This document shows, piece by piece, positions 1 through 64,000 of a DNA stretch of 64,000 nt. Numbering within the stretch: the first letter of the stretch is position 1; each line of letters opens with the position of its first letter. The notes beneath the pieces were generated by a model. That model was not told where the DNA came from, made no database searches, and saw only the letters and a program-made list of their open reading frames with translations. A program made the translations under genes and the position numbers. The stretch is from Halorubrum sp. CBA1229. GTDB lineage: Archaea > Halobacteriota > Halobacteria > Halobacteriales > Haloferacaceae. Where the stretch lies: contig NZ_CP054585.1 of NCBI RefSeq assembly GCF_003721435.2, forward strand, positions 620,001 to 684,000. Direction: 5' to 3'.

Positions 1-1
1 G

Positions 2-271
2 CTCTTCCTCGTCATGTGGGCGGCGGTCTCGGACGGGTCGCGCACGGGACGCGGGAGCGGGCCGAGCCTCGAACTCCCCGCAGACGTCGCCGCGCGGATC
101 GAGGACGGCGCGGAGCTCGGCCCCGTAATGGACGACCTCCTCGACACGACGGGAGTCGCGAGGCGCGGGGGCGCCGCGGGGGCGCTCACGGCCGGTCGCG
201 TCGACCGCGCCGACGCGCTGTCGACGGCGGTCGCCGGGGCGCTCGGGCCGTTCGTCTCCGGACTGTACTGA
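2..271 (+). CDS. DUF84 family inosine/xanthosine triphosphatase, C-terminal part
   Basis: This is the 3' end of a gene cut by the window edge; 89 residues are visible, open from base 2. The pieces WAAVSDG, GSGPSLELP and the tail with GALTAGRVDRADAL fit the C-terminal half of DUF84 (YjjX-like) proteins. By family knowledge these hydrolyse non-canonical purine triphosphates such as ITP and XTP and so keep them out of nucleic acids. The nucleotide-binding N-terminus lies outside the window, so the catalytic residues cannot be checked. No partner gene is visible on this side, and the next gene has its own promoter. Confidence 0.75.
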   Translation, partial: LFLVMWAAVSDGSRTGRGSGPSLELPADVAARIEDGAELGPVMDDLLDTTGVARRGGAAGALTAGRVDRADALSTAVAGALGPFVSGLY

Positions 272-411
272 GCCGGAGGGCGTCGGGCGGGCTCGGGGCG
301 CCTCGCGGTTCGGTCATCGTACCGAAAGCGGGGACTGGGCCGGTATTCGGCGGGGCGCTCGTCGGCGAAAATCGCCCGACTGCGGCGTGTTAATCTGGTC
401 TACCAACCCGC

Positions 412-417
412 TTATGC
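412..417 (+). promoter_or_regulatory. TATA-like box of the DUF7123-type gene
   Basis: TTATGC is centred about 26 bases before the ATG at 440. This spacing fits a haloarchaeal promoter for a leaderless or nearly leaderless mRNA. Confidence 0.45.
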
Positions 418-439
418 ACGGACACCGCCTGTATCGGGT

Positions 440-694
440 ATGAGCACAGTCCAACCCGACGCGGTCGCTGCCGAGCCCGCCGGCCTCTCCGGGAAACAGG
501 CGCGGATCCTGGGGTACCTGCGCGAGAACGCCGGCGACCGGACGTACTTCAAATCGCGACTGATCGCCGACGACCTCGGACTCTCCGCGAAGGAGGTCGG
601 CGCGAACATGGGCGCCGTCGCCGACGCGGCCGTCGACATCGACGTCGAAAAGTGGGGGTACTCCTCCGGAACGACGTGGATGGTCACGGAGTGA
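440..694 (+). CDS. small winged-helix protein, DUF7123 type
   Basis: An 84-residue protein with no membrane segment. Residues 18-84 read as a compact winged helix: SGKQARILGYLRENAG, then KSRLIADDLGLSAKEVGANM as the recognition helix-turn-helix, and a C-terminal beta wing ending in GTTWMVTE. It matches the haloarchaeal family I recall as DUF7123. The fold suggests DNA binding, but no target or partner is visible and the role is unknown. The ATG start is supported by the TATA-like box 26 bases upstream. It is a single gene between two unrelated neighbours. Confidence 0.7.
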   Translation: MSTVQPDAVAAEPAGLSGKQARILGYLRENAGDRTYFKSRLIADDLGLSAKEVGANMGAVADAAVDIDVEKWGYSSGTTWMVTE

Positions 695-726
695 GTCGAG
701 ACGACGCGTAGGGGCGGCGTCGCCGA

Positions 727-1344
727 CTACGGGTCGTACGCGACGAGGTCGGCCGCGTCGTCCGCGAAGGCGACGGCGTCGGCGTCGAACGAGTCGGCGT
801 ACCGGACCACGAGCGTGAGCAGCCGCTCCGGCTCGGTCAGCGCGTAGCCGTCGGTCCGGTCGAGCAGTCCGGCGTCGTCGAGCGCGGCGGCCGCGGCGCT
901 GATCGTCGGCCGCGAGACGTCCAGCGCGGCCGCGAGCTCCGCGCCCGTCGCGTCCGGGTCGCGAAGCAGCGCGAGGACCATGCCGCGGGGGGTGTCGCGG
1001 CGGAGGTAGCCGAGCGCGCGCTTGTCGAGGTCGTCGAACCGGTCAGCCGGGAAGTACCGGCGGTAGTCGGCGTCCTTCGTCGACTCGATCTCGCCGGCCT
1101 CCGCTAACTTCCGGAGGTGGTACTGCGCCTCGCCAGTCCCGAGCCGGAGGTCGTCGCGGAGCTTCGAGAAGTGGGCGCCGGGGGTCGTCGGCACGTACCC
1201 GCGGATCGCCTCGCGGGTCTCGTTGGCGTCTTCCCCGCCGCTTCCGTCGTCCGCGCTCGCGGTCCCGACGAACGGCGCGGCCGCTCCGATGGCGGCGAAC
1301 CGCCGGAGCGTCTCCCGCTTTCGTCCGTCGAACCCCTCAGTCAC
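727..1344 (-). CDS. double winged-helix regulator with N-terminal signal-like segment
   Basis: About 205 residues from a GTG start (VTEGFDGRKRETL); the open frame runs further upstream without matching anything. Residues 13-30 (LRRFAAIGAAAPFVGTASA) look like a signal peptide or short membrane anchor, followed by an acidic spacer. A first winged helix lies at about 50-100 (HFSKLRDDLRLGTGEAQYHLRKL) and a second at about 120-175 (RGMVLALLRDPDATGAELAAALDVSRPTIS), both of ArsR/MarR type. Haloarchaea have many such regulators, but a secretion-like N-terminus on a DNA-binding protein is odd: it may be a membrane-tethered regulator, or translation may start later. No ligand site is visible. Confidence 0.65.
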   Translation of the reverse strand: MTEGFDGRKRETLRRFAAIGAAAPFVGTASADDGSGGEDANETREAIRGYVPTTPGAHFSKLRDDLRLGTGEAQYHLRKLAEAGEIESTKDADYRRYFPADRFDDLDKRALGYLRRDTPRGMVLALLRDPDATGAELAAALDVSRPTISAAAAALDDAGLLDRTDGYALTEPERLLTLVVRYADSFDADAVAFADDAADLVAYDP

Positions 1345-1471
1345 GCGAAGGAATAGTCGGTGCCGCGACAAAAACACTTCGCTCGGGGCAGCGTCGGAAT
1401 ATCCGGTCGTTCGGGCGGCGATACGGGAAGATACGTATCGCGAGCGGCGGCGGTATCGGCGTCGCGGCCGA

Positions 1472-2608
1472 TCAGGTCTCTCGCTCGACCTCTTCGTCGA
1501 CCGGCTCCTCGTCCATCTCCTGGATGACCTCGTCCGCGGACTTGATGTCCGCGCCGGCGCCCCCGGCCTTGACCGCCTCGGCCTCCTTCTCCAACTCCTC
1601 GACGTCCATCTCAGCGGACTCCTCGATCTGGCCGAGGATCTCGTCGATGTCGTCAAGACCGAGCATCTTGCGGGTGTCGTCGTCGAACTCCTGTCCCTCC
1701 AACCCCTCCATCTGCTGGACGTCGGAGCCGGACAGCGCCTTGCCGTAGCGGCCGACGAGGCTGGTGAGTTCCTGCGGGAGGACGAACGTGGTGGACTCGC
1801 CTTTGCCGATCGCTTCGAGCGTCTCCATCCCGCGCTCGATGATGGCGCGCTCGCCCATCGACTCGGCGGAGCGCGCGCGCAGCACCGTCGAGATCGCGTC
1901 CCCCTGCGCCTCGAGGATCTGGCTCTGTTTCTCCCCCTGCGCGCGGATGATGTTCGACTGCTTGTCCCCCTCCGCCTGCTCGACCGCGGAGCGGCGTTCC
2001 CCCTGCGCCTCGAGGATCATCGCGCGGCGGCGACGCTCGGCGGAGGTCTGTTGCTCCATCGCCTGCTGGACGTCCTTCGAGGGGTTGACCTCGCGGACCT
2101 CGACGCTCTCGACGCGGATCCCCCACTCGTCCGTCGGCTCGTCCAGCTCCTTCCGGATCTTCGCGTTGATCTCCTGGCGCTTGTTGAGCGTGTCGTCGAG
2201 CTCCATGTCGCCGAGGACGGCGCGAAGGGTGGTCTGCGCGAGGTTCGAGACGGCCTTCTTGTAGTCGTCCACCTCGAGGAACGCCTTCTTGGCGTCCATC
2301 ACCTTGATGTAGACGACCGCGTCCGCCGTCACCGGCGAGTTGTCCCGCGTGATCGCCTCCTGACGGGGGACGTCGAGCGTCTGCGTCCGCATGTCGAACG
2401 CGTACGTCCGGGAAACGAACGGCGGAATGAGGTTGATACCCGGTTCCAGCAGCTTTCGGTACTCGCCGAACACCGTGAGCGTCTTCTTCTCGTAGGCGTC
2501 GACGATCTCGAACGACTGCCAGAGCGTGACGACCACGAGCAACAGGAAGAGCAGCCCGACGCTCACCAGGCCGAAGCCGAGACCGAACTGGAGGGAAATC
2601 GGATCCAT
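1472..2608 (-). CDS. SPFH/band 7 (stomatin-like) membrane protein
   Basis: 378 residues. Residues 8-30 form one N-terminal membrane helix (GLVSVGLLFLLLVVVTLW). The SPFH/band 7 domain follows at about 35-200, with the typical GINLIPPFVSRTYAFDMRTQTLDVP and DAVVYIKVMD. Residues 190-260 form a charged helix with repeated AQGE and EQAEGDKQS units, a likely coiled coil for oligomerisation. The last 80 residues are acidic. By family knowledge such proteins form ring or cage assemblies in membrane microdomains and scaffold proteases or transporters. Bacterial homologues often sit beside nfeD, but no nfeD is seen here. The gene stands alone with its own promoter. Confidence 0.9.
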   Translation of the reverse strand: MDPISLQFGLGFGLVSVGLLFLLLVVVTLWQSFEIVDAYEKKTLTVFGEYRKLLEPGINLIPPFVSRTYAFDMRTQTLDVPRQEAITRDNSPVTADAVVYIKVMDAKKAFLEVDDYKKAVSNLAQTTLRAVLGDMELDDTLNKRQEINAKIRKELDEPTDEWGIRVESVEVREVNPSKDVQQAMEQQTSAERRRRAMILEAQGERRSAVEQAEGDKQSNIIRAQGEKQSQILEAQGDAISTVLRARSAESMGERAIIERGMETLEAIGKGESTTFVLPQELTSLVGRYGKALSGSDVQQMEGLEGQEFDDDTRKMLGLDDIDEILGQIEESAEMDVEELEKEAEAVKAGGAGADIKSADEVIQEMDEEPVDEEVERET

Positions 2609-2631
2609 GCCCCGAGGTTAGGCCATCCCGT

Positions 2632-2639
2632 TCTTAATA
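2632..2639 (-). promoter_or_regulatory. TATA-like box of the SPFH gene
   Basis: On the minus strand the sequence reads TATTAAGA, centred about 28 bases before the ATG at 2608. This is the normal spacing for a leaderless haloarchaeal transcript. Confidence 0.5.
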
Positions 2640-2699
2640 CTTCGCCCGAGCGAGCGTTCGTTCCACCGATTTCGGCGGGCGACGGCGAGCGGCCGCGGG

Positions 2700-2791
2700 C
2701 GGCGACGTCGTCCGTCACCCGGCGGCGACGTCGTCCGTCACCCGGCGGCGATGTCGTCCATCACCCGGCGGCGACGTCGTCCGTCACTCGG
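2700..2791. repeat. 23-bp tandem repeat, four units, overlapping a stop codon
   Basis: Four head-to-tail units of 23 bp (CGGCGACGTCGTCCGTCACC plus CGG) lie at 2700-2722, 2723-2745, 2746-2768 and 2769-2791. Units 1 and 2 are identical; unit 3 has two changes and unit 4 has one. The fourth unit contains the stop codon of the minus-strand gene that ends at 2784, so the array looks like a local amplification of that gene's 3' end. The period is not a multiple of three and the array is not translated. Confidence 0.85.
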
Positions 2792-3224
2792 CGGCGCCCT
2801 CGAACCGCTCCGCGACGGCGTTGAGCGTCGCCCGGACCTGTCGCTCGTTGAAGCGGCGGACGACCGGCTCGCCGAGAGCGGTGAGGGCATTCTCCGGGAG
2901 GTCGTACTCCGCCGCGTACGTCAGTCTCGTCCCCCCGTCCACGGGCTCGAACGTCAGGTCGATCGTCCCGGTCAACCGGCCGCGGAGCTCGAAGGTCATC
3001 CGCTCGGTCGGCTCGTGGACGGTCTGGACGATCTCCCCGTCGACGCCGAGGCCCGCCATCCGGTAGGTGTACGCCAGCCGCTTCCCGCCGTTCGGGAGCC
3101 GCTCGACGTCTCTCACGTCCTCGAGGCGGGGCGTGACGGCGGCGTGGTTGCGCGGGTCGTCGAGGAAGGCGAAGACCGATTCCACGTCCGCGTCGATCTG
3201 GGCGGAGTCGCGTGCGGTAAACAT
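2784..3224 (-). CDS. SRPBCC-family (CoxG/polyketide cyclase-like) protein
   Basis: 146 residues with the START/SRPBCC pattern: an opening strand (ARDSAQIDADVESVFAFLDD), central strands that alternate hydrophobic and polar residues (GGKRLAYTYRMAGLGVDGEI, RLTGTIDLTFEPVDGGTRLTY) and a long C-terminal helix (VRRFNERQVRATLNAVAERF). The fold makes a hydrophobic pocket for a small ligand or membrane component. The family includes CoxG-like proteins, but the ligand is unknown here. It starts 16 bases after the stop of the Bat-type regulator on the same strand, so the two may share a transcript. A 23-bp repeat array starts within its last codons. Confidence 0.8.
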   Translation of the reverse strand: MFTARDSAQIDADVESVFAFLDDPRNHAAVTPRLEDVRDVERLPNGGKRLAYTYRMAGLGVDGEIVQTVHEPTERMTFELRGRLTGTIDLTFEPVDGGTRLTYAAEYDLPENALTALGEPVVRRFNERQVRATLNAVAERFEGAAE

Positions 3225-3240
3225 TAGGCGGGACGACGAC

Positions 3241-5244
3241 TCAGTTTCGCGACCGCGGGTCGACGTACGCCTCCACGAGCTTGCGCTCGGCCGCCCGGAG
3301 GTGCTGGTGGAACGTCTGTCGGGTGATCCCCATCCGCTCGGCGATCTCCGAGCCGTCGACCGGGCGGGGCCACTCGAAGTAGCCGTTCAGCTCGGCCGTC
3401 TTCAGGGCCGACCGCTGGCGGTCGGTGAGCCGGTCGTCCACGGCCGCCGCGAACTCCGTCAGGCTCCGATCCCGGCTCTCGCGCTCGACGCGGGAGCGGA
3501 GCTCGACGCCGTCGTACTCCGCGCGGAACACGTCGAGCATCCCGCGCACGTCCTGCTCGGGCGGCGCCTCGATGGTCAGGCTCGCGCTCGACGCGTCCGC
3601 CGTGGCCTCGACGACGACGCCGCCGTACTCCGCGAGCCGCGTCAGCGGCGGCGACTCGGTGGCGGTCACGGCGATGGTGACGTCGTCGTCCGTCTCGGAG
3701 ACCAGCCGGACCGACTCGACGAACGGCAGCGCCTCGACGGCGCTCACGTCCTCGGTCGGGTCCGTCACCCTGAGATACAGCTCGCAGGCGTCGTCGTCGA
3801 GGCGCGTGGTCCCGAGGTGCTCGATCGGGCCGTCGAGCGCGTCGGCGACCCGCGAGAGCGAGAACGAGCGGTCCCGGATCGCGACCTGCAGTTCCACGAC
3901 GCGGTCGGTCGTGAGGATGCGCGTCGTCTCCACCGAGTGCATCCCGTTGGCGATCATCTTCCCCACCGACTCGCAGACCTTCCGCTCGCGGCGGTCGAGG
4001 GCGTTCCCCTCGCTGCTGTAGATGCCCAGCAGGCCGTACCGCCGGTGGCCGTAGGTGATCGGAACGACGAGGAACCGCGGGGCGCCGACCGCGCTCGGAG
4101 AGAGCGGTCCGCCGGGGGCGCTCCCGGCTGAGCACCCCTGGATCTCCTCGGTCTCGATCGCCTGACCGATCTCGCGCGGCGTCTCGTCGAGGGAGAACGA
4201 CGCGTCCGCCTCGACCGAGACCCCGCTCGCCGCGGTCACGTCCAGCCGCCCCGTCGCCGACGAGACCTCGGCGATCCAGCCGCCCTTGTACCCCGGCTCG
4301 TCGGCGATCTCCTCGCAGACGCGCTCGGCGATGGTCTCCCGGTCCCGGCTCTCGACGAGGATCCGGCTGATCTCGCTGAGCAGTCCGTTCACCCGACCGA
4401 GGACCCGGTCAAGTGCCCGTCGCTCCGTCGCGAGTTTCTCCGCGCGCTCCTCGGCGAGCTGCTCCGCGCGCTTGCGGTCGGTGACGTCGTTCTGGAACCC
4501 GACGTAGTGGGCCACGTCGCCGTCGGTGTCGTACACCGGGGCGACCGTCAGCTCGTTCCAGAAGGGCGTCCCGTCCCGTCGGTAGTTCCGGATCTCGACG
4601 GTGATCTGCTCCTCCTCCGAGATCGCCGTCGAGAGCCGTTCGACCGTCTCGGGATCCGTCCCGGGCCCCTGCAGGAAACGGGGATTCCGGCCGAGGGCCT
4701 CCTCGACCGGGTACCCGGTGTGCTCTTCCCACGCGTCGTTGACGTACACGAGGGGCAGATCGGGCAGCTCCGGATCGCTGAGACTGACGCCGACGGGCGC
4801 CTCGCTCACGGCGCGACTGACCTCCTCGGCCGTGGGCTCGTGCCCAGAGATGTCCTGCTTTGCACCCGGTGCGCCCTCCGCGGAACAGACCGTCGAGACG
4901 TCTGTCACCAGCCGGTCGATCGACGCGGAGCCGTTCTTGTGGAGGAACTCGTCGACGCCGCTCTCGAAGGCGGCCTCCAGAACGTCCTCGTCCTCGACCG
5001 CGGAGAACATCACGACCGGAACCTGTGCGTCGGACTCCTCGATCGCCTCCGCCAGCGCGAGGCCGTCGTCCCCCGGCAGAGAGTACTCGCTCACGATGCA
5101 GTCGTACTCGCCAGTGGTCACCTTCGCGACGGCGGACGTGGCGCTGTTGACCGTCGTCACGTCGAACCCGGCGGCGCCGAGCGCCGACGTGATGCGATCG
5201 CTCCCCTCCTCCGGATGGACCAACAGGGCCCGGGAACCCGGCAT
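3241..5244 (-). CDS. bat: Bat-type regulator: receiver-like, LOV-like PAS, GAF and HTH_10
   Basis: 667 residues from the ATG at 5244, which has a TATA box 27 bases upstream; the open frame beyond it is spurious. Residues 4-115 are a receiver-like domain in which the phospho-accepting Asp is replaced by E53 (VSEYSLPG). Residues 145-265 are a LOV-like PAS domain (GRNPRFLQG, NYRRDGTPFWNELTVAP, GFQNDVT) with Pro188 where the photoactive Cys would be. A GAF domain lies at about 320-475. A Bat-type middle domain and the C-terminal HTH_10 (about 610-667, SEIAERMGITRQTFHQHL) follow. Bat proteins activate bacterioopsin and retinal genes in response to light or low oxygen. It is divergent from a brp-like gene, which supports that role, although no opsin gene is in the window. 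Confidence 0.85.
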   Translation of the reverse strand: MPGSRALLVHPEEGSDRITSALGAAGFDVTTVNSATSAVAKVTTGEYDCIVSEYSLPGDDGLALAEAIEESDAQVPVVMFSAVEDEDVLEAAFESGVDEFLHKNGSASIDRLVTDVSTVCSAEGAPGAKQDISGHEPTAEEVSRAVSEAPVGVSLSDPELPDLPLVYVNDAWEEHTGYPVEEALGRNPRFLQGPGTDPETVERLSTAISEEEQITVEIRNYRRDGTPFWNELTVAPVYDTDGDVAHYVGFQNDVTDRKRAEQLAEERAEKLATERRALDRVLGRVNGLLSEISRILVESRDRETIAERVCEEIADEPGYKGGWIAEVSSATGRLDVTAASGVSVEADASFSLDETPREIGQAIETEEIQGCSAGSAPGGPLSPSAVGAPRFLVVPITYGHRRYGLLGIYSSEGNALDRRERKVCESVGKMIANGMHSVETTRILTTDRVVELQVAIRDRSFSLSRVADALDGPIEHLGTTRLDDDACELYLRVTDPTEDVSAVEALPFVESVRLVSETDDDVTIAVTATESPPLTRLAEYGGVVVEATADASSASLTIEAPPEQDVRGMLDVFRAEYDGVELRSRVERESRDRSLTEFAAAVDDRLTDRQRSALKTAELNGYFEWPRPVDGSEIAERMGITRQTFHQHLRAAERKLVEAYVDPRSRN

Positions 5245-5268
5245 GGCACTCCCTTGGTCGTCCGACGG

Positions 5269-5274
5269 ATTAAG
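5269..5274 (-). promoter_or_regulatory. TATA-like box of the bat-like gene
   Basis: The minus strand reads CTTAAT, centred 27 bases before the ATG at 5244. This spacing decides the start codon in favour of 5244 over the longer open frame. Confidence 0.5.
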
Positions 5275-5365
5275 CGTTGATACCGACGAACCCCCGTGGG
5301 AGGATCCGTGAAAATCGACATAGTATGGGTGAGCACACAACGACCAGGCGCCCGTACGGTCACCC

Positions 5366-6409
5366 ATGTCGACGGGATCCGTGAGCCACGCCGGTGGTCG
5401 TCGTCTCGAACGACCCGAGCGAATCGCCGTGAACGCCTCGCGCGCGGCGCTGCTGCTTCTCACCGTCGCGTTCGCCGGGCTGTACGCAACCGGAACGGAG
5501 CTGTCCCTGCGGACGCAGATGCTCGCGTACCTCGTCGGGATGGTCGCGCTGAACCTCCCGCACGGCGGCTACGAGCACTTCTCGAATCTCAGGCGGCGCG
5601 GGCTCCCCTTCGGCGCGCGCTACGTCGGGCTCTACCTCGCGTTCGTCGTCGGCTTCGTGGGGCTGTTCGTCGTCGCCCCGCTGCCGGCGCTCGCGCTCGC
5701 GTTCGGCACGGCGGTCGCGAAGGGGGGACACGGCGACCTCCACGTGATGGACGCGCTCGTCGGCACCGACCACCTCGTCTCCCGGCCGCAGCGCGCGCTC
5801 GCCTCGCTCGTCCGCGGCGGCGCCGTGATGATCGTCCCGGCGGTCGCGTGGACGGAGACGTTCTACGGGTTCACCGGCTACATGCTGAACGTGTTCGACG
5901 GGCAGCTCGTCGGCCCGGCGGCGAGCTCGCCGGAGGCGGTCACGACGGCGCTCGGCGCGATATACGGCCTCGGCGTCCTCCTCCACCTCGGCGGGGGGCT
6001 CGCGACGGGCGGCGGCGTCACGCGGTCGTGGCTGCTCGACGCCGCCGAGACGCTCCTGCTGGTCGCCTACTTCGTCTTCGTGCCCGTCGTGGTCGCCATC
6101 GGGCTGTACTTCCCGCTGTGGTACTCGCTGCGGCAGTCCGCGCGGAGCATGGTCGTCGAGGAGGCGCGACCGAGCCGGACCGAGGGCGTCTCCGTCGTGA
6201 TGGCGTGGGGCGTGCTCGTCGTCGGCGCGCTGGTGACCGCGCTCGTCGCGACCTCGCTGTGGATGGTCGCCCCGAACCCGCTCGCGGGCGCCTCGCTGCT
6301 GCCGGGGGCGGTCGCGTTCTACACTATCTTCGTCTGCGTCATCGCGCTCCCGCACGTCGTCGTCGGCGAGTGGCTCGACTTCGGGCGGGGGATCTGGTAC
6401 GTCCCCTGA
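5366..6409 (+). CDS. brp: Brp/Blh-family beta-carotene 15,15'-dioxygenase
   Basis: 347 residues with about 8-9 hydrophobic helices and no signal peptide. Short His-containing motifs sit in the helices: LPHGGYEHF (about 64-72), KGGHGDLHVMD (about 120-130), LLHLGGGL (about 209-216) and LPHVVVGEWLD near the C-terminus. These are the expected iron ligands of Brp/Blh membrane dioxygenases, which split beta-carotene into two retinal molecules for rhodopsins. The divergent neighbour is a Bat-type regulator, the usual partner in the bacterioopsin regulon. The 121-bp gap between them holds the bat TATA box; I could not find a clear copy of the known bop upstream activator sequence. Confidence 0.88.
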   Translation: MSTGSVSHAGGRRLERPERIAVNASRAALLLLTVAFAGLYATGTELSLRTQMLAYLVGMVALNLPHGGYEHFSNLRRRGLPFGARYVGLYLAFVVGFVGLFVVAPLPALALAFGTAVAKGGHGDLHVMDALVGTDHLVSRPQRALASLVRGGAVMIVPAVAWTETFYGFTGYMLNVFDGQLVGPAASSPEAVTTALGAIYGLGVLLHLGGGLATGGGVTRSWLLDAAETLLLVAYFVFVPVVVAIGLYFPLWYSLRQSARSMVVEEARPSRTEGVSVVMAWGVLVVGALVTALVATSLWMVAPNPLAGASLLPGAVAFYTIFVCVIALPHVVVGEWLDFGRGIWYVP

Positions 6410-6488
6410 GGCCGCGACCCCGCCTCGCCGCGGTCCGATCGCTCGTCGGATAACAAACCCTAAAACCCGCCTCGTCGACCGATCCGGT

Positions 6489-7241
6489 ATGCGTTTCCGG
6501 TTCGTCGGACAGCTCGGGCTCGCAGACGCCGTGACGGTGACGAACGCGGGCGTCGGCTTCCTCGCCGTCGTCGCCGCGGCCGTCGACCTCGAGCTCGCCG
6601 CCCGACTGGTGCTGCTCGCCGCCGTCGCCGACGGGCTCGACGGCGTGGTCGCCCGGCATCGCGGCTCGACGGAGGCCGGGCCCTACCTCGACTCGCTGGC
6701 CGACGTGGCCTCCTTCGGCGTCGCGCCCGCGACGCTCGTCGCGGTCGTCGTCCTCGACGCGGCGTCGTTCGCGACCGATCCCCTCCTCGTCGCCGGCGGG
6801 GTCGGCGCCGGCGCCCTGTTCGTCGCGACGGCGGTCGCCCGGCTCGGCCTCTACACGGCGTACGACAGCGGCGCCCGCGAGACCGTCGGCGTGCCGACCA
6901 CGCTGGCGGCGACGATCCTCGCGGCCGCGGTGATCGCCGGCTACACCGACCCCGCCCTCCTCGCGGCGGCGACCGCTGCGTTCGCGGTGCTCATGGGGAC
7001 GACGATCACGTACCCGGATCTCCACGCGCAGGACGCGCTCGTGATGGGCGTCGTGCAGGCCGCCGTCATCCTCACGCCGGCCGGGCACATGGCCACCGCC
7101 GCCCTCCCGGCGTGGATCGGCGAGGGATTCGCGTTCGCGCTCCTCTTCTTGGCGTGCGGCTACCTCCTCCTCGGCCCGCGGTTCTACTGGGGCGACGGGA
7201 TCCGGTCGCCGCCCGACGACGCGGACGAACGCGGAGTCTAA
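6489..7241 (+). CDS. pssA: CDP-alcohol phosphatidyltransferase, likely archaetidylserine synthase
   Basis: 250 residues with about six to eight membrane helices. The CDP-alcohol phosphotransferase signature is complete: DGLDGVVAR at about 49-57, then GPYLDSLAD at about 65-73, giving the D-x2-DG-x2-AR-x8-G-x3-D-x3-D pattern that binds metal and CDP-lipid. In haloarchaea this form is annotated as archaetidylserine synthase, which joins serine to CDP-archaeol. The product feeds archaetidylethanolamine synthesis and the archaeosortase (ArtA) lipid attachment route. No archaeosortase gene is in the window. A TAAAAC box 27 bases before the ATG supports this start. A phosphatidylglycerol-phosphate synthase is the main alternative. 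Confidence 0.8.
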   Translation: MRFRFVGQLGLADAVTVTNAGVGFLAVVAAAVDLELAARLVLLAAVADGLDGVVARHRGSTEAGPYLDSLADVASFGVAPATLVAVVVLDAASFATDPLLVAGGVGAGALFVATAVARLGLYTAYDSGARETVGVPTTLAATILAAAVIAGYTDPALLAAATAAFAVLMGTTITYPDLHAQDALVMGVVQAAVILTPAGHMATAALPAWIGEGFAFALLFLACGYLLLGPRFYWGDGIRSPPDDADERGV

Positions 7242-7373
7242 CTCTCGGCGACGCGAGAGAACGCGATGTTCGAGTACCGACAACGCGAGAGAACGCGACG
7301 AGCCGGCGGCTCGGGGAGCGGGTCGAGAACGGAATAAAAAGCGAGTCGCCGAAGGCGCCTCCGACGGAGCCGT

Positions 7374-8105
7374 TTACAACAGGTCGTCGAAGTCCTTGTG
7401 GCGGGTGATGTCGACGCCGTCCTCGGTGACGACGGCGACGTTGATCCCGTTGCCGGACGCGAGGTCGCGCTCGACGGCGGACTGGATCGCCTTGGCGGCG
7501 ATGGTCTTCGCCTCGTCGACGGTGACCTCGTCGTGGTACTCCTGTTCGAGCACGCCGAGGGCGTACTGGGAGCCGGAGCCCGTGACGGTGTACTCCTCCT
7601 CGGTGGTGCCGCCGAGGGCGTCGATGGAGTAGATGTGTGCGCCGTCGTCGTCGACGCCGCCGAGGATCGGCTGGACGATGAAGAACGCGCCCGTCCGGAG
7701 CAGGTTCCCGGTGAGCGTCGACAGCGCCTCCATGGACATGTCCTGGCCGCGGCGGGTCTCGTAGAGGCTCGTCTCGGCCTTGAGCGTGGAGATGAGGTTC
7801 TGCGCGGCGGAGACGGAGCCGGCGATGGTCAGGGCGCCGCGGGGGTGGATCTCCTCGACCTTCTGGACGTCCTTCGAGGAGACCATGCCGCCGAGGGAGG
7901 CGCGCATGTCGGTGGCCATCACGACGCCGTCCGCGGTGCGGATGCCGACGGTCGTCGTCCCGGTCTTCATCTCGCCCTCGCCGTCGGCCTGCGCCGCGCG
8001 GCGCTCGCTGTGTTCGAACTCGCCGAGCTCGGGACCGAAGACGGGCTGGTCGCGGCCCAACTCGTCAGCCGGTCCCTCGGAGAGGTCGCCAGTCGGTGTT
8101 CGCAT
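7374..8105 (-). CDS. psmB: proteasome beta subunit
   Basis: 243 residues. The propeptide (1-49) ends in MKTG, so self-cleavage between G49 and T50 would free the catalytic threonine of the sequence TTTVGIRTADGVV. The catalytic Lys and surrounding motifs (TDMRAS, DALGGTTEEEYTVTGSGSQYALGVLE) are present. It forms the inner rings of the 20S proteasome with PsmA, which is not in this window. I chose the ATG at 8105: it gives the propeptide length known from Haloferax PsmB, and TTTATC stands 28 bases upstream on the same strand. The longer frame starting at 8141 has no support. Confidence 0.97.
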   Translation of the reverse strand: MRTPTGDLSEGPADELGRDQPVFGPELGEFEHSERRAAQADGEGEMKTGTTTVGIRTADGVVMATDMRASLGGMVSSKDVQKVEEIHPRGALTIAGSVSAAQNLISTLKAETSLYETRRGQDMSMEALSTLTGNLLRTGAFFIVQPILGGVDDDGAHIYSIDALGGTTEEEYTVTGSGSQYALGVLEQEYHDEVTVDEAKTIAAKAIQSAVERDLASGNGINVAVVTEDGVDITRHKDFDDLL

Positions 8106-8130
8106 TACGACTCCGTTGGCTCGGCGCGCT

Positions 8131-8136
8131 GATAAA
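8131..8136 (-). promoter_or_regulatory. TATA box of psmB
   Basis: TTTATC on the minus strand is centred 28 bases before the psmB ATG at 8105, consistent with a leaderless transcript. Confidence 0.55.
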
Positions 8137-8291
8137 GGCAACCCTTCGCGGACCGCCCGCCGGTTCCGACGGGCCTATTCGTCCCGGACGGTCGCGGCCC
8201 GCGCGTCGCCGTCGCGTCGGTCGATCGTCTCGCCGTCGATATCGCTGTCGCTCGGCGGTGTGGACGAACGGTCCGGGTCGAAAACGGTCGC

Positions 8292-8465
8292 CTACTCCTC
8301 GACGCGCTCGTACACCTCACCGGTCGTCTCGACGAGCCGGCCGATGGGGACGTTGATGCCGAGGCGCTTGCGAGCGAAGACGGCCATCGGGAACAGCGAG
8401 ATACCGATCGCGACGGTCGCTTGGTGGATCCCGAAGAGGGCCGCCGAACGGATGCGGTCGAACAT
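8292..8465 (-). CDS. small single-helix membrane protein
   Basis: 57 residues beginning MFDRIRSAALFGIHQ. One hydrophobic helix spans about residues 10-33 (LFGIHQATVAIGISLFPMAVF), followed by a basic stretch (ARKRLG) and an acidic tail ending EVYERVEE, which suggests an N-out/C-in anchor. I do not recognise a function. The ATG at 8465 is preceded at about 30 bases by a strong TATA box (TTTATATAC on the minus strand), so this short gene is probably expressed from a leaderless mRNA. The longer in-frame upstream extension has no supporting signals. Confidence 0.6.
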   Translation of the reverse strand: MFDRIRSAALFGIHQATVAIGISLFPMAVFARKRLGINVPIGRLVETTGEVYERVEE

Positions 8466-8782
8466 GGATCTTCGAACGACCGGAACGGAGGTGTATATAA
8501 ATACTTTCCGGGGGACGGGTTTCGAGTACCCCGACGCTGTCATGCGATTTCGAGTCGTAGATTAACGATTATGAAATATAATCGGAGGGCTGTCACGATC
8601 GGGATATCCACGGGGGTGTGAACCCCGCTCGTTTCCATAAGTTATGCGTAGCCTTCGCGCCTCGTGCGCCTCGCATCGGGGCGCCGCGGCGGTCCACGTG
8701 AGGGGGTTCGGGACGGCGACGCGGGGCCGCCTCCGACCGCAGACCGAACGGGATTTATCCGGAGCGTCGCGTACGGTGAGAC
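8466..8782. other. intergenic region between divergent genes
   Basis: This 317-bp gap holds two clear promoter boxes: TTTATATAC on the minus strand at 8492-8500 for the small membrane protein, and TTTATC on the plus strand at 8754-8759 for the glycosylase-like gene at 8783. A third A/T-rich stretch (GAAATATAATC, 8573-8583) is followed at about 27 bases by a weak 5-bp hairpin and a short T run, too little to call a gene. Nothing else stands out. Confidence 0.5.
8754..8759 (+). promoter_or_regulatory. TATA box supporting the GTG start at 8783
   Basis: TTTATC is centred 26.5 bases before the GTG at 8783, arguing that the GTG is the true leaderless start of the following gene. Confidence 0.55.
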
Positions 8783-9520
8783 GTGCAGAACGTTACGGAC
8801 CGGACGCGCAACCCCTTCGGGATGCGGCCGGACTGCCGGTCGTTCGTCCCCGGCTACGGCGACGCCAACGCCGACTTCCACGTCGTCGGCGACCACCCCG
8901 GCGTCCACGGCGGCGTCGAGGCGGGCGTCCCGTTCACCGGCGAACCGTGGTCACCCGCGTTCCTCTCGGCGCTGGCCGAGGGAGGACTGATCGCGGGGGT
9001 CGCCGAGGGGACGGCGCCGGACGGGACGGCGGCGACCGGCGAGACCACGGCGGCGACGAGCGACGAGACTGCCGCGGCGAGCGACGGAGGCGGTGAGGGC
9101 GACCCCGTCGCCGAGCCGATCCGCACCGAGCGCACGTACTTTTCGTACCTCCACATGTGTGTGCCAGACGGCGACCCGACCGCGGCGTCGTACGACGACA
9201 TGGAGCGGTTCTTCGACGCGGAGCTGCGCGCGATCGCCGCGCACGTTCTCCTGCCGGTCGGCGCCCGGGCGACCGAGCACGTCCTCGAACAGTACACGGC
9301 GCGGGCGTGGAAGACCGAGGTCGACATGGACGCGCTCCACGGCGAGGAGATCCTCGGCTCCGGGTGGCTCGTCCTCCCGATCAAGGACCCGGCCGAGTGG
9401 GAGGCGGGTGACGCCGACCGGCTCGTCGACGGCCTTCGGGAGCTGCGGTCGACCGACTTCCGTCGCGAGAGCGACCTCGGGCGCTTCATCGCGGGCAGCG
9501 ACCCGTACCTCGTTCGGTGA
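8783..9520 (+). CDS. uracil-DNA glycosylase family protein
   Basis: 245 residues from a GTG start (VQNVTDRTRNPFGMRPDC) that is backed by a TATA box. The N-terminal part PGYGDANADFHVVGDHPGVHGG with GVPFTGEPWS corresponds to the glycosylase-fold opening, where family members have a G-x-x-P-G loop and the bound uracil pocket. HVLLPVGARATEHVL and EEILGSGWLVLPIKDPAEW form the later core strands, the latter where family members carry an H-P motif. A poorly conserved acidic and Ala/Thr-rich insert lies at about 75-115. Haloarchaeal homologues are annotated as uracil-DNA glycosylase family; catalytic activity is not proven, because the standard catalytic residues are not all evident. Confidence 0.7.
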   Translation: MQNVTDRTRNPFGMRPDCRSFVPGYGDANADFHVVGDHPGVHGGVEAGVPFTGEPWSPAFLSALAEGGLIAGVAEGTAPDGTAATGETTAATSDETAAASDGGGEGDPVAEPIRTERTYFSYLHMCVPDGDPTAASYDDMERFFDAELRAIAAHVLLPVGARATEHVLEQYTARAWKTEVDMDALHGEEILGSGWLVLPIKDPAEWEAGDADRLVDGLRELRSTDFRRESDLGRFIAGSDPYLVR

Positions 9521-9736
9521 TCGGTCGGCCTGCGAGGCGCGGATGCGCCGTTTCGACCGCGCGTCGACCACGGGCGCCGTTTCGACCGCACGTCGATCAA
9601 CTAGTCGGATGCGCGTGCGGTTTCCTCCCGCCTCCGGCCCGCGGATCGGTGTATCGAGATCGAATACGCCAGTTCGGTGCCTGATCGTCAGCAATAGCCC
9701 GACTGCGACAGTCATATTTGTCACTACTCCCCGAAT

Positions 9737-9742
9737 TTTATA
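9737..9742 (+). promoter_or_regulatory. orphan TATA box before the hairpin cluster
   Basis: TTTATA within GAATTTTATACC is centred 27 bases before 9766, exactly where the first hairpin begins. No protein start codon in a plausible frame follows it, so the transcript it predicts would be non-coding. Confidence 0.45.
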
Positions 9743-9765
9743 CCGGTCCCCGCTTTTCGTCACCG

Positions 9766-9850
9766 GACGCCCGAACGATCGGGCGTCGGCCGTAGGACTG
9801 GTACTCCATACGGCGGCTTGGTCAGCAGCGGCCCTCACGGGCCGTTTCTC
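9766..9850 (+). ncRNA. candidate small structured RNA with three hairpins
   Basis: Hairpin 1 (9766-9787) pairs GACGCCCGA with TCGGGCGTC around the loop ACGA. Hairpin 2 (9789-9814) pairs GCCGTAGGA with TCC-A-TACGGC, nine pairs with one bulged A and a 7-base loop. Hairpin 3 (9829-9844) pairs CGGCCC with GGGCCG around TCAC and is followed by TTTCTC, a terminator-like end. A TATA box stands 27 bases before hairpin 1. The implied transcript is about 85 nt, non-coding, and lies between convergent genes. No match to a tRNA or to C/D or H/ACA box RNAs is visible. Expression is inferred, not shown. Confidence 0.45.
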
Positions 9851-9919
9851 GTCGAAACGCGTCGAGCGCGCAGCGGCGGCGCCGGCGGCGAGAGCCGACC
9901 GGTGAGGACGGGGGTTGCG

Positions 9920-11134
9920 TCAGTCGGTCGTCAACAGGTCCTCGAGGTACCGCCCGACGTGGTCGTCCATGCGCCGCTTGAACCCGGCTTGCCGCGCGAG
10001 CCGGTCGAGCTCGCGGGAGACGTAGGTGCCGTACTGGACCGCTTTCTTGTCGGCCGTCCGGACCGACTCCGGCACGCGCCCGGCCGCCGCCCGCCGGAGC
10101 GCGACCTTCCGCTCCCCGTCGCTCGCGAGCAGCTCACCCGGCAGCGCGAGCGCGGCCGCGACGACCCGGTCGTCGAGCAGCGGCGCGACCGGCTCGACCC
10201 CGGCCGCGCGGAGCGCGAGCACGTCGCGTTCGAGCTGGTCGGGGAGCGTCCGGACGGTCTCGGTCCGGGCGCCCCGCACGGTGTCGGCCGCGACCCGGTC
10301 GTCGGTCGCGGGATCGACGACCTTGCTGTACCCGCCGAACAGCTCGTCGGCGCCCTGTCCGACTGCGAGCCGGTCGATCCCGTCGGCGGCGGCCGCCTCG
10401 CCCGCGAGGTACAGCGGCACCGCGATCGCGAGGTCCATCGGGTTGCGCCGCTCCGTCGCGTCGGCGACCTCGCGGACCGCGCGCAGCAGCTCGCCGTGGG
10501 TGATCTCGACGACGCGCAGGTCGCGGTCCATCGCCGCGGCCGCCTCGCGGGCGGCCGCGACGTCGTGACACCCCTCGAAGCCGGCGACGTAGCAGGGCGC
10601 GTCCGGGTCGCCGGCCGCGACGAGTCCGGAGTCGACGCCGCCGGAGAAGGCGACCGCGAGCCGGCCGGACCCCCCGGATCTCCCGAGGCCGCCGGACTCC
10701 TCCGCGAGCCCGCCGAGCGCGGCGTCGACCGCGGCGTCGACCGCCGCCTGCGCGGCCTCCGGCTCGGCCGGCGGTCCGTCGGGAAGGGTCCAGACGCGGT
10801 CGACCCCGGCGGCGGACGCGACGCTTCCCGCCGGGACCGGAACCGGGTCGTCGAGGGCGGTCCGGTCGAAGCCCCACGCGCCCGGATCGATCGGTGCGCG
10901 ACCGCTTGCGGCGGCCGAGTCGCCGCCGGTCGCCGAGTCGATCGCCTCGCGCTCGGCGAACAGCGGCTGGCGGCCGAGCGCGTCGCGAACGAGGACCGGT
11001 CCGTCGCGGGCGGGCGGGTCGGCGAGCAGCCCCGCGAATCCGCGCCCGCCGGGGAGGGGATCGCCGTCGCTGAGGGCGTCGCGGACGCGGGCGGGAGGCG
11101 CCCCGCGCAGGTCGGTGGGCGAGGAGCCGGCCAT
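9920..11134 (-). CDS. asparagine-synthetase C-terminal-domain protein (ATP-pyrophosphatase)
   Basis: 404 residues. The ATP-pyrophosphatase loop LAVAFSGGVDSGLVAAG lies at about 170-186, and the second signature VGQGADELFGGYSKV at about 275-290. The domain runs to the C-terminus (DKKAVQYGTYVSRELDRL). The first 140 residues look like a worn remnant of the glutaminase side (FAGLLADPPARDGPVLVRDALGRQPLFAE), with no N-terminal catalytic Cys, so the protein cannot take ammonia from glutamine by the usual route. It would adenylate a carboxylate and couple it to an amine, perhaps free ammonia. It begins 5 bases after the PHP gene ends, so the two form an operon. The true substrate is unknown. Confidence 0.8.
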   Translation of the reverse strand: MAGSSPTDLRGAPPARVRDALSDGDPLPGGRGFAGLLADPPARDGPVLVRDALGRQPLFAEREAIDSATGGDSAAASGRAPIDPGAWGFDRTALDDPVPVPAGSVASAAGVDRVWTLPDGPPAEPEAAQAAVDAAVDAALGGLAEESGGLGRSGGSGRLAVAFSGGVDSGLVAAGDPDAPCYVAGFEGCHDVAAAREAAAAMDRDLRVVEITHGELLRAVREVADATERRNPMDLAIAVPLYLAGEAAAADGIDRLAVGQGADELFGGYSKVVDPATDDRVAADTVRGARTETVRTLPDQLERDVLALRAAGVEPVAPLLDDRVVAAALALPGELLASDGERKVALRRAAAGRVPESVRTADKKAVQYGTYVSRELDRLARQAGFKRRMDDHVGRYLEDLLTTD

Positions 11135-11139
11135 CGTGG

Positions 11140-11823
11140 TCAGCGGAGCGCGTTGAGCGCGCGGAGCGCGCGGCGCTTGGCGCCGCCGCCGAACTGGCGG
11201 AGCGAGACGCGCCACGGGGTCCGCTTCCCGACGACGCTGGTCCGGCCGTCGCGGATCGCGGAGAGGATCGCGTCCGCCGTGGGCTCGTCGGCGTCGACCT
11301 CGGTCACGGCCTGCCCGACCATCTCCGAGATGTGGGCGTCGCTGCCGGCGGTCATCGGGATTCGGTTCCGGAGCGCGAACTTCTCCGCCTGTCGGTTCGA
11401 GCGCCCCGTGAACAGCCGGGAGTTGTACACCTCGAGGGCGTCCGCGCCCGCGAGCTGCTCGTCGGTGATGTGGGCGGCGACGCCGTGGCGGGACTTCTGG
11501 AAGGGGTGGGGGACGACCGCGATCCCGCCCTGGTCGCGGATCCGGTCGAGCGTCTCGTCGAAGGGGAGCCCGCTCTCGACGCGCTCGTCGATGCCGAACG
11601 CGAGCACGTGGCCGACCGCGCAGGTCACCTCCATGCCGACGATGCCGACGAGCCCGTAGTCGGGGGCCTTCTCGGCCGCCTCGAGGCTGGCGTCGATCTC
11701 GTCGTGGTCCGTGACGGCGAGCGCGTCCAACCCGACCGCCGCCGCCTGCTCCAAGAGCAGGTCGATCGGGTCGCGCCCGTCGTAGGACAGCGCGGAATGC
11801 GCGTGGAGCTCGACCGATAGCAC
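11140..11823 (-). CDS. PHP-domain metal-dependent phosphoesterase
   Basis: 227 residues from a GTG start (VLSVELHAHSALSYDGRD). The PHP metal ligands are visible in order: HAHSALSYDG at 7-16, LAVTDHDEID at about 35-44, GMEVTC at about 62-67, VVPHPFQK at about 105-112 and TAGSDAHISE at about 160-169. This matches the YciV/TrpH-like branch that hydrolyses phosphate esters of nucleotides or small molecules. A run of A/T (TTTTTAAG, minus strand) about 26 bases upstream supports the GTG start. It is the first gene of a pair with the asparagine-synthetase-like gene. The pairing suggests a shared metabolite, but none can be named. Confidence 0.85.
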   Translation of the reverse strand: MLSVELHAHSALSYDGRDPIDLLLEQAAAVGLDALAVTDHDEIDASLEAAEKAPDYGLVGIVGMEVTCAVGHVLAFGIDERVESGLPFDETLDRIRDQGGIAVVPHPFQKSRHGVAAHITDEQLAGADALEVYNSRLFTGRSNRQAEKFALRNRIPMTAGSDAHISEMVGQAVTEVDADEPTADAILSAIRDGRTSVVGKRTPWRVSLRQFGGGAKRRALRALNALR

Positions 11824-11916
11824 GCCTCCCGTTTCGGTAGTCGTCTTAAAAAGCGCCCCGGTCCGCCGACGCCGTCAGTCCGAGCGCCGCGCGTGTCTCC
11901 GGCGCCGGCGACGTGG

Positions 11917-12270
11917 TGGTTAAAACCCAGCGCGGCGGCGCGCCTCCGAGCGGCCGCCCTCGGCGGTCGCGAGGAGCCCGCGAGGGAGTCGGTGGTCCGG
12001 AGCGAAGCGGAGGACCACCGACGAGGCTGGGGAGGCGTGAGGTGCGGTTGCGGGTGGGACTCAAAGGGGCAGCTGCGAGGCGGGCGCAGGCGACGTAAGC
12101 ACCACAGGGAGCGAGCAACGCGAGCGACCGAGGAGCGCAACGAGCGTGCGCCCGCCTCGAAGCTGGGGCTTTGGAGGAGTTCGCCGTCGATCAGTCGTCA
12201 GCGACGTATAGCCGAGCGGCTGGGCGTATGCAGGCGATCACCGCCGATCCGAGCGAGGTCATTTATAAAC
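11917..12270 (+). repeat. copy A of a structured non-coding repeat family
   Basis: Non-coding element between the start of the PHP gene and the end of the next minus-strand gene. It begins with TTAAAA, then GCGGCGGCGCG. Stem 1 is GTCGGTGGTCC (11988-11998) with GGACCACCGAC (12012-12022). The conserved block GCTGGGGAGGCGTGAGG follows, then GGGACTCAAAGGGGCAG (12056-12072). Stem 2 is CGAGGCGGGCGCA (12076-12088) with TGCGCCCGCCTCG (12147-12159), and CTGGGGCTTTGGAGG (12163-12177) follows it. It ends with TTTATAAA. Small frames inside it exist but are not consistent between copies. Four more copies lie in this window. Confidence 0.8.
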
Positions 12271-12325
12271 AAACGAACCGATTTCCGGCAAAAGAGTCCA
12301 ACAGCGCACTCTCGCCGACTCTCGT

Positions 12326-12592
12326 TCAGAACGCGCTCTCGCCGACCGTCTCCCGGTAGGTCCCGGTGCCGCGGTGGGCCGTCTCGTCCCACGTCTCGAC
12401 CGCGACGCGGACGCGGGTGTTCAGGGCGTCGTCGGGAGCGCCTTCGATTCGGAGCGTCGAGTCGCCGATGCGGGCGACCGTCTCGCCGCCCGCGTCGCCG
12501 GTGACCATCACCTCGATCACGTCGCCGGGCTCGTAGCTCGGGGTCGAACTCCGGAGCGACCAGCCGGCGAGGAACTTCTCGAAGCGGCTCAT
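12326..12592 (-). CDS. small beta-rich protein downstream of nhaC (OB/TRAM-like)
   Basis: 88 residues (MSRFEKFLAGWSLRSS...). From residue 20 the pattern EPGDVIEVMVTGDAGGETVARIGDSTLRI followed by TRVRVAVETWD looks like the five-strand barrel of TRAM or OB-fold domains, though I cannot assign a family with certainty. Its ATG overlaps the stop of the NhaC antiporter gene by 4 bases (ATGA), so the two are translationally coupled. A nucleic-acid-binding or regulatory role for the antiporter is only a guess. No membrane segment or cysteine is present. Confidence 0.6.
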   Translation of the reverse strand: MSRFEKFLAGWSLRSSTPSYEPGDVIEVMVTGDAGGETVARIGDSTLRIEGAPDDALNTRVRVAVETWDETAHRGTGTYRETVGESAF

Positions 12593-14208
12593 GCGCGCGA
12601 CACCTCCTCGGAGATCCGGTCGGGGATGTACTCCCGCCCGAAGCCGGTGATCGCGGCCAGCAGGAAGACGATCACGAGGAACCAGCCGTGGAAGACGTAC
12701 GGCACGACCTCGACCGGGTTGACGACCATCTCGGGGCCGTACTGCTCGCCGAGCCCGCCCGGTCCGACCATCACCTGATAGCCGACGAGGACGCCGCCGG
12801 CCCACGGGAAGATGTACCCGAGCGCCGAGGTGTTGGCGTCGAGGATGTTCGCGCGCCGGTAGCCGTTGATGTTGAACTTCTCGCCGATGCGCGCGATGTA
12901 CGGCGCGATCGCGATCTCGGCGGCCGTGTTGATCGTGATCATCCCGTTGATCGTCGCCGTGCCGAGGACCATCGTCAGCTCCGCGCGACGGACGTTAGTC
13001 GCGACGGAGTCGAGCAGGAACTCCTGGATCGCCGCAAAGCCGCCGCCGCGGATCATGATCTGCGCCATCGCCACGATCAGCAGGGTCAACACGATGAGCG
13101 GGAAGAAGCCGATCGCCCCGGAGTAGAGGCTCCCGCCCACGCCCGCGGTCTCGCCGACCTGCACGAACGGGAGCGCGGTCGCGGGGGTGGGGTCGGTGGT
13201 CGTGAACACGAGGATGTCGGCGACCGACGAGAGTCCGAAGGCGAGGTTGAACGCGACGGCGACGATGAGCCCCCACGAGATGGCCTCGACGATGTGGCGG
13301 CCCGCGACCGCCGTCGCGATGACGACGCCCATCGAGATCAGGTGGACCAGCCCGGGCGCGGTCGCCGTTTCTCGAAGCGCGGCCGCGCCCTCCAAGCTCG
13401 CGCCCGAGAGGACCGATCCCATGATCAGGTAAGCGACGAAGGCGGGCACCGCGGCGAGGATCGCGTACTTGAACCGCGAGGCGACGACGCCGCCGATGTC
13501 GGCGTCCTGCGTCACCGCGCTCACGATCGTGGTGTCGCTCACGGGCGCGAGGTTGTCGCCGAAGACGGCGCCCGAGAGGATCGCGGCGAACAGCAGCACC
13601 GGGTTCGCGCCGATGAGGACGCCGGCCGGGAAGAACAGCGTCACGAACGCGACGGTCGCGCCGTACCCAGTCCCGATCCCGGTCGCGAGCAGGCCGCAGA
13701 GGACGAACGCGGCCGCGGGGAAGGTGGACGCCCCGACGCTCAGGGCGTCGGCGGCGAAGATGAGCCCCTCGACGAAGCCGCCGACCTGCAGCGTCTCGGC
13801 GAACATGCCGGCCCACAGCCACGCCACGATCGCGGTCGCGGCGACGCGCTGGGTCATCCCCTCGAAGATGGTGTCGGCGTACGTCTTCCAGTCGCCGCGC
13901 ACGAGGAACATCCCGAGGATGGTCCCGACGAGCGCGCCGATGACGAGGCCGTTCGTGTCGCCGATGCCGAGGACACCGCTCTGGACGATCGCCCAGAGGA
14001 TGAAGAAGGCGATCGGTACCGTGCTCGCCCACTTGCCGCCGTAGAAGCTGATCCGGGGCTCGTTCGGCTCCGCCGACTCGTCGCCGAATCCGCCGTCGGC
14101 GACGGGCCTCCGGTCGCCGGGCGACCCGCGGTCGCTCTCGGGCGGGGCGTCGTCCGGTCGTTCGCCGTCAACTCGATCCGCCGAATCGTCGTCTGGTGGG
14201 CCGGTCAT
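12589..14208 (-). CDS. nhaC: NhaC-family Na+/H+ antiporter
   Basis: 539 residues. A charged, disordered N-terminal tail of about 60 residues (DDDSADRVDGERPDDAPPES) is followed by about 12 membrane helices. The NhaC signatures are visible: LIGANPVLLFAAILSGAVFGDNLAPVSDTTIVSAVTQDADIG in the middle, and ATINGMITINTAAEIAIAPYI near residue 425. The SDTT and TQ motifs are characteristic of the family. It exports sodium in exchange for protons, important in a salt-in halophile. It is first in a two-gene unit with the small beta-rich protein. Substrate preference could also include malate/lactate, as in some NhaC relatives. Confidence 0.88.
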   Translation of the reverse strand: MTGPPDDDSADRVDGERPDDAPPESDRGSPGDRRPVADGGFGDESAEPNEPRISFYGGKWASTVPIAFFILWAIVQSGVLGIGDTNGLVIGALVGTILGMFLVRGDWKTYADTIFEGMTQRVAATAIVAWLWAGMFAETLQVGGFVEGLIFAADALSVGASTFPAAAFVLCGLLATGIGTGYGATVAFVTLFFPAGVLIGANPVLLFAAILSGAVFGDNLAPVSDTTIVSAVTQDADIGGVVASRFKYAILAAVPAFVAYLIMGSVLSGASLEGAAALRETATAPGLVHLISMGVVIATAVAGRHIVEAISWGLIVAVAFNLAFGLSSVADILVFTTTDPTPATALPFVQVGETAGVGGSLYSGAIGFFPLIVLTLLIVAMAQIMIRGGGFAAIQEFLLDSVATNVRRAELTMVLGTATINGMITINTAAEIAIAPYIARIGEKFNINGYRRANILDANTSALGYIFPWAGGVLVGYQVMVGPGGLGEQYGPEMVVNPVEVVPYVFHGWFLVIVFLLAAITGFGREYIPDRISEEVSRA

Positions 14209-14562
14209 ATGTCTCTCCTACGCAGGCGGTGACAGACGACCCACCTAAAGCCTCGTTTTTCGCGTCGGCCGTCCGACAGTCGATCGATTTCGGCCGGGAG
14301 GCGGCGCGAGTCACAAGAACACGCTTAAGAGCCCCGACGGCGACAGCACGAACGGGAACAGCACAGCTGCAGATCCGACTCGCCGGGGCCTCTTTCGCCC
14401 GCGGCTTGGGAATGTAGCAGTGCACCGACGCCTCCGGCGTCGCGGCTCGGGCCGATCCGCTCGCGCGGACCGCCCCCTCGGACCCGCTCGACGCGAGCGG
14501 CCGACAGCCGCGCCGCGCGGAGTCGCGGTCACGTTGTGGTTGTGCCGTTCCAATTTCAGATA
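14209..14562. other. gap before rps15: possible long structured leader
   Basis: This 354-bp gap separates the divergent nhaC and rps15 genes. A plus-strand box CTTAAG (14324-14329) predicts a transcript start near 14353, giving rps15 a leader of about 210 bases, unusual where most mRNAs are leaderless. The leader holds three hairpins with 3-base loops: CGACGCC-TCC-GGCGTCG (14426-14442), CCGCTCG-ACG-CGAGCGG (14484-14500) and CCGCG-CCG-CGCGG (14508-14520). No start codon with good context lies in it before 14563. Confidence 0.4.
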
Positions 14563-15033
14563 ATGGCACGAATGCACACGCGCCGTCGCGGTTCGTCCGG
14601 TTCGGACAAGCCGGCGACGGACGAGAACCCGGAGTGGAGCGACGTCGACGCCGAGGACATCGAGTCCCGCGTCGTCGAACTGGCGGAGCAGGGCCACGAC
14701 CCCAGCGTCATCGGCCTCAAGCTCCGTGACGAGGGCGTCAAGGGCGTTCCGGTGCCCGACGTCAAGCTGGCGACCGGCAAGAAGCTCACCGAGATCCTCG
14801 AGGAGCACGACGCCGCCGACGACTACCCCGAGGACCTCCGCAAGCTGATGGAACGCGCCGTCCGCCTCCGCGAGCACATGGCGGAGAACGATCAGGACCA
14901 CCAGAACAAGCGCGCGCTTCAGAACACCGAGTCGAAGATCCGCCGCCTCGCGAACTACTACCGCGGCGACGAAATCGACGAAGAGTTCACGTACACGTAC
15001 GAGCGCGCCGCCGAACTGGTCGGCGACGAGTAG
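14563..15033 (+). CDS. rps15: 30S ribosomal protein S15
   Basis: 156 residues beginning MARMHTRRRGSSGSDKP, the standard start of archaeal/eukaryal S15 (S13e). The S15 core is clear: SVIGLKLRDEGVKGVPVPDVKL in the N-terminal extension and KRALQNTESKIRRLANYYR at about 125-143, which binds 16S rRNA at the central domain. The ATG at 14563 fits the family better than an in-frame upstream start. It is the first gene of a run rps15, recJ-like, pcc1, rps3ae, the last three tightly overlapping. A structured leader may lie upstream. Confidence 0.97.
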   Translation: MARMHTRRRGSSGSDKPATDENPEWSDVDAEDIESRVVELAEQGHDPSVIGLKLRDEGVKGVPVPDVKLATGKKLTEILEEHDAADDYPEDLRKLMERAVRLREHMAENDQDHQNKRALQNTESKIRRLANYYRGDEIDEEFTYTYERAAELVGDE

Positions 15034-15063
15034 CGACGACGTCAGTAGCGACACCGACGAACA

Positions 15064-15097
15064 GACGCGCAACCGAAGACGACGCGCAACCGAAGAC
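15064..15097. repeat. 17-bp tandem duplication
   Basis: GACGCGCAACCGAAGAC is present twice head to tail (15064-15080 and 15081-15097), followed by the first bases of a third unit. It lies in the 140-bp gap after rps15 and is not translated. Confidence 0.75.
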
Positions 15098-15173
15098 GAC
15101 GCGACACGCGACACACACGACGAACAATCCACGACCCGCGAACCGCCCACGACCGCACTCGACACGCCACAAA

Positions 15174-16385
15174 ATGACCGAAGCGACGTCCGCCACGCCC
15201 GCCCCCGACGCCCTCGCCGACGTCCTCGCAGACGCGCCGTTCGCCCGGCTCGTCGCGACCGACGACGGCGACGCGCTGGCAGCCGCGGGGCTGCTCGCCC
15301 GAGCGCTGCGAGCCGTCGGCACGCCGTTCCAGGTCCGAGTCGCCGCCGACCCGGTTCCCGACGACGCCGACGACGGCGTCGCGGTGACCGTCGGCGCCGC
15401 GCGCGGCCCGCACGCGATTTCGGGCGCCGGACGCCCGGCGAGCACGGACGCGTTTGCGGTCTCGCGCGCGCTCGGCGTCGAGCCGGACCCCGTCGTCGCC
15501 CTCGCGGGCGTCGTCGCGGCCGGCTCCGTTCCCGGCACGGACGGCTCGGGCGACGCGCTCGACGCCGCCGAGGCGTCCGACCGCGTCCGCCGACGGCCGG
15601 GCGTCGCGATCCCGACCGCGGACCTCGCGGACGGGCTCGCGGCCTCGACGCTCGTCCGGACGCCGTACTCCGGCGACCCCGAGGCCGCGCGCGCCGCGCT
15701 GGCGGAGCTCGGGCTCCCGGCCGACCTCGACGACGACGCCCACCGACGCCTCGCGTCGCTGGTCGCCGTCGACGTCGCCGACGCGGACGGCGCGAGCGCG
15801 CGAGCGGCCACGGCGGTCGAGCGCGCGCTCCGCCCCTACGCGACGGACGGCCCGTTCGAGACGGTCGGCGGCTACGCCGACATCCTCGACGCGCTCGCCC
15901 GCGAGGCCCCCGGCACGGGGGTCGCGCTGGCGCTCGACGCCGACCCGAGCGACGACCTCCGGACCGCCGCACTCGACGGGTGGCGGTCGCACGGGCTGGC
16001 GGCGCACCGCGCGCTCGACGCCGCGACGACCGGCCGATACGACGGCTGCGTCGTCGCCCGCGTCGACATCGCGGGAGGCGACCGTCCGGACGAGGGCGAC
16101 GCCGACGACGGCGACGCCGCGCGCGACGCGGCCGCCGTCCTCCCGACCGTCGCCCGGCTCGTCCGCGACTTCCGGTCGCCCGAGCCGGTCGCCATCGCGG
16201 TCGACGAGTCGGCCGGTCGGCTGGCCGCGGCGGCGGTCGAGCCCCTCGGGCTCGGCGACGCCTGTCGGTCGGTCGCGACCGCGACCGGCTGGGGGACCGC
16301 CGAGCGCGGCGGGCTCGCAGTCAGGGCGAACGAAACCAACGGCGGTATCACGGGCGCGCTCGCCGCGCTCAGGGAGGCGCTATGA
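15174..16385 (+). CDS. RecJ-like (DHH superfamily) protein with degenerate catalytic motifs
   Basis: 403 residues. The position between rps15 and pcc1 is where haloarchaea carry a gene annotated as exonuclease RecJ. The opening ARLVATDDGDALAAAGLLARAL aligns with motif I of DHH phosphoesterases, but the Asp-His-His motif is not there; the corresponding strand reads TVGAARGPHAIS. The C-terminal half (SPEPVAIAVDESAGRLAAAAVEPLG) resembles the DHHA1 nucleic-acid-binding domain. This suggests a non-catalytic RecJ, comparable in principle to Cdc45-type proteins of the replisome. That comparison is inference. Its stop overlaps the pcc1 start by 4 bases (ATGA), so expression is coupled. Confidence 0.7.
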   Translation: MTEATSATPAPDALADVLADAPFARLVATDDGDALAAAGLLARALRAVGTPFQVRVAADPVPDDADDGVAVTVGAARGPHAISGAGRPASTDAFAVSRALGVEPDPVVALAGVVAAGSVPGTDGSGDALDAAEASDRVRRRPGVAIPTADLADGLAASTLVRTPYSGDPEAARAALAELGLPADLDDDAHRRLASLVAVDVADADGASARAATAVERALRPYATDGPFETVGGYADILDALAREAPGTGVALALDADPSDDLRTAALDGWRSHGLAAHRALDAATTGRYDGCVVARVDIAGGDRPDEGDADDGDAARDAAAVLPTVARLVRDFRSPEPVAIAVDESAGRLAAAAVEPLGLGDACRSVATATGWGTAERGGLAVRANETNGGITGALAALREAL

Positions 16386-16693
16386 GCGGGGAGTCCGCCC
16401 GGGGCGACGGGGCGACCCGGACGGCGACCGTCCGGACGACTCACGCCGACGCCGCCCTCGTCGCCGCCGCGCTCGCCCCGGACGAGACCGACTCGATGGC
16501 CACCCGCGTCGACGGCGACGCGATCGAGTGCGCCGTCGAGCGGCCGACGACCGGCGGGCTGCGGTCGACCGTGGACGACCACGTCGTGAACCTGCGCGTC
16601 GCGGACCGAATCGTCGAGCGCGCGAGGGCGCACCTCGCGGCCGACGACGGAGGGCGCCGCTCCGACACCAACGGCGACACCACCAACACATGA
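16382..16693 (+). CDS. pcc1: KEOPS complex subunit Pcc1
   Basis: 103 residues, with the Pcc1 fold: TRTATVRTTHADAALVAAALAPDET as strand and helix, then ATRVDGDAIECAVERPTTGGLRSTVDDHVVNLRVADRIVERA. Pcc1 is the dimerising subunit of the KEOPS complex, which installs t6A on ANN-decoding tRNAs with Kae1, Bud32 and Cgi121; none of those genes is in this window. It overlaps recJ-like upstream and rps3ae downstream by 4 bases each (ATGA twice). The mixed operon of ribosomal protein, tRNA-modification and RecJ-like genes is conserved in haloarchaea as far as I recall. Confidence 0.9.
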   Translation: MSGESARGDGATRTATVRTTHADAALVAAALAPDETDSMATRVDGDAIECAVERPTTGGLRSTVDDHVVNLRVADRIVERARAHLAADDGGRRSDTNGDTTNT

Positions 16694-17337
16694 GCGAACG
16701 ATCCGTATCCAAGAGCAGAGAACAGAAGCGCTGGTACACCGTGCTGGCGCCCGAACAGTTCGACCGGCAGGAGCTCGGCGAGACGCTCGCCGAGGAGCCC
16801 GACCAGGTCGTCGGCCGCACGATCACGACGACGCTCGGCGAACTCACCGGCGACTCCGGCGCGAACAACACCAAGCTGACCTTCAAGATCACCGACGTCG
16901 GCAGCGACACGGCCTACACCGAGTTCATCACGTACGAGCTCACGCGGGACTACCTGCGCTCGCTCGTCCGCCGCGGCGCCTCGAAGGTCGAGGCGTCGAT
17001 CACGGTGCTGACGACGGACGACTACCGCATCCGCGTCCAGCCCGTCGCGCTGACGACCAAGAAGGCCGACCGCTCCCAGGAGAAGGCGATCCGCCGCGTC
17101 ATGATCGACAAGGTCCACGCGGCCGCCGAGGAGCGCACCTTCGAGGCGTTCGTCGACGCCATCGTCGAGGGGAACCTCTCCTCGGCCATCTACGGCGAGG
17201 CGAAGCTGATCTACCCGCTGCGCCGCGTCGAGGTCCAGAAGCTGACCCTCGAGGCGCGTCCGCGCGAGGTCGCCGCCGAAGAGGAGACCGCCGTCGACGT
17301 CGACGCCGACGAAGTGGCCGTCGACGCCGACGAGTAA
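16690..17337 (+). CDS. rps3ae: 30S ribosomal protein S3Ae (eS1)
   Basis: 215 residues. The family pattern is plain: SKSREQKRWYTVLAPEQFDRQELGETLAEEPDQVVGRTI at the N-terminus, RDYLRSLVRRGASKVEAS in the middle, and a C-terminus ending in an acidic DVDADE repeat typical of halophilic tails. It is the archaeal/eukaryal eS1 protein near the mRNA exit of the small subunit. Its ATG overlaps the pcc1 stop (ATGA). It is the last gene of the operon; a short CTTTTCC run and copy B of the non-coding repeat follow. Confidence 0.97.
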   Translation: MSERSVSKSREQKRWYTVLAPEQFDRQELGETLAEEPDQVVGRTITTTLGELTGDSGANNTKLTFKITDVGSDTAYTEFITYELTRDYLRSLVRRGASKVEASITVLTTDDYRIRVQPVALTTKKADRSQEKAIRRVMIDKVHAAAEERTFEAFVDAIVEGNLSSAIYGEAKLIYPLRRVEVQKLTLEARPREVAAEEETAVDVDADEVAVDADE

Positions 17338-17436
17338 CGCCTCGTCGAACGCGCCGACGCGACTTTTCCGTTTATCAGCCGCGTAGCGGCGGCATCGCTG
17401 TGAATTCCCGCGAGCGAAGCGGACGCGACGGTTCTA

Positions 17437-17818
17437 TTTATAAATAGAGACCGTAAGAAGTCGGTGCGAATGCGGTGGCGCGTGCCTCCGAGGCCGCCTC
17501 GCGGCCGAGGAGCGCGCGCGAGGGAGTCGGTCGCCCGGAGCAACGCGGAGGGCGACCGACGAGGCTGGGGAGGCGTGAGGTGCGGGGCGGCGCTGTGCGG
17601 GGTGGGACTCAAAGGGGCAGTCGGGAGGACGGCGCAGGCGACGGAAGCACTGGAGGGAGCGAGCAACGCGAGCGACCGAAGCGCGCAACGAGCGTGCGCC
17701 GTCCTCCCGACTGGGGCTTTGGAGGTGTTCAGCGCCGATCTGTTGTCAACAAAGTATACCCGAGCGGGTGGGGCTTTGGAGGCCGTCACCGACACATCTG
17801 CGATACGCTATTTATAAA
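17437..17818 (+). repeat. copy B of a structured non-coding repeat family (best-preserved)
   Basis: Bounded on both sides by TTTATAAA (17437-17444 and 17811-17818). The body begins GCGGTGGCGCGTGCC at 17471. Stem 1 pairs GTCGGTCGCCC (17526-17536) with GGGCGACCGAC (17550-17560). Stem 2 is perfect over 19 pairs: CAGTCGGGAGGACGGCGCA (17618-17636) with TGCGCCGTCCTCCCGACTG (17695-17713). The conserved blocks GGGACTCAAAGGGGCAG (17604-17620) and CTGGGGCTTTGGAGG (17711-17725) flank that stem, and a second GTGGGGCTTTGGAGG-type block lies at 17768-17782. It sits between convergent genes and breaks none. Confidence 0.85.
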
Positions 17819-17825
17819 ACGCCAC

Positions 17826-18365
17826 TCACTCTACTGATCGCGTCAACTGCCGTCGATACGGCTCGAACCCCTGTTTCTCGTAGAACGCCATCGCGCGCTC
17901 GTTGTCGACGTCGACGTCGAGCCGCAGCCGGCCGCAGCCCTGCTCTCGCGCGTCGCGCTCCGCGCGCTCCATCAGCCGGTCGGCGAGCCCGCTCCCGCGG
18001 TGCGCCTCGGCCACGTAGAGCTCCCCGACGACGAGCCGGTCCGGGCGGTCGAACGGGTCGGGACACTCGTCGACGCTCGTCAACAGGAGGCCCGTCAGCT
18101 CCAGGTCGGGGTGCGTAATGGCCGCGGTCGCGGGGTCGACATCGGCGTCGTCGGAAGCCGTCGCTGCCACCCACCCGCGGTCGCCCGCTTCCTCGAGCCG
18201 GGTCCGGGTGAACGCGACGTTGCGCTCGACGAACCGCTCGTCGGGCCAGTCGGCGAGCGCGTGCGCGTCGACCCGCTCGGCGAGCTCGCGGTGATAGGGG
18301 AGCCACAGCTCGGCCGCGTAGCGGCGGAGGGCGTCCTCGACGGGCGGGAGGCGTCGGATCTCCAC
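17826..18365 (-). CDS. GNAT-family N-acetyltransferase
   Basis: About 179 residues (VEIRRLPPVEDALRRYAAELWLPYHREL...). The GNAT core lies in the second half: RLVVGELYVAEAHRGSGLADRLMERAERDAREQGCGRLRLDVDVDNERAMAFYEKQGF, with the acetyl-CoA loop HRGSGLA and the closing FYEKQGF. The acceptor is unknown. I chose the GTG at 18365 because TTTTTAAG stands 26.5 bases upstream; an in-frame GTG at 18383 is only 9 bases from that box and so cannot be leaderless from it. It is convergent with the S3Ae operon across repeat copy B. Confidence 0.85.
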   Translation of the reverse strand: MEIRRLPPVEDALRRYAAELWLPYHRELAERVDAHALADWPDERFVERNVAFTRTRLEEAGDRGWVAATASDDADVDPATAAITHPDLELTGLLLTSVDECPDPFDRPDRLVVGELYVAEAHRGSGLADRLMERAERDAREQGCGRLRLDVDVDNERAMAFYEKQGFEPYRRQLTRSVE

Positions 18366-18388
18366 GCGGCCGACTGCGTCCACGCGGC

Positions 18389-18395
18389 TTAAAAA
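18389..18395 (-). promoter_or_regulatory. TATA-like box of the acetyltransferase gene
   Basis: TTTTTAA on the minus strand, centred about 27 bases before the GTG at 18365. It is used here to choose between two in-frame GTG starts. Confidence 0.45.
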
Positions 18396-18479
18396 GGCTG
18401 CCGTGGCGTGCGGGTCGTCCGCAACCCCCGATATCCGGGAGACGAAAGCTTGAAACGCCGTTCGCCCGACCGAACGAGT

Positions 18480-18758
18480 ATGGAACTGCGGGTCATCGAG
18501 AAGACCGACACGGAACTCCGCATCGAGATCGCCGGCGAGGACCACACGTTCATGAACGTGCTGAAGGGCGTCCTCCTGGAGACGGACGGCGTCGCGGCCG
18601 CGACCTACGACATGAACCCCGAGCAGTCCGGCGGCCAGACGGAGCCGGTGCTGACGGTGAAGTCGGAGTCCGACGACCCGCTCGACCTGCTCGCGGACGC
18701 CGCCGAGGCGATCACCGACCGGACGGGCGCGCTGCGCGACGCCGTGCAGGCGGCCTGA
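18480..18758 (+). CDS. rpoL: DNA-directed RNA polymerase subunit L
   Basis: 92 residues, [38 protein letters not shown], the standard RpoL/Rpb11 opening. The DHTFMNVLK motif forms the dimer interface with subunit D in the polymerase assembly platform. The length is normal for archaea. It stands alone between the acetyltransferase (divergent) and a glycosyltransferase gene 115 bases downstream. Confidence 0.97.
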
Positions 18759-18873
18759 ACCGAGGCTCAACCGGAGCCGCCGAGCGACTTTTATACGCTC
18801 CCACGCCCTCGCGAGCCGCTCGGCCGGCCGAACGAGGGGCATACCTAAGTGCCAACTCCAGAAACGGGGTGGT

Positions 18874-19920
18874 ATGCCACCGAGCGTACTCATGCTGGGA
18901 TGGGGATACCCGCCGAACATCACCGGCGGGCTCGACGTCCACGTCGGCGAACTGTTCTCCGGGCTCCGCGACGACCTCGGGGTGGAGGCCACCCTCGTGT
19001 TGCCCGCGGAGTTCGCGCCGGACGACGAGCCCGGGCTCGAACCCGTGGAGACGGGCGACGGCGACGTCGCCGCCCGCGTCGAGCGACTCAGCGACCGGTT
19101 CGCGGAGCTGGCGCCCGACCACGACGTGATCCACACGCACGACTGGTTTGGCTACGCGCCGGGGCGACAGGCCGCCCGCGCGTCGGACGCGACGTGGGTC
19201 TCGTCGTTCCACTCGCTGGCGAGCGACCGCAACATCGACCCGCCCAAACGCGAGGTCGAGACCGAGCGCCGGCTCGCGAACGCCGCCGACACGAACATCG
19301 CCGTCAGCGAGATCGTCCGCGGCGACATCAGGGAGCTGTACGACGCCGACTCCCGGGTCGTCTACAACGGCTTCTCGACGCCGGAGTTCTCCGGGAAAGA
19401 CATCCGCGAAGACCTCGGTATCGACGGCGAGATGCTGTTTTTCGTCGGCAGACACACCGACCAGAAGGGAATCTCCCACCTGCTGTACGCGATGAAGAAG
19501 CTCCGCGGCCGCGACGTCACCCTCGTCGTCGGCGGGTCGGGCCACCAGACCGAGCAGCTGAAGCGGTTCGCCGAGCTCCTCGGCATCGACGACCGCGTCG
19601 AGTTCGTCGGCTACGTCCCCGAGGCGGAGCTCGGCGACTACTACGCCGCGTCGGACGCGTTCGTCTCGCCCTCGTACGCGGAGCCGTTCGGGATCACGAT
19701 CACGGAGGCGCTGGAGGCGGGGACGCAGGTCGTCGCGACCCCCGCGGGCGTCGCCGAGGTGCTCCCCGAGGGCTGCCTCGTCGAGGTCGAGGTGGACTCG
19801 GAGTCGATCGTCGACGGGCTCATCGAGGCGCTCAACCGCGAGGAACCTCCGCAGTACGAGCGCCGCGAGTGGCTGGACGTGGCGGAGGACACGCTGGAAG
19901 TGTACGAAGACGTCGCGTAG
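18874..19920 (+). CDS. glycosyltransferase family 4 protein
   Basis: 348 residues of the GT-B fold. The N-terminal donor-side glycine loop is GWGYPPNITGGLDVHVGEL; the nucleotide-sugar half has FFVGRHTDQKGISHLLYAM and VGYVPEAELGDYYAASDAF. The E-x7-E signature appears as AEPFGITITEALEAG at about residues 270-284. Transfers from an activated sugar nucleotide with retention of configuration are typical, with acceptors in glycolipids, glycoproteins or compatible solutes; neither donor nor acceptor can be told. The family resemblance is closest to glycogen/trehalose-type GT4 enzymes because of the GGLDVHVGEL start. A CCTAAGT box lies about 27 bases before the ATG. Confidence 0.88.
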   Translation: MPPSVLMLGWGYPPNITGGLDVHVGELFSGLRDDLGVEATLVLPAEFAPDDEPGLEPVETGDGDVAARVERLSDRFAELAPDHDVIHTHDWFGYAPGRQAARASDATWVSSFHSLASDRNIDPPKREVETERRLANAADTNIAVSEIVRGDIRELYDADSRVVYNGFSTPEFSGKDIREDLGIDGEMLFFVGRHTDQKGISHLLYAMKKLRGRDVTLVVGGSGHQTEQLKRFAELLGIDDRVEFVGYVPEAELGDYYAASDAFVSPSYAEPFGITITEALEAGTQVVATPAGVAEVLPEGCLVEVEVDSESIVDGLIEALNREEPPQYERREWLDVAEDTLEVYEDVA

Positions 19921-19953
19921 AGGCCGACGCTCGGTCCGACCGCGTACCCGGTT

Positions 19954-20274
19954 CTACTCCTCGTCGGCGCGGTACACGTCGAACTCGGTCGCCGTCTCGG
20001 GATGGCTGATCCGGAATCCCTCGGCCGTCTCGACCACGCCGCGGGTGCTGCCGGAGCCGCCGCCGTACGGGCTCTCCTCGCCGTCGACGCCGCTCCCGCC
20101 CTGATACGGCGAGGTGTACGGCGACCCCGAGACGGGCTCGTCGAACCCCTCCGGCGGGAGGTAGATCCGCTCGCCGCCCGCGGACCGAACGACGACCGCG
20201 ATGTCTCGAGTCCCGGTGACGTCGATAACGGTTCGCTCCCCGGTGACGCGCGCGTCGACATCGATCTCGTCCAT
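19954..20274 (-). CDS. hypothetical haloarchaeal protein with Gly/Ser-rich middle
   Basis: 106 residues (MDEIDVDARVTGERTVIDVTGTRDIAVVVRSAGGERIYLPPEGF...). It has two beta-rich parts, residues 1-45 and 75-106, separated by a low-complexity segment with SPYTSPYQGG and SPYGGGSGS repeats. No membrane helix, cysteine or known motif is seen. I do not recognise the family. The start at 20274 is the first Met of the conserved-looking part; the longer frame upstream overlaps the RPA promoter region and is unlikely. It is convergent with the glycosyltransferase gene (33 bases apart). Confidence 0.6.
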   Translation of the reverse strand: MDEIDVDARVTGERTVIDVTGTRDIAVVVRSAGGERIYLPPEGFDEPVSGSPYTSPYQGGSGVDGEESPYGGGSGSTRGVVETAEGFRISHPETATEFDVYRADEE

Positions 20275-20406
20275 GCCCCACGTTGCGGACGGGGACGGTT
20301 TAGCACTACCGGCCGTCGCGGAGCGGCGGACCGGCCGCGTCGCCGCGCGCGCCGCGATCACCCCGGTGGTGAATCCTTTTGTGCGGTCGCGTCGAAGTCG
20401 ATTCCG

Positions 20407-21681
20407 ATGGACGTCAACAGCCATGCCGAGGAGCTCGCCTCCGACCTCGGCGTCGACAAAGAGGAGGTCAAAGCCGACTTAGAGAACCTACTGGAGTACA
20501 GCGTCCCGATCGACGAGGCGAAACAGAGCGTCCGCCGGAAGCACGGCGGCGGTGGCGGCGGCTCGACGCCGACCCCAGACGCCGTCGACGTGGGCGAGAT
20601 CACCACCGACCACGACGGCGTGACGGTCACGGTCAAAGTGCTCACGCAGGGAACGCGGACGATCCGGTACCAGGGCGATGACCTCACGATCCGCGAGGGG
20701 GAGATCGCCGACGAGACGGGCGTCATCTCCTACACGGCCTGGCAGGACTTCGGGTTCGAGCCCGGCGACTCGCTGACGATCGGCAACGCCGGCGTCCGCG
20801 AGTGGGAGGGCGAGCCCGAGCTCAACCTCAACGACTCCACCACCGTCGCCATCGCCGACGAACCGGTCGAGGTCGACCGCGAAGTGGGCGGCGACCGGAA
20901 CCTCGTCGACATCAGCGCGGGCGACCGCGGGCGCAACGTCGAGGTCCGCGTGCTGGAGGTCGACGAGAAGACGATCTCCGGACGGGACGGCGAGACGGAG
21001 ATCCTGGAGGGCGTCGTCGGCGATGCGACCGCCAAGCTGCCCTTCACGGACTGGCAGCCCCGCGCCGAGTTGGAGCCGGGCGCCGACCTCCGGATCGAGG
21101 ACGTGTACGTCCGCGAGTTCCGCGGCGTCCCCTCGCTCAACCTCACCGAGTTCTCGGCGGTCACGCCGCTCCCCGACCCCGTCGAGGTCGCCGAGGACGC
21201 CCCCCGCCTCTCGATCGGCGAGGCGGTCGCCTCGGGCGGGATGTTCGACGTCGAGGTCGTCGGCAACGTCTTAGAGATCCGGGACGGCTCCGGGCTCATC
21301 GAGCGCTGTCCCGACTGCGGCCGCGTGGTCCAGAACGGCCAGTGCCGGAGCCACGGCGACGTCGACGGCGAGGACGACCTCCGCGTGAAGGCCATTCTGG
21401 ACGACGGCACCGACACCGTCACCGTCGTGCTCGACGACGAGCTCACCGCCGAGGTGTACGGCGGCGGGCTCGACGACGCCCTCGACGCCGCGAAAGAGGC
21501 GATGGACAAGGAGGTCGTCGCCGAGGAGATCGCCGACTCGCTGGTCGGGCGCGCGTACCGCGTCCGCGGGAACCTCTCGGTCGACGACTACGGCGCCAAC
21601 CTCGACGCGAGCGAGTTCGCGCTCGCGGACGACGATCCGGCCGACGCCGCCCGCGCCGCGCTCGCGGAGGTGGGCGAATGA
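20407..21681 (+). CDS. rpa1: replication protein A, RPA1 type (single-stranded DNA-binding)
   Basis: 424 residues. An N-terminal helical part (MDVNSHAEELASDLGVDKEEV, 1-45) and a Gly-rich linker (GGGGGGS) precede three OB folds at about 60-155, 165-265 and 275-400. The third carries a zinc finger, CPDCGRVVQNGQCRSHG at about 301-317, giving C-x2-C-x8-C-x2-H. This is the haloarchaeal RPA1 layout that covers single-stranded DNA in replication and repair. Its stop overlaps the start of the RPA-associated gene (ATGA), and a phosphoesterase gene follows, matching the three-gene RPA1 operon known from Haloferax volcanii. Confidence 0.95.
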   Translation: MDVNSHAEELASDLGVDKEEVKADLENLLEYSVPIDEAKQSVRRKHGGGGGGSTPTPDAVDVGEITTDHDGVTVTVKVLTQGTRTIRYQGDDLTIREGEIADETGVISYTAWQDFGFEPGDSLTIGNAGVREWEGEPELNLNDSTTVAIADEPVEVDREVGGDRNLVDISAGDRGRNVEVRVLEVDEKTISGRDGETEILEGVVGDATAKLPFTDWQPRAELEPGADLRIEDVYVREFRGVPSLNLTEFSAVTPLPDPVEVAEDAPRLSIGEAVASGGMFDVEVVGNVLEIRDGSGLIERCPDCGRVVQNGQCRSHGDVDGEDDLRVKAILDDGTDTVTVVLDDELTAEVYGGGLDDALDAAKEAMDKEVVAEEIADSLVGRAYRVRGNLSVDDYGANLDASEFALADDDPADAARAALAEVGE

Positions 21682-23429
21682 GCGACGACGGGCCGGGCGC
21701 CCGCGAGGTCGCCCACCGCGTGTTCGCCGCCGAGTTCGACGACGCCTCCCTCTCGTACTCCGAGAGCGACGAGGAGCGCGCCCCGAACTACGTCGTCACG
21801 CCGACCGGCGCGCGCGTGAACCGGCTGTTCGTCGCCGGTGTGCTCACCGAGGTCGAGCGCGTGAACGACGAGACGCGCCGCGGCCGGGTCGTCGATCCCT
21901 CCGGCGCCTTCGTCACCTACGCCGGCCAGTACCAGCCCGAGGCGCAGGCGTTCTTAGAGCGCGCGGACCCGCCGTCGTTCGTCGCGCTCACGGGGAAGGC
22001 GCGCACCTTCGAGCCGGAGGACTCCGACCGCGTGTTCACTTCCGTCCGCCCCGAGAGCCTCAACGAGGTCGACGCCGACACCCGCGACCGCTGGGTCGTC
22101 TCCGCCGCGGAGGCGACGCTCGACCGCCTCGCCGTCTTCGCGAAGTCGCTCGACTCGGACCTCCGCGGCGACGAGCTCCGCGCGGCCCTCGAGTCGGGCG
22201 GCGCGCCCGCGTCGCTGGCGGCGGGAGTCCCGAAGGCGATCGCCCACTACGACACCTCGACGGCGTACGTCGAGGCGGTCCGGCGGCTCGCCGTCGACGC
22301 GCTGGAGCTGATCGCCGGCGACCGCGACGAGGTCCGCCCGCTCGACCTCGCTCCCGACGCGGGCGACGACGCGGCGATCGGCGCGCTCCCTGAGACCGAC
22401 GTAACGATCGAGGCGCCGACCGGAGCCGCGGCGCCGGGGGACGGCGTCGAAGCCGCCCCCGATTCCGAGACCGAGGCGACTGCCGGTGCTGAGGCCGAAA
22501 CGGCCGACGATACCGAGGCCACGGCAGACACTGACACCGAGGCCACGGCAGACACCGGAGCGACTGCGGATCCCGACGCCGAGGCCACGGCAGACACCGG
22601 AGCGACTGCGGATCCCGACGCCGAGGCCACGGCAGACACCGGAGCGACAGCGGATCCCGACGCCGAGGCCACGACAGACACCGGGGCGGCCGCGGCGGTC
22701 GACGCCGGCGGCGACTCCGAATCTGGTGGAACGACCGAGACTGCCGAGGGCGACGCGGTCGACGGCGCCGGGGAGCCCGCAGCGGACGACGGAGACGGCG
22801 GACTCGGCGACTTCGAGACCGGCGGCGACGACCTCGACGCAGCGGACGACATCGGCACCTCCGAGGGAACCCTCGACGCCACCGGGGGAGACGACGACGC
22901 TGTCGTCTCGGCCGAGCCCGACGATGTCGACCCCGACGATGTCGACCCCGACGACATCGACCCCGCGGCCGACGAGATGTACGAGCTCGACGAGGAGGAG
23001 CGCGAGGAGATCGAGTCCGAGTTCGGCACCGACTTCGCGACCGGCTCGGAGGTCGACGAGCCCGGCGAGGCTGACATCGACGTGCCGGACCCAGAGGAGC
23101 TGCAGGAAACGCCCGAGGACGCGGCAGCTACCGACATCGACGCCGACGCTGCCGAGACGGTCGACACGAGCGACGACTCCGCCGGATCGGACGTCGACGA
23201 CGGCGCGGACGAAACACCCGACGAGGCCGCCGACGTCGACCTCGAAAGCGCCGTCATCGACGCGATGGGCGCGCTCGACGACGGCGACGGCGCCGACCGC
23301 GAGGCGGTCGTCGACCGCGTGGTCGCCGAGCACGGCGTCGCCGACGACGACGTGGAGGACGCGATCCAGGACGCGCTGATGAGCGGGAAGTGCTACGAGC
23401 CCGGCGACGGGGTGCTCAAGCCGATCTGA
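21678..23429 (+). CDS. rpap1: RPA-associated protein (RPAP1/RpaB1 type)
   Basis: 583 residues. Residues 1-215 form the conserved COG3390 region: AREVAHRVFAAEFDDASLSYS, an OB fold (VTPTGARVNRLFVAGVLTEVERV...FVALTGKARTF) and a helical part. Residues 240-470 are an extreme acidic, low-complexity linker, with three near-identical 14-residue repeats (TADTGATADPDAEA). A short C-terminal winged-helix-like domain follows (ADREAVVDRVVAEHGVADDDVEDAIQDAL). In Haloferax the RPAP proteins bind their matching RPA. The start (ATG in ATGA with rpa1) and the TGATG overlap with the next gene show tight coupling. Confidence 0.92.
   Translation: MSDDGPGAREVAHRVFAAEFDDASLSYSESDEERAPNYVVTPTGARVNRLFVAGVLTEVERVNDETRRGRVVDPSGAFVTYAGQYQPEAQAFLERADPPSFVALTGKARTFEPEDSDRVFTSVRPESLNEVDADTRDRWVVSAAEATLDRLAVFAKSLDSDLRGDELRAALESGGAPASLAAGVPKAIAHYDTSTAYVEAVRRLAVDALELIAGDRDEVRPLDLAPDAGDDAAIGALPETDVTIEAPTGAAAPGDGVEAAPDSETEATAGAEAETADDTEATADTDTEATADTGATADPDAEATADTGATADPDAEATADTGATADPDAEATTDTGAAAAVDAGGDSESGGTTETAEGDAVDGAGEPAADDGDGGLGDFETGGDDLDAADDIGTSEGTLDATGGDDDAVVSAEPDDVDPDDVDPDDIDPAADEMYELDEEEREEIESEFGTDFATGSEVDEPGEADIDVPDPEELQETPEDAAATDIDADAAETVDTSDDSAGSDVDDGADETPDEAADVDLESAVIDAMGALDDGDGADREAVVDRVVAEHGVADDDVEDAIQDALMSGKCYEPGDGVLKPI
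22539..22685. repeat. 42-bp in-frame repeats in the acidic linker
   Basis: Three 42-bp units start at 22539, 22581 and 22623, with a partial fourth from 22665. They are near-identical at DNA level and encode a 14-residue acidic/Thr/Ala unit in the RPA-associated protein. Copy number probably varies between strains through slippage. The reading frame is kept, so this is not a CRISPR array. Confidence 0.85.
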
Positions 23430-24244
23430 TGGCGTCGGGCGCGTCGCCGAGCGTCGAGCCGGTCGTCGGCGAGCCGGCCGCAGTGGCCGACCTCGGCGGT
23501 GAGCGCGCGCTGCTCGTCGCCGACGTCCACGCCGGCATCGAGGTCGGCCTCCGCTACGAGCGCGGCGTCGAGCTCGACGATCGAGCGGACGAGCGCCGCG
23601 AGCGGCTCTGCGACCTCCTCGCGGAGACCGGCGCCGACCGGCTCGTCGTTCTCGGCGACCTCGCGCACCGTATCGCGGCGCCCGAGGGCGAGGAACGCGA
23701 GGAGCTGAAGGCCCTGATCCGAGCGGTGACCGACCGGGTCCCGATGACGCTCGTCGAGGGGAACCACGACGCCGGCGTCGCCGAGGCGTTCGCCGCCGAT
23801 CTCGACGTGATCGGGACCGGTGGGGGCGTGCTCGACGGTGGTGAGGGCGACGACGACAGCAGAGCCGAGACCGGCGGCATCGGCGTCTGCCACGGCCACA
23901 CGTGGCCGGACCCGGCGCTCCTCGACGCCGACGTGGTGTGCATGGGCCACGAGCACCCGCAGGTGCGGCTGGAGGACTCCGTCGGCGGCTCCCGCGTTGA
24001 GCGCGCGTGGCTCCGCGGACGGATCGACCCGGGGGCGTTCGTCGAGGGAGGGGATCCGGACGCGATCGGCGCCGGAGACCCGCCCGAACTCGTCGTCTTC
24101 CCCGCGTTCAACGAGCGCTCCGGCGGGACGTGGATGAACGTCGACGGGCAGTCGTTCCTCGCGCCGTTCCTCCCCGACGCGCTCCCGGCGGGCGACGCGT
24201 ACCTGCTGAACGGGACGCGACTGGGCGATTTCCGACGTATCTGA
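23429..24244 (+). CDS. calcineurin-like metallophosphoesterase (RPA1 operon)
   Basis: 271 residues with the metallophosphoesterase motifs: LVADVHAGIE (D-x-H) at about 30-39, VVLGDLAH (GD) at about 72-79, VEGNHDAG (GNHD) at about 107-114, CHGHTW at about 150-155 and VCMGHEHPQV at about 168-177. The motif order and spacing fit the archaeal YfcE/Mre11-like superfamily, active on phosphodiesters or phosphomonoesters with two metals. Its start overlaps the RPAP stop (TGATG). As the third gene of the RPA1 operon it likely acts in DNA metabolism, which is the reported context in Haloferax (rpaC1/rpe); the substrate is unknown. Confidence 0.88.
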   Translation: MASGASPSVEPVVGEPAAVADLGGERALLVADVHAGIEVGLRYERGVELDDRADERRERLCDLLAETGADRLVVLGDLAHRIAAPEGEEREELKALIRAVTDRVPMTLVEGNHDAGVAEAFAADLDVIGTGGGVLDGGEGDDDSRAETGGIGVCHGHTWPDPALLDADVVCMGHEHPQVRLEDSVGGSRVERAWLRGRIDPGAFVEGGDPDAIGAGDPPELVVFPAFNERSGGTWMNVDGQSFLAPFLPDALPAGDAYLLNGTRLGDFRRI

Positions 24245-24283
24245 GGGCGGGAGCGTTTTCTCCCGCGGGACGAAACGGAGTCT

Positions 24284-24862
24284 ATGGTCACCGACCGCGC
24301 GCCGACCGAGATCGACGAGGCGGGGTGGCACTGGCTCCGGGTCAAACACGTGACCGGGTTCCCGCGGAACGCCCGCGACGGCTACTTCCCGAGCCACGGC
24401 GTGACGCGGCCGGCGGCGACGACGGAAGCGGACCTCCCGGCGGTCGACGAGGATCGGGACGGGGCGCTCCCGGTCGACGCCGAGACCGTCGCCGACGCGG
24501 ACCGGCTCGCCCTCGAAACGACCTACTTGAGCGGGAAGTGGCTGATCGAGCGCCCGCCGGAGGCGGTCGACGACCTCTGGGAGGCGGTCGTCGAGGACGT
24601 CGCGGCCGAGCGGTTCTGGGACGCGAAGGTCTCGACTCGCGCGGGCTGCGAGGCGTTCGGCGAGACGGAGCACGCCGTGCTCGTGTTCACGCCGAACTAC
24701 TTCGACCGCGAGGACGTCGACCGGGTCCGACGCCGGCTCAGAGAGGTCCACGGCGTGACCGAGGCGATCCGGTACCGGCCCGACGTGTACACCCTCGACG
24801 GGGTCCACCGAGAGACGCTCGGCGAGCTCACCGACTCGGAGGCGTCGCGGTTCCGGGACTGA
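24284..24862 (+). CDS. putative phosphothreonine-lyase-domain (DUF1917-like) protein
   Basis: 192 residues. The region GWHWLRVKHVTGFPRNARDGYFPSHGV at the start and ETTYLSGKWLIERPPEAVDDLWEAVVEDVAAERFWDAKVS in the middle match the DUF1917/bles03-like group, annotated in haloarchaea as a putative phosphothreonine lyase domain. C-terminal HAVLVFTPNYFDREDVDRVRRRLREVHGV completes the fold. Activity is not established; the annotation comes from structural similarity. It follows the phosphoesterase gene by 39 bases and could be a fourth gene of that transcript. It is convergent with the OB-fold gene. Confidence 0.75.
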   Translation: MVTDRAPTEIDEAGWHWLRVKHVTGFPRNARDGYFPSHGVTRPAATTEADLPAVDEDRDGALPVDAETVADADRLALETTYLSGKWLIERPPEAVDDLWEAVVEDVAAERFWDAKVSTRAGCEAFGETEHAVLVFTPNYFDREDVDRVRRRLREVHGVTEAIRYRPDVYTLDGVHRETLGELTDSEASRFRD

Positions 24863-24888
24863 GCGGCGTTTAAAAACGGGTCGCCGCG

Positions 24889-25359
24889 TTACTCGACCGG
24901 TCGGAACCGGAAGCCGTCCCAGTCCTGGCTCTCCGGCTCGCGGATCCCCGCGCCCGGTTCCCTGAGGTCGTCGGCGTAGACGGGTTCGACGCGGTCGCCG
25001 ATGTCGACGTCGACGTCGCCCGACTCGTCGGTGTCGTCCGAATCGCCGCGCGGCGCGACCTGCCCGAGCGCGCGGACCACCGGCCCGTCGTAGTCGTCGC
25101 CCATCTCGAACTCGACGATCGCGAGGGTGTTCGGCTCGCGGACGCCCGGGGGCGTCGCCGTCGACGTCGTCCACGTGACGACGCGGCCCTCGTGCTCGCG
25201 GAGGTCGACCGTGCCGACGCGCTCGGCGCCGTTCGGGCTCACGGTGTGCGGCGGGTAGGTGACCGTCCCGTCCGCGTACTCGGCGGCCTCGAACGTCGGT
25301 TCGGCGCTGTTCGACCCGTCGGCTCCGGTGTCGGTCGTCTCCGTGGTCTCGTCGCTCAT
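24889..25359 (-). CDS. DUF35-like OB-fold protein partner of thiolase
   Basis: 156 residues. After an acidic start (MSDETTETTDTGADG), residues 25-75 give ATYPPH-like and RVGTVDLREHEGRVVTWTTST motifs, then LAIVEFEMGDDYDGPVVRALGQV, an OB barrel of the kind that accompanies archaeal and bacterial thiolases and steroid or acyl-CoA enzymes. The usual N-terminal zinc ribbon is absent: there is no cysteine at all in the protein. It overlaps the thiolase stop by 4 bases (ATGA on the minus strand), so they are translationally coupled and probably form one complex. Its exact role (acyl-CoA channelling) is inferred from the family. Confidence 0.8.
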   Translation of the reverse strand: MSDETTETTDTGADGSNSAEPTFEAAEYADGTVTYPPHTVSPNGAERVGTVDLREHEGRVVTWTTSTATPPGVREPNTLAIVEFEMGDDYDGPVVRALGQVAPRGDSDDTDESGDVDVDIGDRVEPVYADDLREPGAGIREPESQDWDGFRFRPVE

Positions 25360-26516
25360 TGGCTTCCCTCCAGGATCGCGGTGGTCACGCAGTTCCCGAA
25401 CCCGCCGACGTTGCAGGCGAGGCCCGTGTCCGCCTCGACCTGCCGCGGACCGGCGTTGCCGGTGACCTGCTCGTATATCTCGTACACCTGTGCGACGCCG
25501 CTGGCCCCGAGCGGGTGCCCCTTCGATTTGAGCCCGCCGGAGGTGTTGATCGGGAGCTCCCCGTCGCGGTCGGTGACGCCCTCCTCGACGGCCTTCCACC
25601 CCTCGCCCTTCTCGAAGAAGCCGAGGTCCTCGCTCTGGAGGAACTCGAGGATGGTGAACATGTCGTGGAGCTCCGCCACGTCGACGTCGTCCGGGCCGAT
25701 CCCGGCCATCTCGTAGGCGATCTCCGAGGAGTCGACGACCCCGCCCATCGTCGTCGGGTCCGCGCGCTCGTGGACGACGTGCGTGTCGGTCGCGCCGCCG
25801 ATCCCCGATATCACGGCGTACTCGTCCTCGGGGACGTACTCTTCGGCGACCGACTCCGGGCAGAACACCAGCGCCGCGGAGCCGTCCGTGATCGGACAGA
25901 AGTCGTACAGCCGGAGGGGGTCGGCGACGATCGGCGAGTCGAGCACCGTGTCGAGGTCGACCTCCTTCTGGAACTGGGCGTGGGGGTTGTCCACGCCGTT
26001 CCGGTGGTTCTTCACCGCGACCTTCCCCAGGCTCTCGCGCGGCGCGTCGTACTCGTCGAGGTAGAGCCGCGCCGTGAGCCCCGCGAAGGATGGGAGCGTG
26101 ACGCCGTGCTTGTACTCGACCGGGTGCGTGAGCGACGCGATCACGTCGGTCGCCTCCGACGTCGTCCGGTGGGTCATCTTCTCGCCGCCGACGAGCATCG
26201 TGAGGTCGCTCGCGCCGGAGGCGACCGACTGCCACGCGGCGTACACGCCCGCGCCCCCGGAGGAGGAGGTCTGGTCGATCCGGGCGGTGTACGCAGGCGT
26301 GGCCGCCAGGTCGTGGGCGAGCGCGTTCGGGACGCCGGTCTGGCCCTCGAACTCGCCGCTGGCCATGTTCGAGACGTACAGGTGGTCGATGTCGTCGCCG
26401 TCGACGCCGGCGTCGCCGAGCGCGGCCGCGCCCGCCTCGGCCAGCAGCTCGCGCACCCAGGCGTCGCGCTGCCCGAACCGGGTCATCGACGCGCCGATGA
26501 TCGCTACGCGTTCCAT
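25356..26516 (-). CDS. thiolase-fold protein lacking the nucleophilic cysteine
   Basis: 386 residues, of the SCP2-like thiolase type. The glycine-rich end SKGHPLGASGVAQVYEIYEQV and CNVGGFGNCVTTAIL are intact. At the place of the nucleophilic Cys (usually in a CxSGG motif) the sequence is QTSSSGG, with Ser84 where Cys would be (codon 26265-26267). Thiolases condense or cleave acyl-CoA through that Cys, so either this is a non-catalytic partner or it works differently. The pair with the DUF35-like gene is the archaeal thiolase arrangement also used in the mevalonate pathway, but this Ser form suggests another task. TTTAGG about 26 bases upstream supports the ATG. Confidence 0.85.
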   Translation of the reverse strand: MERVAIIGASMTRFGQRDAWVRELLAEAGAAALGDAGVDGDDIDHLYVSNMASGEFEGQTGVPNALAHDLAATPAYTARIDQTSSSGGAGVYAAWQSVASGASDLTMLVGGEKMTHRTTSEATDVIASLTHPVEYKHGVTLPSFAGLTARLYLDEYDAPRESLGKVAVKNHRNGVDNPHAQFQKEVDLDTVLDSPIVADPLRLYDFCPITDGSAALVFCPESVAEEYVPEDEYAVISGIGGATDTHVVHERADPTTMGGVVDSSEIAYEMAGIGPDDVDVAELHDMFTILEFLQSEDLGFFEKGEGWKAVEEGVTDRDGELPINTSGGLKSKGHPLGASGVAQVYEIYEQVTGNAGPRQVEADTGLACNVGGFGNCVTTAILEGSQ

Positions 26517-26590
26517 ACCCGTGCGTCCACGGCGCCCGCCTAAAGCGTATCTCTCTGCGGTCGGCGGGACGGGGGGGAGTCTCCCCGCCG

Positions 26591-28918
26591 TCACTCCGCG
26601 CGCCGGCCCGCGTGACCGGGGTAGTCGCGCTCGAACCGCGACCCGATCTCGTCGCGGTCGAGCCGGATCACGACCGGGCGCCCGTGCGGGCAGGCGTACG
26701 GGTTCTCGCAGGCGTCGAGCCGGTCGAGCAGGTCGACGACCCGCCCCTCGGTCAGCGAGGTGTTCCCGGTCACGGAGGGGTAACACGCCAGGTCCGCGAG
26801 CAGCTCGTCGACGACGTCGGTCACCGGCTCGTCGCCCGCGGTGGCGTCGCCGACGAACGCCGAGAGTACGTCCCGGAGGATCTCCGGGTCGAGCGCGGCG
26901 TCGAAGACGGCGGGAACCGAGCGGACGGCCACTTCGCGCTCGCTCGCGCGCTCGGCGCGGAACCCGATGTCGGCGAGGTCGTCGGCGAAGTCGTCGAACA
27001 GCGCCGCTTCGCGGGCGGTCAGCTCGACGCGGACCGGCTCCGCAAGGGCCTGCGCGTCGGCGCCGTCGGCGAAGGCGGCCTGCAGGCGCTCGTAGTTTAC
27101 CCGCTCGTCAGCCGCGTGCTGGTCGATCAGCACGAGTCCGTCCGGGGCCTCCGCGACGACGTACGTCTCGTGGAGCTGCCCGAGCACCCGCAGCGGCGGG
27201 AGGGAGTCGTACGTTCGCTCCGCGGCCTCCGTCGTGTCGCCGGCGAGGGTCCGCTGGGCGGTCGCGGTCGAGCGCGGCGGGGATCCCGACGCTCGCCCCT
27301 CGTCCGACTCGGCGGCGACGTCGTCTGAGACTTGACCGGAGTCCGTGACCGGGCCGGAATCGGCGTCACGCGCGGAGTCGTCGGCGACGGCCTCGTCGGC
27401 GACGGCCTCGTCGGCGACGGCGGCTCTCGAGTCGTCGAACCGATCGAGTCCGTCCGCCCTCTCAGCGTCGGTCCCGGCCGCGGCCGCGCGTCCGTCGTCG
27501 TCTCCCTCACCACCCTCGGCCTCGTTCGGAGCCGACTGCCAGCTCCGCGGCGACGGGCGGTCCGCAGTCGCGGCGTCCGGGTCGGCCGGGGACGGATCCG
27601 GGTCGGCCGGGGACGGATCCGGGTCGGCGTCGTCCGATCCCACGTCACCGACCGCCCACGCGTCCTCGTCGGTCGGGTCCAGTTCGGACGCGCCGGCTTC
27701 GGCACTCCCGCCGGCCTCGTCGTCCCCGCCGACCTCATCGCCCCCGCCGGCCTCGTCGTCCCCGCCCTCGCGGTCGCGGAGCGCCGCGCGCTCGTGGTCG
27801 GTCCCGGAGCCGCCGACGGCCTCCGATCCCGGGTCCTCGGGGCTGATCGCCGTCTGGTCCGGGGCCGACTGCCCTCGCGGCGCGGTCGAGCGGATCAGCC
27901 CGTGGTCGAGCAGGGCCGACGCGACCGCCTCTTCGACGGCGTCGCGCACGGCCGGCTCCTCGTCGAAGCGGACCTCGAGCTTGCGCGGGTGGACGTTCAC
28001 GTCGACGTCGCCGGGCGGGACCTCGACGAACAGCACGGCGAACGGGTAGCGGTCGGGGGCGAGCTGGCCGCCGTACGCCTCTAACACCGCCTCGCGAAGC
28101 GCGCTCGCGGTGACGTACCGGTCGTTGACGTAGGTGGCGAGGTACTCGCGGGTCGAGCGCGTCGTCTCCGGGTGCGAGACGAGACCGGTGACGCGGCGGA
28201 CGGGCGGGTCGGGTTCCGAACTGTCGGGTTCCCACTCCACGTCCACCATCGCCTCCGCGACCTCGCGGCCGTACACGGCCAGCACGGCCGACCGGAGGTC
28301 GCCGTTCCCCTCGGTCGCGAACGTCTCGCGGCCGTCGTGCTCCAGCGAGACGGCGACGTCGGGGTTCGCGAGCGCGTAGCCGGTGACGACCGTGTTGACC
28401 CGGTCGAACTCGGTGCTCGTCCGCTTGAGGAACTTCTTGCGCGCGGGAGTATTATAAAAGAGGTCCGCGACCTCGACGGTCGTCCCCTCGGGACAGCCCG
28501 CGGGTCGGACCTCGCCGACCTCGCCGCCCTCGACGGTGATCTCGGCGCCCGCCTCGGCACCCGGCGGGCGCGACCGGACGGTGAGCCGCGAGACCGCGCC
28601 GACGGTGTACAGCGCCTCGCCGCGGAAGCCGAGGGTGCCGACCCCGCGGTCGAGGTCCTCGATATCGCCGATCTTCGAGGTGGCGTGCTCCGCGACGGCG
28701 GCCTCCAGCTGGTCGGCCGGGATCCCCACGCCGTCGTCGCGGACGCGGACTCCCTCGGTGCCGCCGGCCTCGACCGAGACGGCGACCCGGCTGGCGCCCG
28801 CGTCGAGGCTGTTCTCGATCAGCTCCTTGACGACGCTCGCCGGGCGCTCGACGACCTCGCCGGCCGCGATGCGCTGGACGGTGCGCTCGTCCAACCGCTC
28901 GATGTTCGGCGGCTCCAT
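26591..28918 (-). CDS. mutL: DNA mismatch repair protein MutL
   Basis: 775 residues. The GHKL ATPase runs from 1 to about 330 (ERPASVVKELIENSLDAGASRV, RDDGVGIPADQL, GTLGFRGEALYTVG). A very long acidic linker of about 240 residues has short repeats (DPDPSPADPD twice, VADEAVADEAVADD). The C-terminal domain carries the endonuclease motif DQHAADERVNYE (matching DQHA-x2-E-x4-E) and CPHGRPV. This makes it a nicking MutL, which cuts the strand to be repaired. Haloferax has mutS beside mutL; here no mutS is adjacent, and the upstream neighbour is repeat copy C. Tandem DNA repeats in the linker (around 27378-27425 and 27583-27630) suggest length variation. Confidence 0.95.
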   Translation of the reverse strand: MEPPNIERLDERTVQRIAAGEVVERPASVVKELIENSLDAGASRVAVSVEAGGTEGVRVRDDGVGIPADQLEAAVAEHATSKIGDIEDLDRGVGTLGFRGEALYTVGAVSRLTVRSRPPGAEAGAEITVEGGEVGEVRPAGCPEGTTVEVADLFYNTPARKKFLKRTSTEFDRVNTVVTGYALANPDVAVSLEHDGRETFATEGNGDLRSAVLAVYGREVAEAMVDVEWEPDSSEPDPPVRRVTGLVSHPETTRSTREYLATYVNDRYVTASALREAVLEAYGGQLAPDRYPFAVLFVEVPPGDVDVNVHPRKLEVRFDEEPAVRDAVEEAVASALLDHGLIRSTAPRGQSAPDQTAISPEDPGSEAVGGSGTDHERAALRDREGGDDEAGGGDEVGGDDEAGGSAEAGASELDPTDEDAWAVGDVGSDDADPDPSPADPDPSPADPDAATADRPSPRSWQSAPNEAEGGEGDDDGRAAAAGTDAERADGLDRFDDSRAAVADEAVADEAVADDSARDADSGPVTDSGQVSDDVAAESDEGRASGSPPRSTATAQRTLAGDTTEAAERTYDSLPPLRVLGQLHETYVVAEAPDGLVLIDQHAADERVNYERLQAAFADGADAQALAEPVRVELTAREAALFDDFADDLADIGFRAERASEREVAVRSVPAVFDAALDPEILRDVLSAFVGDATAGDEPVTDVVDELLADLACYPSVTGNTSLTEGRVVDLLDRLDACENPYACPHGRPVVIRLDRDEIGSRFERDYPGHAGRRAE

Positions 28919-29006
28919 TACTACTCTCCGGTCGGACGAGCGCGCACTTGAAGCCGTTGTCGGCGACGGCGACGTGGGGCGGGTGACATGTCAGACAGCG
29001 ACGCTA

Positions 29007-29532
29007 TTTATAAATGAACCGACGGTGCGGTGGCGCGCGCCCGTGAGCGGCCGAAAGGCCGCGAACGGCGCCGCGCGAGGGAGTCGGTCGTCCGGAGCAA
29101 CGCGGAGGACGACCGACAGTGCGAGAGCGAAGCTCTCGCTTGCAACCGGACGTAGTCCGGTGACGAGGCTGGGGAGGCGTGAGGCTGCGGTTGCGGTGCG
29201 GTTCGGGGTGGGACTCAAAGGGGCAGCCGGGAGGGCGACGCACGGCGACGGGAGCAGCGGGGCGCTACGCGCCACGGGCAGCCGGCGGCAAAGCCGCCGG
29301 CGACCCCACAGCGAAGGAGCGGTAGCGACTGAGCGAGGAGCGTGGTTCGAGAGAGCAAAGCTCTCTCGTCATCACGAGACGCCGAAGGCGTCTCGAACGA
29401 CACCGAGCCGCGCGAGTCCTCACGGCTGGGACTTTGGACGTGTTTCCGGTCACAGTGATCGCAACGATCGATCGTCGAGCGACTGGGGGTTTGGCGGTGA
29501 ACACCGACGGTCTGCGATCACTTATTTATAAA
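29007..29532 (+). repeat. copy C of the structured repeat family, with extra hairpin domain
   Basis: Bounded by TTTATAAA at 29007-29014 and 29525-29532. Stem 1 pairs GTCGGTCGTCC (29083-29093) with GGACGACCGAC (29107-29117). GGGACTCAAAGGGGCAG is at 29210-29226 and CTGGGACTTTGGACG at 29426-29440; only the CAGCCG/CGGCTG end of stem 2 pairs clearly. It is longer than copies A, B and E because of inserted perfect hairpins: 29121-29139, 29146-29160, 29281-29301, 29348-29368 and 29375-29395. The last two pairs are shared with copy D. It lies between the mutL start and the 3' end of the ABC ATPase gene. Confidence 0.82.
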
Positions 29533-29591
29533 CGAGCCGTCGGAGCTCCGGAAGCGCACACCGCCAACGCAACCGAGTATACGTAACCGTC

Positions 29592-30725
<1,134 letters not shown>

Positions 30726-30904
30726 TTACTGGCAAAGGGTGCTTCCCGCATATTAGTTCTTCGCTGTTTTCGCGATATGTGAGGAATAATCTCATCTTAA
30801 ATGTGTCGGAGGACGAACTCCGACGTGAACCCGCGGGGTGTCCGTCCCGCGATCGCGAAGCGTTCGACGGTACCGACGCGAGTGCCGACGTGACGAGCTA
30901 CCCA

Positions 30905-30953
30905 GATCAACGGGGCCGCCGCGAGGGAGGCGGACGCCGCCGCCCCGGTGATC
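30905..30953. promoter_or_regulatory. imperfect hairpin in the divergent promoter region
   Basis: GATCAACGGGGC pairs with GCCCCGGTGATC, with one mismatch, around an inner CCGCC/GGCGG stem. It lies between the two divergent transporter promoters, upstream of the binding-protein TATA region. It may be a regulator site or the end of a short transcript. Confidence 0.3.
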
Positions 30954-30968
30954 CCAAAAACTAAATGT

Positions 30969-30985
30969 ATGAATATGTAATTCAT
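30969..30985. promoter_or_regulatory. 17-bp inverted repeat before malE-like gene
   Basis: ATGAAT-ATGTA-ATTCAT is a perfect 6-bp inverted repeat with a 5-base spacer, 17 bases before the ATG at 31002 and overlapping the A/T-rich core-promoter position. A site here would block RNA polymerase if a repressor bound it. The binding protein is unknown; it does not match the TrmB motif that I recall. Confidence 0.4.
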
Positions 30986-31001
30986 CGTTTGTTGTAGCCA
31001 C

Positions 31002-32291
31002 ATGAACGAGAAACGCAGAACGCTACTGAAGACGATGGGAGGAAGTACCGCGCTCGCGGCGCTCGCGGGCTGTATCAGCACGGGCGGCGACGGCGGGGAT
31101 GGCGGCGACGGCGGTGACGGCGGTGACGGCGGGTCCAGCGACGGGTCCGACTCCTCGGGCGACGAGAATCAGGGAACCGCGACGCTGTGGACCGACCTGT
31201 CCGACGGCGAGGACGAGGCCATGTCCTCGTACGTCGACGAGTTCGAGTCGGAAACCGGATTCACGATCAACAAGGAGGCGCCCGGCGGCGAGCTCGACCA
31301 GCAGCTCGAGACGGCCATCCCGTCCGGGGAGGGCCCCGACTCGTGGATCTGGGCGCACGACTGGGTCGGTCGGTTCGCGGTCCGCGAGGAGCCGCCGTTC
31401 CTCTACGACGCGAGCGACGACATCGACTCGCTCGGCGCCTACACGGAGACCGCACAGCAGGCGGTCCAGTACGACGGCGCGGTCCACGGGCTCCCGTTCG
31501 CCTCCGAGACCGTCGCCCTGTTCTACAACGAAGATATGGTCGACGAGGCCCCGGAGACCCTCGAGGAGATGGTCTCTACCATGGAGGAGTTCCACGACCC
31601 CGAAAGCGGCGAGTACGGGCTCTCGTACCCCGTCGCCGACCCGTACTTCACCAGCGGGTTCATCCAGGCGTACGGCGGCGACATCTTCGACGAGGAGAAC
31701 CTGGAGGTCACGCTCGATAGCGACGCCTGCAAGCGGGGGATGGACGCGCTCGATACCGTCTCCGACTACGTCCCGGCCGACCCGGGCTACGAGTCGCAGA
31801 TCGTCGCGTTCGCGGACGGCGCCGCCCCGTTCGCGATCAACGGCCCGTGGGAGCTCGCGAACCTCCAGAGCGAGATCGACAACCTCGGAGTCGCGCCGCT
31901 GCCGACGATCGACGGCAACAACCCGCGCACGTACTCCGGGATCCAGACGTTCTACTTCAGCGCCATGCTGAGCGACGCCGACCAGTCGACGGTCGACGCG
32001 ACCACCGGGCTCGCCGAGTGGTACACCACGAACGAGGACGTCATCGAGACCAACGCGGCCGAGCAGGGGTACATCCCTGTGCTCAGCTCCGTGGTCGAGG
32101 ACGGGGACCTCTCGGCGGAGGTCGAGGCGTTCGCCCGACAGGTCGACCACGGCGTCCCGATCCCGACCCATCCCGACATGAACAGCGTCTGGACGCCGCT
32201 GACCGAGGCGCTGACTCGCGTCTTCAACGGCAACCAGGAGAGTGGCCCCGCCCTCGATCAGGCCGCCTCCGAGATCCGGGAGAACCTGTAG
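31002..32291 (+). CDS. malE: maltodextrin-type ABC transporter substrate-binding lipoprotein
   Basis: 429 residues. It starts MNEKRRTLLKTMGGSTALAALAGC, a Tat-style signal (RR) ending in a lipobox with Cys24, so it is exported folded and lipid-anchored. A Gly/Asp/Ser-rich linker follows. The mature part has the MalE-like two-lobe pattern: GTATLWTDLSDGEDEAM, YDGAVHGLPFASETVALFYNEDM and APFAINGPWELANL, the NGPW motif being typical of maltose/maltodextrin binders. It heads the plus-strand unit with two permeases 21 bases and then 4 bases (overlap) apart, and is divergent from the ATPase gene. Sugar specificity is inferred. Confidence 0.88.
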   Translation: MNEKRRTLLKTMGGSTALAALAGCISTGGDGGDGGDGGDGGDGGSSDGSDSSGDENQGTATLWTDLSDGEDEAMSSYVDEFESETGFTINKEAPGGELDQQLETAIPSGEGPDSWIWAHDWVGRFAVREEPPFLYDASDDIDSLGAYTETAQQAVQYDGAVHGLPFASETVALFYNEDMVDEAPETLEEMVSTMEEFHDPESGEYGLSYPVADPYFTSGFIQAYGGDIFDEENLEVTLDSDACKRGMDALDTVSDYVPADPGYESQIVAFADGAAPFAINGPWELANLQSEIDNLGVAPLPTIDGNNPRTYSGIQTFYFSAMLSDADQSTVDATTGLAEWYTTNEDVIETNAAEQGYIPVLSSVVEDGDLSAEVEAFARQVDHGVPIPTHPDMNSVWTPLTEALTRVFNGNQESGPALDQAASEIRENL

Positions 32292-32312
32292 GCGCTTCTC
32301 CACCCAGTTATT

Positions 32313-33308
32313 ATGGCTTCCCCACACACCGGTACCGGCGCGAGCGGCCTAGCGCGGCTCCGAGCAGCGGTCCCGTTCTCTAACCGCGACTGGGGACTGC
32401 TGCTCGTTATCCCCGGCGTGGTCCTGTTCTCCAGCTTCATGCTGTACCCGATCGTCTACCTGTTCTACATCTCGCTGACCGACGCGACGTTCGCCGGGTC
32501 GGTGATCGGGGGCGGCGCCGAGCTGATCGGGCTGGAGAACTACGTGCAGCTGCTCGGCGACTCGCAGTTCTGGACGTCGATGTCGACGACGTGGCTGTTC
32601 GTCGCCGTCTCGCTCGTGATCAAGGTGTTCGTCGCCGTCGGCATCGCGCTCCTGTTGAACCACGCCCGCGTCGTCGGCAAGCGCTACATGCGCGCGGCGG
32701 TGATCGTGCCGCTCGGGTTCCCCGGGATCTTCACGATCACCGTCTGGCGCGGGATGTTCAGCGACGCCCGATTCGGCGTGTTCAACACGATCCTCGGACG
32801 GTACAACGGCGTCATGTCGTCGCTGCCGGCGCCAGAGTTCCTCCTTTTCGACGTCCCGATCGGCTTCCTCAGCGGCCGCTGGGAGGCGTTCTTCGCGTAC
32901 GTCACCACGGAGGTGTGGCTGGCGTACCCGTTCATGGTGATCATCATCGTGAGCGCGCTCCAGGACGTCCCGCGCGAGCTCCACGAGGCGGCGATGGTCG
33001 ACGGGGCGGGACCCCTTCAGCGGTTCCGCACCGTGACGCTGCCCGCGATCAAGCGGCCGGTGCTGTTCGCGTCGATCCTCACCGGCGCGACCTCGTTCCA
33101 GCAGTTCCTGATCCCGTGGGTGTTCAACCAGGGGGGCCCGGCGCGGCAGAACGAGCTGATCATCGTGTACGGCTACCGCGAGGCGATCAGCTTCAACGAG
33201 TTCGGGCTCTCGGCCGCGATCCTCATCGTCGCGATCGCCGTCATCGGCCTCTTCATGTACGCCGCCGTGCGCTACGGCGGCCTCGCCGAGGGGGTGGGTG
33301 ACGAATGA
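32313..33308 (+). CDS. malF: sugar ABC transporter permease, MalF type
   Basis: 331 residues with six membrane helices. The cytoplasmic EAA loop is ELHEAAMVDGAGPLQRFRTVTLPAIKRPVL at about 225-255, where the ATPase docks. N-terminal RDWGLLLVIPGVVLFSSFMLYPIVYLFYISLTD is the first helix of sugar-type permeases. It forms a heterodimer with the next permease, whose start overlaps its stop by 4 bases (ATGA). The binding-protein gene lies 21 bases upstream. Confidence 0.92.
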   Translation: MASPHTGTGASGLARLRAAVPFSNRDWGLLLVIPGVVLFSSFMLYPIVYLFYISLTDATFAGSVIGGGAELIGLENYVQLLGDSQFWTSMSTTWLFVAVSLVIKVFVAVGIALLLNHARVVGKRYMRAAVIVPLGFPGIFTITVWRGMFSDARFGVFNTILGRYNGVMSSLPAPEFLLFDVPIGFLSGRWEAFFAYVTTEVWLAYPFMVIIIVSALQDVPRELHEAAMVDGAGPLQRFRTVTLPAIKRPVLFASILTGATSFQQFLIPWVFNQGGPARQNELIIVYGYREAISFNEFGLSAAILIVAIAVIGLFMYAAVRYGGLAEGVGDE

Positions 33309-34366
33309 GCGCCCTCGGAGCCGTCCTGGCGCTGATCCGCGCGAAGCTCGTCGGACTCGCGACCGCGCCGAAGCGGTTCGCCGTGACGATCCAGCGGGCA
33401 ATCTACGACCTGCGGACCGGCAAGCGCACGCCATGGGACGTCGCCAAGAGCGTGCTGATGACGGCGTTCGGCCTGTCGATGGTGCTGATCCTGTTGTTCC
33501 CGCTGTTCTGGATCTTCACCGCGTCGCTCGCGGAGGGGACCCGGCTGTTCAACACGAGCGGCATCTTCCCCGACCCGACGACGTACAACCTCGACGCCTA
33601 CCGGTGGGTGTTCTTCGAGTCCAACTTCTTCTTCGTCGACGGCGACTGGGGGTACCCCCAGCTCGTCCTCGGCGGGAGCGGGGGACTGGTGAGTTTCCGG
33701 TGGGCCGGAACCGAGACCGGGCCGGGCGCGGTGTTCAACAGCCTCTATCTCGTGAGCGTGACGATCGTCGCCGGCTTCGGGATGATCGTGCCGGCGGCGT
33801 ACGCGTTCTCGCGGCGGAGCTTCGTCGGCCGCAAGCGGATCCTCTACGGCTACGTGCTGTTCACGCAGATCGGCGCCGGCCTCTCGATCGCGACGCTCGT
33901 GGCGCTGTACTCGCTGTTCAGCTCGTACGGGCTGACGAACAACCTGTTCATCCTCGGGCTGTTCTACGCGGCCGGCGCGATCCCCTTCAACACCTGGCTG
34001 CTGAAGACGTACATGGACAACATCCCCGTCTCCTACGAGGAGGCGGCGATGGTCGACGGCGCGAGCTTCCTGGACACGATCCGGGAGGTGATCCTCCCGC
34101 TGACGAAGCCGGGGCTCGCCGTCGTGCTCATCTTCGTCTGGCTCGCCGGGTGGAACGAGTTCATCATCGCGCAGACGCTGCTCTCGCCGGAGAACTACCC
34201 GCTCTCGGTGGAGCTGTACAACCTCGCGACCGAGGGGCGGTTCTCGACGCCGTGGACGCGGTTCGCGGCGTTCGCGAACCTGTTCGCGCTCCCCGTCGCG
34301 ATCGTCTACTTCGCGGCGCAGCGCTCCGTCGAGGACGGCCTCTCGTTCGGCGGGATGGAGGGATAA
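33305..34366 (+). CDS. malG: sugar ABC transporter permease, MalG type
   Basis: 353 residues with six membrane helices after a longer than usual cytoplasmic N-terminus (about 50 residues). The EAA loop is VSYEEAAMVDGASFLDTIREVILPLTKPGLAV. A stretch between helices 1 and 2 (FNTSGIFPDPTTYNLDAYRWVFFES) is an extracytoplasmic loop typical of MalG-like subunits, and a further insert (GDWGYPQLVLGGSGGLVSF) enlarges it. It completes the plus-strand transporter operon. A run of nine T follows at 34421-34429, fitting an archaeal terminator. Confidence 0.92.
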   Translation: MSALGAVLALIRAKLVGLATAPKRFAVTIQRAIYDLRTGKRTPWDVAKSVLMTAFGLSMVLILLFPLFWIFTASLAEGTRLFNTSGIFPDPTTYNLDAYRWVFFESNFFFVDGDWGYPQLVLGGSGGLVSFRWAGTETGPGAVFNSLYLVSVTIVAGFGMIVPAAYAFSRRSFVGRKRILYGYVLFTQIGAGLSIATLVALYSLFSSYGLTNNLFILGLFYAAGAIPFNTWLLKTYMDNIPVSYEEAAMVDGASFLDTIREVILPLTKPGLAVVLIFVWLAGWNEFIIAQTLLSPENYPLSVELYNLATEGRFSTPWTRFAAFANLFALPVAIVYFAAQRSVEDGLSFGGMEG

Positions 34367-34420
34367 GTCGGAGTTCGGTCCGTCGTATTCCGTACTGCGA
34401 TTTTCTCGTTCCGCGGTTTC

Positions 34421-34429
34421 TTTTTTTTT
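34421..34429 (+). terminator. T-tract terminator after the transporter operon
   Basis: Nine consecutive T, 55 bases after the malG-like stop. Archaeal polymerase terminates on such T-tracts without needing a strong hairpin. Copy D of the repeat family begins just downstream. Confidence 0.5.
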
Positions 34430-34482
34430 AAGCGTTTCTCGTTTCGCGCGTTCTCCGAAATTGGTGGCCGACGACAGCTCTG

Positions 34483-34881
34483 CAACGAACACCTCCAAAG
34501 CCCAAGCCGCGAGGACTCGCGCGACTCGCTGTCGTTCGAGACGCCTTCGGCGTCTCGTGATGACGAGAGAGCTTTGCTCTCTCGAACCACGCTCCTCGCT
34601 CAGTCGCTACCGCTCCTTCGCTGTGGGGTCGCCGGCGGCGAAGCCGTCGGCTGCCCGTGGCGCGTAGCGCCACGCTGCTTCCGTCGTCGTGCGTCGTCCT
34701 CGCGACTGCCCCGTTGAGTCCCACCCAACCGCACAGCGACCGCACCTCACCCCTCCCCAGCCTCGCCGCTCGCTCGGGGGCTCCCCCCGGTCGCCCCCGT
34801 CGCTCGCGGCGTCCCTCGCGCGTGCGACTCGCGGCCTGTCGCCGCGCTCGTCGGCACGCGCCGCCGCAGTCGGTTTATAAA
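34483..34881 (-). repeat. copy D of the structured repeat family, minus orientation
   Basis: Reading on the minus strand it begins with TTTATAAA (34874-34881), then GCGGCGGCGCGTGCC. Stem 1 has a quite different sequence (GGGGG with CCCCC flanked by CGCCGC with GCGGCG) yet still folds. Stem 2 pairs CGCGAGGAC and GTCCTCGCG (34508-34516 and 34696-34704). The conserved blocks are at 34706-34722 and 34490-34503. It shares with copy C the extra hairpins at 34537-34557, 34564-34584, 34631-34651 and 34657-34673. It sits between convergent genes. Confidence 0.82.
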
Positions 34882-34910
34882 TAGTGCCCCCAGACGCGGT
34901 CGTTCGACTC

Positions 34911-35942
34911 TCAGTCGTCCGCCGTCGGCGTCGGCGCCTCGCCGCCGAGCCGGGCGCGGTCGTGGTCCGCCTCGAAGTCGAGGTCGGGGCCACGCGCGAC
35001 GATCCCGGAGGGCGTCACGTCCGGGTGGGTCGTGTAGTAGTGCTCCTTGATGTGGCTCATGTTCACCGTCTCGGCGACGCCCGCGGTCTGGTAGAGGTCG
35101 CGGAGGTACGGCCAGAGGTGCTCGTACTGGTGGATGAACTTCCGGTTGCACATGAAGTGGGTGTGGTACACCTGGTCGAACCGCACCAGCGTGGTGAACA
35201 TGCAGATGTCGGCCTCGGTGAGCGAGTCGCCGACGAGATAGCGCCGGTCCGCGAGGTGGTCGTTCCAGTGGTCGAGCGCGCCGAACAGGTCGTCGATCGC
35301 CTCGTCGTAGGCGCCTTGGGACTTCGCGAAGCCGGCGCGGTAGACGCCGTTGTTGACCGGTTCGTAGATCTCGGAGATGACCTCGTCGACGTCCGCGACG
35401 GTCGCCTCGTCGTCGGCGTCGGGCAGCAGCGAGACGTCGTTGCCGAGGTCGTCGAACGCGGTCGAGAGGGTGCGGAGGATCTCGCGGGACTCGTTGTTGA
35501 CGATCGTCTCCTCGTGGGTGTCCCACAACACGGGGACCGTCACGCGACAGGTGGCGTCGGGGTCGGCCTCGACGTACAGCTCGCGGAGGAAGTCGCTGTC
35601 GTGCAGGTGGTCGGGTGTACACCCCTCCTTCTCGGGGGTGAACTGCCAGCCGTCCTCGGCGCGGTACGGGTCCACGACCGAGACGCCGATGGCGTCCTCC
35701 AAGCCGAGCAGCGACCGCGCGAGCAGGGTGCGATGCGCCCACGGACAGGCGTAGGAGACGTACAGGTGGTACCGCCCCGCCTCGGGCTGGAACCGGTCGT
35801 CCGGTTCGGCGTCGACGTGCTCCGGGACGTCGCTGCCGGCGATCCAGTTCCGGAAGGTCGTCTCGCCGCGCTGGAACGAGCCGTCCTCGTCCGTCGCCTC
35901 GTACGTGTCCGTCCGCCACTCGCCGTCGACGAGCTGATTCAT
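34911..35942 (-). CDS. glutathione S-transferase-family protein (ECM4/glutathionyl-hydroquinone reductase type)
   Basis: 343 residues. The thioredoxin-like N-terminal domain carries YHLYVSYACPWAHRTLLARSLLGLEDAIGVSVVDP, with the catalytic CPW motif at about 60-62. The C-terminal alpha domain follows (LVGDSLTEADICMFTTLVRFDQVYHTHFMCNRK). This is the ECM4/YqjG branch, whose bacterial members reduce glutathionyl-hydroquinones through that cysteine. Haloarchaea use gamma-glutamylcysteine in place of glutathione, so the natural thiol is probably that one. A TTATGG box about 26 bases upstream supports the ATG. It is divergent from the FAD oxidase gene. Confidence 0.88.
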   Translation of the reverse strand: MNQLVDGEWRTDTYEATDEDGSFQRGETTFRNWIAGSDVPEHVDAEPDDRFQPEAGRYHLYVSYACPWAHRTLLARSLLGLEDAIGVSVVDPYRAEDGWQFTPEKEGCTPDHLHDSDFLRELYVEADPDATCRVTVPVLWDTHEETIVNNESREILRTLSTAFDDLGNDVSLLPDADDEATVADVDEVISEIYEPVNNGVYRAGFAKSQGAYDEAIDDLFGALDHWNDHLADRRYLVGDSLTEADICMFTTLVRFDQVYHTHFMCNRKFIHQYEHLWPYLRDLYQTAGVAETVNMSHIKEHYYTTHPDVTPSGIVARGPDLDFEADHDRARLGGEAPTPTADD

Positions 35943-36050
35943 ACTCGATCAAGGGGCTCGACGCCCATAACGTGGGCGGGGACGCGCATGTCACCCGGCC
36001 GCTGTCCGGGCGGCGCCACCGTTAACCCCCTTCTCGTGGGAGGCGATCAC

Positions 36051-37301
36051 ATGACCAGATCCGCGCGGACCGACACGCAGGACCCGCCCGCCGTCGCGGT
36101 CGTCGGCGGCGGCGCAGTCGGCGTCACGGCGGCCGCCGACCTCGCGGCCCGCGGCGCCGACGTGACCCTCTACGAGCGCGGCGAACTCGGCGCCGGGAGC
36201 TCCGGCCGCGCCGCCGGCGTGCTGTACGACGCGTACGCCGAGGACGTCGACGCCGCGCTCGCGGCCCGGGCGATGGAGCGGTTCCGCGCCTTCGACCGCT
36301 CGCTGCCCGGCTTCTCGTTCGCGCCGTGTCCCTACGTGATCGCGGTCCGCGAGGGCGACGCGGACGCCGACGCCGTCCCCGAGATGGTCGAACGGATGCG
36401 CTCACACGGCCGCGACGTCTCCGTGATCGACCCTGCGGCGCTCGCCGAGCGGTTCCCGATCGCGACCGACGACCTCGCGGTCGCCGCGGTCGCCGAGGGC
36501 GCGGGCTGGTGCGACCCCGCGAGCTACGTCGCGGCGATGGGCCGGCGGGCGCGCCGCGAGGGAGTCGCCGTCGAGACCGAGACGCCCGTCTCGCTGTCCG
36601 GCGACCGACCGGAGCTGCGCGTCGGCGGGACGCGGGGCGACGCCACCCGCGAGTTCGACGCGGTCGTCGTCGCCGCCGGCGCACGCACCGCCGACGTCCT
36701 CGCAGACGTCGGGATCGCGGTCCCGGTCGTCCCCTACCGCGTGCAGGCCCTGACGTGCGCGGTCGCCTACGACGGCCCGATGGCCTACGACGCGACCGCC
36801 GGCGTCTACCTCCGGCCGCACCCGACCGGGCTGCTGGCCGGCGACGGAACCGAGCCGGTCGCGGCCGACCCGGACGAGTACGACCGCGAGGGCGACGACT
36901 GGTTCGTCGACGCCGTCACCGAGACGCTCCGCGAGCGCGTCGACGCCGTGAGCGACGGAGACGCCGACGTCGAGCGCGCGTGGGCCGGGCTCTGCACGGC
37001 GACGCCCGACGGCGACCCGCTCGTCGGGCCGGTCGGCGAATTGGCGGGGGCCGCACGTGGGAGCGACGACGGCGACGGAGAGCGCCTGTTCGTCGCCGCC
37101 GGCTGGCAGGGCCACGGCTTCATGCGCGCGCCGGCGGTCGGGGAGCTCGTCGCCGAGGGCGTGCTGGCGTCGCTCGGCGGGACCGACGCCGACGCTCCCG
37201 AGTCGCCGTGGATCGAGCCCTTCGATCCGGACCGGTTCGACGGGACCGAGTCGTTCGAGATCTCTGAGGGGATGTCGGTCGAATCGCGGGCCGGGGAGTG
37301 A
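36051..37301 (+). CDS. FAD-dependent amine/amino-acid oxidoreductase (DAO family)
   Basis: 416 residues. The FAD-binding Rossmann motif is VAVVGGGAVGVTAAADLAARGADVTLYERGELGAGSSGRAAGVLY at about 13-57. The second flavin segment GVYLRPHPTGLLAGDGTEPV and the C-terminal LFVAAGWQGHGFMRAPAVGELVAEGVL complete the DAO fold. Such enzymes oxidise an amine or amino acid (sarcosine, glycine or D-amino-acid oxidases) and pass electrons to oxygen or a carrier. The substrate cannot be told. GTTAAC lies 27 bases before the ATG, so the mRNA is leaderless. It stands alone. Confidence 0.88.
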   Translation: MTRSARTDTQDPPAVAVVGGGAVGVTAAADLAARGADVTLYERGELGAGSSGRAAGVLYDAYAEDVDAALAARAMERFRAFDRSLPGFSFAPCPYVIAVREGDADADAVPEMVERMRSHGRDVSVIDPAALAERFPIATDDLAVAAVAEGAGWCDPASYVAAMGRRARREGVAVETETPVSLSGDRPELRVGGTRGDATREFDAVVVAAGARTADVLADVGIAVPVVPYRVQALTCAVAYDGPMAYDATAGVYLRPHPTGLLAGDGTEPVAADPDEYDREGDDWFVDAVTETLRERVDAVSDGDADVERAWAGLCTATPDGDPLVGPVGELAGAARGSDDGDGERLFVAAGWQGHGFMRAPAVGELVAEGVLASLGGTDADAPESPWIEPFDPDRFDGTESFEISEGMSVESRAGE

Positions 37302-37333
37302 GAGAAGCGAGGCCGCGTCGGAGGTCGCCGAGC

Positions 37334-37762
37334 TCAGCGCTCGTCGGCGTCGTCTTCCTCGACGACCGCGACGTCGCGCGCGTCGTCGTTCTTCGGGATC
37401 TCCACCTGAAGCGTCCCGTTGCGAGTCAGCGTCGCGTTCGCGCCCTCCGGCGTGACGCTCGCGTCGCGCGGGAGGTCGGCGCTCCCGGAGAGCGAGACGC
37501 CGCGCCCGGGGAACACCATCTCGTAGCCGTCGTAGAAGTCGCGGAACCGGTCGAGCTCGACTTCGACGGTGTGGTCGAGGAACGTCACGTTCAGGTCTTC
37601 GCCCCGGACCCCGGGGGCGTCGAAGACGACGAGGTACGCGTCGTCGCTCTCGAGGAGGTCGTGCGAGAGCGAGCGGCGCTCCTGCATCTTGCTCCATCCG
37701 CGACCGACGCGTTCGAGGACGCGGCGGGCGGCCGACCGGCCCGCCTCGACGAATCCGCTCAC
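37334..37762 (-). CDS. Hsp20/alpha-crystallin-like small heat shock protein
   Basis: 142 residues from a GTG start (VSGFVEAGRSAARRV). An N-terminal helical part of about 35 residues is followed by an alpha-crystallin-like beta sandwich: DAYLVVFDAPGVRGEDLNVTFLDHTVEVELDRF, then LSGSADLPRDASVTPEGANATLTRNGTLQVEIPK, the last being the usual A-x-x-x-NGxL-type motif. The C-terminus is acidic. Proteins of this type hold unfolding proteins. It starts 3 bases after the small zinc-ribbon gene's stop, so the two are one transcript. The family assignment is good, although the sequence is short and divergent. Confidence 0.82.
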   Translation of the reverse strand: MSGFVEAGRSAARRVLERVGRGWSKMQERRSLSHDLLESDDAYLVVFDAPGVRGEDLNVTFLDHTVEVELDRFRDFYDGYEMVFPGRGVSLSGSADLPRDASVTPEGANATLTRNGTLQVEIPKNDDARDVAVVEEDDADER

Positions 37763-37765
37763 GGG

Positions 37766-37921
37766 TTACACCTCGATCTCGGCGAGCTCGCTCCCGCCGC
37801 AGTACGGACACGTGAGGTCCCCGACGGCGTGATCGTCGGGCACGTCGTACGTGTAGTGGTTCTCGAACATGTCGAGCTCGCAGTCGTCGCTCTCACATTT
37901 GACCTCCATCGTCGATGGCAT
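37766..37921 (-). CDS. 51-residue zinc-ribbon protein (DUF7559-like)
   Basis: 51 residues, MPSTMEVKCESDDCELDMFENHYTYDVPDDHAVGDLTCPYCGGSELAEIEV in outline. Two cysteine pairs (C9 with C14, and C38 with C41 as CPYC) form a likely zinc site. It resembles a short, well-conserved haloarchaeal family that I recall as DUF7559. It is first in a unit with the Hsp20-like gene (gap of 3 bases), driven by a shared divergent TATA box at 37948-37953. The role is unknown; a nucleic-acid or protein interaction is the usual guess for such ribbons. Confidence 0.85.
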   Translation of the reverse strand: MPSTMEVKCESDDCELDMFENHYTYDVPDDHAVGDLTCPYCGGSELAEIEV

Positions 37922-37947
37922 ATACATCACCGTTGTGTCGGCGAGGG

Positions 37948-37953
37948 CTTAAA
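37948..37953. promoter_or_regulatory. palindromic TATA box shared by two divergent genes
   Basis: CTTAAA in the context GGCTTAAACGG reads as a TTTAAG/CTTAAA box on either strand. Its centre is 27.5 bases from the plus-strand ATG at 37978 and 29.5 bases from the minus-strand ATG at 37921. Both distances fit leaderless transcripts, so a single box may serve both directions. Confidence 0.5.
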
Positions 37954-37977
37954 CGGCGTGGCGGCGGCCGTCCGTGT

Positions 37978-38955
37978 ATGGACGGCATCGGCGACGGAGA
38001 CGGTCGCGTCCGGGCGGGCGACGACCCGGTCCGCGTCCACGGCGTCGACTTCAGCGCGGCGGCGAACGACGCGGGACGGAAGACGTGGATCGCGAGCGGG
38101 AGTGTAGACCCGAAGGGCGGCGAGCTGCTCGTCACCGATCTCCGCCCGCTCGCCGAGCTCGCCGGCTTCGACGACGGCGGCGGCCGCCGAACGGTCGGCC
38201 GCGAGGACGCCCTCCCGGCGCTCGCGGCGTGGATCCGCGCTCTCGACGAGGGCGCGGTGGTCGGCCTCGACTTCCCGTTCGGGCTCCCCGGGTTCATCGT
38301 CGAGGAGAGCGGCTCCGACTCGTGGCGGTCATTTATAAGCGGCTTCCCGGAGTCGATCGGCGTCGACGGGGGCGGCGGAGGCGACGCCGACGAACGGAGC
38401 GACCCGGTCCGCGCGTTCGCCGAGCGCTGCGTCGGACTGACCGAGCGCCGCGGCGAGGGGACGTACGACAAGCGGGAGACGGACGCCGCCGTCGGCGCGC
38501 GATCGCCGTACGGGTTCATCGCCGACACAATCGCCTTTCACGGCATGCGCGACGTGCTCGCCCCGCTCGTCGATCGCGTCCGGGTCGCGCCGATGGACCG
38601 GACGGAAGAGGGGTGGCGGCCCGCGGCGCCGTCGGGGCCGACGGTCGTCGAGACCTACCCGGCCGCGGTGTTGGACCGACTCGGGCTCTACCGGACGAAC
38701 TACAAGGGCGGTGGCGAGTCGGAGGCGACGCGCCGCCGCCGGAACGCCGAGGGGCTGGTCGAGGAGAGCGCTGTCGCGTATAAATCGGAAGACGAACTGA
38801 TGGACGCAATAGTCGCGAACGCGGGCGGCGACGCCCTCGACGCCGTCGCCGCCTGCGTCGGGGCGTTCGCGGCGTGGCGAGGGGACTACGAGACCGACAC
38901 CGCCGGGTTCGACGACTCCGGCGCGGTCGCGCTCGAGGGATTCATCTACGTCTGA
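37978..38955 (+). CDS. DUF429-domain protein (predicted nuclease-like)
   Basis: 325 residues. HGVDFSAAANDAGRKTWIASG near residue 20 opens an RNase H-like fold (a D-x-S motif), and GAVVGLDFPFGLP at about 90-102 carries the second acidic position. VVETYPAAVLDRLGLYRTNYKGG and GGDALDAVAACVGAFAAW close the domain, the latter with an Asp typical of the family. DUF429 proteins are predicted nucleases or ribonuclease H-like ATPases with unknown substrate. An in-frame GC-rich insertion (VDGGGGGDADERSDP) lies about residue 130. It is divergent from the zinc-ribbon/Hsp20 pair. Confidence 0.8.
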   Translation: MDGIGDGDGRVRAGDDPVRVHGVDFSAAANDAGRKTWIASGSVDPKGGELLVTDLRPLAELAGFDDGGGRRTVGREDALPALAAWIRALDEGAVVGLDFPFGLPGFIVEESGSDSWRSFISGFPESIGVDGGGGGDADERSDPVRAFAERCVGLTERRGEGTYDKRETDAAVGARSPYGFIADTIAFHGMRDVLAPLVDRVRVAPMDRTEEGWRPAAPSGPTVVETYPAAVLDRLGLYRTNYKGGGESEATRRRRNAEGLVEESAVAYKSEDELMDAIVANAGGDALDAVAACVGAFAAWRGDYETDTAGFDDSGAVALEGFIYV

Positions 38956-38978
38956 GAGATGCCGGCGGCCGTCAGAAT

Positions 38979-39455
38979 TCACAAACCCGTTCCGCGGAGC
39001 CGCTCCGGAACGACCGCGCGCTCGGCGACGGAGACGACCGCGGTGCCGAACGCGACGCCGGCGAGGAAGCCGGGACCGTACGGGAGATACGGGACCTCGA
39101 ACGCGAGCACGGCTCCCAGCCCGACGGAGATAGCCAGGATCGCGGCGCCGAAGGCGACGTACGTGAGCGTCTCGTAGCGATCCGGCGAGAGTCGGTCGCG
39201 GGCGAGCCACGCGACCGGCCCGATGGCGACCGCGGTCGCCGCGGCCCAGCCGACGGCGAGCCCCCACGGCCGGGGGTCGGCACCGAAGAACTGCACCGCG
39301 GCGAGCCCGCAGAACGCGGCGAACGAGACGTAGTTTCCGGCTCGCTGCCAGCGAGAGGACTCGTCGGCGGCCGGGGGTGAACCGTCGCCCGAGCGCGTTT
39401 CACCGGTCGGGGGCGTCTCGGAGGGCACAGTCGGCGCTTCCGCGCGTCCCGGCAT
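38979..39455 (-). CDS. four-helix membrane protein of unknown function
   Basis: 158 residues. The first 35 residues are polar and acidic; four hydrophobic helices follow: about 40-58 (YVSFAAFCGLAAVQFFG), 64-83 (GLAVGWAAATAVAIGPVAWL), 97-120 (LTYVAFGAAILAISVGLGAVLAF) and 125-145 (YGPGFLAGVAFGTAVVSVAE). No conserved catalytic motif is seen. I do not recognise the family. It is convergent with the DUF429 gene (23 bases) and divergent from the radical SAM gene (65 bases). Confidence 0.6.
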   Translation of the reverse strand: MPGRAEAPTVPSETPPTGETRSGDGSPPAADESSRWQRAGNYVSFAAFCGLAAVQFFGADPRPWGLAVGWAAATAVAIGPVAWLARDRLSPDRYETLTYVAFGAAILAISVGLGAVLAFEVPYLPYGPGFLAGVAFGTAVVSVAERAVVPERLRGTGL

Positions 39456-39520
39456 AAGCGATCCGGCGTCTCCCGGCGTTCCGCACGCTTTTCCCGTCTC
39501 GGCCGACTACGGACGGTAAC

Positions 39521-41398
39521 ATGACCGATTCGCCCGCGTCGGGCCGGGGATCGCTCCCGCCCGACCCGAACGACCTCTCCGTCACGATCGTCGACGGCTA
39601 CGTCGACGAGCCCGCGCACTTCGGCGTCCCCCCGTACATCTCGACGTACCCGCGGTACACCGCCGGCGCGCTCGTCGACGCGGGCGTCCCCGAGTCGCGG
39701 ATCACCTACCACACCATCGACGAGCTGCGCGACGACCGGAGCAAGCGGGCCGACGTCGCCGACGCCGACCTCATGGTGTACGTCGGCGGGATGACGGTGC
39801 CCGGCAAGTACGTGGGCGGGACCCCCGCCGAGCCCGACGAGGTCCGCGAACTGGGCTGGACCGCGGACGGCGTCACCCTGCTCGGCGGCCCCGTGCGGTT
39901 CGGCGTCGGCGAGGAGAACGCGGGCGCGACGGAGACCGAGCGCGACGACCTCGACTACGACTTCGTCGCCATGGGCGACGTGGAGGCGGCCGCGTATGAT
40001 CTCGTCAGCGAGGGGTTAGAGGGGTTCGGCAACCGGATGCGCGACAACGCCGAGATCGACCAGTGGGCCGAGAAGGGGTCGTTCGTCGTCGAGCAACACC
40101 CAAACCACCCGGACTACCTCATCTGCGAGATGGAGACCTCCCGCGGCTGCGCCTACCGCTGCTCGTTCTGCACGGAGCCGCTGTACGGCGACCCGGCGTT
40201 CCGGGAGGCGCGCTCCGTCGTCGACGAGGTCGACGCGCTCTCGGACCGGGGAGTCAGGCACTTCCGGCTCGGGAGGCAGGCCGACATCCTCGCGTTCGGC
40301 GGCGACGGCGAGGCACCGAACCCGGACGCGCTTCGGGAGCTGTACGCCGGGATCCGCGAGGTTGCGCCCGACCTCCGGACGCTCCACCTCGACAACATGA
40401 ACCCGGTGACGATCACCGACTACCCCGAGGCCTCCCGCGAGGCGATCCGCGTCATCGCCGCGCACAACACGCCCGGCGACACCGCCGCGTTCGGGCTCGA
40501 ATCGGCCGATCCGGTCGTGCAGGAGCAGAACAACCTGCTCGTCACCGCCGAGGAGTGTTTAGAGGCCGTCCGCGTCGTCAACGAGGAGGGCGGCTGGCGA
40601 CCCGGCGACACGCCGGAGACGACGCCCGGCCCCGACGACCGAGTGACCGGCCCCTCGACCGGGCCCGACGCCTCGCCGCGGCTCCCGAAGCTCCTCCCGG
40701 GAATCAACCTCGTCCACGGGCTCGCGGGCGAGCGCCCCGAGACGTACGAGCACAACAAGGAGTTCCTCCAGACGGTGTACGACGAGGGCCTGATGCTCCG
40801 CCGGATCAACATCCGGCAGGTGATGGCGTTCGCCGGCACTGAGATGGCCGAGACGGGCGCCGACATCGCCCAGGAGCACAAAGACCAGTTCCAGGCGTAC
40901 AAGCGCGAGGTGCGCGAGACGGTCGACAACCCGATGCTCGACCGGGTCGTCCCGCCCGGGACGGTCCTCCCCGACGTCCACCTAGAGTACCACCAGGACG
41001 GGAAGACGTTCGGCCGGCAGCTCGGCACCTACGCGCTCCTCGTCGCCGTGCCCGGCGAGCGCGAGCTCGGCACCGCCATCGACGTGGCGATCACGGACCA
41101 CGGCTACCGCTCCGTGACGGGCGTTCCCTACCCCCTCGACGTCAACGCGGCGTCGATGGACGAGCTGACCGCGATCCCGGGAATCAACCGGAGCAAGGCC
41201 GGCGATATCGTCGTCGGGCGCCCGTACGGCTCGGTCGAGGCGGTCGACGCCGGCGTCGCCGACCTCTCGCGGTTCGCCGTCGCCGACGACGTCGACGTGC
41301 CGATCCCGGGCCGCGAGCGCGCCGGGTCCGGGCCCGGGCCGGCCGCGCGCTCCCTGCTCGACCGGCGCGAGGGCTCCTCGGCGGGCCGCGGGGACTGA
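39521..41398 (+). CDS. radical SAM protein with C-terminal helix-hairpin-helix
   Basis: 625 residues. The [4Fe-4S] motif is SRGCAYRCSFCTEPL (C-x3-C-x2-C) at about residue 209. The N-terminal 190 residues hold a Rossmann-like part reminiscent of B12-binding domains in radical SAM enzymes (VTIVDGYVDEPAHFGVPPYISTYPRYTAGALVDAG), with no clear B12 ligand. A TRAM-like portion follows the barrel. Near the C-terminus NAASMDELTAIPGINRSKAGDIV is a helix-hairpin-helix. It probably modifies a nucleic acid or a protein by radical chemistry. The substrate is unknown. A beta-lactamase-fold hydrolase gene starts 4 bases after its stop and is likely co-transcribed. Confidence 0.88.
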   Translation: MTDSPASGRGSLPPDPNDLSVTIVDGYVDEPAHFGVPPYISTYPRYTAGALVDAGVPESRITYHTIDELRDDRSKRADVADADLMVYVGGMTVPGKYVGGTPAEPDEVRELGWTADGVTLLGGPVRFGVGEENAGATETERDDLDYDFVAMGDVEAAAYDLVSEGLEGFGNRMRDNAEIDQWAEKGSFVVEQHPNHPDYLICEMETSRGCAYRCSFCTEPLYGDPAFREARSVVDEVDALSDRGVRHFRLGRQADILAFGGDGEAPNPDALRELYAGIREVAPDLRTLHLDNMNPVTITDYPEASREAIRVIAAHNTPGDTAAFGLESADPVVQEQNNLLVTAEECLEAVRVVNEEGGWRPGDTPETTPGPDDRVTGPSTGPDASPRLPKLLPGINLVHGLAGERPETYEHNKEFLQTVYDEGLMLRRINIRQVMAFAGTEMAETGADIAQEHKDQFQAYKREVRETVDNPMLDRVVPPGTVLPDVHLEYHQDGKTFGRQLGTYALLVAVPGERELGTAIDVAITDHGYRSVTGVPYPLDVNAASMDELTAIPGINRSKAGDIVVGRPYGSVEAVDAGVADLSRFAVADDVDVPIPGRERAGSGPGPAARSLLDRREGSSAGRGD

Positions 41399-41402
41399 GG
41401 CG

Positions 41403-42284
41403 ATGGCGGCGTCGGACCCGAGGCCGCCGGTCGCCCGCGTCCCGGCCGCGGTCGACACCCGGGCCCCGGGCGGGACGACGAACGCCTACGTCGCCGGGGG
41501 GCTCCTCGTCGACCCCGCGGCTCGCACCGACGCGCTCGACGCCGCGATCGGGCTCGACGGGGCGGGCAGCGAGAGGAGGGACAACGGGGAGCCGAGGTCC
41601 GCCGCCGTCGACGCGATCGCGGTCACGCACACGCATCCGGACCACGTCGGCGCGGTCGCCGAGTACGCCGACCTCGCGGCCGTTCCCGTCTTCGCGCGCG
41701 ATGGCCACGTCGACCGGTTCGCGGAGGCGACCGGCGTCGAACCGGACGCGACGTTCGCGGACGGGGAGACCGTTGGCGACACCGCCGTCCGGGCGGTCGA
41801 CACGCCCGGCCACGCGCCGGACCACGTCGCCTTCGCGGTGGCGGAGGGGAACGGGGAGGGGGAAGCGGACGAGGGAGCCGCCGCCCGTGCGCTTCTCTGC
41901 GGCGACCTCGCCGTCGCCGAGGGGAGCGTCGTGGTGGGCGCGCCCGAGGGCGATCTCCGCGAGTACCTCGACAGCCTCGGACGCGTCCGCGACGCCGGCT
42001 ACGACCGGCTCTACCCGGGGCATGGCCCCGCGATCGACGATCCGACGGCGGTCTGCGACCGGCTGATCGACCACCGGCTGGACCGCGAGCGGGCGGTCCT
42101 CGCGGCGGTCGAGGCCGGTGCGAGCGACGTCGACGCGGTCGTCGGAAGCGCCTACGAGAAGGACCTGACCGGCGTCGCGGACCTCGCGCGGGCGACGGTC
42201 GTCGCGCACCTAGAGAAGCTCCTCGAAGAGGGGCGGCTCGGCGAGGAGTGGTCGGATCGGCTCGCCCGCGAGCGAGACATTTAA
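41403..42284 (+). CDS. metallo-beta-lactamase-fold hydrolase
   Basis: 293 residues. The metal motif is AVTHTHPDHVGAVAEYA (H-x-H-x-D-H) at about 74-90, the third His is in TPGHAPDHVAF, LLCGDLAVAEG has the bridging Asp, and RLYPGHGPAIDDP the last His. C-terminal helices (DAVVGSAYEKDLTGVADLARATVVAHLEKLLEEG) resemble the winged-helix tail of the LACTB2/RNase-related group. The substrate is a hydrolysable ester, amide or thioester, not further known. It is coupled to the radical SAM gene (4-base gap). Confidence 0.88.
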   Translation: MAASDPRPPVARVPAAVDTRAPGGTTNAYVAGGLLVDPAARTDALDAAIGLDGAGSERRDNGEPRSAAVDAIAVTHTHPDHVGAVAEYADLAAVPVFARDGHVDRFAEATGVEPDATFADGETVGDTAVRAVDTPGHAPDHVAFAVAEGNGEGEADEGAAARALLCGDLAVAEGSVVVGAPEGDLREYLDSLGRVRDAGYDRLYPGHGPAIDDPTAVCDRLIDHRLDRERAVLAAVEAGASDVDAVVGSAYEKDLTGVADLARATVVAHLEKLLEEGRLGEEWSDRLARERDI

Positions 42285-42314
42285 AAATAAACCGGGGCGG
42301 CTCGCCTCCAGCTT

Positions 42315-42321
42315 AAAAAAA
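42315..42321 (-). terminator. T-tract terminator of the HAD gene (minus strand)
   Basis: Seven A on the plus strand, so seven T on the minus strand, 5 bases after the minus-strand HAD stop at 42327. The plus-strand hydrolase gene ends at 42284, so this short convergent gap (TTTAAAAATAA and the A run) can serve both. Confidence 0.45.
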
Positions 42322-42326
42322 CGACG

Positions 42327-42947
42327 CTACGGCTCGGCCTCGAGCTCGGCCGCGATCCGCGGGAGCGGCGTCTCCGTCACGTCGACGAAGCGGCCGCCGA
42401 CGTCCGCGACGCCGCCGTCGGTGGCGGGGTCGTCGCCGACGTGGACCAGCGTCTCGGGGGCCACGCCGAGCGCGTCGGCCGCGGTCTCGAACGCCTTCGG
42501 GTGGGGCTTCCGCCAGCCGCAGCCGACGCTGGTCGTGACCGCGTCGAACTCGCCGCGGAGGCCGGCGCGGATCAGCGTCTTGGAGACGAGCTCGGGCACG
42601 GCGCAGTTCGAGAGGAGCCCGACCGGCCCCTGCGCGGCCACGTCGCGGACGGCGTCTCGGGCGCCGTCGCGCCTGGTCACGTCCGGGTCGAACGCCGCGA
42701 CGACGGCGTGCCGGACGACGTTCTCCGCGGCGTCGACGCCGCGGGACTCGAGCGCGTGCGCGACGTGGGCCGGGAGCGGGACCTCCGCGCCGGCCGGGGC
42801 GTCCACGTGTCGCTCGCCGTACGCGACGTGCCAGTCGTCGGGCACGGCGACGTCGCGGGACTCCAGCTCGCGCGCGACGATCTCAGCGGGGTCCGAGGGG
42901 TACTCGACGTCGACGAGGGTCCCGAACAGGTCGAAGGTGACTGCCAC
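42327..42947 (-). CDS. HAD-superfamily hydrolase
   Basis: 206 residues. Motif I is VTFDLFGTLVDVE (the nucleophile and acid Asp appear as D-x-F, so the second Asp of the usual DxD is missing), motif II is GLLSNCAVPELV (S/N), the Lys is in GWRKPHPKAFE, and motif III/IV is VHVGDDPATDGGVADVG (GDD). The cap region is alpha-helical (residues 20-90). The D-x-F-G-T motif I is common in haloacid dehalogenase and phosphoglycolate-type HADs. A small phosphatase or dehalogenase function is most likely. It sits alone, with an A/T-rich stretch upstream. Confidence 0.88.
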   Translation of the reverse strand: MAVTFDLFGTLVDVEYPSDPAEIVARELESRDVAVPDDWHVAYGERHVDAPAGAEVPLPAHVAHALESRGVDAAENVVRHAVVAAFDPDVTRRDGARDAVRDVAAQGPVGLLSNCAVPELVSKTLIRAGLRGEFDAVTTSVGCGWRKPHPKAFETAADALGVAPETLVHVGDDPATDGGVADVGGRFVDVTETPLPRIAAELEAEP

Positions 42948-43081
42948 GATACCCCCACCTTAGGGCAAAACGGGATTGAAGCTGTCGGTCGGTGAAACAG
43001 CGGCGGCGTTCACCGCGAGTCGGGCGAAAAGCGGCGAGTCGGGCGGAGAGCCACGGGAAGGGAGACGGGCGACCCCGAGCC

Positions 43082-43564
43082 TCACATCGTCGGGGCGACG
43101 TGGATCGAGTAGAACCGGTAGAGCCCCGTCACCCACGCGCAGAGCCAGAGGAGCATGAACCCGGCCACGCCGACGCGGAGCCGGGCGCGCCAGTGACCCA
43201 TGTCCTCGTGGATCTCGTCGATGTCGACGTCGGGGTCCTCGTACGCGTCGGCGTTCCGCTTGGCCTGCAGGATCCGGACGATGCCGGTGAGCGCGAACGC
43301 CAGCAGCGCGTACGCCTGCAGCCCGAGGAACGCGTGGATGACGGCGAGCCCGGTCAGTCGTCGGAAGAGGCGGGGGATCATCCAGCCGACGATCGGGACG
43401 GTCGTCAGCGCCAGCCCGACCCCGATGTACCGGAGGTGGTGCGTGAGGACGTTCCAACTCACGGTCTCGGCGTCGATCATGATCCACGCCCCGTACAGCA
43501 GGAAGGGGAGACTCGTCGTCACCGACAGCCCGGCGAGCGCCGCGAAGACCGACTCGTCTACCAT
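43082..43564 (-). CDS. four-helix membrane protein beside the cytochrome b cluster (DUF7321-like)
   Basis: 160 residues with four membrane helices: about 4-25 (SVFAALAGLSVTTSLPFLLYG), 40-62 (LRYIGVGLALTTVPIVGWMIP), 70-92 (LAVIHAFLGLQAYALLAFALTG) and 130-152 (GVAGFMLLWLCAWVTGLYRF). His residues near helix ends (HHLRY, VIHAFLG) could bind haem, but this is not established. I recall the family as DUF7321, which accompanies the haloarchaeal bc-type cluster. It is divergent from the next gene by 141 bases; GTTTTA 28 bases upstream supports the ATG. The role is inferred only from place. Confidence 0.7.
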   Translation of the reverse strand: MVDESVFAALAGLSVTTSLPFLLYGAWIMIDAETVSWNVLTHHLRYIGVGLALTTVPIVGWMIPRLFRRLTGLAVIHAFLGLQAYALLAFALTGIVRILQAKRNADAYEDPDVDIDEIHEDMGHWRARLRVGVAGFMLLWLCAWVTGLYRFYSIHVAPTM

Positions 43565-43705
43565 CGATCGACGGTTCGGGCTCCGGCGCGTAAAACTCCC
43601 CGATCCGTCCGTCGCAGCGACGCCGGCCCCTCGAAGCGGCCGGCCGCCGTCACTCGTCGACAACGGACGAAAACAGTTAGCGTCCGGAGCCCGTAGGGCC
43701 GGACG

Positions 43706-44560
43706 ATGGAGGACACCTCGACGGGATCGGAGCCGGAGCCGAGACCGGACCGAGAGCCGGAGACACCGGGCGGTGACGAGGCGTCCCCGGGCGGGGAACC
43801 GCCCAGTGACGAGGGAGGACCGACCGTCGGGGACGACGCCGCGGACGACCTCGACGAGCTCAGGCGCCGCGTCGAGGAGGAGTACGACTTCGACGACTTC
43901 GGGCCGTCGGACATGGCCCGGATGAGCGCCGAGGAGTGGGACGCCGCCTTCGACCCGGACTCGTGGATCACGGGCGACCGCCTGCTCGAACGCGCCGAGG
44001 CGGAGCTCAAATCGCGGATCGCCCGCCGGGAGGTGTTCGGCGTGTTAGAGCGGGTGCGCGCCGACGGTGAGGAGCGGATCTTGGTCTACTCCGACGAGGG
44101 GTACGCCATCGTCCGCCCGACCGGCGAAGTGACCGGACAGGGAACGGTCCTGCGCGACATCGAGCCGATCGTCGCGCTGGCGGCGATGGAGTCGTACGAC
44201 GTCCCGGAGCCGCCGGACGACTGGTCGCTCCCCCACCCCGACACCGTTCCCGAGGGGTCCGGCGAGTTCGGCAACCTGATGGTCCAGGTGATCGCGGTCG
44301 TGCAGGTGCTCGCCGGCGCGGCGCTGCTGGCCGCGACGTTCCTCACCGACCTCGACACGATCGTCGCGCCCGCGATGGGGATCGTGTTCCTGCTCATCGG
44401 TCTCTTCCTGTTCGTGATGGTGGCGAACGCGCGGCTCTCCGACCGGTTCCGCTCGGAGGAGTACCGCGAGCGGCTGCGGGCCCTCCGCGAGGCGAAGGAG
44501 CGCCCCGACTTCGTCCCGGTCGAAGGAGGGGTCGTGGACGAGGAGCAGCTCGACGAGTAA
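43706..44560 (+). CDS. two-helix membrane protein of the cytochrome b cluster (DUF7319-like)
   Basis: 284 residues. Residues 1-60 are acidic and disordered (TSTGSEPEPRPDREPETPGG). A soluble globular domain (about 60-180) includes VLERVRADGEERILVYSDEGYAIVRPTGEVTGQGTVLRDIEPIVALAAM. Two membrane helices follow at about 190-235 (VQVIAVVQVLAGAALLAATFLTDL and IVAPAMGIVFLLIGLFLFVMVA), and a charged tail. I recall the family as DUF7319, specific to haloarchaeal bc-complex loci. No redox cofactor motif is seen. It heads the plus-strand cluster, 95 bases before the blue-copper gene. Confidence 0.72.
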   Translation: MEDTSTGSEPEPRPDREPETPGGDEASPGGEPPSDEGGPTVGDDAADDLDELRRRVEEEYDFDDFGPSDMARMSAEEWDAAFDPDSWITGDRLLERAEAELKSRIARREVFGVLERVRADGEERILVYSDEGYAIVRPTGEVTGQGTVLRDIEPIVALAAMESYDVPEPPDDWSLPHPDTVPEGSGEFGNLMVQVIAVVQVLAGAALLAATFLTDLDTIVAPAMGIVFLLIGLFLFVMVANARLSDRFRSEEYRERLRALREAKERPDFVPVEGGVVDEEQLDE

Positions 44561-44624
44561 AGCGCCGATATCGAGGGATAGAGGCCCTGTAAACGCCCCC
44601 ACGTCGACGAGTTCAGTCGGTGGG

Positions 44625-44630
44625 TTTAAG
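44625..44630 (+). promoter_or_regulatory. TATA box of the halocyanin gene
   Basis: TTTAAG is centred 28 bases before the ATG at 44656. The blue-copper, DUF7318-like and cytochrome b genes can thus be transcribed from here. Confidence 0.5.
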
Positions 44631-44655
44631 CGGACGCCGTCCTGAGTGAACCTGT

Positions 44656-45306
44656 ATGAAAAGGCGGGAATTCGTGCGGACGGCCGGCGGTGCGACCGCC
44701 GCGGCCGCGGCCGGTGCCGGGGCGACCGGGACGGCCGCCGCACAGGAGCAACAACCGGACTGGCCGAGCGGGGTCACGAGTGGGAACTTGGGATCCTATC
44801 AGGACGCCCGCGGCGAGAGCGAGGTGACCGTGCAGGTCGGCGCTGGCGACAGCGGGCTCGCGTTCGATCCGACCCAGCTGTGGGTGGACACGGGCACGAC
44901 GATCACGTTCGAGTGGACCGGGAACGGCGGGGCGCACAACGTGCAGACCGTCGAGGGCGGCGGCCCGGCCAGCCTCGACAGCGGTGACCCGATCGGCGAG
45001 GAGGGGCACACCTACGAGTACGAGGTGACCGAAGAGGACGTCGGCATCACCCACTACCACTGCGTTCCCCACACCGCCGTCGGCATGCACGCCGGCCTCG
45101 CCGTCGGCGAGGACATCCCGACCACTGAAGTCGGTGGCGGCGGATCCAGCGGCTGGCCGGAGAACATCGCCCACGTCGGGGTGCCGCTCCACGCCCACTG
45201 GGTCGGGATCGCCGCGATCTTAGGCATCTCGCTCACGTTCGTCTTCACGTTCTACCTGCTGAAGTACGGCGAGTCGGCCCACACCGGTCACGGAGGGAGA
45301 CAATGA
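44656..45306 (+). CDS. membrane-anchored halocyanin-type blue-copper protein
   Basis: 216 residues. MKRREFVRTAGGATAAAAAGAGATGTAAAQ is a Tat-type signal region (RRE). The cupredoxin domain (about 45-150) has FEWTGNGGAHNVQTV with the first His ligand and THYHCVPHTAVGMHAG with Cys, His and Met ligands, i.e. a type 1 copper site. A single C-terminal helix (about 182-205, GIAAILGISLTFVFTFYLLKYG) anchors it in the membrane facing out. By position, just before the DUF7318-like and cytochrome b genes, it should exchange electrons with that complex, perhaps in place of the Rieske protein. Its stop overlaps the next gene's start by 4 bases. Confidence 0.9.
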   Translation: MKRREFVRTAGGATAAAAAGAGATGTAAAQEQQPDWPSGVTSGNLGSYQDARGESEVTVQVGAGDSGLAFDPTQLWVDTGTTITFEWTGNGGAHNVQTVEGGGPASLDSGDPIGEEGHTYEYEVTEEDVGITHYHCVPHTAVGMHAGLAVGEDIPTTEVGGGGSSGWPENIAHVGVPLHAHWVGIAAILGISLTFVFTFYLLKYGESAHTGHGGRQ

Positions 45307-45692
45307 GCTCCGGCGGCTCCTCGTACGGAGACATCCACCGGTACGAGCCGGCTCGCGAGAGCACGGCGGCGGCGATCGCCATCGTGCTCCTCACGGTCAT
45401 CGAGGTCGTGTTCGTCGGGCTGTTCGTCTTCGGGCTCATGTCCGCGTGGGCGTCGACGGAGTTCGGCAACATGTACACCGGCGCGCTGCTGGCGATGATC
45501 TTCATCGACCTCGCCTTCATCCTCCTGTTGTACCGCAAGGAGTTCCTCCCCGACGTGATGATCGTGAAGAAGCGTCGTCGCAAGTGGGAGGACCTCTACG
45601 TCCGGGAGGACGAGAAGGACGGCGTCGGGATAGACACCGGCAGCGCGATGGACACCATCAAGCGCGCGGTCTACCCCTACTACAAGAAGTGA
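45303..45692 (+). CDS. membrane subunit of the cytochrome b cluster (DUF7318-like)
   Basis: 129 residues. Two membrane helices (about 20-47, TAAAIAIVLLTVIEVVFVGLFVFGLM, and 55-75, MYTGALLAMIFIDLAFILLLY) are followed by a highly charged cytoplasmic tail (KKRRRKWEDLYVREDEKDG). I recall it as DUF7318, found only in haloarchaeal bc-like operons. It has no cofactor motif. Its start overlaps the halocyanin stop (ATGA) and the cytochrome b gene begins 7 bases later, so it should be a structural subunit of the complex. Confidence 0.78.
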   Translation: MSSGGSSYGDIHRYEPARESTAAAIAIVLLTVIEVVFVGLFVFGLMSAWASTEFGNMYTGALLAMIFIDLAFILLLYRKEFLPDVMIVKKRRRKWEDLYVREDEKDGVGIDTGSAMDTIKRAVYPYYKK

Positions 45693-45699
45693 TCCCACA

Positions 45700-46509
45700 A
45701 TGAGCCTCAAAAAACAAGACGAGATGGACCACAACGCGTGGCTCAAAAAGCAGGACCTGACGGTCATCGAGACCGCGTTCCTCACCACGCTCATCTGGCT
45801 GGACAAGCGGCTCCGCATCGTCGACTACCTCGAGCTGCTGGAGACGATGTACTACCGCGCGAACCTCCAGATGCCGAAGAGCCACACGGAGCAGTACGAC
45901 CTCGACAACAAGTTCTGGTACTGGTACCCGCTGTACTCGCTCGGGTCGCTGTCGATCATCGCATACTTGGTCGCGGCGGTCACCGGGGCGCTGCTCGGGT
46001 TCTACTACGCGCCGTCGACCGCCGGCGCCGCCGCGCAGGGCGACCCGACGGCCGCGTACGACTCCGTCGTGATGATCATGACGGACGTCCAGTTCGGGTA
46101 CATGCTCCGCTCGATCCACCGCTGGGCGGCGCAGTTCATGGTCGCCGCGGTGTTCCTGCACATGCTCCGCGTGTACTTCACCGGCTCGTACAAGGAGCCC
46201 CGCGAGGTCAACTGGATCCTCGGGATCGTCCTCATCGGCCTGACGCTCCTGTTCGGCTTCTCCGGGTACGTGCTCCCGTGGAAGCAGCTGTCGTTCTGGG
46301 CCGCACAGATCGGCGTCGAGATGGCGCTCGCGACCCCCATCGTGGGCGAGTGGGCGGCGCAGCTCCTGTTCGGCGGCTTCACCCTCGGACAGGCGACGCT
46401 CGTGAGAATGTACATCCTGCACGTCTTCGTGCTGCCGTTCGTGGTGACCGGCCTCATCGCGCTCCACGTCGGCATCGTCTGGGTGCAGGGGATCGCCGAG
46501 CCGCACTAA
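45700..46509 (+). CDS. petB: cytochrome b N-terminal (b6-type) subunit
   Basis: 269 residues. After a 65-residue cytoplasmic extension come four membrane helices. The two haem pairs are visible: H in SIHRWAAQ with H in FLHMLRVY (13 residues between), and H in YILHVFVLP with H in IALHVGIV (14 between). The 13/14 spacing is that of b6 and related cytochromes. The Qo-site region FGFSGYVLPWKQLSFWA is present. Quinol is oxidised and protons are moved in the bc-type complex. The companion C-terminal subunit follows 4 bases after the stop. Confidence 0.95.
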   Translation: MSLKKQDEMDHNAWLKKQDLTVIETAFLTTLIWLDKRLRIVDYLELLETMYYRANLQMPKSHTEQYDLDNKFWYWYPLYSLGSLSIIAYLVAAVTGALLGFYYAPSTAGAAAQGDPTAAYDSVVMIMTDVQFGYMLRSIHRWAAQFMVAAVFLHMLRVYFTGSYKEPREVNWILGIVLIGLTLLFGFSGYVLPWKQLSFWAAQIGVEMALATPIVGEWAAQLLFGGFTLGQATLVRMYILHVFVLPFVVTGLIALHVGIVWVQGIAEPH

Positions 46510-46513
46510 TCCA

Positions 46514-47302
46514 ATGACCGACGACACCACCCCCATGACGGACGGAGGCACCGACGAGGAAGCGCGCACCGACGGCGGTCCGCCGGCGACGGTGCCGCCG
46601 GACGACGAGACGCCGACCTGGACCGAGCGCAAGGAGCACTCCAGCGGGCTCGCCCAGCTCACCTACCAGTACTTCGAGCGCTCTCGCCGCGAAGACGAAA
46701 ACCTCCGCGCGGAGTCGACGTACGTCGAGCGCGACGTGCTCGGCTTCCCCACGTGGCCCCACGAGACGATCCGGAACCTCGCCATCACGAGCTTCTTCGT
46801 CGGGATCATGATCCTCATCGCGGCGGTGATGCCGGCGCACTACGGGGAGCCGGCGAATCCCGGGGCGACGCCGGCGATCATCCTGCCGGACTGGTACCTC
46901 TACTGGTCGTTCGGGCTGCTGAAGCTCAACCCCATCAACCCGAGCCTCGCGGTGCTCGACGGCAACATCGCGATAGGGAACGAGTTCCTCGGGATCATCG
47001 CTCACGGGATCGTCTTCGGCGCCATCGGGCTCGTGCCGTTCCTCAACAAGGGGAGCGCGCGGCGTCCCGTCGAGCAGCCGTTCTGGGCGGCCGTCGGCGT
47101 GGGCGGCGTCATCCTGTCGATCACGCTCGCGGCGCTCGCGATCCAGAACTTCTTCCCGATCTCGCTCGACCTGCTGCTGCTGCTGACGTTCATGCTCCCG
47201 ATCGCCGGCGGGATCATCACCTACGCGGTGTTGAAGACGATGCGTGAAGGGTACATGTACGACCTGAACCGGCGGTACTACATGTTGCGCCCGCCGAAGT
47301 AA
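46514..47302 (+). CDS. petD: cytochrome b C-terminal (subunit IV-like) subunit
   Basis: 262 residues. A 90-residue cytoplasmic start with an acidic tail is followed by FPTWPHETIRNLAI and about four helices. The Qo-site motif is PDWYLYWSFGLLKLNP at about 118-133, with PDWY where mitochondrial cytochrome b has PEWY. This subunit completes the Qo site together with the b6-type subunit. It follows that subunit by 4 bases and precedes two small membrane-protein genes. The split into two cytochrome b genes resembles b6f and Gram-positive menaquinol complexes. Confidence 0.92.
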   Translation: MTDDTTPMTDGGTDEEARTDGGPPATVPPDDETPTWTERKEHSSGLAQLTYQYFERSRREDENLRAESTYVERDVLGFPTWPHETIRNLAITSFFVGIMILIAAVMPAHYGEPANPGATPAIILPDWYLYWSFGLLKLNPINPSLAVLDGNIAIGNEFLGIIAHGIVFGAIGLVPFLNKGSARRPVEQPFWAAVGVGGVILSITLAALAIQNFFPISLDLLLLLTFMLPIAGGIITYAVLKTMREGYMYDLNRRYYMLRPPK

Positions 47303-47346
47303 GGCCTGAACTCCCGTCTCCGTTTTCCCCGCCGCACACCAGTTCG

Positions 47347-47778
47347 ATGTCATCATCCACCGACCACGACGACGCACAAGCGTTCGACGAGACGGGCGAT
47401 CCGATCGCCGCGGACGAACAGGAGGATCCCCGCAGCGAGCCGACCGGCCCCCGATCCGGGGCCGACGGGCGCGAGATCGTCGTCCCGTTCCGCCTGTACA
47501 AGGCCGTCACCGTCTTCTCGACGCTGGCGGCCGTGGTCGCGTATCTGATCGGGTTTACGCTCGTCGACGCCGCGACGCTGCAGATCAGCTTCGTGCGGAC
47601 GACGATCGTGTACCTCCTGAACAGCGCCGGGCTCTACCCCTCACAGGACACGCTGGTCGCCGCGCTGGCGATCACGGGGATCGCCTTCATCGTCGCGGGG
47701 ACGGCGGTGTACGTGTTGGGGACGCGGTTCCGCGGCCAAGGGATGGGAAAGTCTCAAGACGGCTCCGACGAATCGTGA
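47347..47778 (+). CDS. two-helix membrane protein of the bc cluster (DUF7315-like)
   Basis: 143 residues. The first 55 are acidic and polar. Two helices follow at about 58-78 (AVTVFSTLAAVVAYLIGFTLV) and 105-128 (LVAALAITGIAFIVAGTAVYVLG). I recall the family as DUF7315. No cofactor site is seen. It lies 44 bases after the cytochrome b C-terminal gene and 4 bases before the next gene, so it is part of the same operon. Confidence 0.7.
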   Translation: MSSSTDHDDAQAFDETGDPIAADEQEDPRSEPTGPRSGADGREIVVPFRLYKAVTVFSTLAAVVAYLIGFTLVDAATLQISFVRTTIVYLLNSAGLYPSQDTLVAALAITGIAFIVAGTAVYVLGTRFRGQGMGKSQDGSDES

Positions 47779-47782
47779 GGTA

Positions 47783-48061
47783 ATGGCAGACGAGTTCATG
47801 AAGGGGTTCGCCCTGTTCACGCTCGGTGGCCTCGGCTGGCTCACCTTCGGTGGATGGTATCGAACGCCCTCGTACTACGACGTCGTGCAGCTGGTTAACC
47901 CGGCCGAAGGCATCGAGACCGCCTACGGTGAGATCGGTCTCGTCGCCGGCGACGCGTTCTTCTGGGTGATGATCCTCGGCGCGCTCACGTTCTGGGTGCT
48001 GATTCCGGTGAGCCGCGAGCTGCGCGACGTCCTCAACGACGACGCCGACGCCGCGAACTGA
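47783..48061 (+). CDS. small membrane protein of the bc cluster (DUF7314-like)
   Basis: 92 residues, MADEFMKGFALFTLGGLGWLTFGGWYRTPSY. One helix at about 8-25 and a second at about 58-78 (AFFWVMILGALTFWVLIPVS). I recall the family as DUF7314. It is the last gene of the operon on this strand; a hairpin and a T10 tract follow downstream. Its role in the complex is unknown. Confidence 0.7.
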   Translation: MADEFMKGFALFTLGGLGWLTFGGWYRTPSYYDVVQLVNPAEGIETAYGEIGLVAGDAFFWVMILGALTFWVLIPVSRELRDVLNDDADAAN

Positions 48062-48539
48062 TCCGCCCGCCGGACTCGTTTTACCCGGTTGCGTCCGGGG
48101 CCTTCGTGAACCCCTCGATCGGTGAGGTGGTTCAGCGGCCGCGCCGAACACGGCGCCCATATCTCGCACGGCGTTTTTTTTTTGGCGATCTGGCTGACTT
48201 AGTCGACCCAGACACCGCATGGTGGACGTGGCGACTGGCGGTACTCGTTCCCTATCCGGAGGTGACCCATCGTCGGCTACCTTGGCGGTGAACTCCAGAA
48301 ATGTCTGAACTCGAGCGGGTCCGTCGAGGCCCGCGCCGTCCGCCACGCCTTGCGGTCGAGCGACCGCCCTCCGGAGGCCACGGACGCCTGTCGTTCGCGC
48401 TGGTCGTCATCGCGGCGACGCAGACGCCCACGTCGCTGGAAACGCCGGCGGTCGCGGCCGCGGCGTTCGGTGGTTCAGAGACGGCGAGACCGACGCCACG
48501 GTGTCCGGTACCGGCCGCCGAGACGCCCCCGACCCCGGC
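48062..48539. other. gap without a convincing gene
   Basis: This 478-bp gap lies between the DUF7314-like and UspA genes, which converge. GCGCCG-AACA-CGGCGC (48141-48156) is a hairpin 17 bases before a T10 run at 48174-48183, a good terminator for the cytochrome operon. Small frames (for example one at 48301-48543) do not look like a recognisable protein, and I see no repeat copy. It may hold decayed sequence. Confidence 0.45.
48174..48183 (+). terminator. T10 terminator after the cytochrome b operon
   Basis: Ten consecutive T about 113 bases after the DUF7314-like stop, preceded by the hairpin at 48141-48156. Confidence 0.5.
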
Positions 48540-48974
48540 CTAGTCAGAGAGACGGACCGTGACGACCGGCACCGGCGACCGACGAACGACCTTCTCGGCG
48601 ACGCTGCCGATGAGGTAGTGGTCCAAGCCGGTCCGGCCGTGAGTGCCCATCACCACCATATCCATCCGCTCGTCCTCGACGTAGTCGAGGATCGTCGCCT
48701 TGGGTACGCCCTCGACGGTCGCCGTCTCGACCGGCAGGTCGTCGTGCAGCATGGCGACCGCGTCCTCGACGGCGCGTTCGGCCCGGTCGTGCTCGGCGTC
48801 GGTCCACGCCTCCACCGAGAGGCCGCCGGTCGGACTCTCGAAGCGATTGCGCGTGTCGACGACCGAGAGGACGTGAACGGTCGCGTCGAAGCGGTCGGCG
48901 ATGGTCTCGGCGTGGTTCGCGGCCGCCGCGATGCCGTCGTTGCCGTCGGTCGGGAGCAGGATGTCGTCGTACAT
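48540..48974 (-). CDS. universal stress protein UspA family
   Basis: 144 residues, MYDDILLPTDGNDGIAAAANHAETIADRFDATVHVLSVVDTRN, the usual USP strand and helix. The nucleotide-binding motif is MGTHGRTGLDHYLIGSVAEKVVRRSPVPVVTV at about 110-141, with G-x2-G-x9-G(S). USPs bind ATP and act in stress survival or as partners of transporters. It follows the TauE-like transporter gene by 25 bases on the same strand, a common arrangement in haloarchaea, which suggests co-expression. Confidence 0.9.
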   Translation of the reverse strand: MYDDILLPTDGNDGIAAAANHAETIADRFDATVHVLSVVDTRNRFESPTGGLSVEAWTDAEHDRAERAVEDAVAMLHDDLPVETATVEGVPKATILDYVEDERMDMVVMGTHGRTGLDHYLIGSVAEKVVRRSPVPVVTVRLSD

Positions 48975-48999
48975 AGTCGAGTGAAGTGCGCCCGTCGAC

Positions 49000-50082
49000 T
49001 TAGAAGCCCCCGACCGCCATCACGAACAGCGCGGCGGCGATGACCGCGAAGAGCACGCCGACGCCCTGCTTGATGAGAGTCGTGTCCAGCGCCGCCGAGA
49101 CGTACGGCGCGATCTGGCCGCCGGTGACCGTCGCCGGCACCGTCCAGACGACCATGTTCCACGGGGTTGACGCGAGGCTGATGCTGTGGCCGCCGGGGAC
49201 GAACTGGCCGCCGAAGACGTGGACCAGCGACGCCAGCACCGCGGTCAGCGCGACGACGATGTGGTTGGTGCCGATGGCGACTCGCACGGGTACCTCGGTC
49301 CGAAGCATCGAAATGATACCCAGTTCCCCGATACCGAAGCCGGCGAGTCCCTGAAAGACGCCGCCGACGCTGTAGTTGGCGAAGCGTTCGAGGTACCCCC
49401 GGCGGGAGTAGCTGTAATCGTTGCCGTCGCGGTCGACCCGCGTGACGATGCCGTCCGCGGCCGTCTCGACGCCGGCCGGTCCGAGTTTGTCGGCGTCGTT
49501 CGGCATCGAACCGCCGTCGGTCGAAACCTCGGCTCCCGCGCCGCTCTCACTGGGTCCCTCGTGGTCCAGATCGGCCTTGAACAGGAGATACGAGGCGACC
49601 ATCAGCGCCAGTCCGAGCAGGAGGTGAAACACCGGCGCGGGGATGACGAAAGAGAGCAGCGCGCCAGCGACGACGAATGGCACTCCACCCGCGACCAGTG
49701 TGAGCGCGAGGCGTCGGTCGACCAGCCCGTACTGAATGAACGCGAGCGCGGAACTGGAGAGGCCGAACGACTCGCTGATGAGTCCGACCTTCACGAGCGT
49801 CTCCGGCGTGAGCGTCTCGCCCGCGATGAGCGGGAAGACGAAGATGAGGAAGGGGACGAAGAGCGCGGACCCGCTGATACCGACCGTGTTGACGATGGTG
49901 GCGCCGACGATGAAGGCGAAGAAGAGCCACCAGTACTCCAGCCAGTAGCTCGCCCCCGACCCTTCTGTCGGCGCCCCGAAATAAACGCCCACCACGAACA
50001 GTAACGGGGCGAGGAACACGAACACGTGCTGATACTTGAGGAAGGCCTTCTGGACCGTATCCGACCGTGAGGACGCGCTCAT
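49000..50082 (-). CDS. TauE/SafE-family membrane transporter
   Basis: 360 residues with eight or more membrane helices. The two TauE repeats are GATIVNTVGISGSALFVPFLIFVFP (about 60-84) and VGGVFQGLAGFGIGELGIISML (about 250-271), with a hydrophilic central loop of about 75 residues (ADLDHEGPSESGAGAEVSTDGG). Proteins of this family export sulphite, organosulphonates or related anions; substrate specificity is unknown. I start at 50082 (MSASSRSD), leaving an unsupported 82-residue extension with unlike composition. It probably forms an operon with the UspA gene. Confidence 0.85.
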   Translation of the reverse strand: MSASSRSDTVQKAFLKYQHVFVFLAPLLFVVGVYFGAPTEGSGASYWLEYWWLFFAFIVGATIVNTVGISGSALFVPFLIFVFPLIAGETLTPETLVKVGLISESFGLSSSALAFIQYGLVDRRLALTLVAGGVPFVVAGALLSFVIPAPVFHLLLGLALMVASYLLFKADLDHEGPSESGAGAEVSTDGGSMPNDADKLGPAGVETAADGIVTRVDRDGNDYSYSRRGYLERFANYSVGGVFQGLAGFGIGELGIISMLRTEVPVRVAIGTNHIVVALTAVLASLVHVFGGQFVPGGHSISLASTPWNMVVWTVPATVTGGQIAPYVSAALDTTLIKQGVGVLFAVIAAALFVMAVGGF

Positions 50083-50384
50083 TGCGGATTGACGCTTCGT
50101 TAGAAATTCTGGTACAAATGCGTTTTCTTCTGTGAGATGTGTTTCAATAATTCGTGTAAGATTTCCGGGAGTGTCGTGCGTGCCGCCGCGGTGAACTCGC
50201 GCTCTGTATCGGTTACGTCGGCTCTGACAGAGAGCAGGAAGTTCGTTCGGAAATTGCTGAATATAGAGCGCGAATCCTTCAGACTCCACACTCACGCGGT
50301 TTTGTGAAGTGTATAGTATGGGCTCCACGTTACGGCCGCGTCGAGGCAGTCAAACGTTAACTGATTCAGACCTGACGTGCCTGT
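50083..50384. other. lower-GC gap with an uncertain 63-residue frame
   Basis: This gap between divergent genes is visibly poorer in G+C than most of the window, with A/T-rich patches near 50098-50165. A minus-strand frame (50100-50291) would encode 63 residues ending SQKKTHLYQNF; its amino-acid make-up is much less acidic than haloarchaeal proteins and it may be non-coding or a relic. It must hold the TauE promoter. Nothing else is clear. Confidence 0.35.
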
Positions 50385-50939
50385 ATGGTCCCCGTCCCTC
50401 GACTCGCTGTTTCCCCCTTCAAGCACCTCGATCGGCTCCCACGTGGCGGAGATCGTGACGTTGGTGCGGGATACGTGATGGCGATTACGGCAGTCGGGGT
50501 CACGACTTTCTACTATCTCGTTGTCGGGGTTGGGATCCTACTGATCGGGGTAGGTTCGGGTGGTGCTCCGTTCGTTACCAACGCTGTAGTAGGACGCCTG
50601 TTTGTAGTTGGACTCCTGTCGGGTGCGATCAGTCTCTCCGCTGTCGTTGCCCCACTGTTGTTCGTCACCGGGATCGCGGCGTGGCGACTCGTCCCTCCGT
50701 CACAGCGCTATGGGGGTGCGATCGGCGGTCTGCTGGCGATGGCGCTGGCCTATCTCGTCGCCGGCACAGTTGTAGTTGGCCTCGCCCCGGTTTACACCGT
50801 AGCCACCGGCAGCTCCCTCCTCGACACCGTCATCGGTGGTATTGGTATCATCGTCGTTGCGTTCCTCGCTTCGTCGTGGATCGCGTTGCCGGCCAGCGTC
50901 CTTACTGGAACGCTATACGAGCGCTCGCTTGATGAGTGA
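50385..50939 (+). CDS. four-helix membrane protein of unknown function
   Basis: 184 residues. The first 27 are polar and basic; four hydrophobic helices follow at about 33-57 (AITAVGVTTFYYLVVGVGILLIGVG), 68-95 (VGRLFVVGLLSGAISLSAVVAPLLFVTG), 109-135 (AIGGLLAMALAYLVAGTVVVGLAPVY) and 144-172 (LDTVIGGIGIIVVAFLASSWIALPAS). No motif is recognised. The ATG at 50385 gives a basic N-terminus; a second Met at 50478 is possible. The codon make-up is less biased to C and G than its neighbours, consistent with the rest of the 48-51.6 kb stretch, perhaps acquired. Confidence 0.6.
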   Translation: MVPVPRLAVSPFKHLDRLPRGGDRDVGAGYVMAITAVGVTTFYYLVVGVGILLIGVGSGGAPFVTNAVVGRLFVVGLLSGAISLSAVVAPLLFVTGIAAWRLVPPSQRYGGAIGGLLAMALAYLVAGTVVVGLAPVYTVATGSSLLDTVIGGIGIIVVAFLASSWIALPASVLTGTLYERSLDE

Positions 50940-51175
50940 GTCGGGGATCTTTCCGATGACCGTCTGGTAACTTTCTGAAACCGTTGACCCGAGACGGCTG
51001 TCCGGTGAGCGATGACTTTCGGTTGAGCTCACCACTTCTGTCTCTTATGTATCCATCCTCTGTCTCTCGTGCCTCACTACTAACAGAAATCGAGGAGTTG
51101 CTGATTACAGTGCGCGTAGCTCTCCTCAGACCCCACCCAAAAACATTAATTTCTACCAACTTCACCGGGGGAACG

Positions 51176-51475
51176 ATGTCGGGACAAGAGTTGGAGGACT
51201 TCCTCATCCTCCGAGAGCTGGGTGAGCCGATAAGTACGGAAGAACTCGAAGCGGCGGGCGAACAGTCGGGCGAGGCTCTCAAGGAGCTCCGGGAGGAAGG
51301 CGTCGGAATTCGCTGGGTAGAGTCCGAGGTCCTAACGAACGACGCGGGTCAGGTGACCGGGACGTTCTGTCACTACCAAGCCGAAAGCGAGGACGCCGTT
51401 CGCGAACACGCCGATCGCGCCGGTCTCCCCGCGACACGGATCGACCGCCGCGGGCAGCCGCTCGACGGCGAGTGA
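51176..51475 (+). CDS. DUF4242 (nickel-binding-like) protein
   Basis: 99 residues. EDFLILRELGEPISTEELEAAGEQSGEALKELREEGVGIRWVESEVL, then GTFCHYQAESEDAVREHADRAGLPATRIDRR, follow the DUF4242 ferredoxin-like pattern known from the bacterial nickel-binding protein SCO4226. The conserved C (TFCHY) and H (EHADRAG) are present. Function in archaea is unknown. The preceding 236 bases hold no other gene. It stands alone in the accessory stretch. Confidence 0.75.
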   Translation: MSGQELEDFLILRELGEPISTEELEAAGEQSGEALKELREEGVGIRWVESEVLTNDAGQVTGTFCHYQAESEDAVREHADRAGLPATRIDRRGQPLDGE

Positions 51476-51643
51476 TGGAGGAAGTCGGGAGGTGAGCGAA
51501 TTATAAGGACGGCGGCTCGCGGTCGCCGCTCACGTAGTTCGTCGGTCCGGGAGCAGGTCTCGAGGAGACGCGAAACGACGGCGAGAAGCGGGATTCCGAC
51601 GAGAAACGGAACGTGGACGGTCGTTCCCTCTCGGACTCCCGGA

Positions 51644-52087
51644 CTACGCGATGACGTACTGGTTCCAGAGGCCGGCGACGAGGAACCACAGGGCGTAGTA
51701 GGAGGCGAACACCAAGACGAACAGCGACGCGGCGATCGAGCTCTTCGGCGCCTCGATCGGCATGTCGTTGCGGGCCTCGACGTTGCGCGCCTCCAGCTCG
51801 AAGAGGTCGGCGATCAGCATCGTGATCACGAGCACCGAGAGGATCACGCCGCTCACGGGTGCGTCGAGCACGAAGAGGAAGCTCAACAGCACGAGCCCGA
51901 TATTCGTGAACGCGTGTGGCGTGTACGGTTCGACGCTGTCACCGTCGGTTCCCTGTTCGACGTGTCGCCGGTGCGCGATGTGACGCGTCGCGAGGTTCGC
52001 CACCGCCATCGTCAGTATCGCGTACGGCAGCACCGGTCCGACCGCGGACAGCCAGCCGAGGGGAACGAGGAACTGCAGTGGATCCAT
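51644..52087 (-). CDS. membrane protein (DUF7313-like)
   Basis: 147 residues starting MDPLQFLVPLGWLSAVGPVLPYAILTMAVANL. Four helices: about 8-35, 62-80 (FTNIGLVLLSFLFVLDAP), 82-98 (SGVILSVLVITMLIADLFE) and 118-142 (IAASLFVLVFASYYALWFLVAG). I recall it as DUF7313, one of a numbered series with DUF7314 and DUF7315 that lies together in other haloarchaea. Here it is 3.6 kb from those two genes, on the other strand, across the UspA/TauE/DUF4242 stretch. Function unknown. Confidence 0.7.
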   Translation of the reverse strand: MDPLQFLVPLGWLSAVGPVLPYAILTMAVANLATRHIAHRRHVEQGTDGDSVEPYTPHAFTNIGLVLLSFLFVLDAPVSGVILSVLVITMLIADLFELEARNVEARNDMPIEAPKSSIAASLFVLVFASYYALWFLVAGLWNQYVIA

Positions 52088-52111
52088 ATCGACACATCCG
52101 GTCACGAGTTA

Positions 52112-52882
52112 TTAGAGTGTTTCCGATCGTCGCGCTCGGCGCGCGCCCTCGAACGTCACGAGCGCGACCCGGTCGGTCGCCTCGATCGCGACGGGTCGGT
52201 GCGGCTCGACCGTGCCGCGCTCCCGACCGTCGACCACGAGCGTGACCGATTCCGTCTCGCGCTCGACCGAGAGCGAGAGGCGGTCCGCGGCGACCCACGC
52301 GTCCGTCCGGGTGCTGAACGGGGCGATCGGCGAGACGGAGAGCCCGCCGCCCGGCTCCACGACCGGACCGCCGACCGCGTTGGCGTACCCGTCGCTGCCG
52401 AACGGGGTCGCGACGGCGACGCCGTCCGCGCGGATCAGCCTGTCGGCGCCGCCGACGAAGTCGATCGCGAACTCGGAGATACGAGCGGGCTCCGCGGTAA
52501 CTAGGGCGACGTCGAAGGCGGCGCGCCGCGTCTCCCCGTTTCCGGCGTCGACCGCGAGGACCGGGTGCGCGACGCGCCGGACGCCGTCAACCGGACGGTC
52601 GCCGTCGCCGGACTCACCGCGGAGCGCCGCGTCGAGCAGCGTCCGGAGGCGCCGCTCCGCGACATCGGTGTCGACCGCGAGCCGCCGCGACCCGACCGGG
52701 ATCACCGGCGCGTCCGGCGCGTCGACGATCGCGTCGCGGATGGCCTCGTCGCCGACCGCGACGACGGCGTCCGCGTCGGACCGCTCGGCGGAGCGATGCG
52801 GGAGCCCCGTGAGAGCGTGCCGGAGCGCCGCCGCCGCCCGATCGCCGCCGACGACCGCGACGCGTCGTTCCGACGGTTCCAT
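52112..52882 (-). CDS. NAD-kinase-like protein lacking the catalytic GGDGT motif
   Basis: 256 residues. The C-terminal domain reads IRADGVAVATPFGSDGYANAVGGPVVEPG at about 148-176, the substrate-binding motif of NAD kinases (DGL-x-VATPTGS-x-AY in true enzymes). ISPIAPF and a beta-sheet tail complete it. In the N-terminal domain the GGDGT loop that binds ATP is replaced by AVVAVGDEAIRDA. So it probably binds a nucleotide but may not phosphorylate NAD. It follows the M28 peptidase gene on the same strand by 58 bases. A regulatory or NAD-sensing role is only a guess. Confidence 0.78.
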   Translation of the reverse strand: MEPSERRVAVVGGDRAAAALRHALTGLPHRSAERSDADAVVAVGDEAIRDAIVDAPDAPVIPVGSRRLAVDTDVAERRLRTLLDAALRGESGDGDRPVDGVRRVAHPVLAVDAGNGETRRAAFDVALVTAEPARISEFAIDFVGGADRLIRADGVAVATPFGSDGYANAVGGPVVEPGGGLSVSPIAPFSTRTDAWVAADRLSLSVERETESVTLVVDGRERGTVEPHRPVAIEATDRVALVTFEGARRARRSETL

Positions 52883-52940
52883 ACGCGGGAGGTGTGGCCG
52901 GGGCGGGTGAAAACCTCCCGGTTCGCGACGGGGGGCGTCC

Positions 52941-54257
52941 CTAGAACGGCCAGTCGCCCGTGATCTTCATGCCGGTCGCCTTCCCCTCGCGTTCGAGCGC
53001 CGCCGCGAGCTCGTCGCGGTCCTGCCGCGCCGCCGTCACCGACTCGTCCGCGAGCTCGGCGACGAGCTCGGTCAGCAGGATCGCCTGCTCTCGGAGGTTC
53101 CGGGACTCCAGCTTGTCGAGCGTGTCGGCGCCGGTGTGCCCCCAGCCGCGGCCCCGCCCCTCCGTCTCGCCCGAGACCATGTACCCCGGGATCCCGCGCT
53201 CGACGAACGGCCAGTGGTCGCTGTGGGGGACCAGCTCCGCGCCGAGCGAGATCGGGTGGTCGAAGCGGTCGCTCACGCGCTCCGCGGCGGCCTCCAGCGC
53301 GTCGAAGCCGTGGTGATCGAGCTTCAGGGTACGGCCGAACACGTTGCTGTCGACGTTGACGACGGCCGCGACGCGCTCGGGGTCGACCGCCTCCGCGTAC
53401 AGCGAGGATCCGACGAGCCCGACCTCCTCGGCGCCGAAGGCGACGAACCGGACTCGCCGGTCGAGCTCGTCCTCGCGCGCGGCGAGCGCGTTCGCGACCT
53501 CGACGATCGTCGCCGTGCCGGCGCCGTTGTCCATCGCACCCTGCGAGATGTCGTGGGCGTCGACGTGCGAGGAGACGACGAGGTACTCGTCCGTATCGGG
53601 GCCGAGTTCGGCGACCGCGTTCCCGCTCGTCGCGTCCGGCGTCTCGCAGTCGACGGCGACGGTCAGCTCGTCGCCCTCGTGCCGGCGGGCGAGCCGCGCG
53701 CCGGCCTCCTTCGAGACGCCTACGGCCGGGATCTCGCCCACGGGCGCGTCTGCCGTGCCGACGCTGCCGGTCGGGGGGAGCGTCCCCTCGACGTGGTTCG
53801 CGAAGACGAAGGCCGCGGCGCCGGCCTCGACGGCGTGGTAGTACTTCTCTCGGCGGTGGACGAACCGGTCGACGGAGTCGGGCGTGTCCGAGGAGACCAT
53901 CACGACCGTCCCGTCGAGGTCGGCCTCGAAGTCCTCGGGGACGCCGTAGCCGAGGTCGACGAACTCGCCGGTCGCCTCGCCGCTGGGACTCCGGGGGAGC
54001 GCGATGCAGGCGTTCATCCCGGCGGCGACCGGCTCGTCGCCGGCGCGGACCGCGCTGTCGCCGCGCTCCCAGCCCTGAATGTCGAACTCCTCGATCCGGG
54101 CGTCCCGCGCGCCGGCGTCGGCGAAGGCGTCGCGCGTCAGTTCCAGTCCCGCGCGCTCGCCGTCGGTGCCCGCCATGCGGCTGCCGACGTCGACGAGCGC
54201 TTCGAGGTGGCTCCAGCCGGCATCGCTCGTGAAGGTGTCGCCGATCCAGTCGGTCAT
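52941..54257 (-). CDS. M28-family metallo-aminopeptidase
   Basis: 438 residues. Two-zinc M28 motifs are present in order: VSSHVDAHDISQGAMDNGAGTATIVEVANAL (H-x-D and the bridging Asp), FVAFGAEEVGLVGS (Glu-Glu), VVNVDSNVFGR (Asp) and VPHSDHWPF, with the last zinc ligand His in GWGHTGADTLDKLE. A protease-associated domain is inserted at about 110-215. There is no signal peptide, so it is likely intracellular. It would release N-terminal amino acids from peptides. Confidence 0.93.
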   Translation of the reverse strand: MTDWIGDTFTSDAGWSHLEALVDVGSRMAGTDGERAGLELTRDAFADAGARDARIEEFDIQGWERGDSAVRAGDEPVAAGMNACIALPRSPSGEATGEFVDLGYGVPEDFEADLDGTVVMVSSDTPDSVDRFVHRREKYYHAVEAGAAAFVFANHVEGTLPPTGSVGTADAPVGEIPAVGVSKEAGARLARRHEGDELTVAVDCETPDATSGNAVAELGPDTDEYLVVSSHVDAHDISQGAMDNGAGTATIVEVANALAAREDELDRRVRFVAFGAEEVGLVGSSLYAEAVDPERVAAVVNVDSNVFGRTLKLDHHGFDALEAAAERVSDRFDHPISLGAELVPHSDHWPFVERGIPGYMVSGETEGRGRGWGHTGADTLDKLESRNLREQAILLTELVAELADESVTAARQDRDELAAALEREGKATGMKITGDWPF

Positions 54258-54316
54258 GCGTGTCGGTGCGGCGGCGGCGAGTCAAGCGTTTCGGTGGCGG
54301 CGGCCGGTGCCGGAGC

Positions 54317-54979
54317 TTATAAACCCGGCACGAGCGGGAGCAGCGCCGTCGCGGCCTCGGCGGCGGCGAACGTCGAGTCGTACAGGTGATTTAAGAGGAG
54401 GTAGGTGACGACGCCGAGCACGAGCGAGAGGATCCACGCGCTCGCGGCGATCCGCCCGACGCGGCGGTGGGGCGTCTCGGTCCGCAGCTCGTGCTCCGTG
54501 TGCGTCAGCCCGAGGACGATGGCGTAGAGGACGACGGGGACGGAGACGACGGAGAGGATGATGTGAATCGCGAGCATGATCAGGTACGCCGGGTACACCC
54601 AGTCCCACAGCGGGACCCACGCGTACGCGGAGTCGAGGACGAACTCCTTCGTGCCGCCGCCGGCGACCTTCGGGAGGTACATGCCGAGGAACACGAGGAT
54701 GAGGGCGAACGAGGTGGTCATCGCCGCCGCGTGCTTTTTCACCTCGTCGTTGCGGATCCAGTACCAGCCGAGCGAGAGCGTGACGACGGTGACGGTGTTG
54801 ACGGCGGCGATGCCGTGCGCGAGCAGGTCGACGGTGCCGCGGGAGAGCGTCGGGAACAGCGCCTGGAACTCGGGGACTAAGAAGACGCCGCCGACGGCTC
54901 CGTAGCCGACGATCGTGAGGAGCACGGTGATCGCGCCGGCCCGCTCTTTCGCCCGGTCGCGAACGCTGGCGGTGGACAT
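54317..54979 (-). CDS. DUF420-domain membrane protein
   Basis: 220 residues with six membrane helices. DUF420 signatures are visible: LAHGIAAVNTVTVVTLSLGWYWIRNDEVKKHAAAMTTSFALILVFLGMYL and YPAYLIMLAIHIILSVVSVPVVLYAIVLGLTHTEHELR; His residues in HAAAM, IHI and HRRVGR are positioned as in the family. Bacterial members (CtaM) help heme-copper oxidase maturation; that role is suggestive here. It lies between the M28 peptidase and G1P dehydrogenase genes on the minus strand with its own A/T-rich promoter. Confidence 0.88.
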   Translation of the reverse strand: MSTASVRDRAKERAGAITVLLTIVGYGAVGGVFLVPEFQALFPTLSRGTVDLLAHGIAAVNTVTVVTLSLGWYWIRNDEVKKHAAAMTTSFALILVFLGMYLPKVAGGGTKEFVLDSAYAWVPLWDWVYPAYLIMLAIHIILSVVSVPVVLYAIVLGLTHTEHELRTETPHRRVGRIAASAWILSLVLGVVTYLLLNHLYDSTFAAAEAATALLPLVPGL

Positions 54980-55073
54980 ACAGGGGGTTGTCTCGGGACG
55001 GTTATTTCGCTTTCGAGGACGAGACGCGTCGCCGCCCGACGCGGCCGGGGACCCGTCGGCGCCGAGGAGCGGT

Positions 55074-56126
55074 TCAGCGCTCGATGACGCCGGTCGCCGT
55101 CGCGACCTCGATCGCGGCCTCCTCGTTGATCCCGCCCTGGAGGATCGTGTAGCGGTCGCGGATCTCGTGGGCGGTCGTCAGCGCGGCGAGCAGCTCCTCG
55201 TCGTCGACGCCGAGCTCGGCCGCGGTCGTGGGGGCATCGAGCTCGGCGAGCGCGTCGCGGATCGCGCTCCATCGTCCGTTCTCGCCGCTGTGGAGGTACT
55301 CCGTCATGATCGAGGCGACGCCGACCTGGTGGCCGTGGAGCGCCTTCCCGGGGGCGATCCGGTCGAGCTGGTGGGAGATGAGGTGTTCCGCGCCGGAGGC
55401 GGGCCGCGAGGACCCCGCGATCGACATCGCGACGCCGGAGGAGACGAGCGCCTTCACGACGACCCACGAGGACTCCTCTAGGCCGGGCCGGATCATGTCG
55501 GCGTTCTCGACGAGCAGCTCCGCGGTCATCTCCGAGAGCGCGCCCGCGTACTCGCTGTACTCGACGTTCCGGAGCCGACGGGCGAGCCGCCAGTCCTTCA
55601 CGGCGGTGTAGTTGGAGATGATGTCGGCACAGCCCGCGGTGGTGAGCCGCCACGGGGCGTTCGCGAGGAGCGTCGTGTCCGCGACGACCGCCAGCGGCGG
55701 GTCGGCGGCGACCGAGTGCCGCGTGTCGCCCTCGGGGATCGAGGAGCGCCCGGAGACGATCCCGTCGTGGGAGGCGACCGTGGGGACGGAGACGAAGCCG
55801 ACGTTGAGGTGGTCGGCGGCCATCTTCGCGATGTCGATCGGCTTCCCGCCGCCGAGGGCGATCAGGTAGCCGGGATCGATCTCCTCGGCGGTCTCGGTGA
55901 GCTTCTCGACGGCGTCGAAGGAGGCGTCCTCGACGACGGCGGTCGCGGGGTCGTCGAACTGCGCGCGCACCCGGTCGCCGGCGATCTCGTTCGGCGTCGG
56001 GCTCGTGACGATGAGCGGCCGCCCCGTGAGGTACAGCTCGCCGACCGCCGCGCCGAGGTCGTCGATCACCTCGTGACCGACGAGCACGTTGCGCGGGAGC
56101 TTGATCCACGTGGACTTGTCGAACAT
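55074..56126 (-). CDS. egsA: sn-glycerol-1-phosphate dehydrogenase
   Basis: 350 residues starting MFDKSTWIKLPRNVLVGHEVIDDLG, the standard start of archaeal G1P dehydrogenase. The NAD(P) motif is IALGGGKPIDIAKMAAD at about 95-111, the substrate region SVPTVASHDGIVSGRSSI, and the zinc ligands lie in GAEHLISHQLDRIAPGKALHGHQVG (His pairs). It reduces dihydroxyacetone phosphate to sn-glycerol-1-phosphate, the backbone of archaeal membrane lipids, so it is essential. The longer upstream frame has no support. Confidence 0.97.
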   Translation of the reverse strand: MFDKSTWIKLPRNVLVGHEVIDDLGAAVGELYLTGRPLIVTSPTPNEIAGDRVRAQFDDPATAVVEDASFDAVEKLTETAEEIDPGYLIALGGGKPIDIAKMAADHLNVGFVSVPTVASHDGIVSGRSSIPEGDTRHSVAADPPLAVVADTTLLANAPWRLTTAGCADIISNYTAVKDWRLARRLRNVEYSEYAGALSEMTAELLVENADMIRPGLEESSWVVVKALVSSGVAMSIAGSSRPASGAEHLISHQLDRIAPGKALHGHQVGVASIMTEYLHSGENGRWSAIRDALAELDAPTTAAELGVDDEELLAALTTAHEIRDRYTILQGGINEEAAIEVATATGVIER

Positions 56127-56252
56127 ACGGGTTGGTCTCGCTCGCGGGGCAAAGCCGTTGCCCATATCGGCCGCGGGTCGAGGGGGCGTGACGCCGACGA
56201 CCGCCGACCGTACTGTTCTCCGCGGTCGTCGACGCGACGCTCTCGCGGTCGC

Positions 56253-56951
56253 CTACGCGATGACCGCCGAGAGCGTGGTCGCGGCGTCGTATAAGAAGAA
56301 GACGCCGAACCCGGCGAGCACGACCGCCGAGGCCACCGCGACGACCGGCGCGAACGTCTCGGTCCGGTTCTCGGCGGCGACGAGCCCCGCGGGGAACCCG
56401 ACGATCCACGTCAACACGCCGAGGAAGAAGCCGCCGATCAGCGCGGGGGAACCGGTGGAGACCACGAGCGTCCCGGCGAGGTCGGTACCGACGACCGGGA
56501 GGCGGGCCAGCACGTCGAGCTCGCCGGGACGCAGCAGGCCGACGCCGACCGTGAGCCAGAACAGCACTTGGTACGGGTTCGTCAGCGCGAGCACCAGCGC
56601 CTTGCGGAACCCCTTCCCCGCCTCGATCGACGGCTCGTCGCCCGAGGTCGGCCGGAACGACGCGCGGGCGCCGCGGGCCGCCCCGACGGCGAAGTATAAC
56701 ATGAGGACGCCGCCGGCGGCAACCATGCCGGCGCGGAGGAGCGGGAGCGCGTCGACGACGGCGACGACGCCGAGGTACGCGAGCACGAAGAAGATCACGT
56801 CGGCGGTCGCCGCGCCGAGCCCCGCGCGGAAGCCGGCGAACCGGCCGCGCAGCACCGACTCCTCTGCGATGACCGCGTTCATCGGACCGGGCGGGGCCGC
56901 GAGCGCGAGGCCGAAGACGACCCCCGCACCGAGCGTCACGAGGAGGTTCAC
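56253..56951 (-). CDS. LysE-family exporter
   Basis: 232 residues with six membrane helices. The family pattern is LALAAPPGPMNAVIAEESVLRGRFAGFRAGLGAATADVIF at about 16-55 and KALVLALTNPYQVLFWLTVGVGLL with the NP motif. Such exporters push out amino acids or related solutes (lysine, threonine, homoserine lactones, quorum-type signals). Here the substrate is unknown. It is on the minus strand between egsA and the DtxR regulator with gaps of about 125 bases on each side, so it is probably independent. Confidence 0.85.
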   Translation of the reverse strand: MNLLVTLGAGVVFGLALAAPPGPMNAVIAEESVLRGRFAGFRAGLGAATADVIFFVLAYLGVVAVVDALPLLRAGMVAAGGVLMLYFAVGAARGARASFRPTSGDEPSIEAGKGFRKALVLALTNPYQVLFWLTVGVGLLRPGELDVLARLPVVGTDLAGTLVVSTGSPALIGGFFLGVLTWIVGFPAGLVAAENRTETFAPVVAVASAVVLAGFGVFFLYDAATTLSAVIA

Positions 56952-57074
56952 ACCGCTCCGAACGGTCGGTTTCGTGAAAAAGTCCGCGAAGGAGGGGTGG
57001 GCGTCAGGGCCGGAAACCCGACACCGATGAGCGAAGGTGGGGAGCGATGCGGCCGGCGGCGCGTCCCGGACGCG

Positions 57075-57734
57075 TCAGTCCGCGTCCTCGACGCGGATCG
57101 ACCGGGCCACCGGCGCCGGCAGGCTCTGCTCGCCGGTCGGCGTCGCCACGGTGACCATCCCGAAGGGGGCGACGTCGACGACTTCGAGCTCGGTGCCGGG
57201 GGTGATCCCGGCGTCGGCGAGGTAGTCGAGCTCCGCCTCGTCGCGGTCGGACACCCGCGCGACGACCACGCGGTCGCCCTCGGCGCGGTCGGAGAGCCGC
57301 AGGCCGCTCCCCTCGTCGACGGGCTCGAGGTCGGCCCCGGGGATTGGGTCGCCGTGGGGGTCGACGGCGGGGTCGCCCAGCGCCTCCGCGACGCGGCGCT
57401 CGAACTCCTCGGAGATGTGATGCTCTAAAGCGTCGGCCTCGTCGTGGACCTCGCTCCAGTCGTAGTTGAGCCGGTCGGCGAGGAACGCCTCCAGCAGCCG
57501 GTGATGACGGACGACCTCCAAGGCGACGGCCTCGCCTTCCGCCGTGAGCTCCGCGCCCTGGTACGGCTCGCGCTCGACGAGGCCGCGGCCCTCCAGCTTC
57601 CCTAGCATGTCCGTGACCGACGGGGAGGTCTTGTCGAGGTACTCCGCGATCGCGGACGTCGAGACCGGGGGGCCCTGCTCCGACTGGAGGACGTAGATCG
57701 CCTTCAGGTAGTCCTCCATGACGTCGCTCAGCAT
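57075..57734 (-). CDS. DtxR-family metal-dependent transcriptional regulator
   Basis: 219 residues, MLSDVMEDYLKAIYVLQSEQGPPVSTSAIAEYLDKTSPSVTDMLGKLEGRGLVEREPYQGAELTAEGE, a DtxR/MntR winged helix, followed by the dimerisation/metal domain (EVVRHHRLLEAFLADRL with His-His, DALEHHISEEFERRVAEAL with His and Glu). The C-terminal SH3-like FeoA domain is at about 150-215 (VVVARVSDRDEAELDYLADAGITPGTELEVVD). It senses Fe2+ or Mn2+ and represses uptake genes. The start ATG is part of TTATAAATG, so either a box overlaps the start or the real start is the Met at position 6. Confidence 0.93.
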   Translation of the reverse strand: MLSDVMEDYLKAIYVLQSEQGPPVSTSAIAEYLDKTSPSVTDMLGKLEGRGLVEREPYQGAELTAEGEAVALEVVRHHRLLEAFLADRLNYDWSEVHDEADALEHHISEEFERRVAEALGDPAVDPHGDPIPGADLEPVDEGSGLRLSDRAEGDRVVVARVSDRDEAELDYLADAGITPGTELEVVDVAPFGMVTVATPTGEQSLPAPVARSIRVEDAD

Positions 57735-57845
57735 TTATAAGCGATCGCGGCCGCTGTCGGAAATACCTACCGGGAAACGCCGGCTGCCGGGCCCGCGAGC
57801 GCGAGGCCGAAGCGACCCGTTCGACCGTCGCTCGTCTTCCGGCCA

Positions 57846-57895
57846 CCGCTCACTCGTCCTGTAGCTCCGCCCGCTCACTCGTCCTGTAGCTCCGC
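57846..57895. repeat. 25-bp tandem duplication across a stop codon
   Basis: CCGCTCACTCGTCCTGTAGC plus TCCGC occurs twice head to tail (57846-57870 and 57871-57895). The second copy contains the minus-strand stop of the DUF2103 gene (57875-57877); the other copy lies downstream of that stop and is out of frame. It resembles the array at 2700-2791 in its relation to a gene end. Confidence 0.8.
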
Positions 57896-58642
57896 CTCCC
57901 GCAGCGCCTCGTTGAGGTCTTCCCGGACCCGCTCGCCCGTCTCGCGGTCCATCGCGGTAGTGACGATCCGGTTCTCCTGCACGCTGGAGCCGTCGCGGAG
58001 GAGCAGTCGGACGTTCCCGTTGGTCCCCGCGCGCGTCGCCTTCGCGCGGAGCCCGGTCCGCGATCCGGTGCCGCCGGCGTCGATGGGGCCCGGGACGATC
58101 TTCTTGACGTGGGGGTGTTGCGCGACCGTGCTCACCGCCTTCCGCCCCTTGCGGTCGCCGATCAGCGTCGAGTGGGAGCCGCCGATCTTCTCGCGCGGCG
58201 GGGTCTCGACCACCTCCAGCGCGCGGTCGCCGCGCCGGTCGAGGACCCACGAGACGACCGGGCTCGCGCGCTCGCCGTCGTCGTCGGACTCCTCGTCGAC
58301 GCTCGCGTCGGGCACCCGGTAGAACTCGTGGTGGACCTGCGCGCGGGTCTCGCGGAGCGGCTCCCGCTCGCCGGCGGCGTAGACGGTGTCGGGTCGCTTG
58401 CGGCGGATCTCGTCGGCGACCCGGCCGGCGAAGTTGCGGAGTTGGATCTCGGTGAGCTGCTCGTCGTGCTCCGGGCGGGTCGTCACCGTCGTCTCGCCGA
58501 CGACCTCGTCCTCGTCGAGCATCGTCAGGCGGGCGCGGTCCTCGGCGAACTCGGCGACGACGGCGTCGGCGTTGGCGGTGTTACAGGTGAGACAGTAGTC
58601 CCCGGGCTTGCGGAGCGGGGTGCCACACCGCCGACAGTTCAT
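57875..58642 (-). CDS. DUF2103-domain zinc-ribbon protein
   Basis: 255 residues. MNCRRCGTPLRKPGDYCLTCNTANADAVV is a zinc ribbon (C-x2-C...C-x2-C, residues 3-6 and 17-20). The body contains EKIGGSHSTLIGDRKGRKAVSTVAQHPHVKKIVPGPI, with SHSTLIGDRKGRKA the family signature of DUF2103. It is annotated as a predicted metal-binding protein; RNA binding is plausible from the basic GRKA and KAK stretches, but is not shown. A TTTTAC box about 26 bases upstream supports the start at 58642; the frame upstream overlaps tandem repeats. Confidence 0.85.
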   Translation of the reverse strand: MNCRRCGTPLRKPGDYCLTCNTANADAVVAEFAEDRARLTMLDEDEVVGETTVTTRPEHDEQLTEIQLRNFAGRVADEIRRKRPDTVYAAGEREPLRETRAQVHHEFYRVPDASVDEESDDDGERASPVVSWVLDRRGDRALEVVETPPREKIGGSHSTLIGDRKGRKAVSTVAQHPHVKKIVPGPIDAGGTGSRTGLRAKATRAGTNGNVRLLLRDGSSVQENRIVTTAMDRETGERVREDLNEALREAELQDE

Positions 58643-58673
58643 ACCGGACGGAGGCGCGTGGCGGGTAAAAGCG

Positions 58674-58733
58674 CGTCCGTTCTCCCGCCTCGAAGCGCCC
58701 GTCCGTTCGCCCGCCTCGAAGCGCCCGTCCGGT
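58674..58733. repeat. 26-bp tandem repeat before the membrane-protein pair
   Basis: Two near-identical 26-bp units (58674-58699 and 58700-58725) that start CGTCCGTTC, with a partial third, lie in the divergent gap between the DUF2103 gene and the next gene. It is unlikely to be translated. Confidence 0.75.
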
Positions 58734-58776
58734 TCGCGGCAGCAACCCATATTAGTAGGGGCCGGCCAGAGTGGGT

Positions 58777-59487
58777 ATGGAAACCGACCGATCCGCGTCG
58801 GACGCCCCGGACGAAGATTCTGGGGGCGAGACCGAGGGGGACGACCCGACCGGCTCGATCGACCCCGGTCCGGCGGTCCCGGACGGGGACGCTATCGAAG
58901 ACCGGTTGGCGCGGCTGTTTCAGAGCGGCCGGACGAACGCCATCGTCGCGTGGTCGATGGTGGCGGTGCTCGTCGGCGCCTTCGTCGAGAGTCTGCTCGG
59001 GGGCGACTTCCTCTCGATAGTCCTCGTGGCCGCCATCACCGCCGTCGTGGTCGCGCCGGCGGTCACGGCAGGCGACCCGCTGGTGATTCCCCCGTGGGAG
59101 GTCCTCGGACTCGCGCTGTTGCCGATACTCGTGCGCACGCTTCTCGGGGGCGAGCTGGGGACGTTCGCGACGTACCTCGCGATCGCCGCGTTCGCGCTGA
59201 TCGTCACGGTCGAGCTCCAGATGTTCACCACGCTGCGGGTCACCCACTGGTTCGCAATCGTGTTCGTCGTGCTGGCGACGATGGCGACGGCGGCCGCGTG
59301 GACGGTGCTCCGGTGGAACGCCGACCGACTGCTCGGCACGGGGTTCCTGACGACCAACGAGGCGCTGATGATCGAGTGGATGTACGTGACGCTGGCCGGG
59401 ATCGCCGCCGGCGTCACCTTCGACGCCTACTTCCGTCGCCGCGGGACGCGGCTGCGTCGCGCCATCCGATGGGTGGTGCGCCGATGA
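58777..59487 (+). CDS. multi-helix membrane protein of unknown function
   Basis: 236 residues. A 55-residue acidic start is followed by about five helices: 60-80 (TNAIVAWSMVAVLVGAFVESL), 83-105 (FLSIVLVAAITAVVVAPAVTA), 107-126 (PPWEVLGLALLPILVRTLL), 130-170 (a pair of helices) and 205-225. The C-terminus is basic (RRRGTRLRRAIRWVVRR). CATATTA 27 bases upstream supports the ATG at 58777. Its stop overlaps the next gene's start by 4 bases, and the two are probably parts of one membrane unit. I do not recognise the family. Confidence 0.65.
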   Translation: METDRSASDAPDEDSGGETEGDDPTGSIDPGPAVPDGDAIEDRLARLFQSGRTNAIVAWSMVAVLVGAFVESLLGGDFLSIVLVAAITAVVVAPAVTAGDPLVIPPWEVLGLALLPILVRTLLGGELGTFATYLAIAAFALIVTVELQMFTTLRVTHWFAIVFVVLATMATAAAWTVLRWNADRLLGTGFLTTNEALMIEWMYVTLAGIAAGVTFDAYFRRRGTRLRRAIRWVVRR

Positions 59488-60137
59488 CCGTCCGCGGGGC
59501 CCTCCGGGTCCGCCCGTCGCTCCGGACCCAGCGCCGGCTGACGAGGGGGATGCAGGTCCTCCTCGCCGCCATCGTGGTGTACGGCGCGGTCTTCGGCCAG
59601 CCGAAGGCGATCACCAACGGCGGCCTCGGTCTCTTCGTTACCTTCGTGCCGGCGATTTTGGAACGCAACTACGACATGCCGCTGGACCCGTGGCTCGGGG
59701 TGTGGATCACGAGCGCGGTGTTCCTCCACACGCTGGGATCGGCGTGGTTCTACGCACAGATCCCGTGGTGGGACCACCTCACCCACGCGCTCTCGGCGTC
59801 GCTGATCGCCGGTGCCGGGTACACGACGCTGCGAGCCGTCGACCTCCACAGCGACGAGATCTCCATCCCCTCGCGGTTCGCGTTCGTCTTCATCCTCGTG
59901 GTGGTCCTCGCGTTCGGCGTCGTCTGGGAGCTGTTCGAGTTCGCGCTCGACATCGTCGCCGACGAGACGGGGATTTCGATGCCGCTGGCTCAGTTCGGGC
60001 TCGACGACACCGTGCTCGACCTGATGTATAACTCCGTGGGGGCGCTGATCGTGGCGACGTTCGGACAGGCGCACCTCACGGGTGTCGCGGAGCGGGCTCG
60101 GGAGGCGCTGTACGGCGCGATAGACGACCGGTCCTAG
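59484..60137 (+). CDS. YjdF/DUF2238-like membrane protein
   Basis: 217 residues with six helices. The conserved middle part reads LHTLGSAWFYAQIPWWDHLTHALSASLIAGAGYTTLRAV, with the PWWDHLTHA motif typical of DUF2238-type membrane proteins, and the later part FGVVWELFEFALDIVADETG and DLMYNSVGALIVATFG is also family-like. Role unknown. It starts within the previous gene's stop (ATGA). Its stop is shared with the minus-strand ArsA-like gene: CTAG at 60134-60137 gives TAG in both directions. Confidence 0.75.
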   Translation: MTVRGALRVRPSLRTQRRLTRGMQVLLAAIVVYGAVFGQPKAITNGGLGLFVTFVPAILERNYDMPLDPWLGVWITSAVFLHTLGSAWFYAQIPWWDHLTHALSASLIAGAGYTTLRAVDLHSDEISIPSRFAFVFILVVVLAFGVVWELFEFALDIVADETGISMPLAQFGLDDTVLDLMYNSVGALIVATFGQAHLTGVAERAREALYGAIDDRS

Positions 60138-61336
60138 CGCAGACACGCCGCCACGACCCGCAGCGCCGCCTCGCCGCGGACCTCGTTCGCGAGCAGCGGC
60201 ACGCGCTTCACGTCGCGGCCGCGGAACAGGTCCGTGGCCCGCCGGAGCGCTGCCTGCTGGACCTCCCAGCGCCGCGCGCAGAACTCGCAGGTGTCCGGGT
60301 TCGGCTCGACGATCCACGCGGGGTCGACGTCGGCAACGTCCCCGACGCCCTCCATCACTCGATTGACGACCAGCGTGTTCACCGGGATGCCGAACTCGTC
60401 GAGGCGGGCGACCAGGCGCTCGGACTCGACGACGCTCATCTCCTCGGGGATCGTCACGACGCGGAAGTCGGTCTGTGCCGGGTCCCGGAGGACGCTTCGG
60501 AGGCGCTCGATCCGCTCCTGCAGTTCGTCGAGGTCCGCGGTAGGGTCGGCGTCGTCGCCCCCGCCGCCGAACATCCCCTTAAGCCCGTCCATCATCCCGG
60601 AGAAGCGGTTCCGGAGCTTCATCACGCGGCCGATCATCGAGTCCATGATCTCGGGGAGCTGGAGGAGTCGGAGGGTGTGCCCGGTGGGCGCGGTGTCGAC
60701 GATCACCCGGTCGAAGCGCGGGTCGTCGAGGTACTCGAGGAGCTGGCGCATCGCGGCCGCCTCGTCGGCGCCGGGCATCGTCCCGCCGAGCAGCGAGCCG
60801 AGCCCCTCCTCGGCCCCCCCGTCGTCGGGGGCGCCCATCCCGCCCATCCCGCCCATCGCGTCGCCCATCCCGCCCATCGCGTCGCCCATCTCGCCCATCC
60901 CGCCGAGCGGGTCGCCGTCGGCGCCGAACATCCCCTCCTCCATCGCGTCGTCGGGGTCGATCTCGGCGGCGTACAGCGGCATGTCCTCGCGGATGCGGCT
61001 CGGCTCCGCCGGAATCTCCGTCTCGTAGGTGTCGGAGAGCGAGTGCGCGGGGTCCGTGGAGACGACGAGCGTGCGGACGCCGCCCGCGGCCGAGGAGAGC
61101 CCGGTCGCGGCCGCCATCGTGGTCTTCCCGACCCCGCCCTTCCCGCCGTAGAGGACGTACTCGGGGGCGTCGATTCCCTCCGGGAGGTCCGTGGCGGCGT
61201 CCGTCTCGGCCGGCAGGTCGGCGTCGGGGTCGTCGGTCTCGTGACCGCCGGCTCCGTGCTCGCCGTCGTCCGCGGCCTCGTCGTCGCTCTCGGGCTCCTC
61301 GACGCGATCCACGGGTTCGACGTCGATGTCGTCCAT
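60134..61336 (-). CDS. ArsA/Get3-family ATPase with Met/Gly-rich insert
   Basis: 400 residues. After a 60-residue acidic start the P loop is YGGKGGVGKTTMAAATGLSSA at about 64-84, with the family Lys in KGGVGK. Switch I is VSTDPAHSLSDTYE, followed by IVDTAPTGHTLRLLQLPE, and the C-terminal EPNPDTCEFCARRWEVQQAAL has CxxC that fits the Get3 dimer zinc site. At about residues 145-170 is a Gly/Met-rich insert (GGMGEMGDAMGGMGDAMGG). Get3/TRC40 proteins carry tail-anchored membrane proteins, ArsA drives arsenite export; no ArsB or arsenite regulator is nearby, so a Get3 role fits better. The stop overlaps that of the convergent gene. Confidence 0.88.
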   Translation of the reverse strand: MDDIDVEPVDRVEEPESDDEAADDGEHGAGGHETDDPDADLPAETDAATDLPEGIDAPEYVLYGGKGGVGKTTMAAATGLSSAAGGVRTLVVSTDPAHSLSDTYETEIPAEPSRIREDMPLYAAEIDPDDAMEEGMFGADGDPLGGMGEMGDAMGGMGDAMGGMGGMGAPDDGGAEEGLGSLLGGTMPGADEAAAMRQLLEYLDDPRFDRVIVDTAPTGHTLRLLQLPEIMDSMIGRVMKLRNRFSGMMDGLKGMFGGGGDDADPTADLDELQERIERLRSVLRDPAQTDFRVVTIPEEMSVVESERLVARLDEFGIPVNTLVVNRVMEGVGDVADVDPAWIVEPNPDTCEFCARRWEVQQAALRRATDLFRGRDVKRVPLLANEVRGEAALRVVAACLR

Positions 61337-61445
61337 ACGGGGTCGTGCGTGCGGCGCGTTTGTGTACCCGTCGGTATTACGAAGACGACCGGTGGGGGTC
61401 AGGTCGTGGAAAATAGACAATCAGAGTGACCGTCGCTATCTGGGC

Positions 61446-61766
61446 GAATGACGCCAAAGCCCCAGCCGTTCACTTATAAATGGCCGACCGCGGATCGGCG
61501 GTGAACACCTCCAAAGCCCCAGCCGCGACGACTCGCGTGGCTCGCTGCGCGCTTCAGTCGCTCGCGTTGCTCGCTCCTTGCAGTGCTTGCGTCGCCAAGC
61601 GTCGTCCTCGCGGCTGCCCCTTTGAGTCCCACCCGCCCCGCACGGCAACGCACCTCACGCCTCCCCAGCCTCGTCGCTCACTTTGTTCGCGACTCCCTCG
61701 CGCGTGCTGCTCGGCCGCGAAGCGGCCTCGCAGGCACGCGCCACCGCACCGCCGTTCGTTTATAAA
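61446..61766 (-). repeat. copy E of the structured repeat family, minus orientation
   Basis: On the minus strand it begins with TTTATAAA (61759-61766), then GCGGTGGCGCGTGCC. Stem 1 is short (GTCGC with GCGAC). The conserved blocks GGGACTCAAAGGGGCAG (61614-61630) and CTGGGGCTTTGGAGG (61508-61522) flank stem 2, whose arms are CAGCCGCGACGAC (61520-61532) and GTCGT-CCT-CGCGGCTG (61601-61616). The second CTGGGGCTTTGG-type block is at 61452-61463, beyond a TTATAAAT. It lies between the start of the ArsA-like gene and the end of aroA, and breaks neither. Confidence 0.82.
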
Positions 61767-61805
61767 CAATCGCCGCTTCCGTCTAGCGTCATTTTTATAT
61801 CGCGT

Positions 61806-63197
61806 CTACTCGCCCGCGCCCTCGCGCTCCACGGCCATCCCGAGGTCAGCCATCGCGTCGAAGAAGTCGGGGAAGGAGACGTCGACGTGCTCGCCGCCGC
61901 GGATCGTCGTGGTGCCCTCGGCGGCGAGCGCAGCCACGGCGAGCGACATCACGATCCGGTGGTCGGCGCGGCCGTCGACGGTCGCCCCCCGCAGGTCACT
62001 CTCGGAGCCGTGGATCGTCAGGACGTCCGGCTCCTCGGTCGTCTCGGCGCCCATCGCTTCCAGCTCCTCGGCCATCGCGGCGACGCGGTCCGTCTCCTTG
62101 TACCGGACGTGCTCGCAGTTGGTGATGCGGGTGTCGCCGTCGGCGACCGCCCCCAGCGCGGCGATGGTGGGGAGCAGGTCGGGCGTGTCGCCCACGTCGA
62201 CCTCGACGCCGGAGAGGTCGGAGCGCCGGACGGCGATGACGCCCCCGCGGCGGTCCCACTCGACGTCGGCACCCATGCGCTCCGCGATGTCGACGATCGC
62301 GGCGTCGCCCTGCGCGCTCGGGCGGGCGCCCTCGATCCGGACCGCCTCGCCCGGCTCCGCGGCGACCGCCCCGGCCGCGACGAGGTACGAGATGGAGGAG
62401 AAGTCGCCGGGGACGGCGTAGCTCCCGCCGGCGGGCGCGTACGACTGGCCGCCCTCGACGACGAACCCCGCCGCGCCCGCGGCGCCGTCGAGCGCCTCGC
62501 CGTCGTCGCCCACGGGCGTCGCCTCGACCCCGAAGTCGTCGAGCAGCTCGAGCGTGATGTCGACGTACGGCGCCGACTTGAGCTCGGTCGTCAGGTCGAC
62601 CTCGATCCCCCGATCGGTGACCGCGCCGGCCATCAGCAGCGCGGTGACGTACTGCGAGGAGACGTCGCCCGGAATGGCGACCTCGCCGCCCGCGAGGGGG
62701 CCGGAGACGACCAGCGGCGCCTGCCCGTTGCCGCGAGTCGACTCCGCGCGGACGCCGAGGTCGGCGAGGGCCGTCAGAAGCGGTCCCTGCGGGCGCGACC
62801 GGAGCGACCCGTCGCCCGTCAGCACCGTCGCGCCGTCTGCGAGCGCGGCCGCGGCCGTGACCAGCCGCATCGTCGTGCCGGAGTTCGCGCAGTCGATCAC
62901 GTCGTCGGGGACCGCCGGGCGGCCGTCGAAGCCGTCGACGGCGAGCGCCTCGGCGTCGTCGGGGACGAGCGGGTCGGCATCGGCGCCATCGCTCTCGGAC
63001 TGAGGGTCCGGCTCGACCGAACCGCCGAAGGCGGTCACGGCGCGGGCGGTCGCCCGCGTGTCCGCGGAGACGAGCGGGGACCGCACGGTCGCGCCGTCGC
63101 TGTACCCCGCGGCGAGCAGCGCGCGGTGCGTGTAGCTCTTCGAGGGGGGCGCGCGCGTCGCGCCCCGCACGGTCGAGTTGGTGACGTGGACGTCCAT
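61806..63197 (-). CDS. aroA: 3-phosphoshikimate 1-carboxyvinyltransferase (EPSP synthase)
   Basis: 463 residues. Substrate motifs: [19 protein letters not shown] (shikimate-3-phosphate site, 19-37), FAQ-like [32 protein letters not shown] (the GDGSLRSRP loop binds PEP), [19 protein letters not shown], and the C-terminal [18 protein letters not shown]. It makes EPSP in the shikimate pathway for aromatic amino acids. Length is a little above the bacterial 430 residues because of acidic loops, as normal in halophiles. No other aro gene is close. Confidence 0.97.
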
Positions 63198-63310
63198 ACC
63201 CCTTCTGCCGACCGCGGCGACAAGTCGGTACCGGACGCGGCACGATTGGGCGGGCGTAACTGTCGCGGACGCGCGGTCGATCGGTCCCGCGATAGCGCCC
63301 CGGCGCACCC

Positions 63311-63316
63311 TTTATA
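63311..63316 (+). promoter_or_regulatory. TATA box of the mbf1 gene
   Basis: TTTATA is centred 27.5 bases before the ATG at 63341: a model haloarchaeal leaderless promoter. Confidence 0.65.
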
Positions 63317-63340
63317 CCACCGGGAGCGTTACCGTCGCGT

Positions 63341-63874
63341 ATGCCCCAGTGTGAGATGTGTGGCGCCGACGAGGCCTCGCTGACGACGACGAAGGTCGAA
63401 GGCGCCGAACTGGAGCTGTGTAGCTCGTGTACGGACTTCGGCACCGAGGTCCGCGACGAGTCCACCGGCTCCGGCGGCGGCAAGTACTCCACGAGCTCGA
63501 GCACCGGGAAGTCGTCTTCCTCCGCGTCCGGTTCCTCGGGCGGGTCGTCCGGCTCGTCGGGCAGTTCGACGCGACCGCGCGACATGTTCGACGACATGGA
63601 CGAGATCGCCACCGACTACGACGACCAGATCCGGAACGCCCGCGAGTCCCGCGGGCTCAGCCAGGAGGAGCTGGCCGACCAGCTGAACGAGAAAGCGAGC
63701 CTCATCCGCAAGCTCGAACGCGGCGACACGCTCCCGACCGACGAGGTCCAGCGGAAGCTGGAGCGCGCGCTCGACATCTCCCTCGTCGAGGGCGAGTCCG
63801 TCGAGGACGCCGACTGGGACAGCGGCGACTCGGGAACGATGACGCTCGGCGACGTGGTCAAGCGGAAGGACTGA
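63341..63874 (+). CDS. multiprotein-bridging factor 1 (MBF1) homologue
   Basis: 177 residues. MPQCEMCGADEASLTTTKVEGAELELCSSCTDFG is a zinc ribbon (C4, C7, C27, C30). A Ser/Gly-rich linker (STSSSTGKSSSSASGSSGGSS) leads to a Cro/C1-type helix-turn-helix at about 94-150 (IRNARESRGLSQEELADQLNEKASLIRKLERGDTLPTDEVQRKLERAL). MBF1 proteins bridge TBP and regulators in eukaryotes; in archaea the homologue is general but its partner is less clear. It is divergent from aroA, with a textbook TATA box. Confidence 0.95.
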   Translation: MPQCEMCGADEASLTTTKVEGAELELCSSCTDFGTEVRDESTGSGGGKYSTSSSTGKSSSSASGSSGGSSGSSGSSTRPRDMFDDMDEIATDYDDQIRNARESRGLSQEELADQLNEKASLIRKLERGDTLPTDEVQRKLERALDISLVEGESVEDADWDSGDSGTMTLGDVVKRKD

Positions 63875-63903
63875 GCGCGCACGCGGCTGCTGCTCTCCTC
63901 ACC

Positions 63904-64000
63904 TCACTCCCGGTCTTCTCCGGTGTCGTCGGTCGGCTCGATCTCGCCGTTCCCCGTCCCGTACTGCTCCGTCAGGTAGTCGATGATGTAGTCGACGGTC
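63904..64000 (-). CDS. C-terminal end of an unidentified gene
   Basis: The last 32 codons of a minus-strand gene cut by the window edge, ending DYIIDYLTEQYG...EPTDDTGEDRE then TGA. A helix (TVDYIIDYLTEQYG) is followed by an acidic tail of the halophilic type. The part is too short to assign a family. It is convergent with the MBF1 gene, 29 bases apart. Confidence 0.55.
   Translation of the reverse strand, partial: TVDYIIDYLTEQYGTGNGEIEPTDDTGEDRE

Follow-up and report, generated by a model that had tools for sequence, protein, structure and literature searches.

Locus, promoter and predicted RNA

The window analyzed here is a 64,000-nt stretch of the Halorubrum sp. CBA1229 genome (NZ_CP054585.1, positions 620,001 to 684,000, forward strand), in which a 399-bp gap between two convergent genes, ending at 9520 (+) and 9920 (-), holds a candidate small RNA (sRNA) gene (Table 1). 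A preliminary description had reported this gap, a TTTATA box and three hairpins of 9 pairs, 9 pairs with one bulge and 6 pairs, the last followed by TTTCTC, and our re-reading of the sequence located every one of these elements at the same positions.

Table 1. Coordinates of the sRNA candidate, its promoter and its upstream neighbor in the window
Feature	Position	Strand	Remarks
UDG-superfamily protein gene, HVO_1038 type	8783-9520	+	Pfam UDG, 2e-8; upstream neighbor
Upstream promoter element, ATATTTGTC-type	9711-9719	+	About 20 bp upstream of the TATA box; near-invariant in the genus
TATA box, TTTATA	9737-9742	+	Read directly; TTTTATA near-invariant in the genus
Hairpin 1, predicted RNA 5' end	9766-9787	+	9766-9774 with 9779-9787; 9 pairs, 4-nt loop
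Hairpin 2	9789-9814	+	9789-9797 with 9805-9814; 9 pairs, covarying stem, inner GGA/UCC pairs; one bulged A at 9808; 7-nt loop CUGGUAC at 9798-9804
Proposed target-binding site, GGACUGGUACUC	9795-9806	+	Hairpin-2 loop and inner stem
Single-stranded linker, GGCUUGGUCAG	9815-9825	+	One of the best-conserved RNA segments
Hairpin 3 and T-rich tail, terminator-like 3' end	9829-9850	+	Direct reading and fold; 9829-9834 with 9839-9844, 6 pairs; TTTCTC tail at 9845-9850

The predicted fold of positions 9766 to 9860 has an energy of -48.8 kcal/mol, compared with -35.9 +/- 3.3 kcal/mol for dinucleotide shuffles (z = -3.92), and none of 200 shuffles was as good. The RNA (9766-9850) contains neither ATG nor GTG, and the spacing of its core boxes differs between genera (4, 7, 8, 9 or 12 nt), which is unlike a reading frame and indicates that the RNA is non-coding; the earlier claim that no protein start fits is thus borne out. 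The gene is also present only once in its own genome, as had been stated. With a promoter, a structured product, no reading frame and a terminator-like end, the locus would qualify as an autonomous haloarchaeal intergenic sRNA gene.

Alignment of the sequences from the genus revealed that the promoter, the stems and the linker are conserved and that loop 1 and the flanks are variable. A T-rich TATA box with an ATATTTG/AATTGGC element about 20 bp upstream was found in all genera that were looked at. Genera other than Halorubrum have TTTTTA or a similar sequence as the TATA box, and a related upstream element, (A)ATTGGC or ATTTAG, precedes the T-rich box at 33 loci outside the genus.

Distribution and structural conservation

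Of the 52 genomes of the genus, 51 contain the 145-bp stretch that begins with the upstream promoter element and ends with the tail. A first covariance model, built from 48 of these genus sequences, matches 117 of the 170 genomes and 19 of the 28 genera of the haloarchaeal family to which Halorubrum, Haloferax and Halonotius belong. A second model of 38 nt, comprising hairpin 2 and the linker and built across genera, matches 143 of the 170 family genomes at E <= 0.01 (133 of them at E 2e-5 or better), usually with one copy per genome. In an order-wide sample, strong matches to the 38-nt model were confined to this family; partial matches in other families fall in protein-coding or unrelated sequence and were rejected as homologues. 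None of the weaker matches inspected, four from this family and eight from others, looks like this RNA or lies by the UDG gene. An exact pattern searched over 85,000 species genomes occurred only in this family and in two bacterial contigs (L126 and L152), which are close to chance level (about 1.5 expected in 257 Gb by a hand estimate) and were not accepted as homologues. Downstream of the UDG gene in two more genera (L206, L207 and L208), strongly diverged forms of the RNA may exist; L206 has a promoter, hairpins and GATTGGTGCTC, and TGTCAGACC occurs in all three loci.

No family in Rfam 15 reaches its gathering score for the sRNA. The best sub-threshold match, isrK (RF01394), is an enterobacterial family with a gathering score of 50, so that its 18.5 bits on the sRNA stretch are far below threshold and attributable to chance. 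Elsewhere in the window, positions 14352-14423 match the Rfam S15-Halobacteria ribosomal protein leader with 71.9 bits.

In the cross-genus alignment, standard pairs make up 84.8% of the cells of the hairpin-2 stem, compared with 77.9% after shuffling, and only 30-33% of cells pair when the stem is slid by one column. Changes on both sides of a pair number 21, against 8.0 expected from shuffles, and the covariation score (0.244 vs 0.140 shuffled) was reached by none of 500 shuffles. When the stem is slid by +3, 71.9% of cells still pair, and therefore an alternative register with the GGC of the linker is possible; one Halorubrum subgroup seems to use it. Outside the genus, hairpins 1 and 3 differ in sequence and remain hairpins, with median z values of -3.46 (control 0.11) and -2.60 (control about 0.1), respectively. 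Covariation, which had been proposed as a check on all three stems, is hence seen in stem 2, whereas hairpins 1 and 3 are retained as hairpins despite sequence change. As a comparative test, the preliminary description had named the keeping of the hairpins in relatives, and both close and distant relatives retain them, with compensatory changes. Together with the conserved promoter, this supports the claim of a complete sRNA gene of about 85 nt.

In 77 of the 78 core sequences collected by a pattern search, which limited the loop forms that could be found, the loop core reads GACTGGTRCTC or GACTAGTGCTC. The same pattern required the form of the linker, which is GGCTTGGTCA or GACTTGGTCA in 78 of 78 sequences; in this pattern-selected set, GGCUUGGUCA varies only to GACUUGGUCA. 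Some genera have a changed loop (GUCAGGUGCUC or GAAGGUGCUC). Two structural roles of the loop were considered and rejected: a kissing homodimer through ACUGGU/ACUAGU, because the loops are AGUCAGG or AGUCUGG in one genus and GAAGG in another, none of them self-complementary, and a loop-linker pseudoknot, because its CUGG-UCAG pairing is destroyed by the CUAG variants.

The UDG-superfamily gene precedes the RNA on the same strand at a distance of 161-453 nt (median 246) in 123 genomes, counted among the 133 that have the RNA at E 2e-5 or better. Conserved neighbors had been suggested as a further check; the upstream gene is conserved and the other neighbors vary. Such a constant arrangement could mean that the RNA derives from the UDG mRNA, as part of its 3' UTR or by processing, and regulates or terminates the UDG gene. 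We regard this as very improbable, for hairpin 1 is separated from the UDG stop codon by a conserved promoter, RNA and UDG gene lie on different contigs in one genome (G057, with no UDG gene within 1.6 kb upstream of the RNA), three genomes (G150-152) have a shortened RNA, with hairpins 1 and 2 kept and the linker lost, and no detectable UDG gene, and several other genera have a UDG gene followed by little room for, or no recognizable, RNA. From its own promoter and from these two groups of genomes, the RNA is regarded as a gene of its own, independent of the UDG gene. Our best explanation is that the UDG gene is a long-kept neighbor and not a partner, and it is not proposed to belong to the RNA system. 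The assignment to the HVO_1038 type is inferred from gene order; HVO_1038 is among the four UDG-family genes that have been listed (PMC9997560).

Two further observations concern these loci. In the AT-rich relatives G150-152 (L177; G150:C3:862126-862151), the linker, GGCTTGGTCAG, has been lost and a different hairpin follows. In G057 (C7, L219), tandem units of about 27 bp (GTTCGATCTTTCAGAATAACTGGTAG) follow the UDG gene at the place where the RNA would be expected.

A candidate target and competing readings

Candidate targets were searched for with the 11-mer complement of the loop, GAGTACCAGTC, which has about six occurrences per Halorubrum genome. One site, at a start codon, is common to five of six Halorubrum genomes (the sixth was not resolved). 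The gene, located outside the window (G000:C1:736,665; locus L263), encodes a 90-aa MarR-like winged-helix protein (Pfam HTH_24), and GGACUGGUACUC is exactly complementary over 12 nt to its first codons, AUGAGUACCAGUCC, in these five genomes. Within them, GAGTACCAGTCC at the regulator start ATGAGTACCAGTCC is identical and the surrounding bases vary. When the Halorubrum RNA and the mRNA start are folded together, the predicted energy is 12.5 kcal/mol better than for the two folded separately. The winged-helix gene did not turn up in synteny scans around the RNA in four genera and was found in further stretches of Halonotius and Haloferax.

The pairing was examined in three RNA-bearing genera, Halorubrum, Halonotius and Haloferax, with the prediction that a changed loop would be accompanied by a matching change in the first codons of the orthologue; AGC for GGUGCUC loops was noted beforehand. 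The Halonotius loop, GGACTAGTGCTC, has two changed positions, for which the start ATGAGCACTAGTCC is expected. The Halonotius orthologue (L357, 82% identical) begins with exactly this sequence, and both differences, AGT to AGC and ACC to ACT, are synonymous. Among 1865 start contexts in about 1 Mb, this regulator start is the best for the Halonotius loop (-24.0 kcal/mol, vs -19.9 for the next), whereas the Halorubrum loop gives -17.0 kcal/mol and rank 9 for it. The Haloferax orthologue starts with ATGAGCACCACC, which fits over 8 nt only, with the rest mismatched (rank 28 of 843), and the orthologue in Natronorubrum, a lineage in which the RNA was not found, starts with ATGAGTACGACGAC. N-termini of the form MST(S/T) are common in this group of winged-helix proteins, so that a match over the first 7-8 nt is more likely to arise by chance, an effect that does not extend to the two additional compensatory positions. 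The predicted pairing of loop and regulator start is therefore well supported in Halorubrum and Halonotius and weak in Haloferax.

Two further conserved elements were observed. A second GAGTACCAGTC site, without an evident start codon, lies in a very conserved stretch of all six Halorubrum genomes (L254, L258, L262, L265, L267 and L281). The other is a conserved element around CTTTACCA in the 5' untranslated region of the winged-helix gene (L263 1400-1500, L357 and L284). Natronorubrum, in which the sRNA was not found, has it as well, and it therefore serves something else.

The reading that we favor, with a probability of about 0.6, is that of an autonomous single-copy trans-acting sRNA that would pair with the start of the winged-helix regulator mRNA and repress its translation. 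In the proposed mechanism, hairpin 2 would present its loop (CUGGURC flanked by GA/UC), and the 7-nt loop would kiss the mRNA first. The inner GGA/UCC pairs of stem 2 would then open, and 12 pairs would form from the last base of the regulator AUG to codon 5 (AUGAGUACCAGUCC in Halorubrum). The start codon would thereby be hidden, initiation blocked and translation repressed, and the conserved linker would provide another contact, with RNA or protein. If this reading is true, the start ATGAGCACCAGTC is expected in genomes with the loop GACTGGTGCTC, and ATGAGCACCAATC in those with GATTGGTGCTC. We give even odds to the wider proposal that this family-wide sRNA controls the conserved regulator through pairing of its loop with the start codon, maintained in many genera by coevolution of the loop and synonymous codons, and that the strongly conserved linker serves a second partner.

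Under a rival reading, the RNA might act in trans on other or several mRNAs through the linker GGCUUGGUCAG, the loop or both, with the winged-helix match in Halorubrum and Halonotius partly coincidental or one of many. The very strong conservation of the linker, which the winged-helix target does not explain, and the match of only 8 nt in Haloferax speak for it. However, the own genome holds no exact 11-nt complement of the linker outside the sRNA gene, a comparison of the linker with the genome yielded no conserved start-site target, and the best duplexes that loop or linker forms with 16S/23S rRNA (equalled by 12-30 of 40 shuffled controls) and with the UDG mRNA are no better than those of shuffled sequences. 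Given also the two compensatory synonymous changes in Halonotius, we consider other targets possible but rather doubtful. As a separate observation, the linker complement (TGACCAAGC) is about 5-10 times rarer than the same word backwards in six Halorubrum genomes, which may come from codon usage or avoidance.

A protein-binding RNA, whether scaffold, decoy or small RNP, with loop and linker as recognition sites, would fit the long conserved single-stranded linker that adjoins the invariant loop and bulge, as well as the variable sequences of hairpins 1 and 3. Recognition by a protein would not cause the loop changes of Halonotius to be matched in the mRNA, and H/ACA and C/D boxes are absent: the linker after hairpin 2 (GGCTTGGTCAGCAG, 9815-9828) lacks the ANA triplet that an H/ACA guide would have 3' of a hairpin with an internal pocket, and positions 9766-9850 contain neither the RUGAUGA nor the CUGA box that a C/D box RNA would have. 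We therefore judge this reading unlikely.

Relation to known haloarchaeal sRNAs

The trans-encoded sRNAs of Haloferax volcanii, such as sRNA132, s479 and SHOxi, resemble the Halorubrum RNA in being intergenic and structured, with their own promoters and a length of about 100 nt, and they are presumed to act on mRNAs, as proposed here (PMC6560208, PMC8155600; SHOxi, PMC12482152). Haloarchaeal sRNAs have been reported to be poorly conserved, with 22 of 27 tested H. volcanii sRNAs found in that species only, and target prediction failed (PMC3956466). In contrast to these mostly one-species sRNAs, the Halorubrum RNA occurs in most genera of its family, and its candidate target covaries with it. 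The conserved H. volcanii sRNAs H225.2R, hts10 and htsf359 (PMC3956466) are numbered near HVO_1727, HVO_2213 and HVO_2520, not HVO_1038, and are set apart from the Halorubrum RNA by these gene numbers rather than by sequence. HM44_V of Haloferax mediterranei, a 38-nt RNA between HFX_1024 and HFX_1026 (PMC5852579), is likewise intergenic and similar in size to the conserved core, a comparison made by description only. A strongly expressed antisense RNA has been reported at a UDG gene, HVO_RS09685 (PMC5892119). The core sequence was absent from the open paper texts that were searched, and the RNA may have been sequenced previously and not recognized as a family.

If the favored reading is true, this RNA and the winged-helix regulator would form an sRNA-mRNA pair that can be predicted, in a tractable group of archaea, and would thus allow a test of the way in which archaeal sRNAs work at start codons when no Hfq-like partner is known.

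Follow-up and report, generated by a model that had tools for sequence, protein, structure and literature searches.

In Haloquadratum walsbyi, the small mobile repeats (SMRs) include the SMR-A group (HqIRS42, HqIRS43, and HqIRS55), about 110 bp long with prominent inverted terminal repeats and no target duplication, and SMR-B HqIRS41, with a length of 80 bp (PMC3119063). In its passages on these repeats, the same report states that SMRs preferentially enter the palindromes of PATEs and IS605 elements and calls their mobilization enigmatic (PMC3119063). Haloarchaeal small mobile repeats were described in a single species, with an enigmatic movement. A family that spans the order and has one clear anatomy in common (two hairpins with 3-nt loops, constant feet, and interchangeable stems) represents a concrete substrate for testing TnpA or another machine.

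We analyzed a window of 64,000 nt from Halorubrum sp. CBA1229, in which copies A to E of a structured repeat, hereafter the host element, are found. Copies C and D carry extra hairpins, and it is probable that these are non-autonomous mobile twin palindromes of 47–64 nt lodged in an older structured repeat. In comparison with SMR-A, these units (alpha, beta, gamma, and delta) show two 3-nt-loop hairpins within 47–64 nt instead of a length of about 110 bp. With regard to the sites near terminal palindromes occupied by SMR-A, a beta unit was found in an IS605-like end (L439), and the other sites were IS6 genes, tnpB ends, and a 97-copy element. The host considered here is, in contrast to those of SMRs, a different, RNA-like repeat, and delta is spread throughout the order. 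We therefore call the units SMR-like and not members of the group, SMR-A being, by its published description, their closest counterpart. The palindromic elements of Rickettsia, short palindromic units inserted in genes and RNAs, keep the reading frame, whereas a beta insertion in an IS6 gene (L441) breaks it. REPINs combine two hairpins as one unit, with REP tags and RAYT transposases. The REPINs and REP sequences of bacteria are alike as short non-autonomous palindromic units (PMC3116915), but the units described here nest in other elements. PATEs and IS605 ends share palindromes near the ends and the same archaeal family (PMC3119063), IS605 being additionally characterized by single-stranded transposition, although PATEs lack inverted terminal repeats, whereas delta has near-inverted ends and is inserted in other elements. 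Within the open-access literature, subscription papers being mostly outside the scope, no account of the host element or of the units was found beyond those of SMRs and PATEs.

Every hairpin named by the initial annotation of this locus was present in the sequence. In copy C (29023–29456, forward strand), these are located at 29121–29139 (8-bp stem and 3-nt loop), 29145–29161, 29281–29301, 29348–29368, and 29375–29395, and in copy D (34460–34890, reverse strand) at 34537–34557, 34564–34584, 34631–34651 (one mismatch), and 34656–34674. Most coordinates agreed, the exceptions being two hairpins given as 29146–29160 and 34657–34673, each of which is one base longer on either side. Counting as a twin hairpin any pair of perfect hairpins with stems of at least 7 bp, loops of 3–4 nt, and a gap of up to 8 nt, three were found in the window (29121–29161, 29348–29395, and 34537–34584), all within copies C and D, against six pairs in total (mean 0.2, at most one per window) in 30 first-order Markov windows of the same length. 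Perfect stems of at least 8 bp with a 3-nt loop numbered 12 in the window against a simulated mean of 5.1, and seven of the 12 were in C and D. The hairpin density that had been noted as unusual is thus above chance, and simple chance as the source of the hairpins was ruled out by the Markov windows along with the flank control and the whole-genome stem sites presented below.

The same annotation read these hairpins as one extra domain placed inside stem 2 of the core fold, present in two copies and lacking in A, B, and E. The absence from the latter held: copies A (12021–12178, forward, 160.5 bits with the search model R1), B (17559–17726, forward, 165.4 bits), and E (61507–61674, reverse, 173 bits) are short forms with a P3 stem of 111 nt and no twin hairpin or module. 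The single domain, on the other hand, resolved into three separate modules in copy C (alpha, gamma, and delta) and two in copy D (gamma and delta). Copy C is preceded by the TATA-box-like TATTTATAAAT (29005–29015, forward) and begins with the hairpins P1, which starts GCGGTGGCGCGCGCC at a sharp 5′ conservation edge, and P2 (29027–29117), as delimited by conservation among 97 copies and by folding. The alpha module (29118–29164, hairpins 29121–29139 and 29145–29161) follows and ends in GAC. The core box and the long stem P3 span 29163–29441 (R1, 77.1 bits), including the core motif GGGTGGGACTCAAAGGGGC (29206–29224), which forms the 5′ strand of the P3 closing helix, the gamma module (29256–29304, first hairpin with one mismatch and the second at 29281–29301), an apical stem of Watson–Crick dinucleotides alternating with tandem G·A pairs (29309–29341), and the delta module (29342–29401, hairpins 29348–29368 and 29375–29395; 82.9 bits), all on the forward strand. 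On the reverse strand, the core box and P3 of copy D (34491–34766; R1, 79 bits) include delta (34531–34590) and gamma (34628–34676, hairpins 34656–34674 and, with one mismatch, 34631–34651). Only gamma and delta are located in the long 3′ stem P3, and alpha occupies the 3′ foot of P2, the hairpin before it. Delta is identical between C and D across all 60 nt, and in gamma one hairpin is mismatched in C and the other in D. The loop differences reported between C and D partly reflect opposite-strand reading, as on the element's own strand only the loop of the second gamma hairpin differs (AAA in C and TTC in D). Folded as single-stranded DNA, the modules each formed two separate hairpins (z −4.4 to −6.4 for five modules), and the modules retained their own hairpins when a whole copy was folded as RNA (z −7.1).

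The host element comprises 97 copies in the 3.58-Mb genome of two contigs, as counted by the core motif GGGTGGGACTSAAAGGGGC, three mismatches being allowed, a criterion that overlooks decayed copies, of which there are at least two (L012 and L151). All of them are on the 3.22-Mb contig (60 forward and 37 reverse; reversed control, 0), none of the 97 cores being on the second replicon of 0.36 Mb, and at roughly 300–400 nt each they account for an estimated 1% of the chromosome. The layout runs from a sharp 5′ edge, GCGGTGGCGYGYGCC, through P1, P2, and a conserved purine-rich box to P3, the closing helix of which pairs CTCRAAG with CTTYGGAG. Most of the 97 copies are preceded by a TTATAAA-like box, the distance of which from the 5′ edge varies between 10 and 40 nt. 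The P3 alignment (A1) draws on 63 of the 97 copies, in which P3 is short and the spacer standard. The other 34 were set aside because they have inserts, a deviating spacer length, or signs of decay, and every copy with a module in P3 belongs to these 34. In this alignment, 21 of 32 pairs were changed on both sides, and none of 500 shuffles reached any of five measures. The tip of P3 exhibits tandem G·A pairs between Watson–Crick dinucleotides, with at least one such block in 58 of the 63 copies and at least two in 45. Among the non-Watson–Crick cells of the host stems, G·U was found 49 times and A·C five times (one fixed U·G pair excluded), and this tolerance of G·U but not of A·C indicates selection on plus-strand RNA. 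Both the covariation and this strand polarity are those of a structured RNA, and the host element is probably transcribed.

An Rfam scan of the window returned only the S15-Halobacteria ribosomal leader at 14352–14423 (RF03143, 71.9 bits), and a scan of L001, L002, and L042 at E ≤ 5 gave nothing relevant. Fitting no Rfam family, with RNA-type covariation and orthologous positions across Halorubrum, the host element qualifies by itself as a candidate RNA family. Searches with R1 detected it in all 30 sampled Halorubrum genomes and, at E 1e−5 or better, in 112 of 148 genomes and 21 of 28 genera of the family; as 19 candidates were scored per genome, copy numbers from this search are lower bounds. 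In a second search, 12 genomes from other genera, picked for having matched, gave 11–75 matches apiece. According to a home-made gene caller, no copy out of 97 overlaps a gene, and among the 96 with a called downstream gene, 35 are between convergent and 15 between divergent genes. The next gene is on the same strand for 34 of these 96, which speaks against a cis-acting leader of downstream genes, and a virus origin was set aside as no phage match was found. Many copies, as in L196, are followed downstream by tandem units of about 65–75 nt that repeat the 3′ strand of P3 together with a TATA-like box, and one congener has several near-identical such units behind the host element.

Across this genome, the hairpin pairs extend well beyond the two copies to which they had been assigned, as 43 twin hairpins were detected in 29 of the 97 host copies, all 43 with 3-nt loops in both hairpins. 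The flank control of about 361 kb, in which overlapping loci were counted redundantly, had two, one of them inside a decayed host copy. The modules share two 3-nt-loop hairpins, a short linker, a GAC end, and no protein gene, with lengths of 56–64 nt for delta, 49 for gamma, and 47 for alpha. Alpha occupies one fixed site at the foot of P2 in five of the 97 copies. In 10 other copies, beta, a related module, is located on the 5′ side of P3. Eight copies have delta on the 3′ side of P3, namely C, D, five others, and the decayed L012, which agrees with the count of the order-wide delta pattern in this genome. Gamma-type units occupy four or more host positions in both orientations, including P2, the segment joining P1 to P2, the P3 5′ side, and the G·A-stem loop. 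The ends of delta are nearly inverted (5′ GTGGTTCGA; 3′ TCGAACGAC, which reads GTCGTTCGA in reverse, with one mismatch), and the ends of gamma, alpha, and beta have only about three bases in common. Additionally, some stems are found in the first hairpin as well as in the second, and stems behave as exchangeable cassettes between constant feet. Genome-wide, all 19 GAGAGC-stem sites (GAGAGCnnnGCTCTC) were in modules, 18 of them close to a core among the 97 and the last in L012; all 10 beta matches were in loci with an R1 match; and all 13 gamma matches were in host copies or remnants, including L151, by inspection a seeming deleted remnant without R1 match. This confinement to host copies and remnants explains why the hairpins had been read as part of the host.

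Outside this genome, the distribution is a different one. The delta signature GTGGTTCGA-N13-17-TCGTCATCACGA was found in 204 of 392 Halobacteriales genomes and 64 of 95 genera, the reversed-pattern controls giving 0 in every row listed. A blastn search of copy C against plasmids retrieved other haloarchaea, most of them matching the delta stretch only, and the plasmid records presented delta in 22 and beta in 30 (43 places), with no match for gamma and alpha among the plasmids searched. As a regular expression for beta-like units was too narrow, with a single case found, beta was traced by BLAST and by R2, a model trained on delta. Among 30 fetched delta loci, R1 matched 10 with an E-value of 0.01 or better and gave no match in the other 20; trained on Halorubrum, it misses distant homologs, as L422 and L425 appear to be by eye. 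Delta was also observed within an outer stem CCTCGGGGTC...GACCCCGAGG (such as in L397, L398, L404, L406, L420, and L424), in plasmid intergenic DNA, and, by eye, behind a tnpB remnant (L396). Seven of the 30 beta records were inspected by eye, five of which have the unit in IS6-type transposase genes (L440, L441, L443, L444, and L446), on plasmids of Haloferax, Natrinema, Halobellus, and Halostagnicola, and the remaining two in an IS605-like end (L439) and in a host-element homolog (L442). The IS6 identity was established for L443 by NCBIfam (1e−53) and for the other four by shared sequence, by eye. The first IS6 insertion site is empty in L444 and L441, and the second in L443. In L439 and L443, several twin-hairpin modules are stacked side by side, the stack of L439 being within the IS605-like end. 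The initial annotation considered the hairpins an optional domain belonging to the element and named their presence elsewhere as evidence to the contrary; delta and beta do occur outside it.

Association with transposons raises the alternative that the units are immobile relics of IS605 or PATE ends, or of TnpB guide-RNA scaffolds, brought in by deletion or recombination, which we regard as unlikely. The resident IS605 (L394), with a single Y1 transposase gene tnpA and tnpB, has a related twin hairpin upstream of tnpA, which R2 recovered with E 7e−4 as its only match below 0.01 outside the host element among 98 sources (360,774 bases). Together with the module stack in the IS605-like end of L439 and with delta overlapping or adjoining tnpB 3′ ends in L413 and L445 (Pfam OrfB_IS605 and Cas12f1-like_TNB), this speaks for relics. 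However, at the L440/L443 and L441/L444 sites, clean insertions of the unit interrupt IS6 transposase genes and the surroundings showed no IS605 sequence, and the R2 model found no delta-like unit at the tnpB 3′ end of L394, the place of a guide-RNA scaffold. A zinc-ribbon ORF of TnpB type was moreover detected by regular expression in only five of 45 loci (L394, L413, L414, L420, and L445). A TnpB guide RNA (omega RNA) scaffold as the identity of the units was likewise rejected, given the L394 match upstream of tnpA and the IS6 and intergenic placements elsewhere.

The initial proposal, in which some copies of a structured RNA carry the hairpins as an optional domain with a function as a platform for protein binding, appears less likely still. 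The host has strong RNA-type covariation, strand asymmetry, and usually a TATA-like box upstream. Matches of alpha, gamma, beta, and delta in this genome are only in the host element, and alpha, beta, and delta each keep to one fixed site, as a domain would; delta also occupies the same host-element site in other families (L402, L408, and L429), which could mean old inheritance. As gamma and alpha gave no plasmid match, their independence would depend on the many positions of gamma and on analogy. Nevertheless, the domain is largely refuted by the same units at tnpB ends, within transposase genes, and elsewhere outside the element, and two further lines of evidence speak against it. The first concerns base changes in the stems. 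In the alignment of 39 distinct delta modules (A2), the search pattern of which fixed the constant parts and thus partly imposed the flanking invariance, 97.3% of cells were paired and 94 double changes were counted, and none of 500 shuffles reached either value. Half-changed cells in delta had G·U six times and A·C seven times, against 49 and five in the host stems (Fisher P 0.001), these counts being of sequences and not of events. Equal tolerance of G·U and A·C fits a palindrome in double-stranded form, or one strand alone whatever its polarity, and the delta stems lack the strand preference of an RNA, as would be expected for a DNA palindrome.

The second line comes from gain and loss, as orthologous copies differ in modules and only 29 of the 97 copies carry any. 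Copy C is located between mutL and a UgpC/MalK-type ATPase gene, and in 30 loci of this ATPase, our own included, mutL adjoins in 21, the gene at 34911–35942 in seven, and neither in two. The mutL site of 20 congeners had a full-length R1 match above 100 bits in 12, a weaker one in four, and none at E 0.001 in four, some of which show visible host remnants. By eye, the orthologous C sites differ, L195 having delta, L187 an inverted gamma, and most no module. The comparison of long and short forms across genomes hence upheld the optional character of the hairpins, as well as their peripheral insertion at junctions, loops, and a stem foot around a conserved host core fold, and not their belonging to the host as a domain. 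Two filled/empty pairs, L440 against L444 (beta in IS6) and L195 against L201 (delta in host P3), exhibited no target duplication of four bases or more, with a possible overlap of 2–3 bases (AC/GAC). These two comparisons agree with SMR-A in this respect and speak against MITEs, which combine the terminal inverted repeats of a known transposon with a target duplication.

An origin of the palindromes in place, by template switching in replication or hairpin repair, and a spread only by gene conversion between host copies, is very improbable, as constant feet and hairpin pairing that recur order-wide in unrelated hosts are not given by it, even though it agrees with perfect stems and variable loops, with the identity of C and D over delta and the preceding tract, and with an inverted P3 tip in copy c082. 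In that copy (L111), the G·A stem is on the other strand and the outer stem is kept.

Mobile twin palindromes remain the favored reading, the modules being probably mobile as judged from the comparison of loci and genomes. The host that they would have entered, at its loops and junctions, is an older structured repeat of high copy number. IS605 TnpA binds hairpins as single strands, and the two-hairpin shape with constant feet resembles such substrates. The units may move as single-stranded hairpins recognized in trans by an IS605-type Y1 transposase TnpA, which would re-join them into exposed loops of other palindromes; this step is suggested by the agreement of the shape, the related unit beside a resident tnpA, and the lack of target duplication. 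As the link is drawn from one related twin hairpin and from architecture, TnpA as the mobilizer is a speculative possibility. Once in one host copy, modules might spread to further copies through gene conversion, which is suggested by the tract that is identical in C and D despite their differing 5′ halves. On a broader scale, it is conceivable, and worth considering despite its tentative nature, that twin triloop hairpins are order-wide minimal mobile units of Halobacteriales, the mover of which reads the paired-hairpin shape while stems are swappable, and that they home into exposed loops, including those of an undescribed Haloferacaceae RNA family of about a hundred copies, as a safe haven.

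Copies C (forward) and D (reverse) are inverted copies flanking a maltose/glycerol-phosphate-type ABC operon (29592–34366), so that inverted host copies border an operon found in both orientations within the genus. The operon is inverted between the same neighbor genes in all five congeners fetched for their differing order (L433–L437), and L438 has the order of this genome. R1 matched at both junctions of the inverted operon in three of the five (L433, L436, and L437) and at a single junction in L434, whereas L435 had no match at either. Elsewhere in the window, short degenerate direct repeats with steps of 18–42 nt are located within an open reading frame at 22443–22694.
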